Part shown: positions 1 to 64,000 of the stretch, piece by piece
Position numbering within the stretch: position 1 is the stretch's first letter
Layout: the number at the start of each line of letters is the position of its first letter
Source of the DNA: an uncultured Flavobacteriales bacterium
GTDB lineage: Bacteria > Bacteroidota > Bacteroidia > Flavobacteriales_D > Crocinitomicaceae
Assembly: GCA_913054135.1 (NCBI GenBank)
Contig: CAJXJK010000001.1
Coordinates: 310,001-374,000 of the forward strand
Direction of reading: 5' to 3'
Length of the DNA: 64,000 bases
Position numbers and translations under genes: made by a program
Notes under the pieces: generated by a model
Database searches by the model: none
What the model saw: the letters and a program-made list of their open reading frames with translations, nothing else
Told to the model about the DNA's origin: nothing

Positions 1-1
1 C

Positions 2-967
2 ACTTTTGTTTCTAATAAAGCAACACATGAGCGCTTAGATAAATTATTTGCTCGCGGACTTTCACCTTCGGCACTCAACAAACTCATTCAGTGTCCGCTT
101 GACTTTTATTACAGATATATTATTGGGCTAAGTGAAGAGGGAGAGGTTGAAGAGAACATAGAATCATCAACTTTCGGAACCAAAATTCATGATGTTTTAG
201 AAGCCATCATTCGAGACAATTTTTTCAAAGATGGAAACGGTAGCCCAATAACGGTCACAGCTCTTAAAGCTGAAAAGAAAAAAATCAAAGTAAGATTGAA
301 GGAGGCATATTTAAATGGTGAGAACGGAAAAACCTTTAAAGAATCTGACCTTAAATATGGCCAGAACAAACTCTCTTTTGAGGTTTCAGAAGAATTGATT
401 AGACAATTTATAGATAGACAAATCAAAGAAGTAACAGAAACTTCAGATGCAATCATTCCTGTTGGACTTGAACTAACAGATAATTTTAATGCTGATCTCG
501 AATTCGAGATCAAAGGCAAAAAGAAGCCACTTAAAATTAAAGGGACAGCTGACAGAATTGATAAGATTGGAAGTGTTCACCGAATTATTGATTACAAATC
601 AGGTAAATGCAATAATGAAAAAGTAAAGTATACTTCGAGTTCTAAAAACCCTGAAAATGAAATGCCTAATTTAATTGAGCATGATAAAAAGGCTTATGGA
701 CGACAGTTGTTGATGTACGCACTAATGTTCAATCAGCAATTCCCAAACCAAAAAGAGTTTACAGCAGGAATCATCTCTATGATTAATATTTCAGATTGGC
801 TACAAAATGTTGCATCAAGCAAAAAGGATGCAGAAGATGTCGTTAGTCCTGAATTGCTTGTGGATTTTAAAGAAGCTTTGATTGCTAAGATCTCAGAGCT
901 TTACGAAGAAGGTTATGAATTCAGACATAATCCTAAATCAGACTATTGCCAACATTGCGGAAAGTAA
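2..967 (+). CDS. PD-(D/E)XK nuclease family protein, C-terminal part (5' truncated by window edge)
   Basis: Frame 2 is open from base 2 (TFVSNKATHERLDKLFARGLSPSALNKLIQCPLDFYYRYIIGL...). CPxxFYY, FGTKIHDVLE, IIDYKSGK and a terminal CxxC (CQHC) fit the AddB-like nuclease domain with a Cys cluster. Confidence 0.8.
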   Translation, partial: TFVSNKATHERLDKLFARGLSPSALNKLIQCPLDFYYRYIIGLSEEGEVEENIESSTFGTKIHDVLEAIIRDNFFKDGNGSPITVTALKAEKKKIKVRLKEAYLNGENGKTFKESDLKYGQNKLSFEVSEELIRQFIDRQIKEVTETSDAIIPVGLELTDNFNADLEFEIKGKKKPLKIKGTADRIDKIGSVHRIIDYKSGKCNNEKVKYTSSSKNPENEMPNLIEHDKKAYGRQLLMYALMFNQQFPNQKEFTAGIISMINISDWLQNVASSKKDAEDVVSPELLVDFKEALIAKISELYEEGYEFRHNPKSDYCQHCGK

Positions 968-1294
968 CTATTGCAATTTCTTGTTCTCTTTGTGACGAGT
1001 AGAATCTCTATTGGTCTTCTTATCTAAATTTTTTCTCAAAGCCTCTTCAAGGTCAATACCGGTTTGATTAGCTAAGCAGATAAGCACCCAAAGTACATCA
1101 GCCATTTCATCACCCAAATCTTTATTCTTGTCTGATTCTTTCTCAGATTGCTCTCCGTATCTTCTTGCAATAATTCTTGCAACCTCACCAACCTCTTCGG
1201 TTAACTGAGCCATATTAGTGAGTTCGTTAAAGTAACGAACACCATATTCTTTAATCCAATCGTCTACAAGAGTTTGCGCTTCTTTGATCGTCAT
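968..1294 (-). CDS. MazG-like nucleotide pyrophosphohydrolase
   Basis: LTEEVGEVARIIARR...LGDEMADVLWVLICLAN all-alpha NTP-PPase motifs. Confidence 0.85.
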   Translation of the reverse strand: MTIKEAQTLVDDWIKEYGVRYFNELTNMAQLTEEVGEVARIIARRYGEQSEKESDKNKDLGDEMADVLWVLICLANQTGIDLEEALRKNLDKKTNRDSTRHKENKKLQ

Positions 1295-1794
1295 TTTTTA
1301 AGCTTATTAATTATGTTGGTTGTTGAATAGCCTGCCACCAAGTCAATCACTTTCACTTCGCCTCCATTCTCTAGCACTGCTTCACGTCCTACGATATATC
1401 CTTTTGCGTTGACATCAGTTTCTGAAGGATTGTAATCTGCTCCTTTTACCAATACATCTGGCAATACATTTTCAATAAGTGAAAGTGGTGTTTGACTGTC
1501 AAACTCAATAACGGCATCTACAAATCCTAATGCTGCTAGCAAAGTGGCTCTTGCCTGAATCTTATTCACTGGCCTATCTTCACCCTTACCTTGCTCTTGG
1601 ACTGATGCATCTGAGTTGATTCCTACCACCAAATAATCTCCCAAATCAGCTGCTTGAGCCAGGTATTCAACATGTCCTTTGTGAAGGATATCAAAACAGC
1701 CATTAGTAAAAACTACTTTTTTACCTTCAGGTTTTTTATAACCTGCAGAACTTTGATAATGGATTTTATTTTGGATCTGATTCAGCCTGCTCAT
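1291..1794 (-). CDS. rfaE2: D-glycero-beta-D-manno-heptose 1-phosphate adenylyltransferase (RfaE2/HldE C-terminal type)
   Basis: VVFTNGCFDILHKGHVEYL nucleotidyltransferase motif; start set at MSRLNQ. ATGA overlap with the MazG gene. Confidence 0.85.
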   Translation of the reverse strand: MSRLNQIQNKIHYQSSAGYKKPEGKKVVFTNGCFDILHKGHVEYLAQAADLGDYLVVGINSDASVQEQGKGEDRPVNKIQARATLLAALGFVDAVIEFDSQTPLSLIENVLPDVLVKGADYNPSETDVNAKGYIVGREAVLENGGEVKVIDLVAGYSTTNIINKLKK

Positions 1795-2812
1795 CTTTCT
1801 CAAATTTAACATTTTTACCATTCAATGCTAGTGAAATCAATCCGAGAACAATCATCATAACTGTTTGAGAAGTCCAAATTATCCAACCTAATGCTAAGGC
1901 ATCTGGAACAATACCTGGCTGATCAGGTGCTAAATATGTTGTTACAATTAAACCAACTAAGGCTGGGTATACTCCAATTCCACCTTGAACAAGGATAATT
2001 CCGAAAGTCCCTGCAATGAATCCAGCCAACATAGCGTCTAACCCAAGATGGGCAGTTGAATCCAAACAGAAGAAACAAACGGCGAACATGAGCACGTACA
2101 TCCCCCAAATGAAGAAGGTATGACCAATAAATTGCACTTTATTTTTCGTTCTGAAAATAGAAATAATACCTTCCCACAATCCTTTCAAGAACTCTAAAAT
2201 TTTAACTCTAAATGATTTCTTGGCTATTATCAATGCAACAACTGCAATGAAGCCAAGAACAATTCCGTAAAAAACAACCTTTCCTAATATTTCAAAAATC
2301 AAAGAATTTCCACAACCTTCTTCAGCAGCACCAAAGCTTGATATTTTAGATTTAAATAAGTCAAACTTATCAAACTGCATTGCCAATCCTATCAAGACTA
2401 CTATACCGAGCATTCCTAAATCAACTGCTCGTTCGGCCAAAATGGTTCCGAATCCTTTTTGAAAAGGAACCTTTTCTGTTTTTGATAACACCCCTGCCCT
2501 TGAAGCTTCGCCCGCTCTTGGGAAAACGAAATTTACCAGGTAACCAATCATCAAAGCATGATACCTATTCCAAAAACCTGATTTGAAACCCATAGGCTCT
2601 AAGAGATATTTCCAACGCACAGCTCTACTGACGTGACTTAAGAAACTGAATACCAAGGCTAATGAAACCCACCAATAATTGGCTTTTCCAAAAGCTGAAA
2701 AGAGGTCCTTTTTCTGATCTTCACAAAGAGCGTCATAAAAAAGCCATATCAAAAACACACCAAAACCTAAGGGCAGGATGATTTTGAGAGCTGAGATTAT
2801 TTTAGTCTTCAT
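1766..2812 (-). CDS. Lysylphosphatidylglycerol synthase-like / flippase-like membrane protein (UPF0104)
   Basis: Multi-TM; FPRAGEASRAGVLSKTEKVPFQKGFGTILAERAVDL motif. Confidence 0.8.
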   Translation of the reverse strand: MKTKIISALKIILPLGFGVFLIWLFYDALCEDQKKDLFSAFGKANYWWVSLALVFSFLSHVSRAVRWKYLLEPMGFKSGFWNRYHALMIGYLVNFVFPRAGEASRAGVLSKTEKVPFQKGFGTILAERAVDLGMLGIVVLIGLAMQFDKFDLFKSKISSFGAAEEGCGNSLIFEILGKVVFYGIVLGFIAVVALIIAKKSFRVKILEFLKGLWEGIISIFRTKNKVQFIGHTFFIWGMYVLMFAVCFFCLDSTAHLGLDAMLAGFIAGTFGIILVQGGIGVYPALVGLIVTTYLAPDQPGIVPDALALGWIIWTSQTVMMIVLGLISLALNGKNVKFEKDEQAESDPK

Positions 2813-2823
2813 GAATGTGATTT

Positions 2824-2841
2824 AGTTCCGTGAACGGAACT
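2824..2841. repeat. Perfect 8-bp inverted repeat AGTTCCGT-GA-ACGGAACT between panD and the flippase gene
   Basis: Seen directly; followed by TTTT on the + strand. Confidence 0.7.
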
Positions 2842-2855
2842 TTTAAAACAATGTT

Positions 2856-3209
2856 TTATTCCTCTAAAGAATTTGTTTCAGAATTAGGGAAAATTAAGGT
2901 TGGCTTAAACTCTTTAGCCTCTGACACACTCATCTGTGCATAAGCTATAACGATAACTGTATCACCCACAGCTGTTCTTCTTGCTGCCGGACCATTTAAA
3001 CAAATGGTTCCTGATCCTCTTTCTCCCAATATAATATATGTCTCAATTCGCTCACCGTTATTTAGGTTAACGATTTGAACTCTTTGTCCTTCAACCATAG
3101 TTGCTGCATCAACCAAGTCGGCGTCAATTGTAATTGATCCTATGTAATTCAATTCAGCCTGAGTTACTGTTACTCGGTGAATCTTTGAGTGTACTACTTC
3201 TATTGTCAT
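2856..3209 (-). CDS. panD: Aspartate 1-decarboxylase
   Basis: [22 protein letters not shown] with G-S self-cleavage site; [25 protein letters not shown]-like motif. Confidence 0.95.
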
Positions 3210-3470
3210 TCAATGTTTATTAATGCTCTCTTTAAGAAAGCAGTGCAAAGATAAAGTTTTTGGATTAAAGCATGAAAAATCACTTTTCAACATGACTGCC
3301 AAAAAGAGATTCGTGTATTAAATGAGTTGGTTCTCTTTTAAAGTAGAAATGCCAAAATTAGCACCACGAATAGTAAGAAGTTGAGGACATAATTTTTCAT
3401 ACTGTTTCATCTTGTTCAACAGTAGAAACACAAATGATGTGCCAAAGCTAGAATCTAAAAGATTTACAGA

Positions 3471-4556
3471 CTAATTGTTCAAAGCCATTAAATAAGACTT
3501 TAAAAACTCGTCAATCTCGCCGTTCATTACACCATCAACATTTGATGTCTCATGTCCAGTTCTTACATCTTTCACCAATTTATAAGGCTGCATAACGTAA
3601 TTTCTTATTTGAGATCCCCATTCAATTTTCATTTTGCCTGCTTCAATAGCATTTTGTTTAGCCATTCTTTCTCTCATCTCCAATTCATATAACTGAGACT
3701 TTAATAATTGCATGGCTTTCTCCTTATTATTAAGCTGAGAACGGGATTCTGAATTTTCAATTATTATTCCTGAAGGAGCATGGCGCAACCGAACAGCAGT
3801 CTCTACCTTATTCACATTTTGACCACCAGCACCACCTGATCTGAATGTTTCAAAAGTGATATCGGCTGGGTTGACGTTAATTTCAATTGAATCATCTACC
3901 AGTGGATAAACATACACAGAAGCGAATGAAGTATGCCTTTTTGCGTTTGAGTCAAAAGGTGAGATTCGCACCAATCTGTGCACTCCATTTTCTCCTTTTA
4001 GATATCCGAATGCAAACTCACCATCTATTTGAAGTGTTACTTGCTTAACTCCGGCAACATCACCAGCATTATAATTCAGTTCTTTGATTTTGTAGCCGTT
4101 TTTTTCGCCCCACATGATATACATCCTCATCAGCATTGAAGCCCAATCACAACTCTCTGTTCCGCCTGCACCTGCTGTAATTTGAAGAACGGCATTAAAA
4201 TTATCTTCTTCTGAAGACAGCATATTCTTAAATTCCAACTCTTCTAAATATTCTAATGATTTAGAAACATGCTCGTCTATCTCCTCTTCAGTTGTCTCTC
4301 CCATCTCATGAAATTCTAAAAGCACTTTCAAATCTTCTAAATGAGTTTTAGATTTCTCATAGCTCTCAACCCAGCCTTTTTTGGTTCTGAGTTTTCTCAT
4401 TACAACTTCAGCCTCTTTCGGATTATCCCAAAAGGTTGGATCTTGAGACCTCAACTCATCTTCTTGTATCTGAATATTTTTTTCTTCAATTTTCAAATAG
4501 CCGTGAAGATCGTTCACTCTTCTTTCAAAATCTTTTAGTTGGTCTGAAGTAATCAT
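3471..4556 (-). CDS. prfB: Peptide chain release factor 2 (no in-frame TGA / frameshift needed)
   Basis: [24 protein letters not shown] motif; [21 protein letters not shown]. Confidence 0.95.
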
Positions 4557-4673
4557 GATGTAAAAGTCACAATTTTTTATTTATCTGTAATAATTCTTGT
4601 CGAATCTTTCTTGAATGATGCATTCAAAAGAATATTATTTTAAATTTGTCCCAAACTGAATAATACTTAAAGA

Positions 4674-5051
4674 ATGAATGTACCTGCAGATTTAAAATAC
4701 ACTAAAGATCACGAATGGATCAAAGTTGAAGGTGATGTTGCAACTATCGGAATCACAGATTTTGCTCAAAGTGAATTAGGAGATATAGTATATGTAGAAA
4801 TTGAAACTGAGGGAGAAACCTTAGATGCAGAAGAAGTATTTGGATCAATTGAAGCAGTAAAAACAGTTTCTGATTTATTTATGCCGATCGCAGGAGAGGT
4901 GACTCAAATCAACGAAGAAATTGAATCAAACCCTGAGGTAATCAACAGTGACGCATACAATGCTGGATGGCTTATTAAGGTGAAAATTTCTGATGCTTCA
5001 CAAATTGAAGGATTAATGTCAGCAGAGGCATACCAGGAGCTAATTGGCTAA
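4674..5051 (+). CDS. gcvH: Glycine cleavage system H protein
   Basis: KYTKDHEWIKVEGDVATIGITDFAQSELGDIVYVE, lipoyl-lysine region FGSIEAVKTVSDLFMP. Confidence 0.95.
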   Translation: MNVPADLKYTKDHEWIKVEGDVATIGITDFAQSELGDIVYVEIETEGETLDAEEVFGSIEAVKTVSDLFMPIAGEVTQINEEIESNPEVINSDAYNAGWLIKVKISDASQIEGLMSAEAYQELIG

Positions 5052-5445
5052 ATCAACCATTTATCATATTTTTTGGGTCAGCTGGCTGACCTTAATATTG
5101 ATCTTGTGTTTTACACCAGGAGATCGACTGCCGTCCATTCAATGGAATCTAATTTCGATTGGAACACTCGCTCATTTTTCATTTTATTTTGGATTGACTT
5201 TTCTAATGCTCATGGCATTTTTAGAAAAAAAGCAAACTAAGATTGAAAAAAAATTGAACCTATCTAATTTAAGGTTGTACTTGATAGTGATATTAGCCGG
5301 AATTGCAATAGGAATTTTCGTTGAGCTAATACAAGGAAATTACATACCTAAAAGGTATTACGACACTGAAGACATACTTGTAAATAGTATTGGTACAATT
5401 TTTGGTGGATTAGGGTATACTTTGATAGGTAGAAAATTAGTTTAA
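5044..5445 (+). CDS. VanZ-like family membrane protein
   Basis: Short TM protein with FTPGDRLP, HFSFYFGLTFLM and GIFVELIQ...YYDTEDILVNSIGTIFG; TTG start overlapping the gcvH stop. Confidence 0.8.
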   Translation: MAKSTIYHIFWVSWLTLILILCFTPGDRLPSIQWNLISIGTLAHFSFYFGLTFLMLMAFLEKKQTKIEKKLNLSNLRLYLIVILAGIAIGIFVELIQGNYIPKRYYDTEDILVNSIGTIFGGLGYTLIGRKLV

Positions 5446-5501
5446 ATCAGATCGCCAGATGAATTTATTTTTCGTAAATTAGCGATCACAACAATGTTAT
5501 T

Positions 5502-6173
5502 ATGGAAGATAAAAAGTCCAAAGAAGCAGACTTAGAACGTTCAAAGTTCGCCTTTTTCTCAATCGGATTGCTGATGATTTCAGCAACTATACTAATGGCT
5601 TTCACCTTTAGACAAGCTCAAGTTGCCGAATTTCAGGCTGAAGATGAGGACAATTCAATGCAAGATGAACTTGTATTCGATATTGAGGTGCCAGAAGATG
5701 AGCCAGAACCAGAACCAGAGGAAACCCCTCCTCCACCAGTAATTGAAGAGATTGAAATCGTTGAAGATGACGAAGAAATTGAAGAAATTGACTTAGGTAT
5801 GGATGTTGAAATCGAAGATCCACCTGAAGATGTAGAAGATGTGGTTATTGAAGAAGAGCCAATTGCAGATTTTGCTGAAGTTGAACCTACGTTCCCTGGA
5901 GGAGAAGGCGCAATGATGAGCTGGATTCAAGAAAACATTCAATACCCGCAACTTGCAGTTGAAATGGGTGAGCAAGGTATCGTTTACGTACAATTTGTAG
6001 TAAACAGAGATGGCTCAATTGAGAAAGTTAAAATCATGAGAGGTGTATCTGACGCACTTGATGCTGAAGCAAAAAGAGTTGTTAGAAAAATGCCAAGATG
6101 GACACCAGGTGAACAAGCTGGTAAAAAAGTTAGAGTTCGTTATACTTTACCTATTCACTTTAGATTAGGATAA
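5502..6173 (+). CDS. TonB family protein (energy transducer)
   Basis: One N-terminal TM, Pro/Glu-rich linker, C-terminal TonB domain (FPGGEGAMMSWIQENIQYPQLAVEMGEQGIVYVQFVVNRDGSIE). Confidence 0.9.
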   Translation: MEDKKSKEADLERSKFAFFSIGLLMISATILMAFTFRQAQVAEFQAEDEDNSMQDELVFDIEVPEDEPEPEPEETPPPPVIEEIEIVEDDEEIEEIDLGMDVEIEDPPEDVEDVVIEEEPIADFAEVEPTFPGGEGAMMSWIQENIQYPQLAVEMGEQGIVYVQFVVNRDGSIEKVKIMRGVSDALDAEAKRVVRKMPRWTPGEQAGKKVRVRYTLPIHFRLG

Positions 6174-6197
6174 GTATTAAGATAAATCTTATATTAT

Positions 6198-6232
6198 AAC
6201 CCTGATTGACATTGATTGATCAGGGTTTTTTT
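6198..6232 (+). terminator. Rho-independent terminator after the tonB-like gene
   Basis: AACCCTGAT...ATCAGGGTT stem followed by a T run. Confidence 0.85.
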
Positions 6233-6238
6233 ATATCA

Positions 6239-6970
6239 ATGACTAAGGAATTAATTAAAGAATATATCTCCCTAATAGATTTGACTTCATTATCCTCAAT
6301 AGATAATGAGCAAACTATATTAGATCTAGTAGCAAAAGGAAATAAAGGTTTGGAAGAAATTTCACCTGCAGCTTATTGTGTTTATTCTGACCACATAAAA
6401 CCCATCCTTGCCAATAAAAAAGAAAGTATTAAGGCGGCGACAGTTGCAGGATACTTCCCAAGCGGACAATCAACTATTGAGCAAAAAATAAAAGAACTTG
6501 AATTCTTGAACGATTCATTAGTTGACGAAATTGATATAGTTGTAAACAGAGGTAAAATTTTGATGGATGATTACGAATATCTTTCAAAAGAAATTTCGCT
6601 ATCAAAGGAAACTATTGGTAAAAAATGCCTCAAAGTAATTCTTGAAACGGGAGAGTTAAATACACAACAGATTAGAAGAAGTTCAGAAGTTGCAATTGCT
6701 TCAGGGGCTAATTTCATAAAAACATCCACTGGTAAATCAGCAATTGGAGCAACTCCCGAAGCAGTTAAAATAATGTGTGAATCCATTAAACAATCGGGCT
6801 TAAATGTCGGTATTAAAGTTTCTGGCGGAGTGAGAACTTTTGAAGATGCTGAACTTTACCGAAATCTCGTAGAGGGTATTTTAGGAAAAGAATGGATCAA
6901 CAAAGACAGATTTAGAATCGGCGCAAGCTCCTTATTTGATAATCTTATTATTGATTTTAATAAACTATGA
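6239..6970 (+). CDS. deoC: Deoxyribose-phosphate aldolase
   Basis: LIDLTSL..., CLKVILETGEL, GANFIKTSTGKSAIGATPEAVKIM, VGIKVSGGVRTFEDA. The ORF-track start (6206) lies inside the terminator; ATG at 6239 preferred. Confidence 0.9.
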   Translation: MTKELIKEYISLIDLTSLSSIDNEQTILDLVAKGNKGLEEISPAAYCVYSDHIKPILANKKESIKAATVAGYFPSGQSTIEQKIKELEFLNDSLVDEIDIVVNRGKILMDDYEYLSKEISLSKETIGKKCLKVILETGELNTQQIRRSSEVAIASGANFIKTSTGKSAIGATPEAVKIMCESIKQSGLNVGIKVSGGVRTFEDAELYRNLVEGILGKEWINKDRFRIGASSLFDNLIIDFNKL

Positions 6971-7758
6971 TTAAAGAATTTCTTCCCAAAATATTGGATT
7001 CTATTTATGAAGCCTCAAAGGCTATCATGAATATATATAAATCTGATTTTGATGTAGAAATTAAAAAAGATGAATCTCCGGTCACTTTGGCTGACAAAAC
7101 ATCAAACAACATTTTATTTAAAGCCTTAAAAGAAACTGGGATTGAAGTCATTTCAGAAGAAGAAGTTATTCCTGATTATGAATTACGAAAACACAAAACC
7201 CTATGGCTTTTAGATCCTCTAGATGGAACCAAAGAGTTCATTAACAAATCGGATGAGTTCTGCATTTGTATTGCTTTGATTGAAAATGGTGTTAGCATCT
7301 TTGGCATCATAGCTGACCCTGTGAATCAACTAATCATTTTTGGAGGAAGAGATTTTCAAGCCGCCAAAATAAGTTACAATGAAGAAGACATCTTCAATCC
7401 ATCACACCAACTGCAAACGTTATCAAAAACAGAAATTGAAAATGTCATTTATTCTAGAACTCATCACACACCAAGAATTGATTTTTTCATTAAAAACCAA
7501 GAGCAAATCCACGGACCTATAAATCGGATTCGTAAAGGAAGCGCACTAAAGTTTTTTGACCTAGTAGATGAGAATGCTCAGGTCTACATCAGATTATGGC
7601 CGACAATGGAATGGGACATTGCCGCAGGCCATGCTATTTACGGTTCAATAGGTGGTGAAGTAATAGAATTGACTAACTTTGAATCTTTGGTTTATAACAA
7701 GAAAAACTTGAAGAATCCTCAATTCTTGGCAAAACCAAAAAATTTAAAACTGAAATAA
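6967..7758 (+). CDS. cysQ: 3'(2'),5'-bisphosphate nucleotidase
   Basis: [69 protein letters not shown]. Confidence 0.9.
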
Positions 7759-7768
7759 AAATTACTCA

Positions 7769-8860
7769 ATGAGTCAAAAAGTTGCTTTAGTAACAGGCGT
7801 TACAGGTCAGGACGGCGCATATTTAGCCGAATTACTCTTAGAGAAAGGATACATTGTACATGGTCTTAAGAGAAGAACATCTCTCTTTAACACTGACAGA
7901 ATTGACCATCTCTACAAAGATAAACACGAAGACCACGTAAACTTCTTTTTACACTACGGTGACCTCACCGATTCTACTAATCTTATTAGAATAGTTCAAG
8001 AAACTAAGCCTGATGAGATTTATAACTTGGCAGCAATGTCACATGTTCAGGTTTCTTTTGATTTACCTGAATACACAGCTAATGCTGACGGAATTGGAAC
8101 CTTGAGATTATTAGAAGCAATCAGAATTCTTAATCTTGAGAAAAAGGTGAAGTTCTATCAGGCTTCAACCTCTGAATTGTATGGTAAAGTCGTAGAAACT
8201 CCTCAATCAGAAACAACACCATTTTACCCAAGAAGCCCATACGCAGTTGCAAAACTGTATGCTTTTTGGATAGTAAAAAACTATAGAGAGGCTTACGGCA
8301 TATATGCTTGTAACGGTATCCTGTTCAATCATGAAAGCCCTTTGAGAGGTGAAACATTCGTAACTAGAAAAATTACTAGAGCAGCCTCTAAAATCAAGTT
8401 AGGTCTTCAGAAAAAACTTTATTTAGGAAATCTTGATGCCAAAAGAGATTGGGGACATGCTCAAGATTACGTATATGGGATGTGGCAAATGTTGCAACAA
8501 GACGAGGCAGATGACTTTGTTTTAGCCTCAGGAGAAACTCACCCAGTGAGAGAATTTGTCACCAAATCATTTGAACATGCAGGCATCACACTGAGATGGG
8601 AAGGTGAAGGAGTAAACGAAAAAGGAATTGATACTGACACCAATGAAGTTTTGGTAGAAGTAGACGAAAAATATTTCAGACCTACAGAAGTTGACCTTTT
8701 ACTTGGCGACCCGACAAAAGCTAAAGAGAAATTAGGCTGGACCATTAAACGAGACTTTAACCAATTAGTTAAAGAAATGATGGAAGCTGATATGAAGCTG
8801 TTTGAAAAAGACAAATACCTAAAAGAAGGTGGTCACCAAACGTTCGATTATAATGAATAA
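7769..8860 (+). CDS. gmd: GDP-mannose 4,6-dehydratase
   Basis: [79 protein letters not shown]. Confidence 0.95.
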
Positions 8861-9794
8861 GGATGCAAAAATCTATGTGGCAGGCCATAACGGAATGGTT
8901 GGTTCTGCAATTGTTCGTCTCCTTAAAAAACAGGGCTACGATAATATTATCACAAGAAGATCCAAAGAGGTTGATCTTAGAAATCAATCTGAAGTAAATT
9001 CTTTTTTTGAAAGCGAAAAGCCAACGCATGTATTTTTGGCTGCCGCAAAAGTTGGAGGAATATTAGCAAACAATACTTACAGAGCAGAGTTTTTGTATGA
9101 CAATTTGATGATTGCATCAAATATCATACATGCAGCATATGAGCACAAGGTTACTAAACTACTATTCTTGGGGTCATCATGCATCTACCCAAAATTCGCA
9201 GATCAGCCCTTGCAAGAAGCGAGCTTGTTAAGCGGATACTTAGAACCGACAAATGAGCCGTATGCAATTGCCAAAATAGCCGGGATCAAGCTGTGTGAAA
9301 GCTATAGAGATCAGTACGGATGTAATTTTATATCGGCAATGCCAACGAATTTATATGGTCCCAACGACAATTATAACCTCAAAACTTCTCATGTTTTACC
9401 CGCAATGATCAAGAAATTTCATTTGGCTAAAGAAAAGAATCTTCCGACTGTTGAAATTTGGGGAACCGGTTCTCCTTTGAGAGAGTTTTTATACGTGGAT
9501 GACTTAGCCGAAGCTTGCCTTCACCTCATGCTTAACTATGATGAGAAGCAGTTTGTGAATGTAGGTTCTGGAACTGATATTTCAATCAAAGACTTGGCCT
9601 TAACGGTTAAAGAAGTAGTTGGTTTTGAAGGAGACCTAACCTTTGACAGCACTAAGCCAGATGGAACACCTAGAAAACTAATGGATGTATCACATTTGAA
9701 AAAAGCAGGATGGTCATACAAGATTAAATTGAAAGAAGGCATCAAAATGGCTTTTGAAGATGCTCTCGAAAAAGGACTACTTTCAGAAGACTAA
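8853..9794 (+). CDS. fcl: GDP-L-fucose synthase
   Basis: [53 protein letters not shown]; overlaps the gmd stop. Confidence 0.93.
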
Positions 9795-9853
9795 ACTTCT
9801 CTAAATCCTATATTTTATAACCTTTTAGTGAATTTTACCGTTTAATAACACGC

Positions 9854-11440
9854 ATGCGCGTGAGAATTCTCATACTTCTAATTATTGGCCTTAGCTCTCA
9901 GATAGTTAAAGGACAACTCTATTTACCTAATCAACGCTATTACAACAATTCAGCTGAGAGACTATTTAGTAAACATGACTCTTTGAGAAATTTTCATAAC
10001 TCACATCAGAGCATGAAACCCTTGAGAGATTCTAGAACAAATAGTGACTCCATCTATCATAAAGGTGGCAAGCACTACTATTGGATTACCCAAAAATTAT
10101 TCAAAGAGAACTTCATCATCTTTAAGGGTGAAGACTTTTGGTGCTCAGTTGACCCATTACTTGATTTAGAAGGCGGAACAGACACTCACTCTGACAGCTT
10201 GGACTTTCTGTACTGGAATACGAGAGGCCTAAGAGTGCAAGCTAAATTCTTTGATAAAATCGCATTCACTACCTCTTTTTACGAAAATCAAGCCCTGGTC
10301 CCAACTTATGTCAGTGATTTTGTCAACCAATTTGGAGAATTGAGGCCAACCTCACTGGGATACAAGCAAGAACACGCAGTTATTCCTGGATACGCTAGAA
10401 CTAAGCCATTTAAAGTAGACGGCTATGATTTTGCCTTTGCCGAAGGTCAATTTTCTTATGTCCCCAACAAATACGTGAACTTTCAATTCGGAAACGGAAA
10501 TCACTTTATCGGAAATGGATATAGGTCTCTTTTACTTTCAGACTTCACCAACAACTATCCGTTCGCTAAAATTGAAACCAATCTTTGGCAAGATAGAATT
10601 CAATACACGGCGATATATGCCGTACAACAAAATCTTTACAGATTGAGTGCTTTCGAATCAGTAGAAGCAAGCTTTGAAAGAAAATTGGGAACCTATCATT
10701 ATTTAGATTTTGCAATCAATGAAAATATAACTATTGGATTGTTTGAAGGAGCTCAATGGAGACGAACTGATTCTACCGGATCTCATAATCCCAATTGGTT
10801 ATTCGCGAACCCAGTTCCATTCGTTAACGGCGTAATCATGAACAATACAACTGAAGGTTACAATCACATATTCGGATTAAACTTTGGATGGGCATTTCTT
10901 AAAAACCAACTCTATTCTCAATTGGTCTTAGACAATAAAAAACTTGGAGCAATTCAATTAGGGATTAAGTCATACGGTCAATTCATAAAAGGACTGGACA
11001 TCCAATTAGAATATAACTATGCGGCCAACAACACTTATATTGCTAATCAAAAAAGATACAACTATAGCCATAACAACCTACCCTTGGCGCATCCTCTTGC
11101 ATCAGGCTTCAATGAGGGAATCATTTTCTTAAACTATGAAAAGAATGAGTTCTTTGTTTCAAACAAGACTATTTATTACAATCAAATTTTTAACGAGACT
11201 GAAGCTGACGGAACAGATATATTAAATGATGAAATTGGACTTCTAACGGTATTAAATGAACAAAGAAATACGATCATCAACAACTTAGAGTTTGGATACC
11301 GATTTAATAGAACAAATAATTTACAAATTGCTATTGGCTGGATGTTCAGAGAAGAATACCTGAAGGAATTCAACAACACGACTTCGTACATATATGGTGC
11401 TATTAGAACGCCATTGAGAAATAAAACATTAGACTTTTAA
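9854..11440 (+). CDS. Outer-membrane protein, RemB/Wzi-like family (copy 1)
   Basis: Signal peptide; GNGNHFIGNGYRSLLLSDFTNNYPFAKIET shared with the 12531..14096 paralog. Confidence 0.6.
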   Translation: MRVRILILLIIGLSSQIVKGQLYLPNQRYYNNSAERLFSKHDSLRNFHNSHQSMKPLRDSRTNSDSIYHKGGKHYYWITQKLFKENFIIFKGEDFWCSVDPLLDLEGGTDTHSDSLDFLYWNTRGLRVQAKFFDKIAFTTSFYENQALVPTYVSDFVNQFGELRPTSLGYKQEHAVIPGYARTKPFKVDGYDFAFAEGQFSYVPNKYVNFQFGNGNHFIGNGYRSLLLSDFTNNYPFAKIETNLWQDRIQYTAIYAVQQNLYRLSAFESVEASFERKLGTYHYLDFAINENITIGLFEGAQWRRTDSTGSHNPNWLFANPVPFVNGVIMNNTTEGYNHIFGLNFGWAFLKNQLYSQLVLDNKKLGAIQLGIKSYGQFIKGLDIQLEYNYAANNTYIANQKRYNYSHNNLPLAHPLASGFNEGIIFLNYEKNEFFVSNKTIYYNQIFNETEADGTDILNDEIGLLTVLNEQRNTIINNLEFGYRFNRTNNLQIAIGWMFREEYLKEFNNTTSYIYGAIRTPLRNKTLDF

Positions 11441-11443
11441 AAA

Positions 11444-12538
11444 ATGAAAGATTATCATTTAGTACTGGTATTTATTACTGCCTTTAGTGTAGTCTTGCTA
11501 GCAATGCCTGCCCTTATTAAGGTGGCTAAACTGAAGCATTTGGTTGATGAACCTTCTGAAGACAGAAAGGTACACACGCGCTCGGTCCCAACTATTGGTG
11601 GCATAATGATTTTCTCGGCCTTCATGTTTTCGTGCTTACTCTGGTTTCCTGATCATGACGAAAATGCCTTGTTTGAGATTGAGCAATTTAACTACCTAAT
11701 GGCGAGCCTGATTCTATTGTTCTTTGTCGGGGTTAAAGATGATATTATTGGGATGTCTCCCACTAAAAAACTGATGGCACACCTAATGGTTGGATTCATT
11801 TTGGTAGTCATGGGTGACATCAGAATTACATCTTTTCATGGAATTTTAGGCATGGACATTGAATTCCCTGAATACGCAAGTTACCTCATTTCAATTTTCG
11901 TTTATATTGTAATTGTTAATGCTATTAACCTTATTGATGGTGTTGATGGATTGGCTTCAGGAGTAGGGATAATCGCTTCAATAGCATTCGGATTGTGGTT
12001 TGCAACTGCCGGAGACAAACATTGGGCTTTAGTCGCCTTTTCCATGTCTGGTGCATTACTTGGTTTTCTTGTTTTCAATTTTAATCCTGCCAGAATTTTC
12101 ATGGGAGATTCTGGCTCTCTTATTGTTGGAGCAGTAATTAGTGTATTAGCGATAAAACTCATTGAGTCAGACACTGCTTTTCTGGCACAGAAATTTGACG
12201 GCATGTTTCAAAACATATCAACCCCTGTGCTGGCAATGACTGCTCTCGCCTATCCTCTGCTTGATACACTACGAGTTTTTACCATTAGAGCAGCAAAAGG
12301 AAAATCACCTTTAAGTGCAGATAGAAACCACCTGCATCATAACATGCTTGATAGAAACCCTCGACACAAAGTAACAGTGATAGTCATCTACCTTTTCACA
12401 CTAATCATGATCAGCCAGGCTTTATTTATACAATTTGAAAATCCAAATATTAGCTTTTTTATAAGCGTAGGTTTCGCAATGTTATTTGTTTTTTATGTCT
12501 TCTTTATCCACCCTAAAAAGGAAAAGAAAAGTGCGTAA
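11444..12538 (+). CDS. MraY/WecA-family undecaprenyl-phosphate glycosyl-1-phosphate transferase
   Basis: VHTRSVPTIGGIMIF, NAINLIDGVDGLASGVG, FNFNPARIFMGDSGSL, ADRNHLHHNML. Confidence 0.92.
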   Translation: MKDYHLVLVFITAFSVVLLAMPALIKVAKLKHLVDEPSEDRKVHTRSVPTIGGIMIFSAFMFSCLLWFPDHDENALFEIEQFNYLMASLILLFFVGVKDDIIGMSPTKKLMAHLMVGFILVVMGDIRITSFHGILGMDIEFPEYASYLISIFVYIVIVNAINLIDGVDGLASGVGIIASIAFGLWFATAGDKHWALVAFSMSGALLGFLVFNFNPARIFMGDSGSLIVGAVISVLAIKLIESDTAFLAQKFDGMFQNISTPVLAMTALAYPLLDTLRVFTIRAAKGKSPLSADRNHLHHNMLDRNPRHKVTVIVIYLFTLIMISQALFIQFENPNISFFISVGFAMLFVFYVFFIHPKKEKKSA

Positions 12539-14096
12539 CATTCTTATTCTCATATCATTTATTAGTGCTACAGCATTTGGTCAAATAAAAAATGGCGTCA
12601 AAGACCAATTGCTATTGGAGCTAACTCCAGTTTCTAAAAAATTCTTGAACCTAAACTATCGCTCTCAAATTGATCAAGCTGGACTTTATTTTATTGACCA
12701 TAAACAAAATCACTCCTCTGTTAAGCCATTAATGCGCTTTACTAAAGATCACAATAACGGGATGTTTTTAAAGCTTCGCAAAAAGACCGACAATTTGAAA
12801 GTTAACAGAACAAGGCTTTACCCCTTAAGTGATTTGACAGGTGGCGTTCAATTATCAAACTCTTCGAATGCAGTTTTAAATGCGGGTCTTGGTGTTGGAT
12901 TTGATCATTCATCCACAAAATTTTTATTTACTGCAAAGTTTCTGCCATACTATGCACAAGGAGGAGCTTTGGCAGATTCGAGCAGAACACTCCACAATCA
13001 AGATTTTGGGTCTTCAAGAAGCATGACGAATAATATGTTTTACAGAGCTGAAGTGGTTGCGGCATATCAAGCCAACAAGTTCTTTACCTTCTCAGGAGGG
13101 TACGGAAAAAATTGGTTTGGTGAAGGTTATAGATCTCTTTTACTTTCAGACAATGCGGCAGCTCATCCATTTGCAAAAATTGAAACCTCTTTTGCAGGGA
13201 TAAAATATGTCAACTTATATAATGCTTGGAAAGACAATGCAAACAATCCCTATGACAGATCTCAAGACATTAATAAATTCTCGAGTATCCATTATTTGTC
13301 ATGGAATATTACTCGTGAACTTAACCTATCAATATTTGAGACGGTTGTTTGGCAAGGAAAAGACACTTTAACGAATAGAGGATTTGACGTCAACTACTTG
13401 AACCCAATTGTTTTTTACCGCCCCGTTGAATATGGTCTTGGGTCGTCTGACAATGTATTACTTGGAGCAAACCTCTCTTATAAATTTGACATAAAACACA
13501 ATGTTTACGCTCAATTTGTCTTAGATGAATTCTTATTATCTGAACTTCAAGCAAAATCAAAATGGTGGGCGAACAAGTACGGATATCAATTGGGATACAA
13601 AACAGCTAATCTCTTGGTTGACAACCTATATTTCCAGATAGAATTTAACGGAGTAAGACCATTCACCTATTCGCACAAATCTTCTCAACACGCCTATGGG
13701 CACTTAAACAGTTCAGTTACTCACCCAGTGGGAGCTAATTTCTATGAACTTTTAAATGTAGTATCCTATAAAAAAGACAAACATAGGTTTACGAACAAAA
13801 TGAATTTCATCTCTTACGGGGTTGATAGTTCTGCTACAACAAGTGTTGGTCAAGACATATTCAAATCATATACATTAAGAGACGGGAACTACGACCATTT
13901 AATAATGCAAGGCCAACGTCTTCAAGTATTCAATGAATCTTTTGTGTATGAATATGCTCTTTGGCCAGAAATTGAAATGTATCTTTTAGCCAAGTATGAC
14001 TGGCGTGCCGTGAACACGTCTCAAGGGCTGAATCACTTTCATACTTTTAGTGTCGGAATTAAGTCAAGAATTTGGAATAGTTATAACGACTTCTAA
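12531..14096 (+). CDS. Outer-membrane protein, RemB/Wzi-like family (copy 2)
   Basis: GTG start giving VRNILILISFISATAFGQ signal peptide; GKNWFGEGYRSLLLSDNAAAHPFAKIET. Confidence 0.6.
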   Translation: MRNILILISFISATAFGQIKNGVKDQLLLELTPVSKKFLNLNYRSQIDQAGLYFIDHKQNHSSVKPLMRFTKDHNNGMFLKLRKKTDNLKVNRTRLYPLSDLTGGVQLSNSSNAVLNAGLGVGFDHSSTKFLFTAKFLPYYAQGGALADSSRTLHNQDFGSSRSMTNNMFYRAEVVAAYQANKFFTFSGGYGKNWFGEGYRSLLLSDNAAAHPFAKIETSFAGIKYVNLYNAWKDNANNPYDRSQDINKFSSIHYLSWNITRELNLSIFETVVWQGKDTLTNRGFDVNYLNPIVFYRPVEYGLGSSDNVLLGANLSYKFDIKHNVYAQFVLDEFLLSELQAKSKWWANKYGYQLGYKTANLLVDNLYFQIEFNGVRPFTYSHKSSQHAYGHLNSSVTHPVGANFYELLNVVSYKKDKHRFTNKMNFISYGVDSSATTSVGQDIFKSYTLRDGNYDHLIMQGQRLQVFNESFVYEYALWPEIEMYLLAKYDWRAVNTSQGLNHFHTFSVGIKSRIWNSYNDF

Positions 14097-14098
14097 AT

Positions 14099-14118
14099 CA
14101 AAGCTTTTAAAAGCTTTG
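14099..14118. repeat. 20-bp perfect palindrome CAAAGCTTTTAAAAGCTTTG just after a stop codon
   Basis: Seen directly; no T tract, so not called a terminator. Confidence 0.7.
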
Positions 14119-14229
14119 GTAATCTAGAATCATTCTATTTCCCAAGCACATCTCATTCATGGGATTTTTATTAACTTTGTGCCGATTTTGAGCGCATTAA
14201 GTTCGTTCCTTTATCCTTCAGAATAATTG

Positions 14230-15114
14230 ATGTTGGCAGAAGAAAAGACCATAGAGAAAGAAGTAAGCGTGAGCATTATGAAAGATATTGCCACCTTAAT
14301 GAAATTAAGACTTTCGTTTTTAGTTGTCATTTCTGCGGTTGCCTGTTTCTTTTTTATGGGAGGAGGATTAGACATTCGCCTATTTTATCTCATAGCCGGT
14401 GGTTTCCTTATCACAGGAGCATCTAACGGTTTTAATCAAATCATTGAAAAAGACTTAGACAAATTGATGCCAAGAACAATGAATCGTCCTTTGGCTCAAG
14501 GCAGAATGTCAGTTTTTGTTGCACTAATCATTTCAATAACCTCAGGAATCGCAGGAGCGGTTCTTCTATTTCAACTTAACTTTTTCTCAGGAATTCTTGG
14601 GATTCTCGCAATGGTACTTTATGCTGCCATATACACACCCATGAAGAAAATTTCTCCTTGGGCAGTATTTGTAGGAGCATTTCCAGGCGCGATTCCACCA
14701 ATGATAGGAGTTGTTGCACATACTGGAACCTTTGAATTAATTGCGGGTACAATGTTTTTAGTTCAATTTTTCTGGCAATTCCCTCATTTTTGGGCAATCG
14801 CCTGGGTAATGGATGATGACTATGCAAAAGCGGGATTCTCTCTACTTCCTATGAAGAGCAGAAAGAGTAAACAATCTGCATTCTTAATTGTATTGTACAC
14901 AGCCTTTATGGTTCCGGTTGGTGTTTTACCATGGGCATGGGGCTGGACGAATGATTGGTCATTGTATATAGGAACTATTGCAGGACTATGGTTCTTTGCA
15001 GTTGCTTATCGTTTTTACTTATCATTGGATGATAAACACGCAAGAAACTTGATGTTCGCTTCGTTTTTATACCTCCCTCTCATTCAATTTTTATACGTCT
15101 TCACTAAAATTTAG
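14230..15114 (+). CDS. ctaB: Protoheme IX farnesyltransferase
   Basis: LMKLRLSFLVVISAVACFF, GASNGFNQIIEKDLDKLMPRTMNRPLAQGRM, FWQFPHFWAIAWVMDDDYAKAG. Confidence 0.93.
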   Translation: MLAEEKTIEKEVSVSIMKDIATLMKLRLSFLVVISAVACFFFMGGGLDIRLFYLIAGGFLITGASNGFNQIIEKDLDKLMPRTMNRPLAQGRMSVFVALIISITSGIAGAVLLFQLNFFSGILGILAMVLYAAIYTPMKKISPWAVFVGAFPGAIPPMIGVVAHTGTFELIAGTMFLVQFFWQFPHFWAIAWVMDDDYAKAGFSLLPMKSRKSKQSAFLIVLYTAFMVPVGVLPWAWGWTNDWSLYIGTIAGLWFFAVAYRFYLSLDDKHARNLMFASFLYLPLIQFLYVFTKI

Positions 15115-15116
15115 CT

Positions 15117-16166
15117 TTGGCACAACACGAACTATCTCCCGAAATCAATGAAAAGGTTAAAAAGAACCTTTTAAAGATTTTCATTTTTACAGTGATCATG
15201 ATGTTTGCTGGACTTACAAGTGCTTATTTGGTGATGCAAGGTGATAGATTTTGGGTAAATGTTGAAATGCCTGACGGCTTTAAATTGGGTACCATTTCAA
15301 TATTTGTAAGTAGCGGATTCTTATTACTAGCGCGATATTTTGTAAGAAAAGGAGCCTTAAGAAATGTGAAAATGGTTCTGTTGGGTGCACTAATATCAGG
15401 TTCACTATTTGGAGTGTTTCAAATGCAAGGATTCTTTGATTTGTTTGCGAGCGGAAATGCTGTAACTGGTCCAATCATGACTGCAGAAGGGGCTTACGGT
15501 CAGTACTTCTCACTTACTTACGAAGGCAAAAATATTACCTACGATAACGATCAGTTTTATCTCAAGGGTGAGCCAATTAGTAAAGAAGTTCATAATGAAA
15601 TTAAGAAACTTGGTGGCGAATTAATGGATGGAGCCCAGAGTAAGACCAAAGATTTTGACCTTACTAATTATGGTGCAACATTGATGTTATATCACGAAGG
15701 AACTCCTGTTACATATTCAAACAACAAGTTAATGATGGATGGGAATGCTTTTCCTGACATCAAGATGATTAGCTTAGCTCGTTTTGGAGAGAACATGAAA
15801 AATGATAGAGGTGATTTTATCATGCAAGGAAAGTATGGCGTAGACTTTTGGATTTATCATAATGGAAAGAAATTGGATTATGAAAATCGTCAATTCTATA
15901 TTGATGGAAAACCTCTTTCTCCAAAATTAAGAGCAGATTTATACTCCCAACAGAATTCGGCGAGCTCATTTATTTATGCTTTCACTGCAGTTCATTTAGT
16001 ACACTGGATAGGTGGAATCATTGCTCTTTTAGTAGTGTTTATCAGGGGGTTAAAAGAAAAGTATACTCAATCGAATTATTTGGGCATTTCATTAGGTTCA
16101 ATCTATTGGCATTTTTTGGGTATTTTATGGCTTTATTTATACCTATTTTTAATTTATATTCATTAA
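15117..16166 (+). CDS. Cytochrome c oxidase subunit III with a large loop insertion
   Basis: TM core (AGLTSAYLVMQGDRFW..., FIYAFTAVHLVHWIGGIIALL, YWHFLGILWLYLYLFL); ~160 extra residues between TM segments. TTG start. Confidence 0.85.
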   Translation: MAQHELSPEINEKVKKNLLKIFIFTVIMMFAGLTSAYLVMQGDRFWVNVEMPDGFKLGTISIFVSSGFLLLARYFVRKGALRNVKMVLLGALISGSLFGVFQMQGFFDLFASGNAVTGPIMTAEGAYGQYFSLTYEGKNITYDNDQFYLKGEPISKEVHNEIKKLGGELMDGAQSKTKDFDLTNYGATLMLYHEGTPVTYSNNKLMMDGNAFPDIKMISLARFGENMKNDRGDFIMQGKYGVDFWIYHNGKKLDYENRQFYIDGKPLSPKLRADLYSQQNSASSFIYAFTAVHLVHWIGGIIALLVVFIRGLKEKYTQSNYLGISLGSIYWHFLGILWLYLYLFLIYIH

Positions 16167-16190
16167 ACTTGCAACAAAGAAATTTGAATT

Positions 16191-16961
16191 ATGGCAGGAG
16201 CAGCTTCTAAAGAAATCGATTCGGCTACACTTTGGGGTGGAGGATACACTTCACCATTCTCAGTAAGCTACGGAAAACTGATGATGTGGTTTTTCTTAGT
16301 GTCAGATGGTTTAACTTTTGGTGGATTATTATCCGCTTTAGGATTCGCAAAATTCGCGAACGTCAATGACGCAACATCTCACTGGCCTACGGGTGAAGAG
16401 GTATTTACTCACCTTCCGGGAACTCACGCACATGCACCATTGATCTATGTTGCATTAATGACATTTATCCTTATTATATCTTCGGTAACAATGGTATTAG
16501 CCGTTGAAGCTGGACATAGAATGGACAAGAAAGCTGTTATCAAATGGATGGCTTGGACTGTTGTTGGTGGTTTAATTTTCTTAGGATCTCAGGTTTGGGA
16601 GTGGTCAACTTTCATTGCAGGATATGACGGAGACATTTCAACTTGGGCCGATAACGGCACGCTCTCCCACTCCCCTTATGGTGGTCAGTGGGTCATGGGA
16701 GTTGATGCTCACGGACACGAAGTAAAACAAATGGTCACTTACGGGCCAACATTATATGCTAACTTCTTCTTCTTTATTACTGGTTTCCACGGATTCCACG
16801 TATTCACAGGAGTACTATTCAATTTCTTGGTATTAAGAAATGTAATAAGAGGAGTTTATCACAAAAGAGGACATTACGAAATGGTTGAGAAAGTTGGTCT
16901 TTACTGGCACTTTGTCGATTTAGTTTGGGTATTTGTATTTACCTTCTTCTATTTGGTATAA
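16191..16961 (+). CDS. Cytochrome c oxidase subunit III (second copy)
   Basis: MMWFFLVSDGLTFGGLL, VWEWSTFI, NFFFFITGFHGFHVFTGVLFNF, LYWHFVDLVWVFVFTFFYL. Confidence 0.93.
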   Translation: MAGAASKEIDSATLWGGGYTSPFSVSYGKLMMWFFLVSDGLTFGGLLSALGFAKFANVNDATSHWPTGEEVFTHLPGTHAHAPLIYVALMTFILIISSVTMVLAVEAGHRMDKKAVIKWMAWTVVGGLIFLGSQVWEWSTFIAGYDGDISTWADNGTLSHSPYGGQWVMGVDAHGHEVKQMVTYGPTLYANFFFFITGFHGFHVFTGVLFNFLVLRNVIRGVYHKRGHYEMVEKVGLYWHFVDLVWVFVFTFFYLV

Positions 16962-16988
16962 TTATAAAAGACTTTAAAAAACACTATC

Positions 16989-17366
16989 ATGGTTAGAGAC
17001 GATATTGTAGAATATTCATTAGACGGTCACCACTCAGAAGAAGCTGGTAAAAAGATCAGATCTAAAATCTTTAAAGTAACTGCACTTCTTTCAGTTGTAA
17101 CGATTGTTGAGGTTGCTATTGGTTGGTTTTTACCAAGAGCAGAAGTTGGTGGACTAGGATCTTGGGGTTGGTTCGGTATCGAGACTACCTACATGATTTT
17201 AACTGTTCTTAAAGCAGCTTACATTATCTTAGTTTTCATGCACCTTGGTGATGAAAGAAAAGCATTAAGAAGAATGATTTTATGGCCTTACATAATCTTC
17301 ATCTTATATTTGGTTTTCATTCTAGTTACTGAAGCATATGCAGTTAATGCTGCTTGGTTAAGCTAA
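16989..17366 (+). CDS. Cytochrome c oxidase subunit IV family protein
   Basis: Three TMs, TVLKAAYIILVFMHLGDERKALRRMI, position after COX3. Confidence 0.85.
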   Translation: MVRDDIVEYSLDGHHSEEAGKKIRSKIFKVTALLSVVTIVEVAIGWFLPRAEVGGLGSWGWFGIETTYMILTVLKAAYIILVFMHLGDERKALRRMILWPYIIFILYLVFILVTEAYAVNAAWLS

Positions 17367-17390
17367 TCAGACTAAAATAAATCTTATCAC

Positions 17391-18125
17391 ATGCCGGGTT
17401 GGAAAAGAGTAGCCACGATATTACTTATCGTACTTGGGCCTGGATCTATCATCTATTTCTTAGCAAAGGGATTAAAGAATAAGTTTGTAGAGTTACCTCA
17501 TTTGGGGGAATACGACTATTCTTATGATGCCGATAGCAATATTGTAGATTCTTCTGTATTCATTTTACCAGAGTTTGAACTGACCAAGTTTGATGGCTCT
17601 GTGATAAACAGAGATTCAATAAAAGGGAAATTCATTGTATTAAGTACAGTTCAGCAAACTTGCCCGAAGATGGAAGAATGCGGAATGTCTTTCTATCATT
17701 TCAATGAGCTGTTTTTTAGCAAAATGGTTAAAAACCAAGGTAATTACGGGAATGTAAAAGTGCTATCCATCCTTACTGACGAAAACGGATTACCTATCAA
17801 TGAAGGTCCATCTGAACTTTTACTAGAAGAGATGGAGGAATATGATTCTGACATTTGGTGGATGTGTTATGGTGATCCGACACCTTTGTTCTCATGGGAT
17901 TATTATGGTAAAAATTTCATGAAGCACGAAGCAACTCAGCGGGATGGGGAAATTGGAGACTGGGCCTTTGTCAGCAGTTTGGTTCTGATTGATTCAGAAG
18001 GAAGTGTAAGAGGCGTTTCAGGAGCAAAAAAAGATTCTGATATTCGTAATTTCTTTGATATGCTTAAACTCTTAAAGAAAGAGGATTTTGACAAGCAGTG
18101 GGAAGAAAAGAAGAAGAATAACTAG
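17391..18125 (+). CDS. SCO-like thioredoxin-fold protein (divergent Cys motif)
   Basis: FDGSVINRDSIKGKFIVLSTVQQTCPKMEECGMSF...VKVLSILTDENG; late VLIDSEGSVRGVSG. Confidence 0.7.
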   Translation: MPGWKRVATILLIVLGPGSIIYFLAKGLKNKFVELPHLGEYDYSYDADSNIVDSSVFILPEFELTKFDGSVINRDSIKGKFIVLSTVQQTCPKMEECGMSFYHFNELFFSKMVKNQGNYGNVKVLSILTDENGLPINEGPSELLLEEMEEYDSDIWWMCYGDPTPLFSWDYYGKNFMKHEATQRDGEIGDWAFVSSLVLIDSEGSVRGVSGAKKDSDIRNFFDMLKLLKKEDFDKQWEEKKKNN

Positions 18126-18138
18126 AAAAAAAGCTGCT

Positions 18139-18984
18139 CTAGTAAACCCAATGTTTACTTAGCTTATCTAAATCTGAATTAGCACTGTACCCTAAACTCA
18201 TCTGCAAAGCCGACAAGCAGACATCCTCATATTTACTTCCGGGCCAAACACTTATAGGTACCAGCTTAATCACATCATTTTTGTAAAAAGTAAAGTTTCC
18301 CTTTATGATTTGAATTTTTGGAGTATCAAGAAGAGAACAATTGCACATATGCTCGCCGTTCTTCCATATCTCAATCTCCTTTATCCTTGAATTTTCATCA
18401 AAGGTTTTTTGACTCTTCGCATATCCATTCACTAAACTCAATTCAAATGATTCCTGAATTGGCAAGCTGTCTGAAATAACTTCGCAAGCTTTCTTCTTTC
18501 CTAAACGACCATACATAATAGTATTACAATCAAATTCTAATGTAATAGCGTTTTTGCCTAAATCATTCACTAGAAATGCCGTTGAGAATAATGGATCCTT
18601 TGCGTTTGAAAAGGGATAGCTGTCATTATCGATATCCACTTTATAAGTATAACCCAAAAACTCGGTAAATCTCATATCAGCCTCTGTACAACACCTCCCC
18701 CACATTTTATCGGTCCAGGCTTCAACTTCATCTACTGATTGATCGTACAATTCAAACAAACTTTGATTTTCGCTTTGAAATTCTCCTACTTGTTGCAAGG
18801 CCTCTTGATCTATTACAGCTCTTAATTTAGGCAATTGTGCTTTTTCTTTGTCAGATTCAAAAATTACTGCGCTCCTATCCGCAGTATCAAAATGACCTTC
18901 ATTAACATCATCCTTCAAAGGTTCATTACATGAACAAATCACTAGTGTTGATAGAAGAATAAACTGACTTAGTTGAAATGGCAT
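18139..18984 (-). CDS. Hypothetical lipoprotein
   Basis: N-terminal signal with lipobox (LVICSCNE); no recognised domain. Confidence 0.6.
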   Translation of the reverse strand: MPFQLSQFILLSTLVICSCNEPLKDDVNEGHFDTADRSAVIFESDKEKAQLPKLRAVIDQEALQQVGEFQSENQSLFELYDQSVDEVEAWTDKMWGRCCTEADMRFTEFLGYTYKVDIDNDSYPFSNAKDPLFSTAFLVNDLGKNAITLEFDCNTIMYGRLGKKKACEVISDSLPIQESFELSLVNGYAKSQKTFDENSRIKEIEIWKNGEHMCNCSLLDTPKIQIIKGNFTFYKNDVIKLVPISVWPGSKYEDVCLSALQMSLGYSANSDLDKLSKHWVY

Positions 18985-19053
18985 AGAAATAGAACTATTA
19001 TGTACAAAAAAAAGTATTTTTGCAACCTAATCCAACAATTGAATTTAATAATT

Positions 19054-19704
19054 ATGAAGCACTTATTTTTCGCATCTGTATTGCTAATTTTTGGCTCGTG
19101 TGGTGAAACGAACACAAACACAACAGAAGAAATAACTGAAGATTCATATACACCATTTCCATACTTAGGTCAACACGAAGTTGATTTTGGAAGTGATGAC
19201 ACCATCTATCACACTGTGCCTTCATTCGTCTTTACAAATCAGGATAGTGTAATCATAACCAATGATGATGTGAAAGGCAAAGTTCACCTGGCTCATTTTT
19301 TCTTCACTTCATGTCCTGCAATATGTCCTGCTACAGTAGCACAAATGCAAAGACTACAGGAAATGACTTCAGATGTAGAAGAACTGGTAATCCTTACTCA
19401 CACAATTGACCCAGCAAGAGATACCATTCTAAAAATTAGAGACTACATAGAAGAACGTGAAATAAATACTCATAATTGGCACTTTTTACGCGCAGAACGC
19501 GAATACACACATACTTTAGCAAAAGAAGGGTACATGATTAATGCAATGGAGGACGAGGAAGCAGACGGAGGATTTTTACATTCAGAACACTTCGTACTCA
19601 TTGATAGAGAAGGACATGTGAGAGGGCTTTATAAAGGAACAGATACCGAAGAAGTAGACCAATTAGCAAAAGACATTAAAATCCTTATTGAAAATGAGTA
19701 CTAA
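19054..19704 (+). CDS. SCO1/SenC family copper chaperone lipoprotein
   Basis: Lipobox IFGSCGE; HFFFTSCPAICPATVAQMQRLQEM CxxxC motif; HSEHFVLIDREGHVRGLY. Start moved from 18973. Confidence 0.9.
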   Translation: MKHLFFASVLLIFGSCGETNTNTTEEITEDSYTPFPYLGQHEVDFGSDDTIYHTVPSFVFTNQDSVIITNDDVKGKVHLAHFFFTSCPAICPATVAQMQRLQEMTSDVEELVILTHTIDPARDTILKIRDYIEEREINTHNWHFLRAEREYTHTLAKEGYMINAMEDEEADGGFLHSEHFVLIDREGHVRGLYKGTDTEEVDQLAKDIKILIENEY

Positions 19705-20260
19705 AATAGATATTGAAAAGAAATACAAGCCTTACGTAATCATCCTGTCAATCGCAGTTCCGACAGTCGTTGCTGTACTATTTGGGGTAAAAATTGAAGG
19801 CGTAGATTTATCTTTTTTACCCCCGATTTATGCGGGCATTAATGGTTTAACGGCCATCTTGTTAATTGCAGCTGTATTAATGATTAAAAAAGGTAAAAAA
19901 GAAATACACCAAAAATTAATGACGACGGCTGTTGTTTGTTCTTTATTGTTTTTGGCTATGTATGTTGCTTATCACATGACTTCAGATAGTACAATCTATG
20001 GAGATTCTAATCATGATGGGGAACGAAGCATTGAAGAGACTGCAGTTGTAGGAAAGTCTCTGTTGGTTTACACCTTCATTCTAATTAGTCACATCATCTT
20101 AAGTTTAATAGTAATGCCATTAGTGATGATGACTTATTTAAAAGGATGGGCAAGCAAAGTTGAGGCTCACAAAAAATGGGCTAAGAAGACTTTTCCTATT
20201 TGGCTTTATGTAGCCGTTTCAGGAGTGGTGGTTTATTTTATGATTAGCCCTTATTACTAG
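19694..20260 (+). CDS. DUF420-like membrane protein
   Basis: Multi-TM; LPPIYAGINGLTAILLIAAVLMIKKGKKEIHQKLM. Confidence 0.8.
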   Translation: MSTKIDIEKKYKPYVIILSIAVPTVVAVLFGVKIEGVDLSFLPPIYAGINGLTAILLIAAVLMIKKGKKEIHQKLMTTAVVCSLLFLAMYVAYHMTSDSTIYGDSNHDGERSIEETAVVGKSLLVYTFILISHIILSLIVMPLVMMTYLKGWASKVEAHKKWAKKTFPIWLYVAVSGVVVYFMISPYY

Positions 20261-21087
20261 AAACCTCTTTGGCCTGAACAAGGATTATACTTGAAAGGCT
20301 TAAAGGTCAACATTGCACCATAAAAAATATACCAATCTTTAGTAGAATCATTTCCTCTATTAAAGCCTGATCTGCTGACACCATCTAAACTAGGATTTGA
20401 TAACTGACCTGCTATTGGACCGTTCTCTGCTGTTAACAAATCACCATCTACGTAGTTCCCTGATACATCATCCAAATAATCTGTGAAGGTCTTTCTAATT
20501 CCATACTCGATTGACATGGCGAGCCTCTTTGCAATATTGAATTTTAAACCAATTCCTAAAGGCATAGAAATTTGATTCAGGCTATACGGATTTTTATCAG
20601 ACAAAGAGGAACCTTGACCTTCAGTACCTATGGTTTGAAGATCAATTGTACTACCATTATGATCAGTTTGTGGGTTCATTCTAAAATAAGCCAACTCATA
20701 AAAGAAGTAGGGAGTTATAGGATTTCGCATGCTTGCAATACTGTACTTGAACATATTCACTTCTATCCCTATTGCAAATTCGTAAATCTTTGATTTGAAA
20801 TTTAAATTTCTGTTTACTTGAAAAGGATCTGATGCTTCACTATCAGCTCCCCACACTTGACCATAAGTACCAGTGAATCTCATAGCAGCTCGATAACCTA
20901 AATTATATCTATAAATAAGGCCTAATGCCGGTTTTGAATAAGTAAAATGTTTTCCTGAATTTAAGTCACCAATGTAGTAAGCCCCACCTCCAAAAACCCC
21001 TATTTCAGAACGTGCTCTCACCATTTCAGATTGGCCAAAAACCAATGAATTAATCATGAATAAAGAAAGTAACACCAAAAAGCGCAT
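20257..21087 (-). CDS. DUF6089-like outer-membrane beta-barrel protein (copy 1)
   Basis: Signal peptide; GGGAYYIGDLN, GIRKTFTDYLDDVSGNYVD, C-terminal barrel strand. Confidence 0.7.
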   Translation of the reverse strand: MRFLVLLSLFMINSLVFGQSEMVRARSEIGVFGGGAYYIGDLNSGKHFTYSKPALGLIYRYNLGYRAAMRFTGTYGQVWGADSEASDPFQVNRNLNFKSKIYEFAIGIEVNMFKYSIASMRNPITPYFFYELAYFRMNPQTDHNGSTIDLQTIGTEGQGSSLSDKNPYSLNQISMPLGIGLKFNIAKRLAMSIEYGIRKTFTDYLDDVSGNYVDGDLLTAENGPIAGQLSNPSLDGVSRSGFNRGNDSTKDWYIFYGAMLTFKPFKYNPCSGQRGF

Positions 21088-21093
21088 ACCGTT

Positions 21094-22008
21094 TTAGAAT
21101 TTAGGAATATAAGTTGCTCCTTTTGTAAAACGGTAATTAACAGAAAATATTGCGAACATATAAGCATCCTTATCATTAGGATTTCCTCTTTGCTTATACT
21201 CAGTTAACCCATTAGGATAAGTAATCACACCAACGTTCCCATCTTGAACGATAGCTCTATTAGACAAGTCGGCTGCATCTGTGCCGTAGGCAGCTTCAAT
21301 CAAATCTGGATGATAATAAGAACCAGAAACATCATCAATATAATCTGATAAAGTATATCTAAATGATAGGTCAAAGCTCAAACTCCATTTCTTATCAATC
21401 ATATACTTCCCTCCTATTCCGGCTGGAAACACCATAGTATATCTTTTATAAGGATCAGGATTATACCCAATACCTTGCCCTTCTGTCCCTAATGGCTGTA
21501 AAGCCACCCAATTACCGTTAATACTAGCTTTTGGATTAAATAAAGATAATCCCACGCCCAAATACATGTAAGGCATAACAGTGAAGGTAGCGTTACCGTA
21601 GATTCCGCCAACTTTGTAACGCGGAGATACTCGCTCTCCCCAAGGGTAAAATTCGCAAATTGCACTAAATTCTCCTAACATTGACCTAAAGCTTAGGTTT
21701 CTATTGTTACGAATTACGTTTTTAGTGATTGCGTCATCTCCATGCAGATAACCCCAAATTACGGAGGCTTTAACTGAAAATGCTGGAGAAAGCATGAACT
21801 TATAACTCCCCATCAAAGATGGTCGTGTTGATCTTGCTTTTAAATCTTTGAAATAATGAGTTCCGATACCTCTTGCACCACCCAAGTCTCCTAAAAAGTT
21901 GGATACACCCACGCCCAAACTCACCTCATGTCGAACATAACGCCAAGTTTGTGCTTCCCCAAAAAAGGGAAGTAAGGTCAAGATTGTAACAAGCAGTAGC
22001 TTTCTCAT
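21094..22008 (-). CDS. DUF6089-like outer-membrane beta-barrel protein (copy 2)
   Basis: GVGVSNFLGDLGG, FRYTLSDYIDDVSGSYYHPDL; similar to the neighbouring copy. Confidence 0.7.
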   Translation of the reverse strand: MRKLLLVTILTLLPFFGEAQTWRYVRHEVSLGVGVSNFLGDLGGARGIGTHYFKDLKARSTRPSLMGSYKFMLSPAFSVKASVIWGYLHGDDAITKNVIRNNRNLSFRSMLGEFSAICEFYPWGERVSPRYKVGGIYGNATFTVMPYMYLGVGLSLFNPKASINGNWVALQPLGTEGQGIGYNPDPYKRYTMVFPAGIGGKYMIDKKWSLSFDLSFRYTLSDYIDDVSGSYYHPDLIEAAYGTDAADLSNRAIVQDGNVGVITYPNGLTEYKQRGNPNDKDAYMFAIFSVNYRFTKGATYIPKF

Positions 22009-22096
22009 CTATTATCAATACGGCATTCGTATAGAAAAGGTTAGTACCAAAAGTAAATGAAATAGTGTGAATAATCAAACGTTTTAAATAAGAGTT

Positions 22097-22879
22097 TTAA
22101 ACGCTTAACTGTTGGGTGAGCCAAATGAACTCTTGAACTGACAGCCTTTCTGGTCTGTTATTAAAGATTTCAGCAGTGGTATCAATATCATTTTCACATT
22201 CATTAACCATTGATTTCAAGCTGTTTCTGAGTGTTTTCCTCCTTTGGTTAAAGGCTGTTTTAACGACTCTTTTGAATAATTTCTCATCACAATCCAAGCT
22301 TTTCACATTATTCCTTACCAACCTAATAACTCCTGATTGAACTTTTGGCGGCGGAATAAAAACTTCTTTTTCAACGGTAAATAGGTAATCAATGTCGTAA
22401 AACGCCTGTAACAAAACGCTTATAACTCCATACTTTTTAGTTCCAGGCCCTTCTGAAATTCTTTCTGCCACTTCTTTTTGGAACATTCCTACTACGACCG
22501 GAATCTGATCTTTATAATCTAAAACTTTGAATAAAATTTGAGACGAAATATTGTAAGGGAAATTTCCAAAAACGGCGAATGGTTCAGCTCCCATCAATTG
22601 AGGTAAGTCTTCTCTTAAAAAGTCAGTGCTATAAATTTTACCATGAAGCTGAGGATAATTTTCATGCAAGTAATCAACTGATTCACTATCAACCTCAACA
22701 ACATGCGTTTCAAACTTGTCTTTAGCCAATAAAAACTTCGTGAGCGCCCCCATTCCTGGACCCACTTCTAGCACTTTTTTAAAGTTATCAAAAGAATCAA
22801 GCTGAGCTGCAATTCTTTGCGACACGCTTTCATCCTTTAGAAAGTGTTGTCCGAGATGTTTCTTAGGTTTTACTGACAC
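22097..22879 (-). CDS. rsmA: 16S rRNA dimethyladenosine transferase
   Basis: [42 protein letters not shown]. Confidence 0.95.
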
Positions 22880-23191
22880 TTAGAAAGATTTTTCGACCCT
22901 TAAAAGGGTTCTGAATGCAACAAACCTGCCTCTAAACTTCGCCGTATGCTCTTCTTGTAGTTTTGGCGAATGATTGGTTTGATAGTCGTCCAACTTTTCT
23001 TGGCTTTCACAGAGGTATTGAATAGAGTATGACTTTCCCCCTTCTTCTTCAGCCAAAATTTTTGAAAAACGTGCGTCTAGAAACAAACCTGTATTCATTA
23101 CGTCAGGAATATGAACTTCTTTCATCCAATCAAACCATTCATCATGAACTTCTAAATCAATGTTGATGGTCACATTATAAATTACTCTCAT
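22880..23191 (-). CDS. DUF4286-like protein
   Basis: MRVIYNVTINIDLEVHDEWFDWMKEVHIPDVMNTGLF. Confidence 0.75.
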   Translation of the reverse strand: MRVIYNVTINIDLEVHDEWFDWMKEVHIPDVMNTGLFLDARFSKILAEEEGGKSYSIQYLCESQEKLDDYQTNHSPKLQEEHTAKFRGRFVAFRTLLRVEKSF

Positions 23192-25024
23192 CTAATTATA
23201 TTCGGCTTTAATTCCTCTAAATTTCTTTCTTGCCTCAGCATCATATAAGCTTCCTTTGAAGTCGAACAAAATCATCTTATAGTACTCGGCTGCCTTCTCT
23301 TTGTTAGAAAGCTTTTCTTCGTAAATTTTAGCAATATTATAAGCGGCGTCATCAGCTAGGATATCATGGGCATAAGAGAGGACAACAACATCATACAATT
23401 CAATTGCCTTTTCCCAATTTTGTTGCTCTTGATAGATTTCTGCCTTCTTAAACAGCACCTCATCTGCTATACTATGAAAAGGAAACTCATTTTCTAAACT
23501 GTCTAACATAGACAGTGCTCCTGAAAAATTATTTTGTTGCAATAACAAATCTGCGTTGGCATACATTTGAACTGGTGCTAGAACAGTATCAATCACTAAG
23601 TTATCTTGAAGCAAAAGAGATAATTGCATAGCGTCATTTGCTATCAATTTTGAAGTAGAAGCTTTCAATACATCTAACTGTGCTTTGGCGTAATCAAACT
23701 CGCCATCATAGTAAAAGACCTTGGCGTTTTTAAATTTCGCCTCATGACCAATGACATCTTCAGTAAACTGCTTCTCAACTTGCATGTAAAGTAAACTCGC
23801 CTCCCAAATTTGATCTGAAACTATATAAACATCACCCAGTAGAATTTTTAATCTAGCTTTTTGGTTGGCGTTTACCGGTAACTCTAACGACTCTTTAATA
23901 AGTGATTCAGCTTTAGCTGGTTCATTCAAATAAAATGCATAAATCTCGGCCAGTTGCATTTGCATTCCCATTGTTTTTGGTGTCTTACCTAAAGAAGTTA
24001 AAGCATCTTCAAAGCTTTTTGCCACTGCCTGAAGATCTGCATTGGTGTAGGACTTCTTGTTTGTTATTTGATTGAAGCCAAGTTTTAAATTACGCTCTAA
24101 AGATCTTGTATAGTATGGCGAAGATTTACCTAAATCAATTACATAGTTATATGCTTTTGATGCTGCAGTGAACGACTCATTCGTTTCACAAACTTGTCCA
24201 ATTTCGTAGAGTCTTTTTCCTTTTAAATTATTTCGTTTATCAAGAGCCTTAGCTTGAATAACGGCTCCAGTAAACTCCTTTTTATGTAGATAATACCAAA
24301 TCAACATTTCAGAATAGTAGTCTTTGTCTGGGTTTTTCTGAATCCTCTCAAGAAGTGAATTCTTAAGCATTTCAACCAAGGCATCATCTTCTTCAAAATC
24401 AATTACTCTTGACAAATAAGTTTGAACTGTTTTCACATATACTTGACTATAATCAAGGAGATTCAAATACTCATTAATCATCTGGTCTGGTTGATCAAGC
24501 GAAGAATATGTCTCAGCTAATTCAAGTTGAAATTGGTATCCTTTTTTAATCAGCTTTCTTCCTTTTAAATAAGTTTGAAGAGCATAGTCATACTTGCCTC
24601 TAATTTTAAATTCCTTTCCTAATGCAGTAATTCGGCTTTGAACTGGAACCATATCTTCAATCAAATCAAGATAAACTTGATCTGCTTCGGTCTGTCTATC
24701 AGTTTCCTCATATACTTGAGTTAGCATGAATGCTACATTTGTGTTTAATGGATCTTGTTTTAATCTTTTGGATGTCAGTTTTTCGGCATCCTCAAATTTT
24801 TCTTGATAGAATAGACAAAGGAAGTACTTTTCAAAATGAACAGATGATTTGTATTTTTTGTAGACTTTTTTGTAATACCCCTCAGCTTTGAAGAACTCTC
24901 CCTTTGAGAAATAGTGATCAGCCAATTTGGTATCATCATCCTTAGGTTGGGCCAACACAGTGTTGCCTGCTCCTAAAAACAGAAATAAGAATATTAGTAA
25001 TATGTTACTCTTCTTGAATTTCAT
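23192..25024 (-). CDS. Tetratricopeptide repeat protein
   Basis: Signal peptide and repeated TPR-like helices (e.g. AEIYQEQQNWEKAIELYDVVVLSYAHDILADDAAYNIAKIYEEKL). Confidence 0.8.
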   Translation of the reverse strand: MKFKKSNILLIFLFLFLGAGNTVLAQPKDDDTKLADHYFSKGEFFKAEGYYKKVYKKYKSSVHFEKYFLCLFYQEKFEDAEKLTSKRLKQDPLNTNVAFMLTQVYEETDRQTEADQVYLDLIEDMVPVQSRITALGKEFKIRGKYDYALQTYLKGRKLIKKGYQFQLELAETYSSLDQPDQMINEYLNLLDYSQVYVKTVQTYLSRVIDFEEDDALVEMLKNSLLERIQKNPDKDYYSEMLIWYYLHKKEFTGAVIQAKALDKRNNLKGKRLYEIGQVCETNESFTAASKAYNYVIDLGKSSPYYTRSLERNLKLGFNQITNKKSYTNADLQAVAKSFEDALTSLGKTPKTMGMQMQLAEIYAFYLNEPAKAESLIKESLELPVNANQKARLKILLGDVYIVSDQIWEASLLYMQVEKQFTEDVIGHEAKFKNAKVFYYDGEFDYAKAQLDVLKASTSKLIANDAMQLSLLLQDNLVIDTVLAPVQMYANADLLLQQNNFSGALSMLDSLENEFPFHSIADEVLFKKAEIYQEQQNWEKAIELYDVVVLSYAHDILADDAAYNIAKIYEEKLSNKEKAAEYYKMILFDFKGSLYDAEARKKFRGIKAEYN

Positions 25025-25568
25025 TTTTAATTTCTACAATCAGCTCATCTATATAAGGAACCGACTCATAATAGTATCGTTTCTGAACCAACTGGTTTTC
25101 ATAGAAATCGCTAAAAGACACTTCTAAAATGTTTAAATCAAATAGCTCACGAGCTAAATAATCATGTACCTGTTCTTCAGTAAGCACTCCTTCAGAGATA
25201 TCCTTCTTCAAGTTCTCGAATTGAACCGTTAGTTCTTCAATTTCAATTCTGAAATCGGTTTCTTTTGTTCTAACCCCTTTCAAAGTTTTTCTAATCCCTT
25301 TGCAGTCGTTCATCCTAACTCCAATATCCATTGATAAGGTATCAGGGTTATAGTACTTTTTAAGTGTGTCTTCGTTTCTTAAAACGTGGTCCACCATTAA
25401 AGCTAAACTATCAAATTCTATTCCGTTATACTTTTCATTAATATCATCAATAACGGTTAAGCAAGAATCAATCTTTGAAATTTCCTTCGAATACTGATCA
25501 GATGGATCACAAGATATAAGACTAAAACATCCGCCCAGAAATATAAAAAAGAACATTTTTTTCATCAA
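25005..25568 (-). CDS. Hypothetical lipoprotein
   Basis: N-terminal lipobox (FSLISCDPSDQ); helical remainder. Confidence 0.6.
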   Translation of the reverse strand: MMKKMFFFIFLGGCFSLISCDPSDQYSKEISKIDSCLTVIDDINEKYNGIEFDSLALMVDHVLRNEDTLKKYYNPDTLSMDIGVRMNDCKGIRKTLKGVRTKETDFRIEIEELTVQFENLKKDISEGVLTEEQVHDYLARELFDLNILEVSFSDFYENQLVQKRYYYESVPYIDELIVEIKNEIQEE

Positions 25569-25573
25569 TGAAA

Positions 25574-26848
25574 TTATTTTGTGATCATATTAAATCCTGT
25601 ATAAGGTACTAAGACTTCTGGAATTTTTATACCATTCTCAGTTTGATTGTTCTCTAATAGTGCGGCCATTATTCTCGGCAAGGCCAAGGCCGAACCATTA
25701 AGAGTATGCACTAATTGGCTCTTTTTATTCTCATCTTTAAACCTCAACTTCAATCTATTTGATTGAAATGTCTCAAAATTTGAAACTGAGCTCACTTCTA
25801 ACCATTTGTCTTGAGCAGCTGAGTAAACTTCAAAGTCATAAGTCATAGCAGCAGTAAACCCTAAATCTCCTCCGCAGAGTCTCAACGTTCTGAAAGGTAA
25901 TCCGATTTTTTCAATTATTCCTTGAACGTAAGAAACCATTTCGTCAAGAGCTTGAGCTGATTTTGAAGGATGTTCTAATCTCACAATTTCAACTTTATCA
26001 AATTGATGTAATCTATTCAAACCTCTAACATCTTTACCGTAAGAGCCTGCTTCTCTTCGAAAGCATGGTGTATAACCAGTAACTTGAATAGGGAAATCGT
26101 CTTCTTTTACGATTACATCTCTGAACATGTTAGTTAGTGGAACTTCAGCTGTTGGAATGAGGTAAAAATCATCTTCTTGAGCATGGTACATTTGCCCTTC
26201 TTTATCTGGTAACTGACCTGTGCCATAACCAGAAGCTTCATTCACTACAAATGGCGGAATAACTTCTTTGTAACCAGCATCTCTTGCCTCGTCTAAGAAA
26301 AAATTAATGAGTGCTCTCTGCAGTCTTGCTCCTTGACCTAGGTAAAATGGAAAACCAGCTCCGGTAACTTTCACTCCTAATTCAAAGTCTATCAAACCAT
26401 AATCGTTCGCTAACTCCCAGTGTGGTTTTGCACCATCACCTAATTCTGGAATCGTTCCTCCTTTATCAATCTCTTGATTGTCCTCATCAGTGTTTCCAGA
26501 TGGCACCAACTTATTCGGAACATTAGGTATTTCGTATAAAGCAGTTTGTAATTCAGAAGCTAGAGTTGAAACACTTTCTTTTAAGGATTTCTCACTCTCT
26601 TTTAACTCTTGAGTCTTTGCCTTAGCAGCATTGGCCTCTTCTTGTTTTCCTTGTGCGAATAATTGCCCAATTTCTTTTGCAATCTTGTTTGATTCTTGAG
26701 CAACTGCGTCTAGCTCACTTTTTGCCTGACGCCACTTCTCATCAATTGCCAAGATACTGCTCAATTGATCTTCAACATTTAAATTCCTTGTCTTTAAGGC
26801 TTCAGTAATTTCTGCCTTATGTTCTCTTATTCTAGATATCTCTAACAT
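25574..26848 (-). CDS. serS: Serine--tRNA ligase
   Basis: PTAEVPLTNMFRDVI, TPCFRREAGSYGKDVRGLNRLHQFDKVE, HTLNGSALALPRIMAALLEN. Confidence 0.95.
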   Translation of the reverse strand: MLEISRIREHKAEITEALKTRNLNVEDQLSSILAIDEKWRQAKSELDAVAQESNKIAKEIGQLFAQGKQEEANAAKAKTQELKESEKSLKESVSTLASELQTALYEIPNVPNKLVPSGNTDEDNQEIDKGGTIPELGDGAKPHWELANDYGLIDFELGVKVTGAGFPFYLGQGARLQRALINFFLDEARDAGYKEVIPPFVVNEASGYGTGQLPDKEGQMYHAQEDDFYLIPTAEVPLTNMFRDVIVKEDDFPIQVTGYTPCFRREAGSYGKDVRGLNRLHQFDKVEIVRLEHPSKSAQALDEMVSYVQGIIEKIGLPFRTLRLCGGDLGFTAAMTYDFEVYSAAQDKWLEVSSVSNFETFQSNRLKLRFKDENKKSQLVHTLNGSALALPRIMAALLENNQTENGIKIPEVLVPYTGFNMITK

Positions 26849-26870
26849 CTGGTATTCTTTGTGCTATAAA

Positions 26871-26910
26871 ATTAAAAAACCCTGACGAAGAATGCTCTTG
26901 TCAGGGTTTA
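26871..26910 (-). terminator. Rho-independent terminator after rpmA
   Basis: On the - strand AACCCTGAC...GTCAGGGTTTTTT hairpin plus T run. Confidence 0.85.
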
Positions 26911-26931
26911 AAAAATGTATAAATTTTTATC

Positions 26932-27459
26932 CTAGCTTAAAGCCGCGATTAAATCTGCTTTTTTCATTGAAGAGATTCCAGAGATACCTTTAGCTTTCGC
27001 CATCTCTTTTAACTCAGCAACAGTTTTAGAAGATAAATCTCCTGCAGCTTCTGCTTTAGGTGCTTCTTTTTTAGGAGCTTCCTTTTTCGCTTCAGCTTTT
27101 GGCTCTGCCTTAGCAGCAGGTGCTTCAACTTTAGCTTCTGCCTTAGGTGCAGCTTTCGCAGCAGCCTTTTTAGGAGTAGCTTTCGCTTTCTTAATAACTT
27201 CTGTTTCAAATGGAACTACAGATACAAAAGAACGATTGTTTCTTTTCTTTCTGAATTCAACAACACCATCAACTAATGCATATAATGTGTGATCTTTACC
27301 GATACCAACATTATTACCTACGTGATGCTTTGTTCCTCTTTGTCTTACAATGATGTTTCCAGCTAATGCTGCTTGTCCACCAAATATCTTAACACCTAAT
27401 CGTTTCGATTCTGATTCTCTACCATTCTTCGAACTACCGGCTCCTTTCTTATGTGCCAT
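26932..27459 (-). CDS. rpmA: 50S ribosomal protein L27 with long C-terminal extension
   Basis: [46 protein letters not shown] core, then a Lys/Ala/Glu/Pro linker and [33 protein letters not shown]. Confidence 0.93.
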
Positions 27460-27496
27460 AATTTTATCTTTTTACCAATTTGCTAATGAAAGCAAA

Positions 27497-27808
27497 TTAA
27501 GCTTTAATACTATCAATTTTGATTTCAGTCAAATACTGTCTGTGACCGTTTTTCTTCTTATACCCTTTTCTTCTCTTCTTCTTGAAAACGATTACTTTAT
27601 CACCTTTAAGGTGTCTTACTACTGAAGCAGATACTTTTGCTCCTTTAATAGCTGGGGCGCCAACGCTCACTTTACCACTGTTTTCAGTTAAAAGTACATT
27701 ATCAAAATCTACTTTAGAACCTTCATCAGCTTGCAATCTGTGAACGAAAATTTGCTGGTCTTTCTCAACTTTAAACTGTTGGCCTGCTATTTCTACAATT
27801 GCGTACAT
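27497..27808 (-). CDS. rplU: 50S ribosomal protein L21
   Basis: MYAIVEIAGQQFKVEKDQQIFVHRL, KKRRKGYKKKNGHRQYLTEIKI. Confidence 0.95.
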   Translation of the reverse strand: MYAIVEIAGQQFKVEKDQQIFVHRLQADEGSKVDFDNVLLTENSGKVSVGAPAIKGAKVSASVVRHLKGDKVIVFKKKRRKGYKKKNGHRQYLTEIKIDSIKA

Positions 27809-27904
27809 AACAAATATTATTATTAATTAAAATTATTTAGTCCCATTCAGACAAAAATCGAAACGGGAGCGCAAAGATAGAAGTTTATTTTGAAAATTCT
27901 ATAG

Positions 27905-28837
27905 CTAAACTACTTTATTTTCAGTAGTTGATTCGTCTTTTTTCACCCCCGAGCGGTTCATCAAGAACACACCTACCAAAATGAGCGCTACCCACAGGTA
28001 ATTTTCAGGTGGAAATGCCTCACCATCTAACACACCTATAAGTATTGCTACCACTGGCAACATGTATGCGACCGCAGATGCGAAAACGTGATTTGAAATT
28101 GCTATTAAACGGGTAAAAAGTAAAACTGCGATTGCTGTGCCAATCACCGAAAGTATTGATAAATAACCCAAGGCTTTTACCCCGTCAGGATGCTGAATAA
28201 TTGGATTAAATGCGTCAGTTGCAATCGCAATCAATATGGCCGCAGGTAAAATAGTCATGAATGATAATGCCGTGATAGCTGAAGATGGAATGTGTTGAAG
28301 TTTGAATTTTATGGTTGTCAAACTAATGGCATACCCAATGGTTGCAGGAAAAAGAAAAAAGGCATAACGGATATCCTTATTTAAACTAATATCTGATTGA
28401 CTATTCAGAACGAAAAACAAACCTGCGCTCCCTACGCCCAAACCTATCATTTGTAATAAAGAAGGTTTTGATTTGTAAAAAAGCACACCAATAAGCACCA
28501 CGAAAAATGAAGTAGACATATTGATTAATCCGGCCAAAGAACTATTGATTCCGGTTTCAGCTAGCGTAAACATAATAGCAGGCATAAGATTACCGAAAAA
28601 ACCAGTTACCAAGAGCAGTAACCATGTTTTCTTCGTCATGTATTGTCTAAACTTTATTGCTATAGGAGCCAAAACGATACTTGCAATTATGATACGCACG
28701 GCACCTACTTGATACGGATTCATGACCATCTCTTCGCCCCCAGCTGGGAACATACTCTTCTTCATCAGGATGAAAGAACTTCCCCAAGTCAGTGAAAGAA
28801 AAATGAATAATAACCAAACCAAGGTTTTGTTGTTCAT
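27905..28837 (-). CDS. EamA/DMT family transporter
   Basis: Ten-TM pattern, FLSLTWGSSFILMKKS. Confidence 0.85.
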   Translation of the reverse strand: MNNKTLVWLLFIFLSLTWGSSFILMKKSMFPAGGEEMVMNPYQVGAVRIIIASIVLAPIAIKFRQYMTKKTWLLLLVTGFFGNLMPAIMFTLAETGINSSLAGLINMSTSFFVVLIGVLFYKSKPSLLQMIGLGVGSAGLFFVLNSQSDISLNKDIRYAFFLFPATIGYAISLTTIKFKLQHIPSSAITALSFMTILPAAILIAIATDAFNPIIQHPDGVKALGYLSILSVIGTAIAVLLFTRLIAISNHVFASAVAYMLPVVAILIGVLDGEAFPPENYLWVALILVGVFLMNRSGVKKDESTTENKVV

Positions 28838-29024
28838 TGCAATGAGTAGATTCTTGAGTGAATCAGTGAGCAAAAATAATCCAATTTACGGCATAAACCT
28901 GCTTTCAATATCAAAATTTGAAGACACAATTGTCAAATCCAAATTTTGTTGATAAAAAGTGTTTCACCCTGCTCAATTGAATACATTATATTTATACTTT
29001 TAGACCTCTTAAATATTTTGAATT

Positions 29025-29639
29025 ATGCACATAGCAGTAGCTGGAAATATCGGATCAGGAAAAACAACTTTAACAAAGTTATTGTCTAAACATTATGGTT
29101 GGGGTACTCACTTTGAAGATGTAGAACAAAATCCTTATTTGAATGATTTCTATGAAGACATGCAAAGATGGTCTTTCAACTTGCAAGTGTACTATTTGAA
29201 TAGTCGCTTTACTCAAATTCAGGATATTAAAGCGAATGAAGGAAATGTAATTCAGGACAGAACGATTTACGAGGATGCTTATATTTTCGCTCCGAATCTT
29301 CATTCAATGGGATTAATGACCACGAGAGATTTTGAAAATTATTTTTCATTGTTTAACCTCTTAGAGTCTTTCATATCTGCTCCTGATGTTTTAATTTATC
29401 TAAAAGCTTCTGTTCCAACTTTAGTAAGTCAAATTCAAAAAAGAGGAAGAGAATACGAAGAGTCAATTAGATTAGATTATTTGAAAAGATTGAACGAGCG
29501 TTATGAGGCGTGGATTTCTACTTATGACAAAGGGAAACTAATTGTTATTGATGTGGATGATAATAACTTTCATGAAGATGCTGACGACCTTGGTAAAATC
29601 ATCAATTCAATTGACGCCGAGATTAACGGATTATTCTAA
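29025..29639 (+). CDS. Deoxynucleoside kinase
   Basis: IAVAGNIGSGKTTLTKLL P-loop; QDRTIYEDAYIF; IQKRGREYE lid. Confidence 0.88.
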   Translation: MHIAVAGNIGSGKTTLTKLLSKHYGWGTHFEDVEQNPYLNDFYEDMQRWSFNLQVYYLNSRFTQIQDIKANEGNVIQDRTIYEDAYIFAPNLHSMGLMTTRDFENYFSLFNLLESFISAPDVLIYLKASVPTLVSQIQKRGREYEESIRLDYLKRLNERYEAWISTYDKGKLIVIDVDDNNFHEDADDLGKIINSIDAEINGLF

Positions 29640-30157
29640 TGTTATTTTCTTTCAGGTCATACTTTTTGCTAACCTTATTTTTGGTTGGCTCTATATCGGC
29701 AAACGCTCAAACTGACAAAGAAAGAGAGCTTGCTAACAATGCACTAAGCTATACTGAAAGTACGATTAGCCTTCTTGACTCATTAATCCAATTTTCGAAC
29801 GATTTCTTAGAGAAGAATATAGAAAATGATCAAAAAGATTTTTCTTCCTTGTATGCTGAAATGAAATTCATGAACAAGCACATTAAAAAAGGGGTGAAAA
29901 TTGCAAATAAGCTGATGAATAAAATGTCCAAAAGAGATGGGACTTTCACTAAGAAAGAATTTAATGCTTTTGAAGAAATCTATTTATACGAAAGAGGACA
30001 AGAAGATTTTTTTGAATGTTACGAAAATATAATGCGGGCAGAAGAGAAAGACAACTTTGAAAGCGGAATGTATTCTTTAATTAGCCGTCTTTCTAAGACA
30101 CAATTCTATATGAAAGATTACAGCAGAGTTTTAGAAGATCTTCTCGCAACCAAATAA
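29639..30157 (+). CDS. Hypothetical secreted protein
   Basis: Signal peptide; start overlaps the preceding stop. Confidence 0.55.
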   Translation: MLFSFRSYFLLTLFLVGSISANAQTDKERELANNALSYTESTISLLDSLIQFSNDFLEKNIENDQKDFSSLYAEMKFMNKHIKKGVKIANKLMNKMSKRDGTFTKKEFNAFEEIYLYERGQEDFFECYENIMRAEEKDNFESGMYSLISRLSKTQFYMKDYSRVLEDLLATK

Positions 30158-30160
30158 GTC

Positions 30161-30763
30161 ATGAAAATTAATACGGCACAATTCGTAATCAGTAATACTG
30201 ACATCACTAAATGTCCTGAGGCAAATATGCCTGAGTACGCCTTTATCGGCAGATCAAACGTTGGGAAGTCATCTTTAATTAACATGTTGACCAATCGTAA
30301 AAGCTTGGCCAAAATTTCAGGAAAACCCGGAAAAACTCAACTCATCAACCACTTTTTGATAAATGACGAATGGTATTTGGTTGATTTACCAGGCTATGGT
30401 TTTGCAAAAACAGGTAAAACTCAACGATTAAAATGGGAGAAGTTTATCAATGAATACCTTTTAAAAAGAGAAAACCTCTTAAACGTTTTCGTTCTTATTG
30501 ACAGCCGACACGAACCTCAAAGAATAGATTTGAATTTTATGGGATGGCTCGGAGAAAATGGCATTCCATTTTCAATTGTTTTTACCAAACTTGATAAGTT
30601 ACGCCCAAGTCAAAAAGGTTCTTTTTACCCTCAATACAAACGTGAAATGCTAAAAATTTGGGAAGAAATGCCTCCACACTTTATCACTTCATCCACTGAC
30701 GGAACTGGAAAGGAAGAGCTCTTAGAATATATTGAGGCAATTAGCGAAAACTACACTCCTTAA
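30161..30763 (+). CDS. engB: Ribosome biogenesis GTPase EngB/YsxC
   Basis: [43 protein letters not shown]. Confidence 0.94.
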
Positions 30764-31104
30764 CTCAAAGGAGGTAAGATGTTCATTTTATCAGCAAAAT
30801 GAGCACAATAATCTTTTAAATCTTCAGTGATATTTTTCTCACCTGTCGCTCTCTCAAAAGTATCAGCCATAGTAAGCAATGTTTGATGAAAAAACTTCTT
30901 CATCTCATCAACAGTCATATCTTTTGTCCAAAGATCAATACGCATTGCATTCATTTCTTTCTCATCCCAAAATGACATAATCATTGCCTTTGCCGAAGCA
31001 TTGTCTACTCCGCCGTCTTCGGCAGACCATTTAATGTTCTCAGGAATATTATTCTCGTTCGTAGTGACTTGAACTTTTATGTTTGATTTCTTTAGATTAC
31101 TCAT
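30760..31104 (-). CDS. gldC: Gliding-motility-associated protein GldC
   Basis: [25 protein letters not shown]...[44 protein letters not shown]. Confidence 0.88.
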
Positions 31105-32107
31105 TCTCTGGTTTGTATGTTTTTAAAAACTTTGACTCTTTAGTTTCATTCAAAAGTTCTACTAAGGTAACTTCTTCATTCTTTTCCATGTATTGCTGCA
31201 CCATTCTCCAGCCCATAAATTGACCTAATCTTCCTGGTGAACCTTCAATCCCAACAGTAGTTGGCGCCTCTTCAAAAAATCTCAAATTAACTTTCATATC
31301 AGTGCTATAAACCCAGTCTTGATCAAGTAAAAACTGCCAAACATCATCTTCACTAGCCAAACAAAAGTCATATTCTTCTTCAGTATATCTTATTTTCAAA
31401 TGGTCTTCCATTTCAGGATTCATTGCATCTATGAAATATCTCAACTTACCGTAGTAAATCATATTAGATAAAAAAGTATCTGATGTAGGATCTCCCAAAA
31501 CATTTGTAGCCAGCCAAGAATGGGCAATATCAACAAGCATATAATCATGCTCCATTTTCTCTTTCATATAAATCGGAAATCCGAGCTCTGAGATAATAGA
31601 ATTGAACTGACCCAAATACATATCTAATCCTAAACCAATCTTCTTATCAGTTGAGATCACTCCATAATTAAAAGCCGAATTATAAGTAACTAAACCTTCA
31701 GGTAATGCAGCATCTGGCAAATGATATTTCAATCTCTTAAACATCTCAGTAATATCTTCTTGATCAGATTCAAAATCAGAAAATTCAGATCTTATATCTT
31801 TTGCGGCCACCTTCATTGTCGTATCGGTGATAAAATAATAAAGGTAATGCCCAATAGAATCGTCATATACAGAACCAGATCTCAACATTTCAAAAACGTA
31901 GAACTCATATAGTTCACCTCCTGTTTCAATCAATTCAGCATTTATCTTAGACATTTCTTCAGGAGAGTCCGCCGCAAACATCTTTTCTTCAAAGCGATCA
32001 AAACTCATTTCAAAGTCTACATCTGAGACATCAACGTCCAATTTATCGGAAGAACAGCCCGTTAGAACGAGGATAGATAAGATTGTAACGAGAAAACGTC
32101 TATGCAT
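31097..32107 (-). CDS. gldB: GldB-like gliding-motility lipoprotein
   Basis: Lipoprotein signal, adjacent to gldC, SFDRFEEKMFAAD... and C-terminal GRLGQFMGWRMVQQYMEKN. Confidence 0.8.
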   Translation of the reverse strand: MHRRFLVTILSILVLTGCSSDKLDVDVSDVDFEMSFDRFEEKMFAADSPEEMSKINAELIETGGELYEFYVFEMLRSGSVYDDSIGHYLYYFITDTTMKVAAKDIRSEFSDFESDQEDITEMFKRLKYHLPDAALPEGLVTYNSAFNYGVISTDKKIGLGLDMYLGQFNSIISELGFPIYMKEKMEHDYMLVDIAHSWLATNVLGDPTSDTFLSNMIYYGKLRYFIDAMNPEMEDHLKIRYTEEEYDFCLASEDDVWQFLLDQDWVYSTDMKVNLRFFEEAPTTVGIEGSPGRLGQFMGWRMVQQYMEKNEEVTLVELLNETKESKFLKTYKPENE

Positions 32108-32152
32108 TGCTGAGAATTTCTTAATATTGTGTACAAATTAAACTACAAAATT

Positions 32153-33034
32153 ATGAAAAAGTTACTTTCCCTTCTTTTAATTAGTGGATTTGCATTCGGA
32201 GCCCAAGCACAAGACAAAAAATTTCAGATCGGATTGGTTTTAGGACCAACCTTTAACTGGGCAAAAATTCAAACCTCAGAAATTGAGAGAAACGGTATAG
32301 GAACTGGATTCACAATCGGAATTGGTGGAAACTACCTTTTCAACGAAAATATCGGATTAGCTTCAGGTGTTCAGTTTGATTTAGAGTCATTCAAAATCAA
32401 TTACGGTTCAAACGCCACATCTACTACTCCGTCAGGAAGAGTTTTTTATGGCTACAATGACACAGACATCTTAAAGTATGATGACGAAACAGATGTTGTT
32501 GAAGGCTTAGATACCGCAAAAGTGATGGAACTTACTACTAGAAAATTCAAAGGAAAGTACGTTACAGTGCCAATCTTTTTGAAGTTTCAAACTAACATGA
32601 TTGGTAAATTTAAATACTACGGTAAATTCGGTTTGAGAACTTCATTCTTAGTAGGAAGTAGATTTGATGATGAGGGATATGACGCAACTTTCACAGGTGG
32701 AAATTATGTAAGAACAGGAACTGCAACTCATACTTTAAGAGCTGACATGAAACCTGTTACTTTATTAAAAGGATTAACTCCAATTAGAACTGCTGTTGGT
32801 ATTTACGGTGGAGCTGAGTGGAATTTCACAGGAAGCACATTCTTATATATGGAAGCTGGATTCAATTACGGAATTACGCCATCAATGCAAATTACTTCTG
32901 GTCACTTAGTTAACCAAGTGAGTGACGCGGCTGCTGGTTCGGCATACGAAACTGGTAACTTTACGAGAATGGCATTAGATATCAAAAACAACCCACAGCA
33001 CATCTTTGAGGTGAAGGTTGGATTGTTATTCTAA
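32153..33034 (+). CDS. Outer-membrane beta-barrel protein
   Basis: Signal peptide MKKLLSLLLISGFAFGAQAQ, alternating beta strands to the C-terminus. Confidence 0.7.
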   Translation: MKKLLSLLLISGFAFGAQAQDKKFQIGLVLGPTFNWAKIQTSEIERNGIGTGFTIGIGGNYLFNENIGLASGVQFDLESFKINYGSNATSTTPSGRVFYGYNDTDILKYDDETDVVEGLDTAKVMELTTRKFKGKYVTVPIFLKFQTNMIGKFKYYGKFGLRTSFLVGSRFDDEGYDATFTGGNYVRTGTATHTLRADMKPVTLLKGLTPIRTAVGIYGGAEWNFTGSTFLYMEAGFNYGITPSMQITSGHLVNQVSDAAAGSAYETGNFTRMALDIKNNPQHIFEVKVGLLF

Positions 33035-33040
33035 GAAATC

Positions 33041-33814
33041 ATGAACTATCCTAAAGTAATTGATCACATAAGTGATTGGTTAAAGACCTACGCGCTTAAT
33101 GCTAAGTGCGAAGGTTTTATCATTGGAATAAGTGGCGGAATTGATTCTGCCGTTACCTCAACCCTTTGCGCAAGAACAGGTCTCAAACTTATCTGTTTAG
33201 AGATGGGGATTCATCAGCATCCTGATGAAGTAAACAGAGGGATGGAACACATTCAATGGCTTGAAGACAATTTTGAAAACGTCTCACATCAAAGAATCAA
33301 CCTCACGAACACTTTTGAAAGTATGCGTCTAGTTTTGGATGACAAAACTAAAAAGCACGGGCTTTCAATGGCAAACACAAGAGCTAGAATCAGAATGACG
33401 ACTCTTTATGCTGTTGCTCAAGCAAATGCCTGTCTTGTTGCCGGAACCGGAAATAAAGTTGAAGATTTTGGTGTAGGATTCTACACAAAATACGGAGATG
33501 GCGGAGTTGACTTAAGTCCGATAGCCGATCTTTATAAATCAGATGTTTTTGCAATAGCCAAAGAACTAAATATTGTTTCGTCTATTCAAAATGCTGCACC
33601 AACAGATGGGCTTTGGAAAGATGAGCGAACAGATGAAGGGCAGCTTGGTGCTACATACCCCGAATTAGAATGGGCCATGCAATACGAAGGAGATGGTTCT
33701 GGACTTAGTGATCGTCAAAAAGAAGTGATTGAAATCTACAATTCATTTCACAGAGCAAACAAACACAAAATGGTAGCGATTCCAGTTTGTGAGATTCCAA
33801 AAGAATTGAAATAA
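33041..33814 (+). CDS. nadE: NAD(+) synthase (ammonia-dependent type)
   Basis: FIIGISGGIDSAVTSTLCA, LVAGTGNKVEDFGVGFYTKYGDGGVDLSPIADLYKSDV; no glutaminase domain. Confidence 0.95.
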   Translation: MNYPKVIDHISDWLKTYALNAKCEGFIIGISGGIDSAVTSTLCARTGLKLICLEMGIHQHPDEVNRGMEHIQWLEDNFENVSHQRINLTNTFESMRLVLDDKTKKHGLSMANTRARIRMTTLYAVAQANACLVAGTGNKVEDFGVGFYTKYGDGGVDLSPIADLYKSDVFAIAKELNIVSSIQNAAPTDGLWKDERTDEGQLGATYPELEWAMQYEGDGSGLSDRQKEVIEIYNSFHRANKHKMVAIPVCEIPKELK

Positions 33815-33870
33815 ATCTTTCTATTTTTCGTCATCTTAAGGTTACTTTTCACAATTCCTGACATTAAGAA

Positions 33871-34524
33871 TTGAAAACTTTAAGATTGAAACGACTTTTC
33901 TTCATACTCACATTATCACTTAGTCAATTGGCTATTTGTCAAGATGATCTTGATGAAATATTTGATGACGGCCTATCAAATCGCCACTTAAGAATCGGAT
34001 CAGACGCTTCAATTTTAGCAGGTGGAACGGTTGCGGCATTTCTTGATTATCATCCACAAAGAGAACTATCATACAGAATTGGAGCTGGCATAATGCCGTT
34101 TGCTTATCAAATTGATTTATCAAACATCAATAAAGCTCTTCCCGTATTTGACAATTCAGTACAAGTCGGATACTTTTTGCAAGCATCATTCGCATTTCAT
34201 TATAAGTTTTGCTGGAATCAGCCTTTTGACATTTATCATTTGATTGGTATTGAGCGTTGGCAATTTAATGCCAATCACGGATTCAATGTCAAACGGACGA
34301 AAGTTGAAGCCTTGTCAGTTGGTTTTGGTTTTGACATAGGATTAAAATGGCGTATTGATACAAGATTCGGGATTTATGCTGGGATTGATAAAAGCATCAG
34401 AAACTTAAATGAAAACTCAAACACACAGGTCTTTAGAGGCTTTTATTACTCAACGAATACTGATCAAAGACATGAAATTCTTACAGGTATGGATGCCAGC
34501 TTTGAGGTATCTTTCAAACTTTAA
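33871..34524 (+). CDS. Hypothetical outer-membrane protein, DDLD[ED]IFDDG family copy 1
   Basis: Signal peptide followed by QDDLDEIFDDG; paralog of 39827..40480; TTG start. Confidence 0.6.
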   Translation: MKTLRLKRLFFILTLSLSQLAICQDDLDEIFDDGLSNRHLRIGSDASILAGGTVAAFLDYHPQRELSYRIGAGIMPFAYQIDLSNINKALPVFDNSVQVGYFLQASFAFHYKFCWNQPFDIYHLIGIERWQFNANHGFNVKRTKVEALSVGFGFDIGLKWRIDTRFGIYAGIDKSIRNLNENSNTQVFRGFYYSTNTDQRHEILTGMDASFEVSFKL

Positions 34525-34588
34525 GAATGAAATCAGTATATTTGATAAGGCAGCAAAATTCACCCAAAACTACTTAACCCATTAAAAG

Positions 34589-36238
34589 ATGAGATTATTA
34601 ATTCTTTGTTTTTTACTATTGCCATTTGTTGGATTCTCCCAAACTGACTTATCTAAAAATGTAAAGTGGTCAGAACTTTATGAGAAAAGTAAAAAAGTTG
34701 CCGAACCTACTGTGATAGGTCAAGATGGTGAAAACATTTACATCATTAGGTTCATAAAAAAGAAAAGGTACATTGAAAAATACAGCCTTAATTCTTTGAC
34801 ACTTAAAAGGTCATTGCTTTTAGAATTGGAGTTCAATGACAAAGACTTGACTTTGATTGATCAATTCATGTTTGATGACCAACCCACGCTTTACACCAAT
34901 TTTTACAATAAGAAAACAGAGAAATCTTACTTCTTTATTCAAACAGTGAACACAAACACACTTACAGTAGGTAAGCCTATAAAAGTTGCAGAAAGAGACA
35001 TTCAAAAGTCGAAAGGATTTATGTCTGGCTACACTACTTCATTCAGAGCGAGATACGGAGCAAAGATGAAACGATCAGAGGATGGAGAATTGGGGATTTT
35101 TTGGACTGGAAAACATGAAATGAAATCACCTCCCAAAAAAGGCGATCCACCTCATAAAACGAACGAATTTGTTGGGGCTTTGTATGATGCCAATTTAAAA
35201 TTGAAAAGTGAATTTGAAGTAAAATTACCTTGGGAAAATTTTGCAACTACAAAAAGCATCCTCTCAAATGATGGGATTTACTACATGCTTGGATATGAAT
35301 ATGAGCTTGGAGAAGAGAAGAAACTGTTAAGAAACAGAATAACTATTGAAGCAGGACAATTGCATGTAGTGATGGTAGACACAGAGAGCGGTGAAATTGA
35401 AACGGTTGACATTGACACGGAAGAAATGGAAATTGAGATGTTGACATTCAGACTACTTTCTAAAGGAGGATTTCAAGTTGCAGGTTTGACCTCAGAAGAA
35501 GAAAAAGGAGTTTCGGGAACATTCGCCATAACATTTGACGACTCTTTTGAAGAAGTGAACAACAATTCTCACAGATTTGAAGATGACTTTATCACAACAA
35601 CTTGGTCTGATCGTTCAAAGAAGAAATTAGATAAAAAGAACAAAAAAGAAGATAAGAAAGGGAAGCAAAAATCTGTGCCGGTTTTCTACAACTACTACAT
35701 TGATCATTTGATTGAAAAACCTGATGGAACAACCACTATGTTAGCAGAACAATATTATGTAAGAGTTGTTACAACTACCTATACTGATTCACAAGGTAAT
35801 ATGCGAACTAGAACCACGTACTACTATTATTACAATGATATCATTGCTGTGAATTTTGACGCCAAAGGTGATTTCGATTGGAAAACGTTGGTTGAAAAAA
35901 AGCAGGTGAGTGTGAATGATGGAGGTTATTACTCTTCATACTTCGTGGTGCCTAACGAAAATGAAATAAATATCGTTTACAATGATTCAGAATCTAACAT
36001 TGAAGAAACTGAAGGGCTCTCGGCAAAAGAGAAGAAAGCTCTTAGAAAAAATGTTATTGGTGTTCAAGTAACGCTTGATGCCGAAGGAGAGCAATCAAAA
36101 GGAAAACTATTTGAATTTACTGAAGAAGTTAAAATGAGACTGGTTCCTAAAGTATGTACAAAGGCTGGAGACGACATTGTTTTCATTTATGCTAAAGGTA
36201 AAAAGGGACACAAATTAGGAACAATCAAACTTGACTAA
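34589..36238 (+). CDS. Hypothetical secreted protein
   Basis: Signal peptide MRLLILCFLLLPFVGFSQ; abuts the M48 gene (TAA/ATG). Confidence 0.6.
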   Translation: MRLLILCFLLLPFVGFSQTDLSKNVKWSELYEKSKKVAEPTVIGQDGENIYIIRFIKKKRYIEKYSLNSLTLKRSLLLELEFNDKDLTLIDQFMFDDQPTLYTNFYNKKTEKSYFFIQTVNTNTLTVGKPIKVAERDIQKSKGFMSGYTTSFRARYGAKMKRSEDGELGIFWTGKHEMKSPPKKGDPPHKTNEFVGALYDANLKLKSEFEVKLPWENFATTKSILSNDGIYYMLGYEYELGEEKKLLRNRITIEAGQLHVVMVDTESGEIETVDIDTEEMEIEMLTFRLLSKGGFQVAGLTSEEEKGVSGTFAITFDDSFEEVNNNSHRFEDDFITTTWSDRSKKKLDKKNKKEDKKGKQKSVPVFYNYYIDHLIEKPDGTTTMLAEQYYVRVVTTTYTDSQGNMRTRTTYYYYYNDIIAVNFDAKGDFDWKTLVEKKQVSVNDGGYYSSYFVVPNENEINIVYNDSESNIEETEGLSAKEKKALRKNVIGVQVTLDAEGEQSKGKLFEFTEEVKMRLVPKVCTKAGDDIVFIYAKGKKGHKLGTIKLD

Positions 36239-38476
36239 ATGAGTAGTAAACATTTAATTTTTCTCTTAGTATTTTTCTGTGCATCCACATCCTCATTTGG
36301 CCAAAGTGAGTTTGATGAATTCACTTCTCTAAAATCTAAAGGTGATGTACCAATTGATTTCACAACCTTGTCATCAAAGAAAGTAGAAACCGATATCAAC
36401 AAAAACAAGGATGATGAGTTAGACAAAGAGTTTTTCATTAATACTCGTTTTTTCATTGATGAATTACTCTTGAGCGGCAATGTTTTGTTCAACGAACCGC
36501 TTAGCGATTATGTAAGAAAGGTTGCAAAATACACTCTCAGGCAAGAGAAAAAGTTGTTCAAAGAACTTAGATTTTACGTGCTTAAATCTACTGCTGTTAA
36601 TGCCTTTTCAACTGACCAAGGAATCATCATATTCACAACTGGATTATTAGCTCAGCTGGAAAATGAGGCGCAGTTGGCTTATATCATTGCACACGAAGTT
36701 TCCCATTACACAGAAGACCATGTTAGAGAAGGGTATGTAGAAAGACAAAATCAAAAAAAGTCAAAAGGAAGATATAAAAGAATGTCATACAATGACGCCG
36801 TACACACCTTGAGTAATTATGATAAAGACAATGAATTAGAAGCAGATAAAAAAGGAATAGAAATATACTTGAATACCACTTATTCAGTTGACGAAATCTA
36901 TGGTGCCTTTCAAGTACTGTTGTATAGTTATCTGCCATTTGACGAGCGCGTGTTCGATACGACTTATTTTGATACTGATATCATGAAAGTACCTGGAAGT
37001 TTTTTCCCAGATACGATCAATCAAATCACTCAAGAAGAAGACTATGATGACGAAGGGAGTACGCACCCAAACATCCGTAAAAGAATTGATGAAGCAATTG
37101 ATATTATTGGGGACAGGGAGTCAAGAGGTGACAAGAATTTTCAAGTAAGCGAAGAAGAATTTAATAGAGTAAAGAACTTGGCTCGATTTGAATCTGTAAA
37201 CCTAAATCTGGCAGAAAGAAATTATGTTGACGCATTGTACGAAATCTTCATCTTACAACATGATTTCCCCGACAATAGATTCTTGGATTTAAGCTTCACG
37301 AAAGCCATTTACGGCCTGGCAAAGTATAAGAATCACGGGCGCTTCTCAGAGGTCACAAGAAAGCTGAAAAAAGTAGAAGGTGAAAGCTATGTTCTGCATG
37401 GATTCATCAAAAATTTAGATAGGCAACAATTAAATATTGTAGCCTATAGACATCTTTATGATATGACCGTCAAGTACCCATCAGACAAAGCGTTCAAAGA
37501 GTATTTTGATGATTATAAAAAAGAATTCTGCCTCTACTCAAATGTGGATATTGAAGAGCTAAAGGCCCAAAATTTTGAAGACTTCAAAACTGATTTAGAT
37601 TCAAACTTACAAACTTTCAATATTGAAGATTCCATTAGAAAAGTTGACGAATCAGATCTTTCTAAATTTCAAAAAATTAAATTGAAAAAGAAGTTGAGAG
37701 CTTTAGGTTCTGATGATGTTAAGATTTCAGGAGATGAAGATTTTCATTTGTTTGCACTCAGAGATTTAATCGTTGACAAAGGATTAAGAGACGACTTGAG
37801 ATCTTCAAAAAACACCTATGAAAATGAAATTGAAGATGAAGAGAAAGCGCAAGAAGAAGCTGCTCTTGATGCACAAAAAAATGGTCATCATTTGGGAATA
37901 AAAAAGCTGGTGGTAGTAGATCCAATTTACGAAACTTATAAGCTGAATGCCGACCGAAACCATGGCAAGTCTGAAGATAAAAAGATATCTGTTTCACATA
38001 TCTACGAAGAACCATTCAGAAAATTAGATCTTGAAGTTGATGTTCTTGACTCAAAAACAATGAATGCAAATGATGTAGCTGAGTACAATGAGATAGGCCT
38101 AATCAAACATTGGATGTCAGAGATTGTTGATCATGAAGACCTTCAAATGCTATCCTCTTCTCACGATAAAATGGCAGAGATCACCGACAAATATGGCACT
38201 TCAAAATTCATGTTTTCAGGGATTTACGGCTACAAAGAAAGGTCTGAAGCAAGCATTATGCACCTTTACGGAATTCTCCTACTTTATACTGCTCCTTTCG
38301 CTTTAGCGGATTTACTGGTTGTTCATAATTACTTTGAACTCGTCGCTTTTGAAGTGGATGCAGAGAATGATAAGGTCGAATTTGTTGAAGTACACAATGT
38401 GAACCTAAAAGGAATTAACTCAATACTCAGGGTTTATATCTATGACATTTTACATCAATTAAGCTCAGAGAAATAG
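36239..38476 (+). CDS. M48 family metalloprotease with long C-terminal region
   Basis: Signal peptide; AYIIAHEVSHYTEDH (HExxH), downstream NELEADKKG. Confidence 0.85.
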   Translation: MSSKHLIFLLVFFCASTSSFGQSEFDEFTSLKSKGDVPIDFTTLSSKKVETDINKNKDDELDKEFFINTRFFIDELLLSGNVLFNEPLSDYVRKVAKYTLRQEKKLFKELRFYVLKSTAVNAFSTDQGIIIFTTGLLAQLENEAQLAYIIAHEVSHYTEDHVREGYVERQNQKKSKGRYKRMSYNDAVHTLSNYDKDNELEADKKGIEIYLNTTYSVDEIYGAFQVLLYSYLPFDERVFDTTYFDTDIMKVPGSFFPDTINQITQEEDYDDEGSTHPNIRKRIDEAIDIIGDRESRGDKNFQVSEEEFNRVKNLARFESVNLNLAERNYVDALYEIFILQHDFPDNRFLDLSFTKAIYGLAKYKNHGRFSEVTRKLKKVEGESYVLHGFIKNLDRQQLNIVAYRHLYDMTVKYPSDKAFKEYFDDYKKEFCLYSNVDIEELKAQNFEDFKTDLDSNLQTFNIEDSIRKVDESDLSKFQKIKLKKKLRALGSDDVKISGDEDFHLFALRDLIVDKGLRDDLRSSKNTYENEIEDEEKAQEEAALDAQKNGHHLGIKKLVVVDPIYETYKLNADRNHGKSEDKKISVSHIYEEPFRKLDLEVDVLDSKTMNANDVAEYNEIGLIKHWMSEIVDHEDLQMLSSSHDKMAEITDKYGTSKFMFSGIYGYKERSEASIMHLYGILLLYTAPFALADLLVVHNYFELVAFEVDAENDKVEFVEVHNVNLKGINSILRVYIYDILHQLSSEK

Positions 38477-38477
38477 T

Positions 38478-39323
38478 ATGAAAAAGTTAATATTTACATC
38501 CGTATTTGTTTGTGTACTTTTTGGTGCCAAAGCCCAATCAGGATACTTGGGTTCATTGAACAACATCTCTTTTACAATTAAGGCCATTCCATCAATAAAA
38601 TCGAAGTGGAGTTTGAATGGTGATTTAGACGAAACGAAACGTGGACCCAGACTAGCTTATGTTAACTATGAGTTGGGATACTCAAGAATCGTAAGCAAGA
38701 AAATTGAAGTTGGAGTTGGTTACGGCTATAGCAGCATGAAAGCCGTATCAGATGGCTTAAACTATTTTACCATTGACACCATTCAGCTTACAAATGGCAC
38801 AACTGAATTCATTAACCGGTCTTTTCATTTTTTAGATGAACCTAGAATTGACATGCATCAATTCACATTTGATTTCAGATTTTTTAGACTAGGAAGCTTG
38901 GCCCCAACAGGAAAATATCTTGGTTTTGGATTAGAATTCGGGTCCTCAAAAATTAAATCAACAGATGACATTACACTTGGAGTTAGAGGTGATAACACCA
39001 AATCTTCTTACTTAACATCAAAATATGATGTGTCAGAAATAAGAAATTTCAATTTAGCCAACGACTCTAAATCTTCGTACTTTCAAATCAATGCAAATAT
39101 TGGTCGTAATTATCCAATTACACAAAATCTTATGCTGGGAGTTGGAATGACTTTTCCGATTTTCACGATTTACAATGCCGTTAACGGCATGACATTTGGT
39201 TTTGATGTTGATGGATCAGGAAATTCGTTTACGGATGATTCTAATCTCAGGAACATGCTTCAGTACACGCAAGAAAAGTACAAGAGAATCTCTCTTGATT
39301 TGACCATTAAATATTTCCTTTAA
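38478..39323 (+). CDS. Outer-membrane beta-barrel protein
   Basis: Signal peptide MKKLIFTSVFVCVLFGAKAQ and beta-rich sequence. Confidence 0.65.
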   Translation: MKKLIFTSVFVCVLFGAKAQSGYLGSLNNISFTIKAIPSIKSKWSLNGDLDETKRGPRLAYVNYELGYSRIVSKKIEVGVGYGYSSMKAVSDGLNYFTIDTIQLTNGTTEFINRSFHFLDEPRIDMHQFTFDFRFFRLGSLAPTGKYLGFGLEFGSSKIKSTDDITLGVRGDNTKSSYLTSKYDVSEIRNFNLANDSKSSYFQINANIGRNYPITQNLMLGVGMTFPIFTIYNAVNGMTFGFDVDGSGNSFTDDSNLRNMLQYTQEKYKRISLDLTIKYFL

Positions 39324-39772
39324 TAAGGGCTAATTTGGTACCAAGAGCAACCCTCGGCAAGGGCAACTACATCTGAAATTATCAAAGAATCTGATTGATT
39401 ATATACTCTTACATGGGTCTCAGCATATGAACTTTGAGTAATGGATGTTGTGAAAAAAGGCCAAGTAGTTCCTGAACAACTCTGCGGAAAATTTAAGTAA
39501 TCAAAAGTTGAAATATCGGCATTATCCAAAACCTTATTTTCACCTAATAAAATGTCAATTGTGGTAACACCATTATTCACAAAATAATTATTGGTTTGAA
39601 AATCCCAATACAAAATTCCCGAGCTAGTAAAGGTACAAGAGCCATCATCTCTATTTGCCTCAGCATCATAATTTGTTGCCGTAGAACCTGTGCAACCGTA
39701 TCTGTCAATTAAATCGCATGATGACATTGCAATGAAAAGAAAGGAGAAAAGAATGATTTTGTGAACTCTCAT
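39320..39772 (-). CDS. Hypothetical lipoprotein with GCTxxxAxNYDxxAxxDDGSC motif
   Basis: Lipobox AMSSC; GCTGSTATNYDAEANRDDGSC. Confidence 0.65.
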   Translation of the reverse strand: MRVHKIILFSFLFIAMSSCDLIDRYGCTGSTATNYDAEANRDDGSCTFTSSGILYWDFQTNNYFVNNGVTTIDILLGENKVLDNADISTFDYLNFPQSCSGTTWPFFTTSITQSSYAETHVRVYNQSDSLIISDVVALAEGCSWYQISPY

Positions 39773-39826
39773 GACTCAAATATATCGAATTCGCCACAGT
39801 TTTCATACTTTTGAGTGCAGCACAAA

Positions 39827-40480
39827 ATGAAAACCAGCCTCCTCATATTACTTTTATGTCCTCTTTATATTTTCGCTCAAGATGATTTAGATGACATTTT
39901 TGATGACGGCGAAAAAAAATCTCGATTCAAAATCGGTATCGAAACTCTGCCATTAATCACAACTGTCCCAAACATTAATTTCAGTTTTGAGATTGCTAAA
40001 GACTTAACCATAAGACCTGGTATAGGTATCATTCCTTTTGGATTTTACTATGACCTAAACAATTGGAGACCTGGCGAAAACTTGCCCATTCTTGATAGAG
40101 ATGTTTCAGTTGGATTGTACTATGATTTCTTAGCCAAATACAATATTCATAGCGAATTAATGGGACCAGACGCCAAGGTATTTGTGTATGCCAATTACCA
40201 GCATTGGACCTATGACTATCAAGCTAATTTCACTGTAAATAGATTTAAGGTAAACGGTGGCGTTGGGAATGACATAAGACTAGGCAACAGAATGAGTGCA
40301 GAGATTAGATATGGTTTTATGGTAGGTAGAGATAGATTTACTTATCATGCTGGAGAAACTAATCCGACAGGAGATAAAATATTTGAGCGTAACTATTCGT
40401 TTGGATATAACCAAGCAGATGAACACACTAAACTTTTAATGTTTTTGGACATTGCATTTGGATTACATTACACACTTTGA
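39827..40480 (+). CDS. Hypothetical outer-membrane protein, DDLD[ED]IFDDG family copy 2
   Basis: Signal peptide followed by QDDLDDIFDDG; paralog of 33871..34524. Confidence 0.6.
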   Translation: MKTSLLILLLCPLYIFAQDDLDDIFDDGEKKSRFKIGIETLPLITTVPNINFSFEIAKDLTIRPGIGIIPFGFYYDLNNWRPGENLPILDRDVSVGLYYDFLAKYNIHSELMGPDAKVFVYANYQHWTYDYQANFTVNRFKVNGGVGNDIRLGNRMSAEIRYGFMVGRDRFTYHAGETNPTGDKIFERNYSFGYNQADEHTKLLMFLDIAFGLHYTL

Positions 40481-41202
40481 AAAGAAGGTTCACATATCTA
40501 ATACTTGCACTATTCATTTTAGGATCTTGTGCTCAAAACAATTTTCAAAAGCAGAAATTCACAAAGCTCAAACATTTGCAAGGTTCTGAAGAAGCCTTCA
40601 CGCAAGAATATCCAACGCATGATCAAACCGCTAATTCAGAAGAATATGAATATTCTGAATTGAATTCTTTTGAAGAATCAATAGATTACCTGGATGAGGA
40701 GATTACACTAGATGAAGATTGCGGAGATAGACTCACCTTTAAATCTGGAGCTTTTTTAGAAGTTAAAGTTATTCAAGTAAACAAGCATGATGTTGTTTAC
40801 AGAAGATGTGATGATTTGAACGGACCAGCCTATACTGTGATCAAAGATGATTTGGCCGAACTTAAATACGCTCATGGCGGAACAGAAGATTTGAAGGTTA
40901 GAAATGCTCCGAATGGAGTGAATGAACAAGATGAAGAAGAAGAGGAAGAAAAAAGGAGTGATTTAAGTGATGATCAAAAACCAATTGAGCCTTTTGCCTT
41001 AATCTCATTCATTTTTTCATTGACTTATATTCTATGGATTCCTGGAATAATTCTAGGGATTATTTCGCTCGTGATACAGAAAAACAATCCAGATCAATAC
41101 CGTTCGAAAAGTAAATTTTTCGCCGGATTTGGCATAATATTCCCCCTAATTGCTATTCTCATTGGGGTAGGAATATTCTTCTTGATTTTATTCTTTTGGT
41201 AG
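40477..41202 (+). CDS. DUF4190-like lipoprotein/membrane protein
   Basis: Lipobox ILGSCAQ; two C-terminal TMs with PFALISFIFSLTYILWIPGIILGIISLVIQ. TTG start overlapping the preceding stop. Confidence 0.65.
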   Translation: MKRRFTYLILALFILGSCAQNNFQKQKFTKLKHLQGSEEAFTQEYPTHDQTANSEEYEYSELNSFEESIDYLDEEITLDEDCGDRLTFKSGAFLEVKVIQVNKHDVVYRRCDDLNGPAYTVIKDDLAELKYAHGGTEDLKVRNAPNGVNEQDEEEEEEKRSDLSDDQKPIEPFALISFIFSLTYILWIPGIILGIISLVIQKNNPDQYRSKSKFFAGFGIIFPLIAILIGVGIFFLILFFW

Positions 41203-41214
41203 AATCTTGAATTT

Positions 41215-41303
41215 ATTGTTGCCTTTATAATCTGGTATTCACTATCAGACTTATCTGGTAATTCAATGTCAGTTTCAAAATATAACAAAAAGGAAGTATC
41301 CAC
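41215..41303 (-). pseudogene. Decayed fragment of a 2Fe-2S ferredoxin gene
   Basis: YFETDIELPDKSDSE vs YLESDTELPEQSDSE of the intact ferredoxin at 46637..46966; 33/40 nt identity counted by eye over the best ungapped block (41237.. vs 46753..). Confidence 0.65.
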
Positions 41304-41360
41304 CTTGCTTAAATCAAAAGCAAGTTTATATTAGTTTTGCATCTGCTTGACCTTTTCAGA

Positions 41361-44279
41361 ATGAATAACACATTTCTTTTTCTTCTTCTCTTTGTTAGCA
41401 ATATTACCTTGTGTCAACAACCAAGTTTTTACAGAATAGGTGAAGAAGAGTTCTCTGGAGTAGACATCTACGGATTATTGCAAGACCGAGATGGCTTCAT
41501 TTGGATTTGTTCAAACAATGGTTTGTTTCGATACAATGGGTATGAATACAAAAGATATAATCATCCAGCAATGAAGAATCAGTCAGTATTTAATCCAACG
41601 CTTGATCTAGACGGCACATTTTATTGCAACAATTTATCCGGGCAGTTTTTCAAGTATCAAGGAGATAGTCTTTCATTGCATTATACACTTCCCGACTCAT
41701 TAAAAACGAGTAACATTCTATTTGATTTTGATAATCAGAATCAAATGATCATTAGTGCAAAAAACATTTTTGAACTGAATAAATATCGGGCCCCAGAACT
41801 GCGAATGATGTTCTCTTCAAATCAAACCGAAATTTCAAAAGACGCAGACGGTGGTCTTATCCTCTTCGATTCGAGGACTAAGGAGATTAAAAGGTTGTAT
41901 AATGGTGAATTATCCAAACCAAACTTCGCAGACACAACAGGGCTAACAATCTCTCAACTAACTGCTTACGCTCAGTTTCGACAGGAAAAAGAAAGAATGT
42001 TGCTCTTGAATTCTTTTGAAGGAGATTATTACAGCTATAATAACAACAAATGGACCAATTTGAATCCAAAAACATCAGAACAGGATAGACCCATATCACT
42101 TGGAATATTAAACCAAAAAGGGGTGTGGATCGCTTACCAAAATAAAGGATGCCGGTCATATGATATTCATGGTAATGAACGTTACAACGGGCAAGTTTTG
42201 TTTCCAGATTATCAGCTGTCCACAGCTATGATTGACGAGGAAAACAATGTTTGGTTGGGGACAATAGGAAAAGGAATACTTATCATACCAGATTTAAAGG
42301 CAGTCGATTTTAACAATATCTCTAGCATACAGAAAGATGATATTAAATCCATTACTTCTGACGGAGAAAATAGTGTTTACCTCTCTGGATTTCAAGGGAA
42401 AATATACCGGTTTCAAGGCTTAGAATATGAAGAGATTCATCAGCACTATCACAAAGTAGAATTCATCCATTATCTCAAAGAGAACAATTCTCTTCTTTTC
42501 AATAATCATCATGGAAAACTAGATGATAACAAATTGGAGTCAATTGAGAAATATTTCACGAGTAGCATAAAAGACCTTTACTCACTAAGTTCTTCAGAAT
42601 TCTTGATTGCCTCAAATATGGGTGCATATCTCTATTCCCTTGCTCCGTACGATTCTACCTATGCGAATCAATTCAAAGGATACGAATCATTTGGTCGGAG
42701 TTCCAATGCGAACATTCTGTCTTTTGAAGTTGGAAGATGCCATGCTATTTCTTATGACTCTTTGAATAAGGAGGTATGGATAGGAACCATAAATGGACTC
42801 GTAGTTATCAACGAGAATACCCAGGAAAATATAGAATATAAGGGGAAAATTCTTGGAGTGATAGATATAGAAATCCTAGAAGACGAAGTTTGGGTTGCCA
42901 CAACAAAATCAGGTATTCTTGTATTTAATGATAAAAAAATCAGTCGGGTGATTAGCGCAGGAAATGGATTGCCATCAAGCAATATCATTTGCATGAAAAA
43001 ATATGGCGATCGGCTGATTATATCTACAGATAAAGGCTTGCAAATAAAGAATCTTGAGACAGGTTTTGATACTTACCTCAACAAAACAAATAGCTTGCGC
43101 TCTAACAGAGTACTGGATCTGGAATTGGTTGATGGATACCTTTGGTTGGTATTTAGTGATGGTGTCCAACGAATACCTCTCAATGAACTCAGCTATAATT
43201 CTCATTCTTCCAATATTTACATAGAGGAAATCACGGTCAATGAAGAGCAGTTCGATCCTGCCAACGAATCGGAATTTGAATATGATCAGAATAAATTCGA
43301 GTTTCGCTTTGTAGCACTTGCCTTTAAACATAGAGGTGAGTTGCAGTATGAATACCGATTAAACGGATTTGAAGAATCATGGAACCGTACAGGCTTTGAA
43401 TCAAATTCAGCGAAATACTCTGCCTTGCCATCTGGGAAATATGAGTTTGAAGCAAGAGCCATCAATGAGAATGGTGTGCGCTCCAATTCAGCAACCTTTA
43501 CTTTTAGCATCTCTCCTCCTTTTTGGACAAGATGGTGGTTCATATTGTTGTGCGCATTTGCCCTCGTTTCTATAGTTGCTATCTATTTCATGATACGCAT
43601 CTCTATCATTAGAAAAAGGCTGGTGCTGGAAAAACAGATCAAAGCTTCTGAGGTTACGGCAATTAAAGCACAGATGAACCCTCACTTCGTCTTTAATGCG
43701 CTTAACTCTGTTCAGGATCTAATCTTACAAAATGACATTCGTGAATCGAATATCTATCTGGGCAAGTTTGCTGATCTAATGCGGAAAACACTTGATTACT
43801 CCTCAAGAGACTTCATTACCTTAGAAGAAGAAATTAATCTTCTGAAGATCTACTTGGATTTGGAGAAGTTACGTTTCGTAGACGACTTTAAAGTCGTCTA
43901 CGAAATTGACCTAGACGAAAATGAAACAGATCATATTTCGATTCCAAGTATGGTTATACAGCCCTATGTTGAAAATGCACTCAAACATGGGCTGTTGCAT
44001 AAAGCAGGCGAGAAAATACTCAACATTAAATTTCAAAGAAAAAAAGATACTTTGTTGGTAGAGGTTAAGGATAATGGAATCGGTAGAAAGCGTTCAACTG
44101 AAATTCAAGAAAGAAGAGAAAAAACACATCATTCTTTTGCCAGTGATGCGATTCAAAAAAGAATTGACCTAGTGAATGAAATGCAAGAAGAAAAAATCAT
44201 ACTTGAAGTGATTGACCTCGCAGAAAATGGACTAGCTTCTGGAACAATAGTGCAGATCAAATTCCCTTTAAAAAAATAG
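41361..44279 (+). CDS. Sensor histidine kinase: beta-propeller + Y_Y_Y + LytS-type kinase
   Basis: LLQDRDGFIWICSNNGLFRYNG propeller repeats; Y_Y_Y-like region; single TM; NPHFVFNALNSVQDLI H-box; PYVENALKHGL N-box. Confidence 0.9.
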   Translation: MNNTFLFLLLFVSNITLCQQPSFYRIGEEEFSGVDIYGLLQDRDGFIWICSNNGLFRYNGYEYKRYNHPAMKNQSVFNPTLDLDGTFYCNNLSGQFFKYQGDSLSLHYTLPDSLKTSNILFDFDNQNQMIISAKNIFELNKYRAPELRMMFSSNQTEISKDADGGLILFDSRTKEIKRLYNGELSKPNFADTTGLTISQLTAYAQFRQEKERMLLLNSFEGDYYSYNNNKWTNLNPKTSEQDRPISLGILNQKGVWIAYQNKGCRSYDIHGNERYNGQVLFPDYQLSTAMIDEENNVWLGTIGKGILIIPDLKAVDFNNISSIQKDDIKSITSDGENSVYLSGFQGKIYRFQGLEYEEIHQHYHKVEFIHYLKENNSLLFNNHHGKLDDNKLESIEKYFTSSIKDLYSLSSSEFLIASNMGAYLYSLAPYDSTYANQFKGYESFGRSSNANILSFEVGRCHAISYDSLNKEVWIGTINGLVVINENTQENIEYKGKILGVIDIEILEDEVWVATTKSGILVFNDKKISRVISAGNGLPSSNIICMKKYGDRLIISTDKGLQIKNLETGFDTYLNKTNSLRSNRVLDLELVDGYLWLVFSDGVQRIPLNELSYNSHSSNIYIEEITVNEEQFDPANESEFEYDQNKFEFRFVALAFKHRGELQYEYRLNGFEESWNRTGFESNSAKYSALPSGKYEFEARAINENGVRSNSATFTFSISPPFWTRWWFILLCAFALVSIVAIYFMIRISIIRKRLVLEKQIKASEVTAIKAQMNPHFVFNALNSVQDLILQNDIRESNIYLGKFADLMRKTLDYSSRDFITLEEEINLLKIYLDLEKLRFVDDFKVVYEIDLDENETDHISIPSMVIQPYVENALKHGLLHKAGEKILNIKFQRKKDTLLVEVKDNGIGRKRSTEIQERREKTHHSFASDAIQKRIDLVNEMQEEKIILEVIDLAENGLASGTIVQIKFPLKK
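43874..43905. repeat. Perfect 32-bp palindrome inside the histidine-kinase ORF
   Basis: TTTCGTAGACGACTTT|AAAGTCGTCTACGAAA, both arms read directly. Confidence 0.97.
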
Positions 44280-44386
44280 TCATACAGTTCATGAACCAAG
44301 AGATACGGCTCATGGATTTATTGTTGTGTACCCTAGATAATCTGGACACATTTGTCAACACAAATTAACACTAGAAAACACAACAA

Positions 44387-45802
44387 ATGAAACGTATTTT
44401 ATTATCTCTTTTAATTTTCGCAACCGTGTTTACGGCAAAAGCACAAGATCAGTATTACCTAAGCAAAGCTATTACGGTTGGCTGTTATGGTGCGAATGCC
44501 TTAACCGACATTAGCAAAAAAGCCTGGATCACTATCAATGGAGATGACGCCATTCTTAAGCTTAAAAGTATTAATTGCACAAAAGAAAAAGAGCTTAAAA
44601 AGATCAGTGCTTTCAGTGCAGAAGGAATTACTGAACTGTATTATAGCACAAGTGATAAAGTTGGATTTTTCAAAGATGCTGACGGAGTCTTTTTCATATT
44701 TAAGAAAAACAGTAGTTCTTACGAAATATTCACAGGCGCAGCAATCGATAAAAAAGAAGCGAAGGAAATTGATTTCAGCGGTAAAAAATCCAAATATGAA
44801 TCTTCTTTATCAGGAATAGATGATGCAATCAAAGCACAAAAAGAAGCGGAAGAAAAACTAGCGGAACAAAAGGAGGAGGAAGAAAAGCTGAAGCAAAAAG
44901 AAGAAGAATTGAGAAAACAACAAGAGTCAATGGGTGAAATGTATAAGGCTCATATGGGCGAAATACTTTTTGTAGAAAAATACATGAGCACTAAAAAAGT
45001 TACTGAAGACAAAGAGACAGACTTTGTGAAGGAGTTTGAACTTGGAAATGATGCACTATACGCTAGAGCTTACCTAACTCCAGAGTTCAAAGGAACAAAA
45101 GGATTCTTAGATATTCGTTTTACAATTGGCAATGTTTCCGTTACCTCTGAGCAGTTGAGGCATGAATATGGACAAGAAGGCAAAAGCAGATACGCAAGTG
45201 TAGGAACCGCAAGTTACTGGGAAAAAGGATTGGTTGGAAACTTCCCTATGGTATCAGCCAAGAAGAAATACTACGGTTCAACCTACAGTATGGCAGAGGA
45301 TGCTTTCAAAATTCTACTAGCTAGAGTAAAGGATAAATTAACGCTTGGATCTTCCCATAAATTAAAAGTAGAATTATACCATGTTGACGAACCCGGTGAA
45401 TATGAGGGTGAGGCTGAAATGACTGGAGAAATCACTATGAAAATCACGAAGAAAAGTGAAAACATATTGAGCTTATTATGCAGATGTCAAGAGCCTGTTA
45501 AAAAGGATGCTGCCATTGAAAAACAAATAAAAGAACTATTGCTTTCAGACGCAGGTATTACTAAGGTTCACAAAGTATGGTTATTATCTAGAGACTACGC
45601 GGTACAAAACAGTTATGGATCTCCAGAGTACAGGTCAATGAATGCTCAGGCCATTGTTACAACCAAAGAGGGATGGATAGTTACTTGGAGAGGTTCGGCG
45701 AAGTACGCATACACTGGCAGTGGATTCTCAGATGTAGCCACTTTTCATAAAAATGATCTTTACATGCCGGTTTCACCGACCTGTATAAGAGGAGCTAAAT
45801 AA
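44387..45802 (+). CDS. Hypothetical secreted protein with central coiled coil
   Basis: Signal peptide MKRILLSLLIFATVFTAKAQ; AQKEAEEKLAEQKEEEEKLKQKEEELRKQQES heptad-like segment; no recognised domain. Confidence 0.65.
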   Translation: MKRILLSLLIFATVFTAKAQDQYYLSKAITVGCYGANALTDISKKAWITINGDDAILKLKSINCTKEKELKKISAFSAEGITELYYSTSDKVGFFKDADGVFFIFKKNSSSYEIFTGAAIDKKEAKEIDFSGKKSKYESSLSGIDDAIKAQKEAEEKLAEQKEEEEKLKQKEEELRKQQESMGEMYKAHMGEILFVEKYMSTKKVTEDKETDFVKEFELGNDALYARAYLTPEFKGTKGFLDIRFTIGNVSVTSEQLRHEYGQEGKSRYASVGTASYWEKGLVGNFPMVSAKKKYYGSTYSMAEDAFKILLARVKDKLTLGSSHKLKVELYHVDEPGEYEGEAEMTGEITMKITKKSENILSLLCRCQEPVKKDAAIEKQIKELLLSDAGITKVHKVWLLSRDYAVQNSYGSPEYRSMNAQAIVTTKEGWIVTWRGSAKYAYTGSGFSDVATFHKNDLYMPVSPTCIRGAK

Positions 45803-45813
45803 CCCAAATGAAA

Positions 45814-45844
45814 AAAAGGAGGCCTATTGAAGGGTCTCCTTTTC
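45814..45844 (+). terminator. Rho-independent terminator between the coiled-coil protein gene and the response-regulator gene
   Basis: AAAAGGAGGCC...GGTCTCCTTTTC stem with one G-U pair. Confidence 0.7.
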
Positions 45845-45853
45845 TTGATTCCT

Positions 45854-45861
45854 TAAATTTG
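45854..45861 (+). promoter_or_regulatory. Candidate Bacteroidota -7 box (TAAATTTG) directly upstream of the response-regulator ATG
   Basis: Matches TAnnTTTG; no convincing -33 box seen. Confidence 0.25.
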
Positions 45862-45867
45862 TGATCA

Positions 45868-46629
45868 ATGTCAAGCATTAAAGCTATCATTATAGATGAT
45901 GAAGAAAGAGCCCGGAGAGTTCTTTCTAACATGCTAGAAAATTTCTGCCCTAATGTTGAGGTTATCAGTAAATGTTCAAATGTCCCGGATGGCGTTTTAG
46001 CAATTAATAAAAATAATCCTGATGTCGTGTTCTTAGATATTGAAATGCCCGATTATTCAGGATTTGAATTAATCGGTTTTTTCAAAGAAGTTGACTTCGA
46101 AATAGTTTTTGTAACGGCATACAGTAAATATGCAATTCAGGCCTTTGAAGTATCCGCAGTTGACTATATCTTAAAGCCTGTTCAATTAGAGCAGCTCGAA
46201 AATGCCATTGAAAAAGTTGGACAAAAGGTTTCAGCATTAAGTATGTTCGACCGTTTAGAAACTTTAAAAACGAATTTATCAACCAACCAAATTCAAAAAA
46301 TTGCTGTTCCTGTAGGTGATGGTTTGATCTTTGTAAAAACAGATGAGATTTCTCACATAGATGCGGACGGGTCTTATTCCAAAATATTCCTAGTAGATGG
46401 ATCCGACATTTTCGTAAGTAAAAAACTTAAATACTTTCAGGAATTACTAAATGGAAAAGGTAGCTTTTACAGAGTTCACCGATCACATCTTGTCAACTTA
46501 AGTTTTGTAAAAAAGTATAATCGCCATCAAGGAAAAGTTATCCTTGAAAACGACATAAAGATCAGTATTTCCAGGGATAAAAAAGTTGCTTTTGAAGATT
46601 CACTTTCAGAATTCCATAAGTCGTATTAG
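45868..46629 (+). CDS. LytTR family response regulator
   Basis: IIDDEERARRVL, VVFLDIEMPDYSGFELI receiver; FYRVHRSHLVNLSFVKKYNR LytTR domain. Confidence 0.92.
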   Translation: MSSIKAIIIDDEERARRVLSNMLENFCPNVEVISKCSNVPDGVLAINKNNPDVVFLDIEMPDYSGFELIGFFKEVDFEIVFVTAYSKYAIQAFEVSAVDYILKPVQLEQLENAIEKVGQKVSALSMFDRLETLKTNLSTNQIQKIAVPVGDGLIFVKTDEISHIDADGSYSKIFLVDGSDIFVSKKLKYFQELLNGKGSFYRVHRSHLVNLSFVKKYNRHQGKVILENDIKISISRDKKVAFEDSLSEFHKSY

Positions 46630-46636
46630 GTTCAGC

Positions 46637-46966
46637 CTAATTCCCCTCAGGTGCAAGTTTAAGAACGATACCATCAATCTCATCCGAGATATGAATTTGA
46701 CATCCTAACCTAGAGTTATCTTCAACAAAAAAGGCCTCATCTAACATGTCTAATTCACTATCAGATTGCTCTGGTAATTCTGTATCAGATTCTAAATAAC
46801 ATTGACATGTTGCACACATTGCCATTCCACCGCATCTCCCTTCAACAGGAAGTTCATAAGAACGACAAACCTCCATCACATTCATGTTCATGTCTGTTGG
46901 AGCTTCTAAATCGTGAGTTACTCCCTCGCGATCAATTATGTGAATGGTTATCATGTTATCTGCCAT
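46637..46966 (-). CDS. 2Fe-2S ferredoxin
   Basis: GRCGGMAMCATCQCYL cluster motif; RLGCQIHISDEIDGIVLKL. Confidence 0.92.
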   Translation of the reverse strand: MADNMITIHIIDREGVTHDLEAPTDMNMNVMEVCRSYELPVEGRCGGMAMCATCQCYLESDTELPEQSDSELDMLDEAFFVEDNSRLGCQIHISDEIDGIVLKLAPEGN

Positions 46967-46996
46967 ACTGCAAATTTAAAAAGAAAAGTAAGCGGA

Positions 46997-48010
46997 TTAT
47001 TCAAATCCATTCACCCCGTTAACGGTGGTATACTTCAATACGTTTTTCTTGTCAGGATAAATTCTAGCAAATGCTGATTGAACAGCAATTGTTCCTTCAT
47101 GGAACCCACAAAGAATCAACTTCAACTTACCTTCATAAGTATTGACATCACCAATGGCATAAATACCAGGACGATTAGTTGAATAGTCTCTTGTATTTAC
47201 TTTAATCGCGTTCTTCTCAATCTCTAATCCCCAATCACCAATAGGACCAAGAGATGGCTTTAATCCAAATAAAGGAACGAAATGATCAGTTGATTTCTCA
47301 ACTGAAGAACCGTCTTTATGTTTGATTTGAACAGCATCTAAAGAACCGTTTCCGTTTAAGCCAACGACCTCAGCTTCTGTAATCAAATTGATTTTTCCAG
47401 CCTCAGCTAAATCCATCACTTTTTGAACCGAATCAAGATGACCTCTAAAAGATGATCTTCTGTGAACCAAAGAAAGTTCAGAAGCGATATTATTCTCAAC
47501 CAAATAAATAGACCAGTCTAGAGCAGAGTCTCCTCCACCTGCAACAACCACCTTTTTATCTTGGTACATTTCAGGATCTTTGATAATATATTCAACACCA
47601 TTATCCTCAAATTTCTCTAGATTTTCAACTGGTGGTTTTCTTGGTTCAAACACACCTAAACCACCCGCAATCATTACAATTGGAGCTTTGTGTTTTGTGC
47701 CTTTATTCGTGGTAACGATAAACATATCGTCTTCTACCTCATCAATTGTCACCGCAGACTCACCTAAGGTGAACCCAGGTTTAAAAGGGGCAGATTGTTC
47801 CATCAATTTATCTACCAACTCACCAGCATCAACCGTAGGATATCCTGGAATGTCATAGATAGGCTTTTTAGGGTAAATCTCTGTTAATTGACCACCAGCT
47901 TGAGGTAAAGAATCAATTAGGTGACACTTTAGCTTTAACAAACCTGCCTCAAAAACTGTGAAGATCCCAACCGGACCAGCACCAATTATAATTATATCTG
48001 TTTCAATCAT
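46997..48010 (-). CDS. Thioredoxin-reductase-like ferredoxin--NADP reductase
   Basis: IIIGAGPVGIFTVFEAGL, VVVAGGGDSALDWSIYL, PGIYAIGDVNTYEGKLKLILCGFHEG. Confidence 0.88.
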   Translation of the reverse strand: MIETDIIIIGAGPVGIFTVFEAGLLKLKCHLIDSLPQAGGQLTEIYPKKPIYDIPGYPTVDAGELVDKLMEQSAPFKPGFTLGESAVTIDEVEDDMFIVTTNKGTKHKAPIVMIAGGLGVFEPRKPPVENLEKFEDNGVEYIIKDPEMYQDKKVVVAGGGDSALDWSIYLVENNIASELSLVHRRSSFRGHLDSVQKVMDLAEAGKINLITEAEVVGLNGNGSLDAVQIKHKDGSSVEKSTDHFVPLFGLKPSLGPIGDWGLEIEKNAIKVNTRDYSTNRPGIYAIGDVNTYEGKLKLILCGFHEGTIAVQSAFARIYPDKKNVLKYTTVNGVNGFE

Positions 48011-48046
48011 TGTTCTAATCTAAATCGATTGCAAAAATACGCAATC

Positions 48047-49213
48047 TTAATATTTTGGTAGTGATGTATCTATTTTATCAGCCCAATCAAGGATTCCGCC
48101 CTCTAAATTATAGAGATTCGTAAACCCATATTTGTCTTGCAACAACTCTATGACGTCTGCGCTTCGTTTTCCTGACCGGCAATGCACCACAACTTTGTAA
48201 TCAGAACTTATTTCATCAACATGTTCTAGTACATCATTTTGCGGAATGAGTTGACCATTGATATTTACAATATCATATTCATAAGGTTCTCGAACGTCAA
48301 TTAATTGAATGTCCTCAGCACCTTCAAGCCAAGTTTTTAAAGTAGCAACATCAATGCCTTTGACATCTTCTCTCTCGACTTTCTTTTCAATACCTAAGCC
48401 ACAAAACTGCTCGTAATCTATCAATTCAGTAATTGTAGGATTCTTTCCGTTTAATGGATTATCAGGATCTTTCTCAATTTTCAATGTTCTAGTCTCAAAA
48501 TTGAGCGCATCAAACAAAAACAATCTGCCAGAGAGGTTATCGCCGACACCTGTAATCACTTTGATTACTTCATTTGCTTGAAGACTTCCCAATATGCCAG
48601 GCAGCACTCCAATTACTCCACCCTCAGCACATGAGGGCACTAATCCTGGAGGTGGTGGTTCTGGAAATAAATCCCTATAATTTGGACCTGTATTTCCATG
48701 CGCATCTTCGTAATTAAAGACCGTCACTTGCCCTTCAAATCTGAAGATAGATGCATACACATTCGGCACCTTTAACAAAACTGACAAATCATTCACCAAG
48801 TATCTAGTCGGAAAATTATCTGTTCCATCTGCAATCACATCATAGTTAGATGTAATTTCAATGGCGTTTTCAGATGTAAAAGTGGTGTTGTAAGTCTTGA
48901 TTTTTATATGCGGATTCTGCGCTTCAATGCGCTCTTTGGCGGCCTCAACTTTGGGTCTACCAATATCAGCTTGTGTAAATAAAACTTGTCTTTGAAGATT
49001 TGAATCTTCCACCACATCAAAATCTACAATACCAATCGTACCGACTCCGGCAGCTGACAAGTATTGTAGCAAGGGAGCTCCAAGCCCGCCTGTACCAATA
49101 ACTAAAACTCTTGCCGCCTTTAACTTTCTCTGACCCTCAATATTGAATTCAGGAATAATCAAATGACGACTATATCGCTCTAGTTCTTCTTTTGAAAATT
49201 TAATATCGCTCAT
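48047..49213 (-). CDS. MoeB/MoeZ-like sulfur-carrier adenylyltransferase with C-terminal rhodanese domain
   Basis: VLVIGTGGLGAPLLQYLSAAGVGTIGIVDFDVVEDSNLQRQ; rhodanese LIDVREPYEYDI...VVHCRSGKRSADVI. Confidence 0.92.
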   Translation of the reverse strand: MSDIKFSKEELERYSRHLIIPEFNIEGQRKLKAARVLVIGTGGLGAPLLQYLSAAGVGTIGIVDFDVVEDSNLQRQVLFTQADIGRPKVEAAKERIEAQNPHIKIKTYNTTFTSENAIEITSNYDVIADGTDNFPTRYLVNDLSVLLKVPNVYASIFRFEGQVTVFNYEDAHGNTGPNYRDLFPEPPPPGLVPSCAEGGVIGVLPGILGSLQANEVIKVITGVGDNLSGRLFLFDALNFETRTLKIEKDPDNPLNGKNPTITELIDYEQFCGLGIEKKVEREDVKGIDVATLKTWLEGAEDIQLIDVREPYEYDIVNINGQLIPQNDVLEHVDEISSDYKVVVHCRSGKRSADVIELLQDKYGFTNLYNLEGGILDWADKIDTSLPKY

Positions 49214-49214
49214 C

Positions 49215-49496
49215 TCACAAAGTTTTGCCTCCAGCAATTGCCGGAATTATACTTATTACATCTTCATCTTTAACAGGCGTCTCTTCGTTTTCTAATGATT
49301 TGATATCTCTATCGCCTAGATAGATTTTCAAAAACGATTGAAGTGTTCCACACTGTTTAAATAGATGTTTACTTAGATCGGGGTGCAATTCTCCTAATTG
49401 AGTAATCGACTCTCCTACCGATTTACCTGAAGTAATAATCTTCGCCTTGTTATCTGTAAATTTACGTAAAGGCGTTGGAATAATTATAGTTGCCAT
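49215..49496 (-). CDS. MoaD/ThiS-family sulfur carrier protein with C-terminal ...AGGKTL
   Basis: MATIIIPTPLRKFTDNKAKIITSGKSVGESITQLGELHPDL...DEDVISIIPAIAGGKTL; stop is one base before the MoeZ-like start. Confidence 0.85.
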   Translation of the reverse strand: MATIIIPTPLRKFTDNKAKIITSGKSVGESITQLGELHPDLSKHLFKQCGTLQSFLKIYLGDRDIKSLENEETPVKDEDVISIIPAIAGGKTL

Positions 49497-49515
49497 AATG
49501 TCTTTCTTATTTTCC

Positions 49516-49665
49516 GGTTCACTTCGAGGATATCTTTTCGTTTTTGACTTGCTTTTCTGGTAACACCAAGGTGAAAGGGACACCCAATTCTTTAGCTATA
49601 CTAACATAAGCAATTCCTGTACTACCGTTTGAAGCATCTAACAACACTTCAAACACACATAAATA
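49516..49665 (-). pseudogene. Remnant of a PLP-dependent cysteine-synthase-like gene
   Basis: Minus-strand translation ...VFEVLLDASNGSTGIAYVSIAKELGVPFTLVLPEKQVKNEKISSK*, resembling the fold-type II Asn/Ser-loop (SxGNTGIALA) region; no N- or C-terminal remainder. Confidence 0.6.
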
Positions 49666-49756
49666 GAAGCATTCCAAAAATATTTTTTTTATGGTAGGGT
49701 AAACACATACTTATGCGGTATACTCATGAAACTAAATATTAATAAAAAATTAAACA

Positions 49757-50320
49757 ATGAAAAAAAGAGTATTAGGAATCGCAATGATCGGAGCAATAGC
49801 TTTAGTGTCTTGCAACAAAGAAGAAAATGAAATTGACTACACAGATTCAATTGGAAGTGAAACAGAAACACTTAGACTACCAGAAGCTGGTTTTGAAATC
49901 GTTGAGTCTTCAGAGTTAAAATCAAGTGCAGATGGAAGATATACTGAAGGAATAATTCAGTACCAAAAGAACGGAGAAATTTTAGCGACTGTTGATTTTG
50001 CGGATGGAACAGATGAAGACCATGCTTCAATTGAACAAGATGGAGACAAGAACGAATGTGAGCTTGAAAAAATGGAAGATGGAAAGAAAGGAAAATTTGG
50101 CAAAAAGAAAAAACCACCATTTAAAAAGGTTATTGTTGAACCAATCGTAAAAACAGATGACTGTGATTACATTGTCTCAGGAATCATGAAGTTTTATGAT
50201 CTCAAAACTGGTAACTGGATTGCCACAGTTGATTTCGGAGATGGAACTTGTGATGATCTAGCCACAAAAGAAACCAAAGAAGGAATTGAAACTTTTTCAA
50301 TAGAAGATTATCATAAATAA
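49757..50320 (+). CDS. Hypothetical lipoprotein with internal duplication
   Basis: Lipobox LVSCNKE; IIQYQKNGEILATVDFADGTDEDHA repeated as IMKFYDLKTGNWIATVDFGDGTCDDLA. Confidence 0.65.
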   Translation: MKKRVLGIAMIGAIALVSCNKEENEIDYTDSIGSETETLRLPEAGFEIVESSELKSSADGRYTEGIIQYQKNGEILATVDFADGTDEDHASIEQDGDKNECELEKMEDGKKGKFGKKKKPPFKKVIVEPIVKTDDCDYIVSGIMKFYDLKTGNWIATVDFGDGTCDDLATKETKEGIETFSIEDYHK

Positions 50321-50330
50321 ACATTAGATT

Positions 50331-50363
50331 AGAGAGTGCTATTCAAGATAGCGCTCTCTTTTT
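50331..50363 (+). terminator. Rho-independent terminator
   Basis: AGAGAGTGCTA...TAGCGCTCTCTTTTT. Confidence 0.85.
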
Positions 50364-50378
50364 AATCAGCCTCACCAC

Positions 50379-50873
50379 TTGACAAAAGAAGAATTTAAAA
50401 TATGTTTTGACGAATTGTTTGACGCAATCAGGAATTACATTTATTACAGATGTAATGATCAGCATATTGCCACGGACATTGCTCAAGAAGCATTTGTAAA
50501 GGTGTGGGAAAAGAATATTGATTACCATCCAAATAAAACAAAAGGACTTTTGTACAAAGTAGCAAAAGAGCTTTGGATTAGTAGCCACCGTAAATTACAA
50601 TCAGCAGAAAAATATAGGTTAAGCTTGAATGAAATTGAACATGCTGAGGACCCACACAAAAACCTTGAATTCAAGGAATTAAAAGAACAATATGAAACAA
50701 TTTTATCTGACTTACCTGAGAATCAACGTGAAGTTTTTTTGATGAGTAGGTTAGAAGATTTAAGTTATAAAGAAATCGCAGACCGTCTAGAACTGAGTAT
50801 CAAAGCAGTTGAAAAGAGAATGAGTTTGTGTCTAAAAACCCTTCGAAGTAGACTGGTATATGGAACAGAATAA
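50379..50873 (+). CDS. ECF-type RNA polymerase sigma factor
   Basis: DIAQEAFVKVWEK; LPENQREVFLMSRLEDLSYKEIADRLELSIKAVEKRMS; TTG start. Confidence 0.9.
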   Translation: MTKEEFKICFDELFDAIRNYIYYRCNDQHIATDIAQEAFVKVWEKNIDYHPNKTKGLLYKVAKELWISSHRKLQSAEKYRLSLNEIEHAEDPHKNLEFKELKEQYETILSDLPENQREVFLMSRLEDLSYKEIADRLELSIKAVEKRMSLCLKTLRSRLVYGTE

Positions 50874-51708
50874 TAAAGATAATAGCACTAAAGAAAAGGA
50901 AATTTTCAGTAAGATGGAAATAAAATACTCTAAAAGTAAGTCTGACATTTGGGCTGAGCTAGAATCGAAAGTTGACGAAAACGCTCAACCACTTTCTGAC
51001 AAGAAGGTCGTAAAAATGTCCTTTGTAAAATGGGCGGCAGCCGCGATAATTTTGGTGACTTTTGGATTAGGTTTATTTGCCAAACTACACACTGTAACCA
51101 GCTCTGTTTCAAAAGGCGAATTTGCAACACATAAGTTGCCAGACGGATCAACGGTATACCTAAATGCAGAATCTTCAATTAGCTACCAACCTTATTGGTG
51201 GAATATTAATCGGGAAGTGAGTTTAGAAGGAGAAGCCTTTTTTGAGGTTCAAAAAGGAGAACAATTTACCGTGACTTCTGACATGGGAAGCACCCAAGTT
51301 TTAGGAACAAGTTTTAATATTTTCGCAAGAGATGATTTTTATTCAGTTTATTGTTCAACAGGAAAAGTGAAGGTAAACGATTCAGAGGGAGAAGCAGTTT
51401 TTTTAGATCCAGGAATGTCAGCTGAAATAATTGAAAATCAACTTACCTTTAGTGAATTAACTGAAAATGAAGCCTTAAGTTGGAGACAAAATAAGTTTGT
51501 TTACAACGCTACTCCGCTCGACAAAGTATTTAAAGACTTGGAGCGTCACTACGATATTTCAATTGAAGCAAAAAAACAGATAAAATCAGAATTATTCACT
51601 GGTGTTTTCGATCGAGAAGTCTCTGCAGAAGACGCCTTAAAAATTATTTGTCTTAGTTTTGAATTGAAAATCGAGAAGAAATCTAAAAAATCGTTTCGTC
51701 TTTATTAA
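50860..51708 (+). CDS. FecR family anti-sigma factor
   Basis: HKLPDGSTVYLNAESSISY...REVSLEGEAFFEVQKGEQFTV...VLGTSFNIFA. Confidence 0.9.
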   Translation: MEQNNKDNSTKEKEIFSKMEIKYSKSKSDIWAELESKVDENAQPLSDKKVVKMSFVKWAAAAIILVTFGLGLFAKLHTVTSSVSKGEFATHKLPDGSTVYLNAESSISYQPYWWNINREVSLEGEAFFEVQKGEQFTVTSDMGSTQVLGTSFNIFARDDFYSVYCSTGKVKVNDSEGEAVFLDPGMSAEIIENQLTFSELTENEALSWRQNKFVYNATPLDKVFKDLERHYDISIEAKKQIKSELFTGVFDREVSAEDALKIICLSFELKIEKKSKKSFRLY

Positions 51709-51717
51709 ATCGGCAAC

Positions 51718-54162
51718 TTGAAACTTCAGCTTAGCATTCTATTTATTCTAATCTTTCACTTCACGACATTTAGTCAAGAAGTACGCATGAAGTACAATAA
51801 TTTGCCACTTAACGAAGTACTGCTTGACCTCAGTGCAAAGTACAACATTCAGGTATCGATCAATGCGGTGACTTCTGGTGGATGCCTAGTGACTGTTGAC
51901 CAAGAATTCAAAACCAAGACTGAAGCACTAGCATCACTTGCTGAAATGTGTCATCTTGAAATTAAGAGGGTTGGCGAAGTTTATTCCTTCGTTGAAAAGG
52001 AAGAAGAAGTCACCAAAAAAAAGAAACCAATTTATTACTTATATCAAGGAGAAGTATTAGATGACAATACGCTAGAGCCTTTGCCCTATGCGAAAATCAT
52101 GATTGGGGACAATGGGCTTATTGCAGATGAGCAAGGCCGGTTTAGTTTACGCTCAGAAAATCAATCTGAATCCATTTCAATCAAATACTTGGGTTATTTT
52201 CTGAAAGACAGTATTGTGAAACACAACAGAAACCTTCAATTTTCACTTAAAGCGCAAAACCTAGAACTTTCAGCTGTCATTGTTGATACGTCAAATTACA
52301 TTTATCGATCTCAAATTAGTGATCAAGGCGGAAAAACCAGATTTAACGACATAACTCAAACGCTAATCCCTGGTGGAAGCAATAATTGGATGTTTAATTA
52401 TATGAGGTTATATCCTGGAATAATGGCGGCCGGAGAATCTGTTTCAGATTATATAATCTGGGGTTCATATAGCGGGCAAAACCACATTATTTTTGATGGT
52501 ATCACCTTATTTAATAGCATTAGTGTCAGTAATGAAATTGGGAGAGTCAACCCTTCTATTATTAAAAGTTTAGATGTTTATAACGGAGGGTACAATGTGG
52601 ACATTGGAGATAGAACTGGGGGAGTTTTATTGATTAACGGAAAATCCGGAAACAAAACCAAGGCAAGCGGAAACGTGAGCCTAAATAATCAAGTTGCCAA
52701 CATTTATTTTGACCTTCCTTTGTTCAAGAAAACCTCATCTCTTCAACTGTCTGCGCGTAAATCATTCGAACTATTTGACTTCCAAAAATCTAATTTCAAT
52801 GAAGAGAATTCAATAAGACCAGAGTTCGACTTTTCAGATTTAAATGTAAAATTCACTACAAGATTTAAAAACAAAGATCTGCTTCAGATAAGCAGTATAG
52901 CAAGTGCTGATAAATACTCATTCTCTTTCGAAAATAAACAAGCTAAAGATTATGCTGCCAGCTTGAATTCTGGTTCTGAACAAGTAGGTACAAGCTTAAA
53001 ATATGTGCACAACTTTAAGAAAAGAGGAATTTCAACAATCACTTTTGCTCACAGTAATTATCAATCATTCAGAATCAGTGATGCGAGCTTTAAAGACAGT
53101 TTGGCATTAGATGAAAAACTCATTAGAAACAGTAATTGGACAAATAAATTCAATGAATACTCGGCAAAATATCATCATAGTTTTAGCTCGTTTAAGCGAA
53201 ATACGTTTCAATTTAGTGCCTCTTATATTCGGAATGAATTTAAGCTTTTCTCGAATGAAACATTATCAAATTATGCTGACAAACGCAGTTCAATAAACAG
53301 GCTCTCTGGATTCGTTAAAGACAAAATTCAACTCAACAAAAGAATTCAATTAGACTTAGGTCTTAAATTAGATATGCCATTCAATTCTTTAAAGCCATAT
53401 TTACAACCAAGAGTTAATGGTAAAATTGATCTAACTGAAAAAATGGCTTTTTCATTTGGTTCAGGCATCTATTATCAGTTTGCTTCGCAAGCTACCTTCG
53501 TAGACTCCTTGGGCGGAGAATCTTCAAGCTGGGTAATCTCTGATGGCGTTGAAGTACCAATCCAATCAGCTATGCACAATGTGATAGGATTCTCATATTC
53601 AGCTAAGAAAATTGAAATAGGCCTTAATGCTTACCATAAAATAATGAAAGGTCTTAGTAGATATTATATTAATGCGGATTCAACTTTTTTAGATGTGGGA
53701 GACGCCACTGCCATGGGTTCAGATTTATTCATAAAGTATAGGATCAAAAAACACGAAGTTTGGGCTTCATATTCTATAGTTCAAGTTCAAGAGGAATTCG
53801 GCATAAATGAATCTTCATTGGCTCCTCAAAGCCAGTTACACGAACTCAAAACCGCAGCAGTATTTAACTTCCACCCATTCTATTTTTCAGCTGCCAGTGT
53901 TTTTGGTTCTGGCGTTCAAACAACAATCTTTAAAGATAATCAAAACCATCTGCCAATTAAGCCTTACTTGAGGACTGATATCGCCTTTCAGTACAAATTT
54001 AAAACAGACAAGCTCAATTTTGAAACTGGATTCTCAATTGTGAATCTATTTAATAATCGGAATTATAGAATCAGTCAGTTCACCTCATTCCCAGATGGAA
54101 CAGTAGCTTCAACTAGAGGAACACATTTTACCCCCTCTATATTTTTTAATGTTAGATTTTAA
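51718..54162 (+). CDS. TonB-dependent receptor (STN + carboxypeptidase-like domain + plug/barrel)
   Basis: Signal peptide; STN-like LPLNEVLLDLSAKYNIQVSI; GEVLDDNTLEPLPYAKIMIGDNGLIADEQGRFSL; barrel ending SIFFNVRF. TTG start. Confidence 0.88.
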   Translation: MKLQLSILFILIFHFTTFSQEVRMKYNNLPLNEVLLDLSAKYNIQVSINAVTSGGCLVTVDQEFKTKTEALASLAEMCHLEIKRVGEVYSFVEKEEEVTKKKKPIYYLYQGEVLDDNTLEPLPYAKIMIGDNGLIADEQGRFSLRSENQSESISIKYLGYFLKDSIVKHNRNLQFSLKAQNLELSAVIVDTSNYIYRSQISDQGGKTRFNDITQTLIPGGSNNWMFNYMRLYPGIMAAGESVSDYIIWGSYSGQNHIIFDGITLFNSISVSNEIGRVNPSIIKSLDVYNGGYNVDIGDRTGGVLLINGKSGNKTKASGNVSLNNQVANIYFDLPLFKKTSSLQLSARKSFELFDFQKSNFNEENSIRPEFDFSDLNVKFTTRFKNKDLLQISSIASADKYSFSFENKQAKDYAASLNSGSEQVGTSLKYVHNFKKRGISTITFAHSNYQSFRISDASFKDSLALDEKLIRNSNWTNKFNEYSAKYHHSFSSFKRNTFQFSASYIRNEFKLFSNETLSNYADKRSSINRLSGFVKDKIQLNKRIQLDLGLKLDMPFNSLKPYLQPRVNGKIDLTEKMAFSFGSGIYYQFASQATFVDSLGGESSSWVISDGVEVPIQSAMHNVIGFSYSAKKIEIGLNAYHKIMKGLSRYYINADSTFLDVGDATAMGSDLFIKYRIKKHEVWASYSIVQVQEEFGINESSLAPQSQLHELKTAAVFNFHPFYFSAASVFGSGVQTTIFKDNQNHLPIKPYLRTDIAFQYKFKTDKLNFETGFSIVNLFNNRNYRISQFTSFPDGTVASTRGTHFTPSIFFNVRF

Positions 54163-54208
54163 TGCAACCCTTTTTTATTTAATTGCATCAACCTAATAAA
54201 AGCAAATT

Positions 54209-54604
54209 ATGAAAAAGACAATTAAGCTACTAGCTGTTTCTATCACTATTATTATCGCAGCATCATGCAATAAAGAAGACATCAGATCTAATGGTAATAA
54301 ACTACAATTAAAATTTGAAAATATTGGTAGCGAAAAAATCAAAAACTTTAAGTTTCAAGGTAGATCTATTGGAGATATTAGAAAAAACTCAAGCACTAAA
54401 TATTATTCTTTTGATCAGATTAGATTATTAGACAATCAAATATTGGAAGAGGCTAGTATCAAAACTAAATACGGAAAAGTAGACTCTTGGTTCATGAATG
54501 AAAATCAAGAAAATTGGTCAACTCTAAGCTCAGGAAAACATACAATTGAAATATCAGTTTACTATGGCTGTGGAGTTGGTTTCTTTATGGCACTACAAGA
54601 ATAA
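54209..54604 (+). CDS. Hypothetical lipoprotein
   Basis: Lipobox IIAASCNKED. Confidence 0.55.
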   Translation: MKKTIKLLAVSITIIIAASCNKEDIRSNGNKLQLKFENIGSEKIKNFKFQGRSIGDIRKNSSTKYYSFDQIRLLDNQILEEASIKTKYGKVDSWFMNENQENWSTLSSGKHTIEISVYYGCGVGFFMALQE

Positions 54605-54684
54605 AATTCAATTAATTCCCAATTGGTAAATGAAATTTACAGATAGTCGTTAACTACTATGAAATAGAGATTAGTTTTACACCT

Positions 54685-54701
54685 CTGACACAATCTGTCA
54701 G
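54685..54701. promoter_or_regulatory. Inverted repeat CTGACA-N5-TGTCAG upstream of the VOC gene; candidate operator
   Basis: CTGACACAATCTGTCAG read directly; neighbouring WYL regulator. Confidence 0.45.
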
Positions 54702-54745
54702 TACGGGCGATTACATTTGAACCACAAACAAAAAAAATAAAAATT

Positions 54746-55117
54746 ATGAAAAATGCAATTAGCTGGTTTGAAATCGCCGTAACAGACATTGATAGAGTTG
54801 CAAAGTTTTATGGAGAAGTTCTTAAGGTAGAAATTCAAAGAATGGATATGGACACTATGAAATACGCTATGTTTCCATATGACAACGAGAACAATGGAGT
54901 TGGTGGAGGTTTGGTTGAAATGGAAGGTTTTAAACCATCACCCGAAGGCCCAACTCTATACCTTAATGGTGGTGAAGATTTGAGCGACCCTCTATCAAGA
55001 GTAGAAGCAGCCGGAGGAAAAATAATTCAACCAAAAACAGACATTGGTGAAAATGGATTTATGGCGCAGTTCATTGACACTGAAGGAAACAGAATGGCCT
55101 TACATTCAAGTAAATAA
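54746..55117 (+). CDS. VOC (glyoxalase/bleomycin-resistance fold) family protein
   Basis: AISWFEIAVTDIDRVAKFYGEVLKVE; GFMAQFIDTEGNRMALHS. Confidence 0.9.
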   Translation: MKNAISWFEIAVTDIDRVAKFYGEVLKVEIQRMDMDTMKYAMFPYDNENNGVGGGLVEMEGFKPSPEGPTLYLNGGEDLSDPLSRVEAAGGKIIQPKTDIGENGFMAQFIDTEGNRMALHSSK

Positions 55118-55121
55118 TTTT

Positions 55122-55152
55122 AAGAGGTGAGCTTAGTGCTCACCTCTTTTTT
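55122..55152 (+). terminator. Rho-independent terminator abutting the WYL regulator start codon
   Basis: AAGAGGTGAGC-TTAGT-GCTCACCTCTTTTTT; ATG follows at 55153. Confidence 0.88.
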
Positions 55153-55875
55153 ATGAATCAATTACCTAGATTAATATCGCTTTTAACACTTTTAAACTCA
55201 AAGAGAGTTTTGACTGCAACTGAAATTTCAGAGAAATTTGAAATAAGTGTACGTACTGTATATCGCGACATACGTAAACTCGAGGAGGCCGGCGTGCCCA
55301 TTTTCACCATTGAAGGTGTAGGTTATAGTTTAATGGAAGGCTACACAGTTGCTCCTGTTCAATTTTCAGAGAAAGAAGCAAACGCCTTAGTTACCTCTCA
55401 AACACTTGTAGAAAAGTCAAAAGACAAGTCATTTGTTGGCGACTTTGAGCAAGCCATGGTGAAAATCAAATCGGTTTTTAAATCATCTGTTCTTGAGAAG
55501 AGTGAAGTCTTGAGTAAAAAAATGCATGTCTTAGAGTACCAAGAAGATGATTTTGACAGCAATGCTTTATCAGAAATACAGTTAGCCATCACAAACCTCA
55601 AGTTCGTAGAAATCAATTATCAAAAGGCAAATAATTCAAATATATCATTCAGAAAAATTGAGCCTTATGCTATCCTTTCCAATAAGGGGAAGTGGATTTT
55701 AATGGCTTGGTGTCATTTAAGAAATGAATACCGTGCTTTTCGAATTGACCGTTTCAAGCACTTTAAAATTCTCAATAAGAACTTCAAAGATCGTAAATTT
55801 GACCTCTTAGAATACTTTAGAAAAGAGCTAGAAGAAAGAGGATACCCGGAGCACTTTAAAAGACCGTCCTTTTAA
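55153..55875 (+). CDS. YafY-like HTH + WYL domain transcriptional regulator
   Basis: LPRLISLLTLLNSKRVLTATEISEKFEISVRTVYRDIRKLEEAGVPI; WYL region EINYQKAN...KIEPYAILSNKGKWILMAWCHLRNEYRAFRIDRF. Confidence 0.92.
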   Translation: MNQLPRLISLLTLLNSKRVLTATEISEKFEISVRTVYRDIRKLEEAGVPIFTIEGVGYSLMEGYTVAPVQFSEKEANALVTSQTLVEKSKDKSFVGDFEQAMVKIKSVFKSSVLEKSEVLSKKMHVLEYQEDDFDSNALSEIQLAITNLKFVEINYQKANNSNISFRKIEPYAILSNKGKWILMAWCHLRNEYRAFRIDRFKHFKILNKNFKDRKFDLLEYFRKELEERGYPEHFKRPSF

Positions 55876-55891
55876 TTTTGAAGCTTAGAAC

Positions 55892-56389
55892 TTATAACTT
55901 ATTGCCAATGATACTTCTGATATTATAATAAGAGCCATTGGCGTACTCTGATTCTTCATCAACATAATTATGAAACGAAAGAGAGTCTATTGATGATGAA
56001 GTGTTTGGATTAAACCCTGTCCCTAGGTAGTCGAAAGAATCGAAAATTGTAATGTGACCACCTGTATTAATACTTAGGGGGAATGATTTCATGCCTTGAC
56101 CGAAAGATAAAATTAACTCCGTCTTGCCTGATCCTTTTGAAATGCTTCCATTATTTTTCCAGAATATCACTGTAGTTTCCGAACCTTGACCAGTCCATCC
56201 ACCGTTACCATCAGGCACATAGTCCCAGCTCCATGTAAACTTCTCTGACCTGAACTCCCATGCACCAACAAATTTAGATCGATAATCATATTCATCTGGA
56301 TTGTATTCGATTGGATCTTTTCGACATGAAATAAAGACAATTGAGCAGGCTAAGAATATAAAAGTACGTTGGGCCATTAAGTCGGACAT
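55892..56389 (-). CDS. Hypothetical lipoprotein
   Basis: Lipobox FISCRKDPIE. Confidence 0.6.
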   Translation of the reverse strand: MSDLMAQRTFIFLACSIVFISCRKDPIEYNPDEYDYRSKFVGAWEFRSEKFTWSWDYVPDGNGGWTGQGSETTVIFWKNNGSISKGSGKTELILSFGQGMKSFPLSINTGGHITIFDSFDYLGTGFNPNTSSSIDSLSFHNYVDEESEYANGSYYNIRSIIGNKL

Positions 56390-56521
56390 AGAATTAGGAT
56401 GAGTAAAAATGTGTTATTGTTGGGTTAAAAAATGCAAGATTCACTACTCGTCTTAGAGCGCAACAACCTAAAGTGATATTTGAAATAATTAATGAAACAC
56501 ATCTTGCTACAAAGTTAGGTA

Positions 56522-57661
56522 CTATTCTGGGAAAGGATCTGAAAATTTAGGATCAGCAACCATATCCCAATCTGTAAGCGTTTTCATAAAAGCAATTAGG
56601 GCATCTTTCTCTTCATTGCTAAAATCAAAAAATAACGGATGACCTCCAGTGACATAATCTGAAGTCAATCTAAAATCTAAATTCGCGTGTTGTTTTTTTC
56701 CTGTGGCATAGAAATCAACCACCTCTTCTAATGTTTCAAATCTGCCGTCATGCATATAAGGGCCCGTAAGCTCAATATTTCTCAACGAAACAGATCTAAA
56801 TGCTCCGACATCAGCTAAATCACCCGTTACATTGTAAGCTCCCATGTCTACAGATATCGAATCTAAGCCTGTAACATCTGTGGTAAGACCTCCGAAGTTT
56901 TCAGAAAAATGACATTGAAAACAAGTGAATTCACCATCAAAAAATACATCTTTCCCTAATAACTCTTCGGCTGTAAAGTTTGAAAAATTAGTAGCAAAAC
57001 CTTGGTCATATTTAGAACGATACGATTTAATAGAAGATACAAATTGACCTAGCGCCAAAGAGATTTTTAACGAAGTGATTGTCGTATCTCCAAAAGCTGC
57101 TTCAAATAGCGGTTTGTAATAGTCAATTTGAGATAATTTGTTTTCGAGCAAAGGGAGTTCCATTCCCATTTCAACTGCATCTTGAATTGGCATTAACGAT
57201 TGATGCACGGCATTTGTAGCCCTACCATCCCAAAATAATGAATTGTTCAACTGCGCATTGACGATCGGCATAGAATTACGACCTGTGAGTCCGCCTTCAA
57301 AACCTGGACTGAATGCCAAGCCATCTGCAAAGGCTTTATCTTGATGGTGGCATGAACCACAAGAGATAGTGTTATTCGCCGACAAGTTTTTATCATAGAA
57401 CAATACCCTTCCTAGTGTAGCTCCTTCATCAGTAATTTGATTTTTATCCACCAAATCAAATAAATGAGCAAGATTAGGGTCATTTAAAATGTGTGGGGCA
57501 TAATCTTCATTTTCATAATCAAATGGAGTACCTGGCAAAGTTGGAAAGTAAGAATCAGTAGTATCAACTGGTTCAGGCGGAAAAATAGGCTCAATTATCG
57601 GATCTTTTCGGCAAGAACCAAAACTTAATGAAATAAATATGAGCGGTATTAAAATCCTCAT
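56522..57661 (-). CDS. Di-heme cytochrome-c peroxidase / MauG-like lipoprotein
   Basis: Two CxxCH motifs (CGSCH, CFQCH); LGRVLFYDKNLSANNTISCGSCHHQDKAFADG. Confidence 0.92.
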   Translation of the reverse strand: MRILIPLIFISLSFGSCRKDPIIEPIFPPEPVDTTDSYFPTLPGTPFDYENEDYAPHILNDPNLAHLFDLVDKNQITDEGATLGRVLFYDKNLSANNTISCGSCHHQDKAFADGLAFSPGFEGGLTGRNSMPIVNAQLNNSLFWDGRATNAVHQSLMPIQDAVEMGMELPLLENKLSQIDYYKPLFEAAFGDTTITSLKISLALGQFVSSIKSYRSKYDQGFATNFSNFTAEELLGKDVFFDGEFTCFQCHFSENFGGLTTDVTGLDSISVDMGAYNVTGDLADVGAFRSVSLRNIELTGPYMHDGRFETLEEVVDFYATGKKQHANLDFRLTSDYVTGGHPLFFDFSNEEKDALIAFMKTLTDWDMVADPKFSDPFPE

Positions 57662-57722
57662 AAAATGAAGTTAAGCAAAAAAGGTAGCTTCTAAAATTCA
57701 AGAAGTTGAAAATATTGAAACC

Positions 57723-57947
57723 CTAAACTGCAATTACAGATTTAACTTCTGGTATTGCATTCATGATCGATTCCTCAATTCCGGCTTTGAGCGTAGAGGC
57801 CTGCATTGAACACGTTTCACATGCCCCAACCATCTTCACTCTTACCACATCATCTTCAACAGAAACCAATTCTACATCCCCTCCATCTCTTTGTAAAAAG
57901 GGACGAATTGAATTCAATGCAATTTCTATTTTCTCTAATTGAATCAT
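57723..57947 (-). CDS. NifU-like (Nfu) Fe-S scaffold domain protein
   Basis: IRPFLQRDGGDVELVSVEDDVVRVKMVGACETCSMQASTLKAGIE. Confidence 0.92.
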   Translation of the reverse strand: MIQLEKIEIALNSIRPFLQRDGGDVELVSVEDDVVRVKMVGACETCSMQASTLKAGIEESIMNAIPEVKSVIAV

Positions 57948-59005
57948 CCTTTGAGCTTAAGTGCTGTAACGAATTTACGAACAAATTCATCAAAAACCTT
58001 AGAAGATGGGGTATTATCCTGAAGTACAGCAGGCCTACCAACATCACCTGACTCTCTTACCGATTGAATTAATGGAATTTGAGCTAGCAAAGGAACGTCC
58101 ATTGCCTCTGCTAAATTCTTAGCTCCATCTTGTCCGAAAATATAGTATTTGTTATCAGGTAATTCAGCAGGTGTGAAGTAAGCCATATTCTCAACAATAC
58201 CTAATACCGGTACTTTCAGAGAATCCATTCTAAACATATTAATTCCTTTTCGTGCATCAGCTAATGCAACTTCTTGAGGGGTACTCACGATAATTGCTCC
58301 GGTTAAAGGAACGTTTTGAACTAATGTAAGATGAACATCTCCCGTTCCAGGAGGTAAATCTACAATCATGAAATCTAATTCTCCCCAATCGGCATCCTTA
58401 AACATTTGGTTTAAAGCCTTTGTTGCCATTGGCCCTCTCCAAACTACCGCTTGATCAGGATCTGCAAAAAATCCGATTGAAAGAATTTTTACTCCGTAAG
58501 ACTCTACAGGTTGAATTAGAGTTTTACCGTCTTTTTCAACCCCTTGAGGTCTATGACCAACAACATCAAACATTGTCGGAGCAGATGGCCCATAAATATC
58601 CGCATCTACTAATCCCACCTTATAACCCAACTTGGCTAAACCAGCTGCTAAGTTTGAGGTAATGGTAGATTTCCCTACACCTCCTTTTCCTGAAGCTACA
58701 GCAATGATGTTCTTAACATTCGACATCACAGATCTAACCTCTGGCTCCTTGTCCTTTGGTAAAGGTTGAAGCGCAATCTCTGCATCAATGTCTTTTCCGA
58801 ATGCTCTTTCTAATTGAAATTCTAAAGCCTCTTGCATGCGTTTTTTCGCGTGCATAGCTGGATTGTAAATTTTCACAACAAATGAAATCTTGTTGCCATC
58901 AACTTTAATGTCCTCTACAAGGTCAAGTGTGATAATATCTTTCTTAAGATCTGGCTCAATTACCTTCTTAAGTGCTTCTTTTACTGCATCTATTGTTATA
59001 CTCAA
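57944..59005 (-). CDS. Mrp/ApbC-family P-loop ATPase
   Basis: IIAVASGKGGVGKSTITSNLAAGLAKLGYKVGLVDADIYGPSAPTMF. Confidence 0.94.
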   Translation of the reverse strand: MSITIDAVKEALKKVIEPDLKKDIITLDLVEDIKVDGNKISFVVKIYNPAMHAKKRMQEALEFQLERAFGKDIDAEIALQPLPKDKEPEVRSVMSNVKNIIAVASGKGGVGKSTITSNLAAGLAKLGYKVGLVDADIYGPSAPTMFDVVGHRPQGVEKDGKTLIQPVESYGVKILSIGFFADPDQAVVWRGPMATKALNQMFKDADWGELDFMIVDLPPGTGDVHLTLVQNVPLTGAIIVSTPQEVALADARKGINMFRMDSLKVPVLGIVENMAYFTPAELPDNKYYIFGQDGAKNLAEAMDVPLLAQIPLIQSVRESGDVGRPAVLQDNTPSSKVFDEFVRKFVTALKLKG

Positions 59006-59008
59006 ACC

Positions 59009-59779
59009 TTATTTCTTTTTGAATGCGTTAATGGCGTTTTTTGTGAAATCAGACAATACCAATTCACCTGAGATAGCCGCTCTTACTTTTAACAAGTTAT
59101 CCCACGTTTCTGTTCCTTCCCAGAACACTTTTTTCAATTTTCTCATTGATTCAGGATTTGAACCAGCAAGCTTTGTGGCTAAGGCATCAATTCCTGCATC
59201 CATCTCTTCAGCTGTGTCATAAATGTCCATGTACAAGCCTTTTTCTCTTGCCCACTCAGCAGTTTGAAATTCGGTCGCGTTAATTGTCATTTGTGAAAAT
59301 GCTGATAATCCAACTTTTCTTTGAACAGCTGGTCCGACAACATAAGGCCCGATTCCTACCGCCAACTCTGAAAGTTTAACGGCTGAGAATTTTGTTGCAA
59401 AGCAATAATCAACTGCAGATGCAATTCCTACTCCTCCTCCAACAGCTTTCCCCTGAACTCTTCCAATAACTAATTTTGGACACTTTCTAATTGCATTTAT
59501 AACATTGGCAAATCCAGAAAAGAACTCTAAACCGGTTTTCTCGTCATTGATCGCAATCAGCTCGTCAAAAGACGCTCCACCGCAAAATGCTCTTTCACCA
59601 GCAGATTTTAAAACAATCACTTTAACATCATTTTGGGCACCAATGTCGGTAATAGTTTTTCTAAGTTTCTCTAAAATTTTACCCGGTAAAGAATTACTCA
59701 AAGGATGACCAAATTCAATTGTGGCAATTCCTTGTTCTGAGATTTCTACCTTAACGTGTCCTTGATTTACTGCACTCAT
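59009..59779 (-). CDS. Enoyl-CoA hydratase/isomerase family protein
   Basis: VIVLKSAGERAFCGGASFDEL; VIGRVQGKAVGGGVGIASAVDYCFAT. Confidence 0.9.
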   Translation of the reverse strand: MSAVNQGHVKVEISEQGIATIEFGHPLSNSLPGKILEKLRKTITDIGAQNDVKVIVLKSAGERAFCGGASFDELIAINDEKTGLEFFSGFANVINAIRKCPKLVIGRVQGKAVGGGVGIASAVDYCFATKFSAVKLSELAVGIGPYVVGPAVQRKVGLSAFSQMTINATEFQTAEWAREKGLYMDIYDTAEEMDAGIDALATKLAGSNPESMRKLKKVFWEGTETWDNLLKVRAAISGELVLSDFTKNAINAFKKK

Positions 59780-59806
59780 AATCGTTATTCTTTTTTATTA
59801 AGGGGA

Positions 59807-59878
59807 CTTCGAGAGCCTCAGCCTCCCTTTACTTTTCGTTTCTTAATTCCTTAAAGAAGTACCCTGAGGCACTCGAAG
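59807..59878. repeat. Long imperfect intergenic inverted repeat CTTCGAGAGCCTCAG ... CTGAGGCACTCGAAG
   Basis: 14/15 complementary arms 42 nt apart, filling the gap between two genes. Confidence 0.8.
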
Positions 59879-59880
59879 GG

Positions 59881-61932
59881 TTATTTACTTTGATCTATTT
59901 TCTTCACCATTGTTAAAATGGTTGCGACACCAATTGTGTCTCCTGTTTCATCATACATGTCCACCAAGAATTTCACAATTCCTTTTGCCACGTCTTCATC
60001 ATTCTTTTTCTCTTGGTCGATTTTTTCTTTTACTGTGAAACGCACACCCATTGTTGTACCGATATAAACTGGTTTTGTGAATCTACATTCATCAATTCCG
60101 TAATTTAATAGAACCGGCCCTTTTCTTGGATCAACAAATAATCCGGCAGCTTTAGCTAATACAAAATAACCGTGAGCAACTCTTTGCTCAAACATGGTAC
60201 CGTCTAGTGAAGTTGCATCAACATGGGCATAGAAGTTATCTCCTGATACATTTGCAAAGTTCACGATATCAGCTTCAGTTACTGTATGCTTATGTGTAAA
60301 CACTGTATCTCCAACCTTCAACTCTTCAAAGTGTTGTCTGAACACATGAGGATTTGCTTCTGGAGTATCAGCTCCGTATTGAAACTGTTTTGTAATTGCT
60401 GTAATTGTTTGAGGATGTCCTTGAATGGCTGTTCTTTGCAGGTAATGCTTAACCCCTCTGATTCCACCCATCTCTTCTCCTCCACCTGCTCTACCAGGTC
60501 CGCCATGCACTAACATTGGCATTGGAGAACCATGACCTGTAGATTCTGCCGCACATCTTTCATTTAAGATATGAATACGTCCGTGCATTGAAGCCGCTTC
60601 AACTGTATATTCAGTTGCAATATCCATATCAGATGTAACGATAGAAGAAACTAAAGAACCTTTTCCTAATCTTGCAATTGCAACAGCATCTGCCAAATCT
60701 TTATACGGCATTAAAGTAGTCACTGGTCCAAAACATTCAATATTATGGGCTCCTGTTTTTGTATGTGGGTCGTCATTTCTAAAAACAATTGGTGCCATGA
60801 AAGCTCCTTTGTCTTTATCTGCGCCAATCACATCAAAATCATCTAAGTCTCCAATGACGATATTTTGTTCTTTTTGAAGCAACTCAACGTTTGCTCTAAC
60901 TCTTTCAACTTGAAGTCTATTTATAAGCGATCCCATTCTTACTGATTTATCAGCAGGATCACCAATAGTATTTTTCGCTAACCTTGCAGCTAATGCAGAT
61001 TGTACGTCATCCATTAATGCTTCAGGGACAATTACTCTTCTTACCGAAGTACATTTTTGACCTGCCTTAATGGTAATTTCTTTTTGAACTTCTTTAATGA
61101 AGATGTCAAAATCTTTAGTTCCAGGAACAGCATCCTTACCAAGAACAGCAGCATTTAAGGAATCACATTCTAAGTTAAAAGCAACATTATCATTTTGAAT
61201 GTTATCCTGACCCCCAATTATTGCTCCTGTTGCAGCAGAACCTGTAAAAGTCACGGTATCTTCTGCTCCAGCAAAATCAATAACCCCTCTACCTAAACCA
61301 ACCACTAATTGAAGTGCTCCTTCAGGTAAAATTTTAGAATCAATGATATCTCTTACCATCACCTCAGTCAGGTAACAAGTATGTTCGGATGGCTTAACTA
61401 CTGCTGGAACACCAGCTAATAAATTCACTGCAATTTTCTCAAGCATTCCCCAAATTGGAAAATTGAATGCATTGATATGAATAGCTACTCCTTGTTTAGG
61501 CACCATGATGTGATGACCAATAAAAGAGCCGCCTTTTGATAAGGGAACTGCAGAACCTTCAACATGGTATGGTAAATCTGGCAATTGTCTTCTTAAGGAC
61601 GCATTGGCGAAAAGGTTTCCTATTCCACCTTCGATATCTATCCAAGAATCAACTCTTGTAGCACCTGTCCAAGCAGAAACTTCGTAATACTTTCTTTTGT
61701 TAGATTGTAAGAAAAGTGCCAATTCTTTCAGCATCAACCCTCTTTGAGTAAAAGTCATTTTTCTCAAAGTACGGCCGCCTTTTTCTTTGGCGTAATCCAT
61801 CATGCCTGAATAATCAAGGCCAACTGATGAGCATGTTCCGAATTGTTCTCCTGTAATTGCGTTAAATAGTTCTGTCTCTACACCTTCTCCACTGATCCAC
61901 TCCCCTTTGACATAATTCTGATAATTTGTCAT
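59881..61932 (-). CDS. paaZ: Phenylacetic acid degradation bifunctional protein PaaZ (aldehyde dehydrogenase + MaoC-like)
   Basis: ALDH motifs (NAFNFPIWGMLEKIAVNLLAGVPAVVKPSEHT; GQKCTSVRRVIVPE) plus C-terminal hydratase domain (TEADIVNFANVSGDNFYAHVD). Confidence 0.92.
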   Translation of the reverse strand: MTNYQNYVKGEWISGEGVETELFNAITGEQFGTCSSVGLDYSGMMDYAKEKGGRTLRKMTFTQRGLMLKELALFLQSNKRKYYEVSAWTGATRVDSWIDIEGGIGNLFANASLRRQLPDLPYHVEGSAVPLSKGGSFIGHHIMVPKQGVAIHINAFNFPIWGMLEKIAVNLLAGVPAVVKPSEHTCYLTEVMVRDIIDSKILPEGALQLVVGLGRGVIDFAGAEDTVTFTGSAATGAIIGGQDNIQNDNVAFNLECDSLNAAVLGKDAVPGTKDFDIFIKEVQKEITIKAGQKCTSVRRVIVPEALMDDVQSALAARLAKNTIGDPADKSVRMGSLINRLQVERVRANVELLQKEQNIVIGDLDDFDVIGADKDKGAFMAPIVFRNDDPHTKTGAHNIECFGPVTTLMPYKDLADAVAIARLGKGSLVSSIVTSDMDIATEYTVEAASMHGRIHILNERCAAESTGHGSPMPMLVHGGPGRAGGGEEMGGIRGVKHYLQRTAIQGHPQTITAITKQFQYGADTPEANPHVFRQHFEELKVGDTVFTHKHTVTEADIVNFANVSGDNFYAHVDATSLDGTMFEQRVAHGYFVLAKAAGLFVDPRKGPVLLNYGIDECRFTKPVYIGTTMGVRFTVKEKIDQEKKNDEDVAKGIVKFLVDMYDETGDTIGVATILTMVKKIDQSK

Positions 61933-61993
61933 TTTGCTGCGAATTTTGAAGTATAAAATTAGCAATTAAATCAGACAATTTGGTTGAAATCGA

Positions 61994-62371
61994 TCAATTA
62001 AGACAGTAAGTGTGACCCTTGATTTTTTCTTCAGTGAATTCTAAAACCCCATCAAAATCGAGATCAGTCGATTTGGTATATGTAATTTGCCAAACGTAAA
62101 CAGCATCATCAAGATATTCGCCTTTCTCGTCTTTTGGCTCCCAATAAGCATCTTGGTCAGTTGTCTCAAACATAACTTCTCCCCATCTATTGAATAAAAT
62201 CAAGTGATAGTTTTTATATTCCATATCGGTGAATACATGAAATCCATCAGGAGTTCCTCCATCACAATCCCAGGGCGAGAAATGCCTAGGGACGTAAATA
62301 TGCAAAGAGTCTTCTTGCGCGGAGGCAGTGAACGAACAAAACAAGAAAATAAAGACTAATGCTTTCATCAT
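61994..62371 (-). CDS. Stand-alone CHU_C / T9SS type B-like C-terminal domain protein
   Basis: Signal peptide then YVPRHFSPWDCDGGTPDGFHVF...YHLILFNRWGEVMFETTDQDAYWEP...AVYVWQITYT...GHTYCLN. Confidence 0.75.
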   Translation of the reverse strand: MMKALVFIFLFCSFTASAQEDSLHIYVPRHFSPWDCDGGTPDGFHVFTDMEYKNYHLILFNRWGEVMFETTDQDAYWEPKDEKGEYLDDAVYVWQITYTKSTDLDFDGVLEFTEEKIKGHTYCLN

Positions 62372-62390
62372 TTAGTTGACGAAAGCATTA
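62357..62390 (-). promoter_or_regulatory. 10-bp perfect inverted repeat overlapping the start codons of the CHU_C-like gene
   Basis: TAATGCTTTC ... GAAAGCATTA; initiation codons lie in the loop/stem boundary. Confidence 0.55.
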
Positions 62391-62403
62391 TCAGCTAGTT
62401 GCT

Positions 62404-62431
62404 TAAAGCTTAGAGAATTTCAATGTTTGAG
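62404..62431 (-). pseudogene. Duplicated T9SS tail 3'-end remnant (FISQTLKFSKL*) behind the PorV stop
   Basis: 28-nt block matching 63634..63661 at 26/28 positions; reads SQTLKFSKL* in frame with the upstream PorV ORF. Confidence 0.65.
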
Positions 62432-62438
62432 AAATAAA

Positions 62439-63551
62439 TCAGTTAAACATATAGCTCAAAGTAAATCTCATAGTATTAGAAAGAGGGTTATTCTGAGTAA
62501 GACTTGCCAAATAAGATGCATCCAAACCAAAAGATTTAAACTTAATTCCGGCGCCAAGACTAACAAATCTTCTATTTCCTTTGGAAGGATGCTCATAAAA
62601 GTAACCTGACCTCAAACTCAACAAATCTCTATAAACATATTCCACTCCTCCTCCTATTGTCAGCTCTTTTATTTCTCCCATCAACCCATCTTGGGAATCA
62701 TTAAATGATCTAAACACGCCCTGAATTGCAGAAATATTATTGACATTGGCACTTGAACTTGGGACCATCAATTTATTTAAATCCATTGATACAATAATTT
62801 TATGATCGGCTCCAACATCAAGTCCAAAAGCACTTCCAATTCTCAAGTTGGCCGGCAGATAATCTTTGTTCTCAATTGTAGAATAAAAAGATTTGTTGCC
62901 AATGTTTGATATTGCAGCTCCCCAAGACCAACAACCTTTCATCTTACCTACTGAAAATTTTCTTGACATATAGGCATATGATAAATCGACTGCTCCAACC
63001 ATAGCAGCTTTCACTATCAATGAATCAGGACTAACGTTCTGAAGAGCATCAGAATAAATGAATTTCCCGTTTAGACCAACAGAACTATGCTCGGAAATTT
63101 TAAAACTGTAGCCTCCTAAAAGTTCTAAATCGTTAGAAACAAAATCACCTGAAACAAGACTCGAGCCGTTGAAAAGAGGCTGATTCGCATCTGAAAGGTA
63201 GCGGATAGAACCACCTAATGAATGTCGATCATCAGATCCAAGCTTAGTAAAAGATGAAACATATATCAAATGAATATCAGTAACCAGACTATAAAGCCAC
63301 GGTGAATATGAGACACTGATTCCTCCAAGTTCTTCTGAAAAACCAATATTTGCGGTATTCCAATGAAATGAATTTTGACCTGAAGAAACAGCCACTCCTG
63401 CATCTCCTAATGAGCTTGATCTAGCATCTGGTGAAAAAAGTAAGAACGGAAAAGATACTTTTATTGTGTTTGATTGCAAATGTTGGGAAATAGACTGGCT
63501 ATATCCATGATAAGAAAGCGAAAAGAAGAATGCGATCAAAAATACTTTCAT
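62439..63551 (-). CDS. porV: PorV/PorQ-family T9SS outer-membrane protein, most like PorV
   Basis: FLLFSPDARSSSLGDAGVAVSSGQNSFHWNTANIGFSEELGGISVSYSPWLYSLVTDIHLIYVSSFTKL; barrel C-terminus. Confidence 0.82.
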   Translation of the reverse strand: MKVFLIAFFFSLSYHGYSQSISQHLQSNTIKVSFPFLLFSPDARSSSLGDAGVAVSSGQNSFHWNTANIGFSEELGGISVSYSPWLYSLVTDIHLIYVSSFTKLGSDDRHSLGGSIRYLSDANQPLFNGSSLVSGDFVSNDLELLGGYSFKISEHSSVGLNGKFIYSDALQNVSPDSLIVKAAMVGAVDLSYAYMSRKFSVGKMKGCWSWGAAISNIGNKSFYSTIENKDYLPANLRIGSAFGLDVGADHKIIVSMDLNKLMVPSSSANVNNISAIQGVFRSFNDSQDGLMGEIKELTIGGGVEYVYRDLLSLRSGYFYEHPSKGNRRFVSLGAGIKFKSFGLDASYLASLTQNNPLSNTMRFTLSYMFN

Positions 63552-63632
63552 TGGGCTCGTTTTAAAATAAAAACGAAGCCAGACCTAGTTTATTTCGCAG
63601 ACTAAAGAAATCAAACAAGAAAAGAATGGAAC

Positions 63633-63999
63633 CTAAAGCTTAGAGAACTTTAATGTTTGAGTACCGAATTCAGTATTTACATTTAAAAAATAAAATCCTG
63701 CCTGTAGATCATACAAATCAATTTGATGAAAATCAGACTCAACAATTTCTGATCTCAGAATCTTTCCAGACATGTCAATCAATTGAATATCTGAAATCCA
63801 ATCAGAAGACTCTAAATTAATGATGTCATTTGCGGGATTTGGGAACAAATTCAATTCAAGATTAGAAAGATCACCGAATCCAACATCATCCGACACAATG
63901 GCAACAAAATTCTGAATTTCACCGGCAGCCAAGATATAATTGAATTCTCTCACTTCTAGATCAAATGTACCTGGAGTAATGAATTGCAAATCAATGGTT
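63633..63999 (-). CDS. T9SS type A sorting-domain protein, C-terminal end (5' part outside window)
   Basis: LNLFPNPANDIINLESSDWISDIQLIDMSGKIL...FYFLNVNTEFGTQTLKFSKL; frame stays open to the window edge. Confidence 0.85.
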   Translation of the reverse strand, partial: TIDLQFITPGTFDLEVREFNYILAAGEIQNFVAIVSDDVGFGDLSNLELNLFPNPANDIINLESSDWISDIQLIDMSGKILRSEIVESDFHQIDLYDLQAGFYFLNVNTEFGTQTLKFSKL

Positions 64000-64000
64000 G

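Follow-up and report, generated by a model that had tools for sequence, protein, structure and literature searches.

The oxidase gene cluster and its subunit III genes

A cluster of cytochrome c oxidase genes was found in the stretch of Crocinitomicaceae DNA analysed here (64,000 nucleotides, hereinafter referred to as the window), with the following features:

14227-15114, + strand: UbiA-family prenyltransferase, by position haem O synthase (CtaB/COX10)
15117-16166, + strand: COX3-1, five-transmembrane (5-TM) cytochrome c oxidase subunit III with a three-unit insert (349 aa, TTG start; based on ORF, Pfam, AlphaFold2 and full-length homologues family-wide)
15138-15449, + strand: N-terminal TM helices 1-3 of COX3-1 (model residues 8-41, 53-77 and 81-111; AlphaFold2)
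15477-15638, + strand: repeat unit 1, predicted beta-meander and long helix (residues 121-174)
15648-15815, + strand: repeat unit 2, predicted beta-meander and helix, the least conserved unit (residues 178-233)
15816-15965, + strand: repeat unit 3, the most conserved and the closest to the single unit found in related families (residues 234-283)
15957-16157, + strand: C-terminal TM helices 4-5, the part recognised by Pfam COX3 (model residues 281-312 and 322-347; AlphaFold2, Pfam)
16191-16961, + strand: COX3-2, second subunit III paralogue without the unit (256 aa)
16989-17366, + strand: COX4_pro, prokaryotic cytochrome c oxidase subunit IV
18973-19704, + strand: SCO1/SenC copper-delivery protein
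19688-20260: DUF420 protein, in the oxidase accessory cluster

The accessory cluster (UbiA, two COX3, COX4_pro, SCO1/SenC and DUF420) corresponded to the usual Bacteroidota set. Among the core subunits of respiratory oxidases, COX3 is one of the best conserved, and COX3-1 was identified as COX3 by profile, fold and neighbourhood. Its match to Pfam COX3 (PF00510) covered only the C-terminal residues 284-347 (32.1 bits against a curated cut-off of 23.8), a Foldseek search with the full model returned COX3 chains at the top (probability 1.00, best E 1.7e-4), and the genes for UbiA, the second COX3, COX4_pro and SCO1 adjoined it. The cluster also contained a 244-aa ORF (17391-18125) without a Pfam match at 0.001, which by eye resembled a divergent SCO-like thioredoxin-fold protein. 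Elsewhere in the window, two ORFs with related motifs (9854-11440 and 12486-14096) appeared by eye to encode Wzi-like outer-membrane proteins, again without a Pfam match at 0.001, and a by-eye WecA-like ORF was located between them.

The neighbouring COX3 had been described as lacking the insert of COX3-1. This held for the repeat unit, none being present in COX3-2, but not for the position as such: COX3-2 carried its own unrelated loop of ~45 aa at the matching place between TM3 and TM4, which was much larger in some relatives. Among Bacteroidia (L223, L224, L233, L237, L238 and L241), COX3-2 ranged from 226 to 350 aa through this loop, which was not homologous to the COX3-1 unit. A swap of the COX3-1 insert with the COX3-2 loop was ruled out as a strict rule by a family member in which both proteins were large (L241; 351 and 350 aa), and by the missing unit homology of the COX3-2 loops.

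Only one COX2 gene was identified in the genome, placed immediately after a complete actA-F operon and before COX1; the operon was assigned to alternative complex III (ACIII) by gene order and profile matches. Since the sole COX2 lies directly behind actA-F, COX3-1 most likely serves an ACIII-linked aa3 oxidase, as its physical subunit. The C-terminal extension of the NrfD-like ActC (L222:5840-7630, G000:C18) matched NCBIfam NF009040 (E 6e-23), a tail common to some NuoE, L21, S2 and phasin entries.

COX2 (L222:10265-11548, G000:C18) contained an insert of ~55 aa, predicted to be helical, in its CuA domain between the motifs NPLG and DVIHS. The gap between these motifs was 83-99 residues with the insert and 27-33 without it, although the motif anchor used for this comparison could not be placed in roughly half of the sequences. 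The insert was present in members of the order where measurable and in families f6, f10 and f15, and absent from f7, f11, f18, f21, f43 and f45. Strict coupling between the COX2 insert and the COX3 unit was not seen, as f6 had the COX2 insert without the unit, and f11 and f43 had the unit without the COX2 insert.

Three repeat units between TM3 and TM4

The insert of COX3-1 comprised ~165 aa between TM3 and TM4 and held three homologous units of ~50 aa. The original prediction of a three-unit insert in the first COX3 was correct in its coordinates (15480-15956, residues 122-280), motif pattern and spacing, with YG motifs at residues 127, 185 and 240, i.e., 58 and 55 aa apart. Local alignment scores between units were 50 (units 1 and 2), 87 (units 1 and 3) and 58 (units 2 and 3), against shuffle maxima of 43-47 (2000 shuffles each). 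Profiles of the units from 66 non-redundant relatives matched one another with E-values of 1.3e-10, 1.3e-12 and 7e-13 for the same pairs. A search with an HMM of the unit recovered all three in COX3-1 (121-174, 178-233 and 234-283; i-E 1e-16, 8e-14 and 5e-20), these values not being independent for the sequences from which the HMM was partly built. Chance or low-complexity repeats were ruled out by the shuffles and the profile comparison, and an assembly or frame artefact by full-length homologues in isolates and many independent genomes.

AlphaFold2, run with an alignment of 66 sequences, predicted full-length COX3-1 with a mean pLDDT of 92 and a pTM of 0.81, showing five TM helices and the three units between TM3 and TM4. 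The same units were obtained from the insert alone (pLDDT 87). In the model, each unit consists of a meander of four strands, of which the last is short, and then a helix, which in unit 3 continues into TM4. A repeated fold was thus predicted for the insert, in support of the extra-membrane repeat domain that had been proposed for the oxidase. Canonical COX3 has an established topology in which the loop joining helices V and VI is periplasmic. In COX3-1, Lys and Arg were abundant at the N-terminus and in the TM2-TM3 loop (positive-inside pattern). By COX3 topology and this pattern the insert is predicted to be periplasmic, as expected for that loop.

In the family alignment of the insert, there was no Cys-rich column and no His column above 50%, and the net charge ranged from -12 to +11 across relatives. 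The absence of conserved ligands argues against a redox or metal domain, and the insert is unlikely to carry electrons. No second copy of the repeat domain was found in the genome. A scan of genome contigs with a single sequence gave no match.

No relative of the insert or unit was detected in Pfam, NCBIfam, PHROGs or PDB sequences, and no Foldseek match of the insert model was obtained at E <= 0.001. Capture of a known domain was ruled out by these empty profile, PDB-sequence and Foldseek searches. Matches to recA were dismissed because they added up many weak repeats, all with independent E-values above 100. Further, no description of this COX3 insert was found in the literature (open-access papers only). 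The repeat unit defines a domain missing from the profile libraries searched here.

Distribution and growth of the insert

A full-length search of 150 Crocinitomicaceae genomes (25 genera) gave a match in 146, including all 114 of good quality. Nearly all matches spanned the full query, with most of the few shorter ones coming from fragmented assemblies. Named relatives with a match belonged to Crocinitomix, Putridiphycobacter, Brumimicrobium, Lishizhenia, Fluviicola and other Crocinitomicaceae, and the isolates among them included Crocinitomix catalasitica, C. algicola, Putridiphycobacter roseus and two Brumimicrobium species; some MAG titles among the matches named other genera, probably through mislabelling.

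In several other families of the order, COX3-1 had one unit and a length of 240-270 aa. Longer forms were identified in f77 (one unit and extra sequence, 296-303 aa), f75 (one clear and two weak units, 366 aa) and f68 (413-429 aa, with an extension of ~85 aa besides two or three units that could be recognised), all within the order. Elsewhere in the class, single units were found in f5, f10, f11, f13, f24, f43 and f47; many families there had zero units, and most other Bacteroidia were without any. Forms without any insert were 188-200 aa long. In the wider phylum outside the class, no unit was seen, as judged by profile coverage and frame length. Most Bacteroidota COX3 proteins compared thus lacked the three-unit form, and the insert is a lineage trait fixed across Crocinitomicaceae, within a series of 0, 1, 3 and more units, rather than a one-off insertion.

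The profile of the single unit from other families matched unit 3 best (E 2.7e-13), followed by unit 2 (8.7e-9) and unit 1 (4.2e-7), and unit 3, which adjoins TM4, was the best conserved. Because unit 3 is most like the single-unit form, in-place duplication is the most likely origin of the insert, starting from the one unit that the TM3-TM4 loop already had in COX3-1 of related Bacteroidia. Units 1 and 2 would then have arisen by duplication N-terminal to unit 3. When the tree was built from the TM core only, unit number needed 8 changes between five states. A single origin of the Crocinitomicaceae form was not rejected (p-AU 0.12), although it is not recovered in this tree. Since the TM-core tree is unrooted, the direction 0 to 1 to 3 is taken from the lack of units in the outer phylum.

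The dN/dS of the insert was mostly 0.02-0.1, like that of the TM core (pairs above 80% identity), with the nearest pairs resting on few changes and many dS values saturated. Selection on the insert is strongly purifying.

Possible roles and comparison with known systems

We tentatively favour, at a little below even probability, a role of the insert as a periplasmic, cofactor-free contact surface on the aa3 oxidase, with ACIII and/or the adjoining CuA domain of COX2 as the likeliest partner. A single unit in the TM3-TM4 loop would have been duplicated into three four-strand-plus-helix units, and the resulting module would offer other proteins a non-redox contact surface at the outer side of the oxidase. 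By contacting ACIII and/or the neighbouring CuA domain, it may stabilise, orient or tune the ACIII-aa3 supercomplex that delivers electrons. Both role and partner are what we infer from the position on the oxidase surface, the conservation and the contact of a 5-TM subunit III with ACIII in Flavobacterium johnsoniae, which together make the contact role the most likely one. In the F. johnsoniae ACIII-aa3 supercomplex, the 5-TM subunit III mediates the contacts (PMC8361435), which have not been tied to the TM3-TM4 loop, where the Crocinitomicaceae insert is located. The COX2 insert of the order, which lies in the periplasmic domain of COX2, is also in favour, the same enzyme face thus being elaborated twice. 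In contrast, the oxidase of most Bacteroidia has no unit at all, the COX2 insert and the COX3 unit can each occur without the other, and the variable charge of the insert gives no hint of a single conserved surface for electrostatic docking. In addition, the TM3-TM4 position may be just insertion-tolerant, as the COX3-2 loops vary there too.

The strongest rival, which we consider somewhat unlikely, is that the units brace the oxidase by packing periplasmically on COX2, COX3-2 or COX4, aiding assembly or stability without contact to ACIII. Subunit III in general stabilises the nascent oxidase (PMC9145763), the best conserved unit is the one beside TM4, and the lineage-specific periplasmic additions on COX2 and COX3-2 could pack against the units; however, single-unit and zero-unit oxidases manage without a three-unit insert, and the COX2 insert and the COX3 units do not strictly co-occur. 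The repeated changes of unit number within the order, together with the variation of the paralogue COX3-2 at the matching loop, would also suit a largely non-adaptive expansion, in which a tolerant loop gained copies and later selection merely preserves the fold. Retention of three units in 25 genera and a dN/dS near that of the TM core argue against this explanation and leave it improbable. Slightly more improbable still is a surface for docking or filtering a mobile electron carrier (ActE-type monohaem cytochrome or soluble cytochrome c) near CuA: the units are predicted to be periplasmic, as is the CuA domain, but no charge is conserved among them, and the dispensability of ActE was seen in a species outside those examined here for the insert.

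An extension of the contact role, which we regard as unlikely, is that the number of units (0, 1, 3 or more) sets the coupling between aa3 and ACIII, COX3-1 of the order being a modular periplasmic coupling arm. If this were true, supercomplex contacts would evolve by repeat duplication, which is undescribed for a core oxidase subunit. The family-fixed repeat domain and the graded unit numbers in relatives offer a natural experiment on the cohesion of the ACIII-oxidase supercomplex.

Among known systems, the top Foldseek row for the insert model was Ascaris pepsin inhibitor-3 (PDB 1f34_B), which was not significant (E 0.21, TM-score 0.15). Unit 1 had a weak local match to signal peptidase I (PF10502, Peptidase_S26; E 0.0025-0.013, best 18.2 bits against a cut-off of 22.9), found in only 3 of 66 family members, below the curated cut-off and not covering any catalytic part; it was taken as chance or a generic beta-hairpin. 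COX3-1 itself is a known kind of protein, with a repeat unit undescribed in the libraries and open-access literature searched. It resembles other 5-TM COX3 proteins (PF00510; bo3 CyoC, actinobacterial CtaE and F. johnsoniae aa3 subunit III) in its five TM helices, its C-terminal COX3 signature and the location of its gene beside a second COX3 and COX4, whereas those forms have a short periplasmic TM3-TM4 loop in place of ~165 residues with three units. It also resembles the single-unit COX3-1 of other Bacteroidia families, which carries a homologous unit of ~50 aa in the matching loop, with one copy in a protein of ~235-270 aa instead of three copies in 349 aa.

Follow-up and report, generated by a model that had tools for sequence, protein, structure and literature searches.

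Why does a sulfur carrier persist beside its activating enzyme in a genome that has lost both the cysteine synthase and the JAMM peptidase of the same operon? The question is raised by a 64,000-nucleotide stretch of an uncultured Flavobacteriales bacterium (hereafter the window; its genome is referred to as G000), in which a carrier of the MoaD/ThiS fold lies one base from an E1-rhodanese gene and next to a fragment of a cysteine synthase. The GG motif of this carrier is followed by three further residues. Carriers that are tailed past the GG and need a JAMM peptidase are known from QbsE/QbsD in Pseudomonas fluorescens and HcyS/HcyD in Wolinella. The tail of the window's carrier is alike, but the end products of those systems differ and the JAMM is absent here. 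The original prediction took the locus for a thiocarboxylate-dependent cysteine locus that had lost its synthase or been repurposed. On balance, we consider it probable that a thiocarboxylate cysteine operon of the CysO-CysM-Mec type has decayed here, leaving an E1 kept for MoaD and a carrier that is a recent leftover.

A cysteine operon reduced to carrier and E1

The genes of the locus lie on the minus strand in the transcription order cysM remnant, carrier, E1-rhodanese, flavoprotein and 2Fe-2S ferredoxin. The carrier (49215..49496) is a CysO-like protein of 93 residues with orthologues in the related genomes G042 and G026. It starts at a conserved ATG, ends in ...SIIPAIAGGKTL* (C-terminus AGGKTL) and scores 42.7 bits against Pfam ThiS (cut-off 22.5); a 122-residue reading frame from an upstream GTG is a mechanical extension only. 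After a gap of one base follows a 388-residue E1 adenylyltransferase with a C-terminal rhodanese domain (48047..49213; ThiF 264 bits, Rhodanese 50.1 bits), which resembles MoeZ/MoeBR. Both the tail and the one-base spacing had been described in the original prediction and are confirmed by the reading frames and Pfam. Downstream lie a flavoprotein of the thioredoxin-reductase/ferredoxin-NADP-reductase type (46997..48010; Pyr_redox_2, 87 bits) and a 2Fe-2S ferredoxin that is a syntenic neighbour (46637..46966; Fer2, 26.4 bits). The flavoprotein adjoins the E1 also in G026 and G004 and, with a fused E1, in G023. A promoter scan returned 11 sites against 11.6 expected.

The nearest solved chains to the carrier are 4n6e_B, a ThiS/MoaD family protein, and 3dwg_C, which is named 9.5 kDa culture filtrate antigen cfp10A and which we take to be CysO; chain A of 3dwg is cysteine synthase B. 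Both chains stop at the GG that aligns with the GG of the carrier. Mycobacterial CysO ends at its GG, whereas the window's carrier has residues after it and neither a synthase nor a JAMM. The carrier reaches only 15.1 bits against the MoaD equivalog model (cut-off 66.15) and, ending in GGKTL, has no free C-terminal GG, two features that set it apart from MoaD.

Upstream of the carrier on the same strand, a remnant of a CysM-type cysteine synthase (about 49508..49650) is cut at both ends and frameshifted, leaving two pieces in different frames that cover roughly codons 75-123 of 313. Its Pfam PALP score is only 22 bits (cut-off 35), but the intact cysM of G042 matches it in the 64-kb window with E = 1.4e-12 (tblastn) and at 101 of 124 identical positions (blastn), and it is therefore not a chance match. 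The fold-type II synthase fragment of the original prediction is thus a frameshifted piece of cysM. Counted along the 31 codons ahead of the frameshift, its differences from G042 number 6 nonsynonymous and 13 synonymous; two of them fall in the SSGNTG stretch, which reads SNGSTG here. The original prediction noted no JAMM gene in the window, and three JAMM proteins used as tblastn queries yielded only matches with E >= 1 there. The absence extends to the whole G000 assembly, where a profile search found no Prok-JAB match and the JAMM protein of G042 found nothing at E <= 10. A sulfite reductase of the G042 type likewise has no match in G000.

The genus is represented in the collection by four genomes, namely G000, G042, G026 and G004. 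The closest relative, G042, has a carrier 98% identical to that of the window, ending in AGGKI, within an operon held on one 5383-base contig (JAUHXX010000262.1, a Bacteroidia MAG) that comprises sulfite reductase, siroheme genes, cysM (PALP, 188 bits), JAMM (Prok-JAB, 67.2 bits), carrier and E1. Its upstream trio was read from sequence as sulfite-reductase-like, uroporphyrinogen-methyltransferase-like and siroheme-synthase-like genes. The view that a thiocarboxylate cysteine locus has lost its synthase is well supported, because cysM, JAMM, carrier and E1 are all intact in the operon of a same-genus relative, next to genes for sulfite reductase and siroheme; the comparison further reveals that the JAMM was lost as well. 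In G042 the carrier also lies between two spacers (L020:4098-4381, 4661-4822) that have repeated words in common, like a small dispersed repeat.

The genus presents a series: the complete operon in G042, carrier and E1 in the window, an ATG-less carrier and E1 in G026, and E1 alone in G004. The G026 carrier, which ends in AGGKQ, shares 80% identity with that of the window; its ATG has become ACC, with only a rare ATT start one codon upstream, and no cysM remnant was found in 16 kb around the locus. G004 keeps the E1, flavoprotein and ferredoxin, and its genome contains no match to the carrier. JAMM and the G042-type sulfite reductase are absent from both genomes, and lenient tblastn searches for JAMM and cysM in their neighbourhoods returned nothing above noise. 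A separate 460-residue ThiF-family match in G026 (L040; contig C121, 84434-85123) has a JAB-like N-terminal part with an HSHP motif and stands outside the cysteine system. In another genus, G023, whose twin among the named loci is labelled Crocinitomicaceae, the order is cysM, JAMM, carrier-E1 and then the same flavoprotein, so the block around the E1 is an old arrangement. The G042-type sulfite reductase occurs in three of nine genomes (G042, G008 and G023). Because G019, G033 and G048 have the cysM-JAMM-carrier operon without it, its absence alone does not amount to operon loss, and the losses are not strictly linked.

Operons of this kind are known, and the window holds a degraded member. 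Operon type 4c of Iyer et al. 2006 combines a ThiS/MoaD-like protein, an E1-rhodanese, a JAB and a cysteine synthase, with one Bacteroidetes/Chlorobi member listed in the part of the paper covered here (PMC1779556). The window keeps two of these four genes: it has a carrier with conserved GG and ThiS/MoaD fold and the E1-rhodanese next door, and lacks an intact operon cysteine synthase and a JAMM/JAB peptidase, both of which are present in G042. As far as the covered part of the source describes the mycobacterial CysO-CysM-Mec system with MoeZ (PMC3227635), the carrier is of the same CysO kind and is likewise accompanied by an E1-rhodanese; the relatives of the window add the synthase and the JAMM. 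Their synthase is of the CysM type, and E. coli CysM structures (2bht) are closer to it than the mycobacterial synthase is. In an ancestor like G042, the carrier's tail would be trimmed by the JAMM to expose the GG; adenylation and sulfur loading of the carrier would fall to the E1-rhodanese, the resulting thiocarboxylate would serve the CysM-type synthase as its source of sulfide, and release of cysteine from the carrier would again be the work of the JAMM. A deletion may then have taken most of cysM and all of the JAMM gene and placed the cysM piece beside the carrier.

Tails and fusions across Bacteroidota

In a wider survey, the non-terminal GG proved to be no sign of decay: a tail is the usual state of the family in the best 80 of 151 matching loci. 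These loci came from named genomes and were found by two N-terminal peptide patterns; the sample is biased to one subfamily, and L059, L060 and L062 duplicate the G042, G023 and G008 stretches. All of the best 80 of 151 are labelled Bacteroidota or groups inside Bacteroidota, and they are flanked by cysM, JAMM and E1 together in 73, by JAMM in 77 and by E1 in 79 cases. In these best 80 of the 151 loci, 60 carriers have residues past the GG, 17 are fused to the E1 and only 3 are GG-terminal. Since 60 of the 63 standalone carriers among them are tailed, the idea that the tail is an anomaly of G000 was rejected. One to nine residues follow the GG in 58 of those 63 standalone carriers (again from the best 80 of 151), most often two (39 of the 58). 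The two outliers are L070, with 34 residues past the GG in a sequence that contains unknown bases, and L136, a peroxiredoxin fusion. A JAMM accompanies 58 of the 60 tailed carriers in the best 80 of 151 loci, the exceptions being L095 and L107; the L072 and L095 loci begin 317 and 136 bases before the carrier, and missing upstream neighbours there mean nothing. The blocked tail is thus an inherited and variable feature that goes with the peptidase.

The remaining 17 of the best 80 of 151 loci encode in-frame carrier-E1 fusions with an internal GG, all 17 with JAMM and cysM. Fused examples with the JAMM next door include L060, L062, L080, L096, L102, L115 and L120, as well as G019, G033 and G048. 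The long open frames proved to be such fusions, and a former fusion of the carrier to the synthase was rejected. On an E1 tree of 86 sequences, the fused label requires at least 7 changes between the fused and split states, at least 3 of them forced by well-supported branches; therefore fusion or splitting recurred. A single clade with full support contains the window's E1, those of G042, G026 and G004, and the fused ones of G023 and G008; the position of G004 within it is unsure because of its long branch.

Two loci of the survey are unusual in other ways. At L107 (6001-6282), about 6 kb of flanking sequence in each direction contains neither cysM nor JAMM nor E1; the tailed carrier there (AGGVKTH) is possibly another orphan. 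In a Saprospiraceae MAG (L136:6001-6912; contig CALDGQ010000050.1), a carrier domain with its GG at residue 90 is fused in frame to a peroxiredoxin of the AhpC/TSA 1-Cys type, beside cysM, JAMM and E1. This protein resembles a ubiquitin-fusion precursor, and JAMM cleavage could split it.

Fusions of Ub-like domains to the N-terminus of some ThiF proteins, as well as JAB cleavage at the last glycine of the Ub-like domain, were already described or proposed in the part of PMC1779556 covered here; tails, the carrier-E1-rhodanese fusion and a decay series do not appear in that part. The present analysis adds the stepwise dismantling in a single genus, an E1 that survives with a likely molybdenum-cofactor role, and the Bacteroidota survey of tails and fusions, points that were not found in the literature searched, which left out most subscription journals. 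In the surveyed Bacteroidota loci, a blocked tail, or a carrier-E1 fusion with internal GG, is the rule, and JAMM cleavage is therefore a predicted obligatory maturation step.

Molybdenum cofactor and cysteine supply

The window's E1 is the only ThiF-family match in G000, and its reading as a stray relic among several was rejected accordingly. It scores below the curated MoeB/MoeZ equivalog cut-offs except for the subfamily model NF004281 (293.7 against 266), and it combines the ThiF and rhodanese domains of the MoeZ/MoeBR type. The original prediction called for a search for molybdopterin genes. G000 has MoaE and MoaA, and its moa cluster includes a 79-residue MoaD ending in FAGG, together with a MoaC-MogA-like fusion and MoeA, both read from sequence. 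This MoaD scores 57.6 bits against the MoaD model and is thus also under the cut-off of 66.15; its gene overlaps the end of a gene read as TauE-like, resembling sulfite/sulfonate exporters (L016:740-1728). Only the cluster MoaD and the window's carrier reach the ThiS family cut-off in G000, so no ThiS is seen there. MoaD needs an E1 and G000 has a single ThiF-family E1, which would therefore be its partner by exclusion. The E1 has probably been kept because it is the sole E1 for molybdenum-cofactor synthesis, where the moa-pathway MoaD would depend on it for charging. The mycobacterial MoeZR is the sulfurating enzyme for MoaD as well as for CysO (PMC3227635, in the part covered here), and an E1 common to the cysteine and molybdenum-cofactor routes, as we infer for the window, would make the two systems alike. 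The suggestion that the locus was repurposed is accordingly likely for the E1, given its sole status and the moa genes present, and unproven for the carrier.

The cleanest support for this role of the E1 is G004, which has one E1, MoaE, MoaA and a MoCoBD_1 enzyme and no carrier. A search for MoCoBD_1 found such an enzyme in two of the four genomes and none in G000 or G042. No general rule is claimed by which a free-standing E1 occurs only where it must also serve MoaD: G008 fits, with a separate E1 beside MoaD and MoaE, but G023 has a second E1 beside a gene read as ThiH-like, and the four split cases belong to one genus.

Cysteine itself is likely made by transsulfuration in G000, to judge from its gene content. 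PALP has seven matches in this genome, six over the cut-off and the seventh being the remnant. The best-scoring model for one of the six (L002) is cystathionine beta-synthase, at 459.9 bits and thus short of the 510.25 cut-off, and the other five, named by eye, are dehydratase-, tryptophan-synthase- or deaminase-like and not cysteine synthases. In nine genomes, operon-bearing ones included, no cysE passes the cut-off, which 8 of 14 controls pass; this absence fits, without proving, a synthase that uses O-phosphoserine.

The fate of the carrier

Without the JAMM, the carrier with its KTL block is most likely unchargeable and would be a recent leftover on its way out. Its sequence, nonetheless, gives no sign of decay or relaxed selection, albeit in data with few sites that mostly average over time before the losses. 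By the Nei-Gojobori method, applied to short genes whose dS is saturated beyond G042, carrier and G042 orthologue differ by 2 nonsynonymous and 21 synonymous changes (dN/dS 0.021, compared with 0.019 for the E1). The remnant exceeds both the carrier (Fisher p = 0.0036) and the E1 (p = 0.008) in nonsynonymous change, the pattern to be expected from a release of cysM alone. Between G026 and five operon-bearing genomes the carrier/E1 dN ratio is 1.91-3.07, and among those five, G048 being left out of the comparison, it is 1.93-2.99. The synonymous divergence of the carrier from G042 is lower than that of the E1 (Fisher p = 0.008), and simple rate comparisons are therefore weakened. Retention of the carrier thus reflects either a recent loss of its partners or a use outside the cysteine operon.

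A relic is the more likely of these readings, and a carrier still in use without the JAMM is a serious rival, to which we would give perhaps one chance in four. Another peptidase or carboxypeptidase could cut off KTL, after which the E1 would charge the carrier and sulfur would go elsewhere, conceivably to a molybdopterin synthase partner, a tRNA thiolase or a protein target; alternatively, the carrier may act unprocessed, for instance as a non-reactive partner of the common E1. The intact fold and invariant residues, the dN/dS of the carrier and the excess of nonsynonymous change in the remnant all fit such a use. Furthermore, the carrier outlived synthase and JAMM under coding constraint in two lineages, G000 and G026, the latter having no trace of cysM or JAMM and no raised carrier/E1 dN ratio; a JAMM-independent role, through maturation by another protease or in the unprocessed state, is accordingly conceivable if rather doubtful. 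However, the G026 carrier has lost its ATG, the gene is gone from G004, most of the counted divergence predates the losses, and no candidate client gene was identified.

A role for the carrier as a second MoaD that partners MoaE is very improbable: moa genes are present and the E1 would be common to both proteins, but a separate, GG-ending MoaD stands beside the other moa genes and the carrier is far below the MoaD cut-off and nearest to CysO. A complete moa pathway using the carrier as its MoaD, which the original prediction had named as a contrary outcome, was thus not found as far as tested. Equally slight is the chance that the loss is an artefact, whether because the assembly (24 contigs, 98.47% complete) lacks a part that holds the JAMM and an intact cysM or because the junction was misassembled. 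The junction is internal to a contig of 432,824 bases; the remnant has diverged and is frameshifted, and hence is not a broken copy of a live nearby gene; JAMM, cysM partner and sulfite reductase are missing together; and the genus includes two further genomes, one of them a single contig, that are also without them.

The preferred reading, a decayed operon with a retained E1 and a leftover carrier, has points against it as well: the unrelaxed carrier, the lack of a MoCoBD_1 enzyme in G000, the losses of operon and sulfite reductase, which G019, G033 and G048 show to be not strictly linked, and an assembly that is 98.5% complete.

Taken together, a thiocarboxylate cysteine operon has been dismantled stepwise within one genus, and its E1 survives, probably by means of a second client. 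The genus thereby offers a natural experiment on whether sulfur carriers can still work once the JAMM peptidase is gone.
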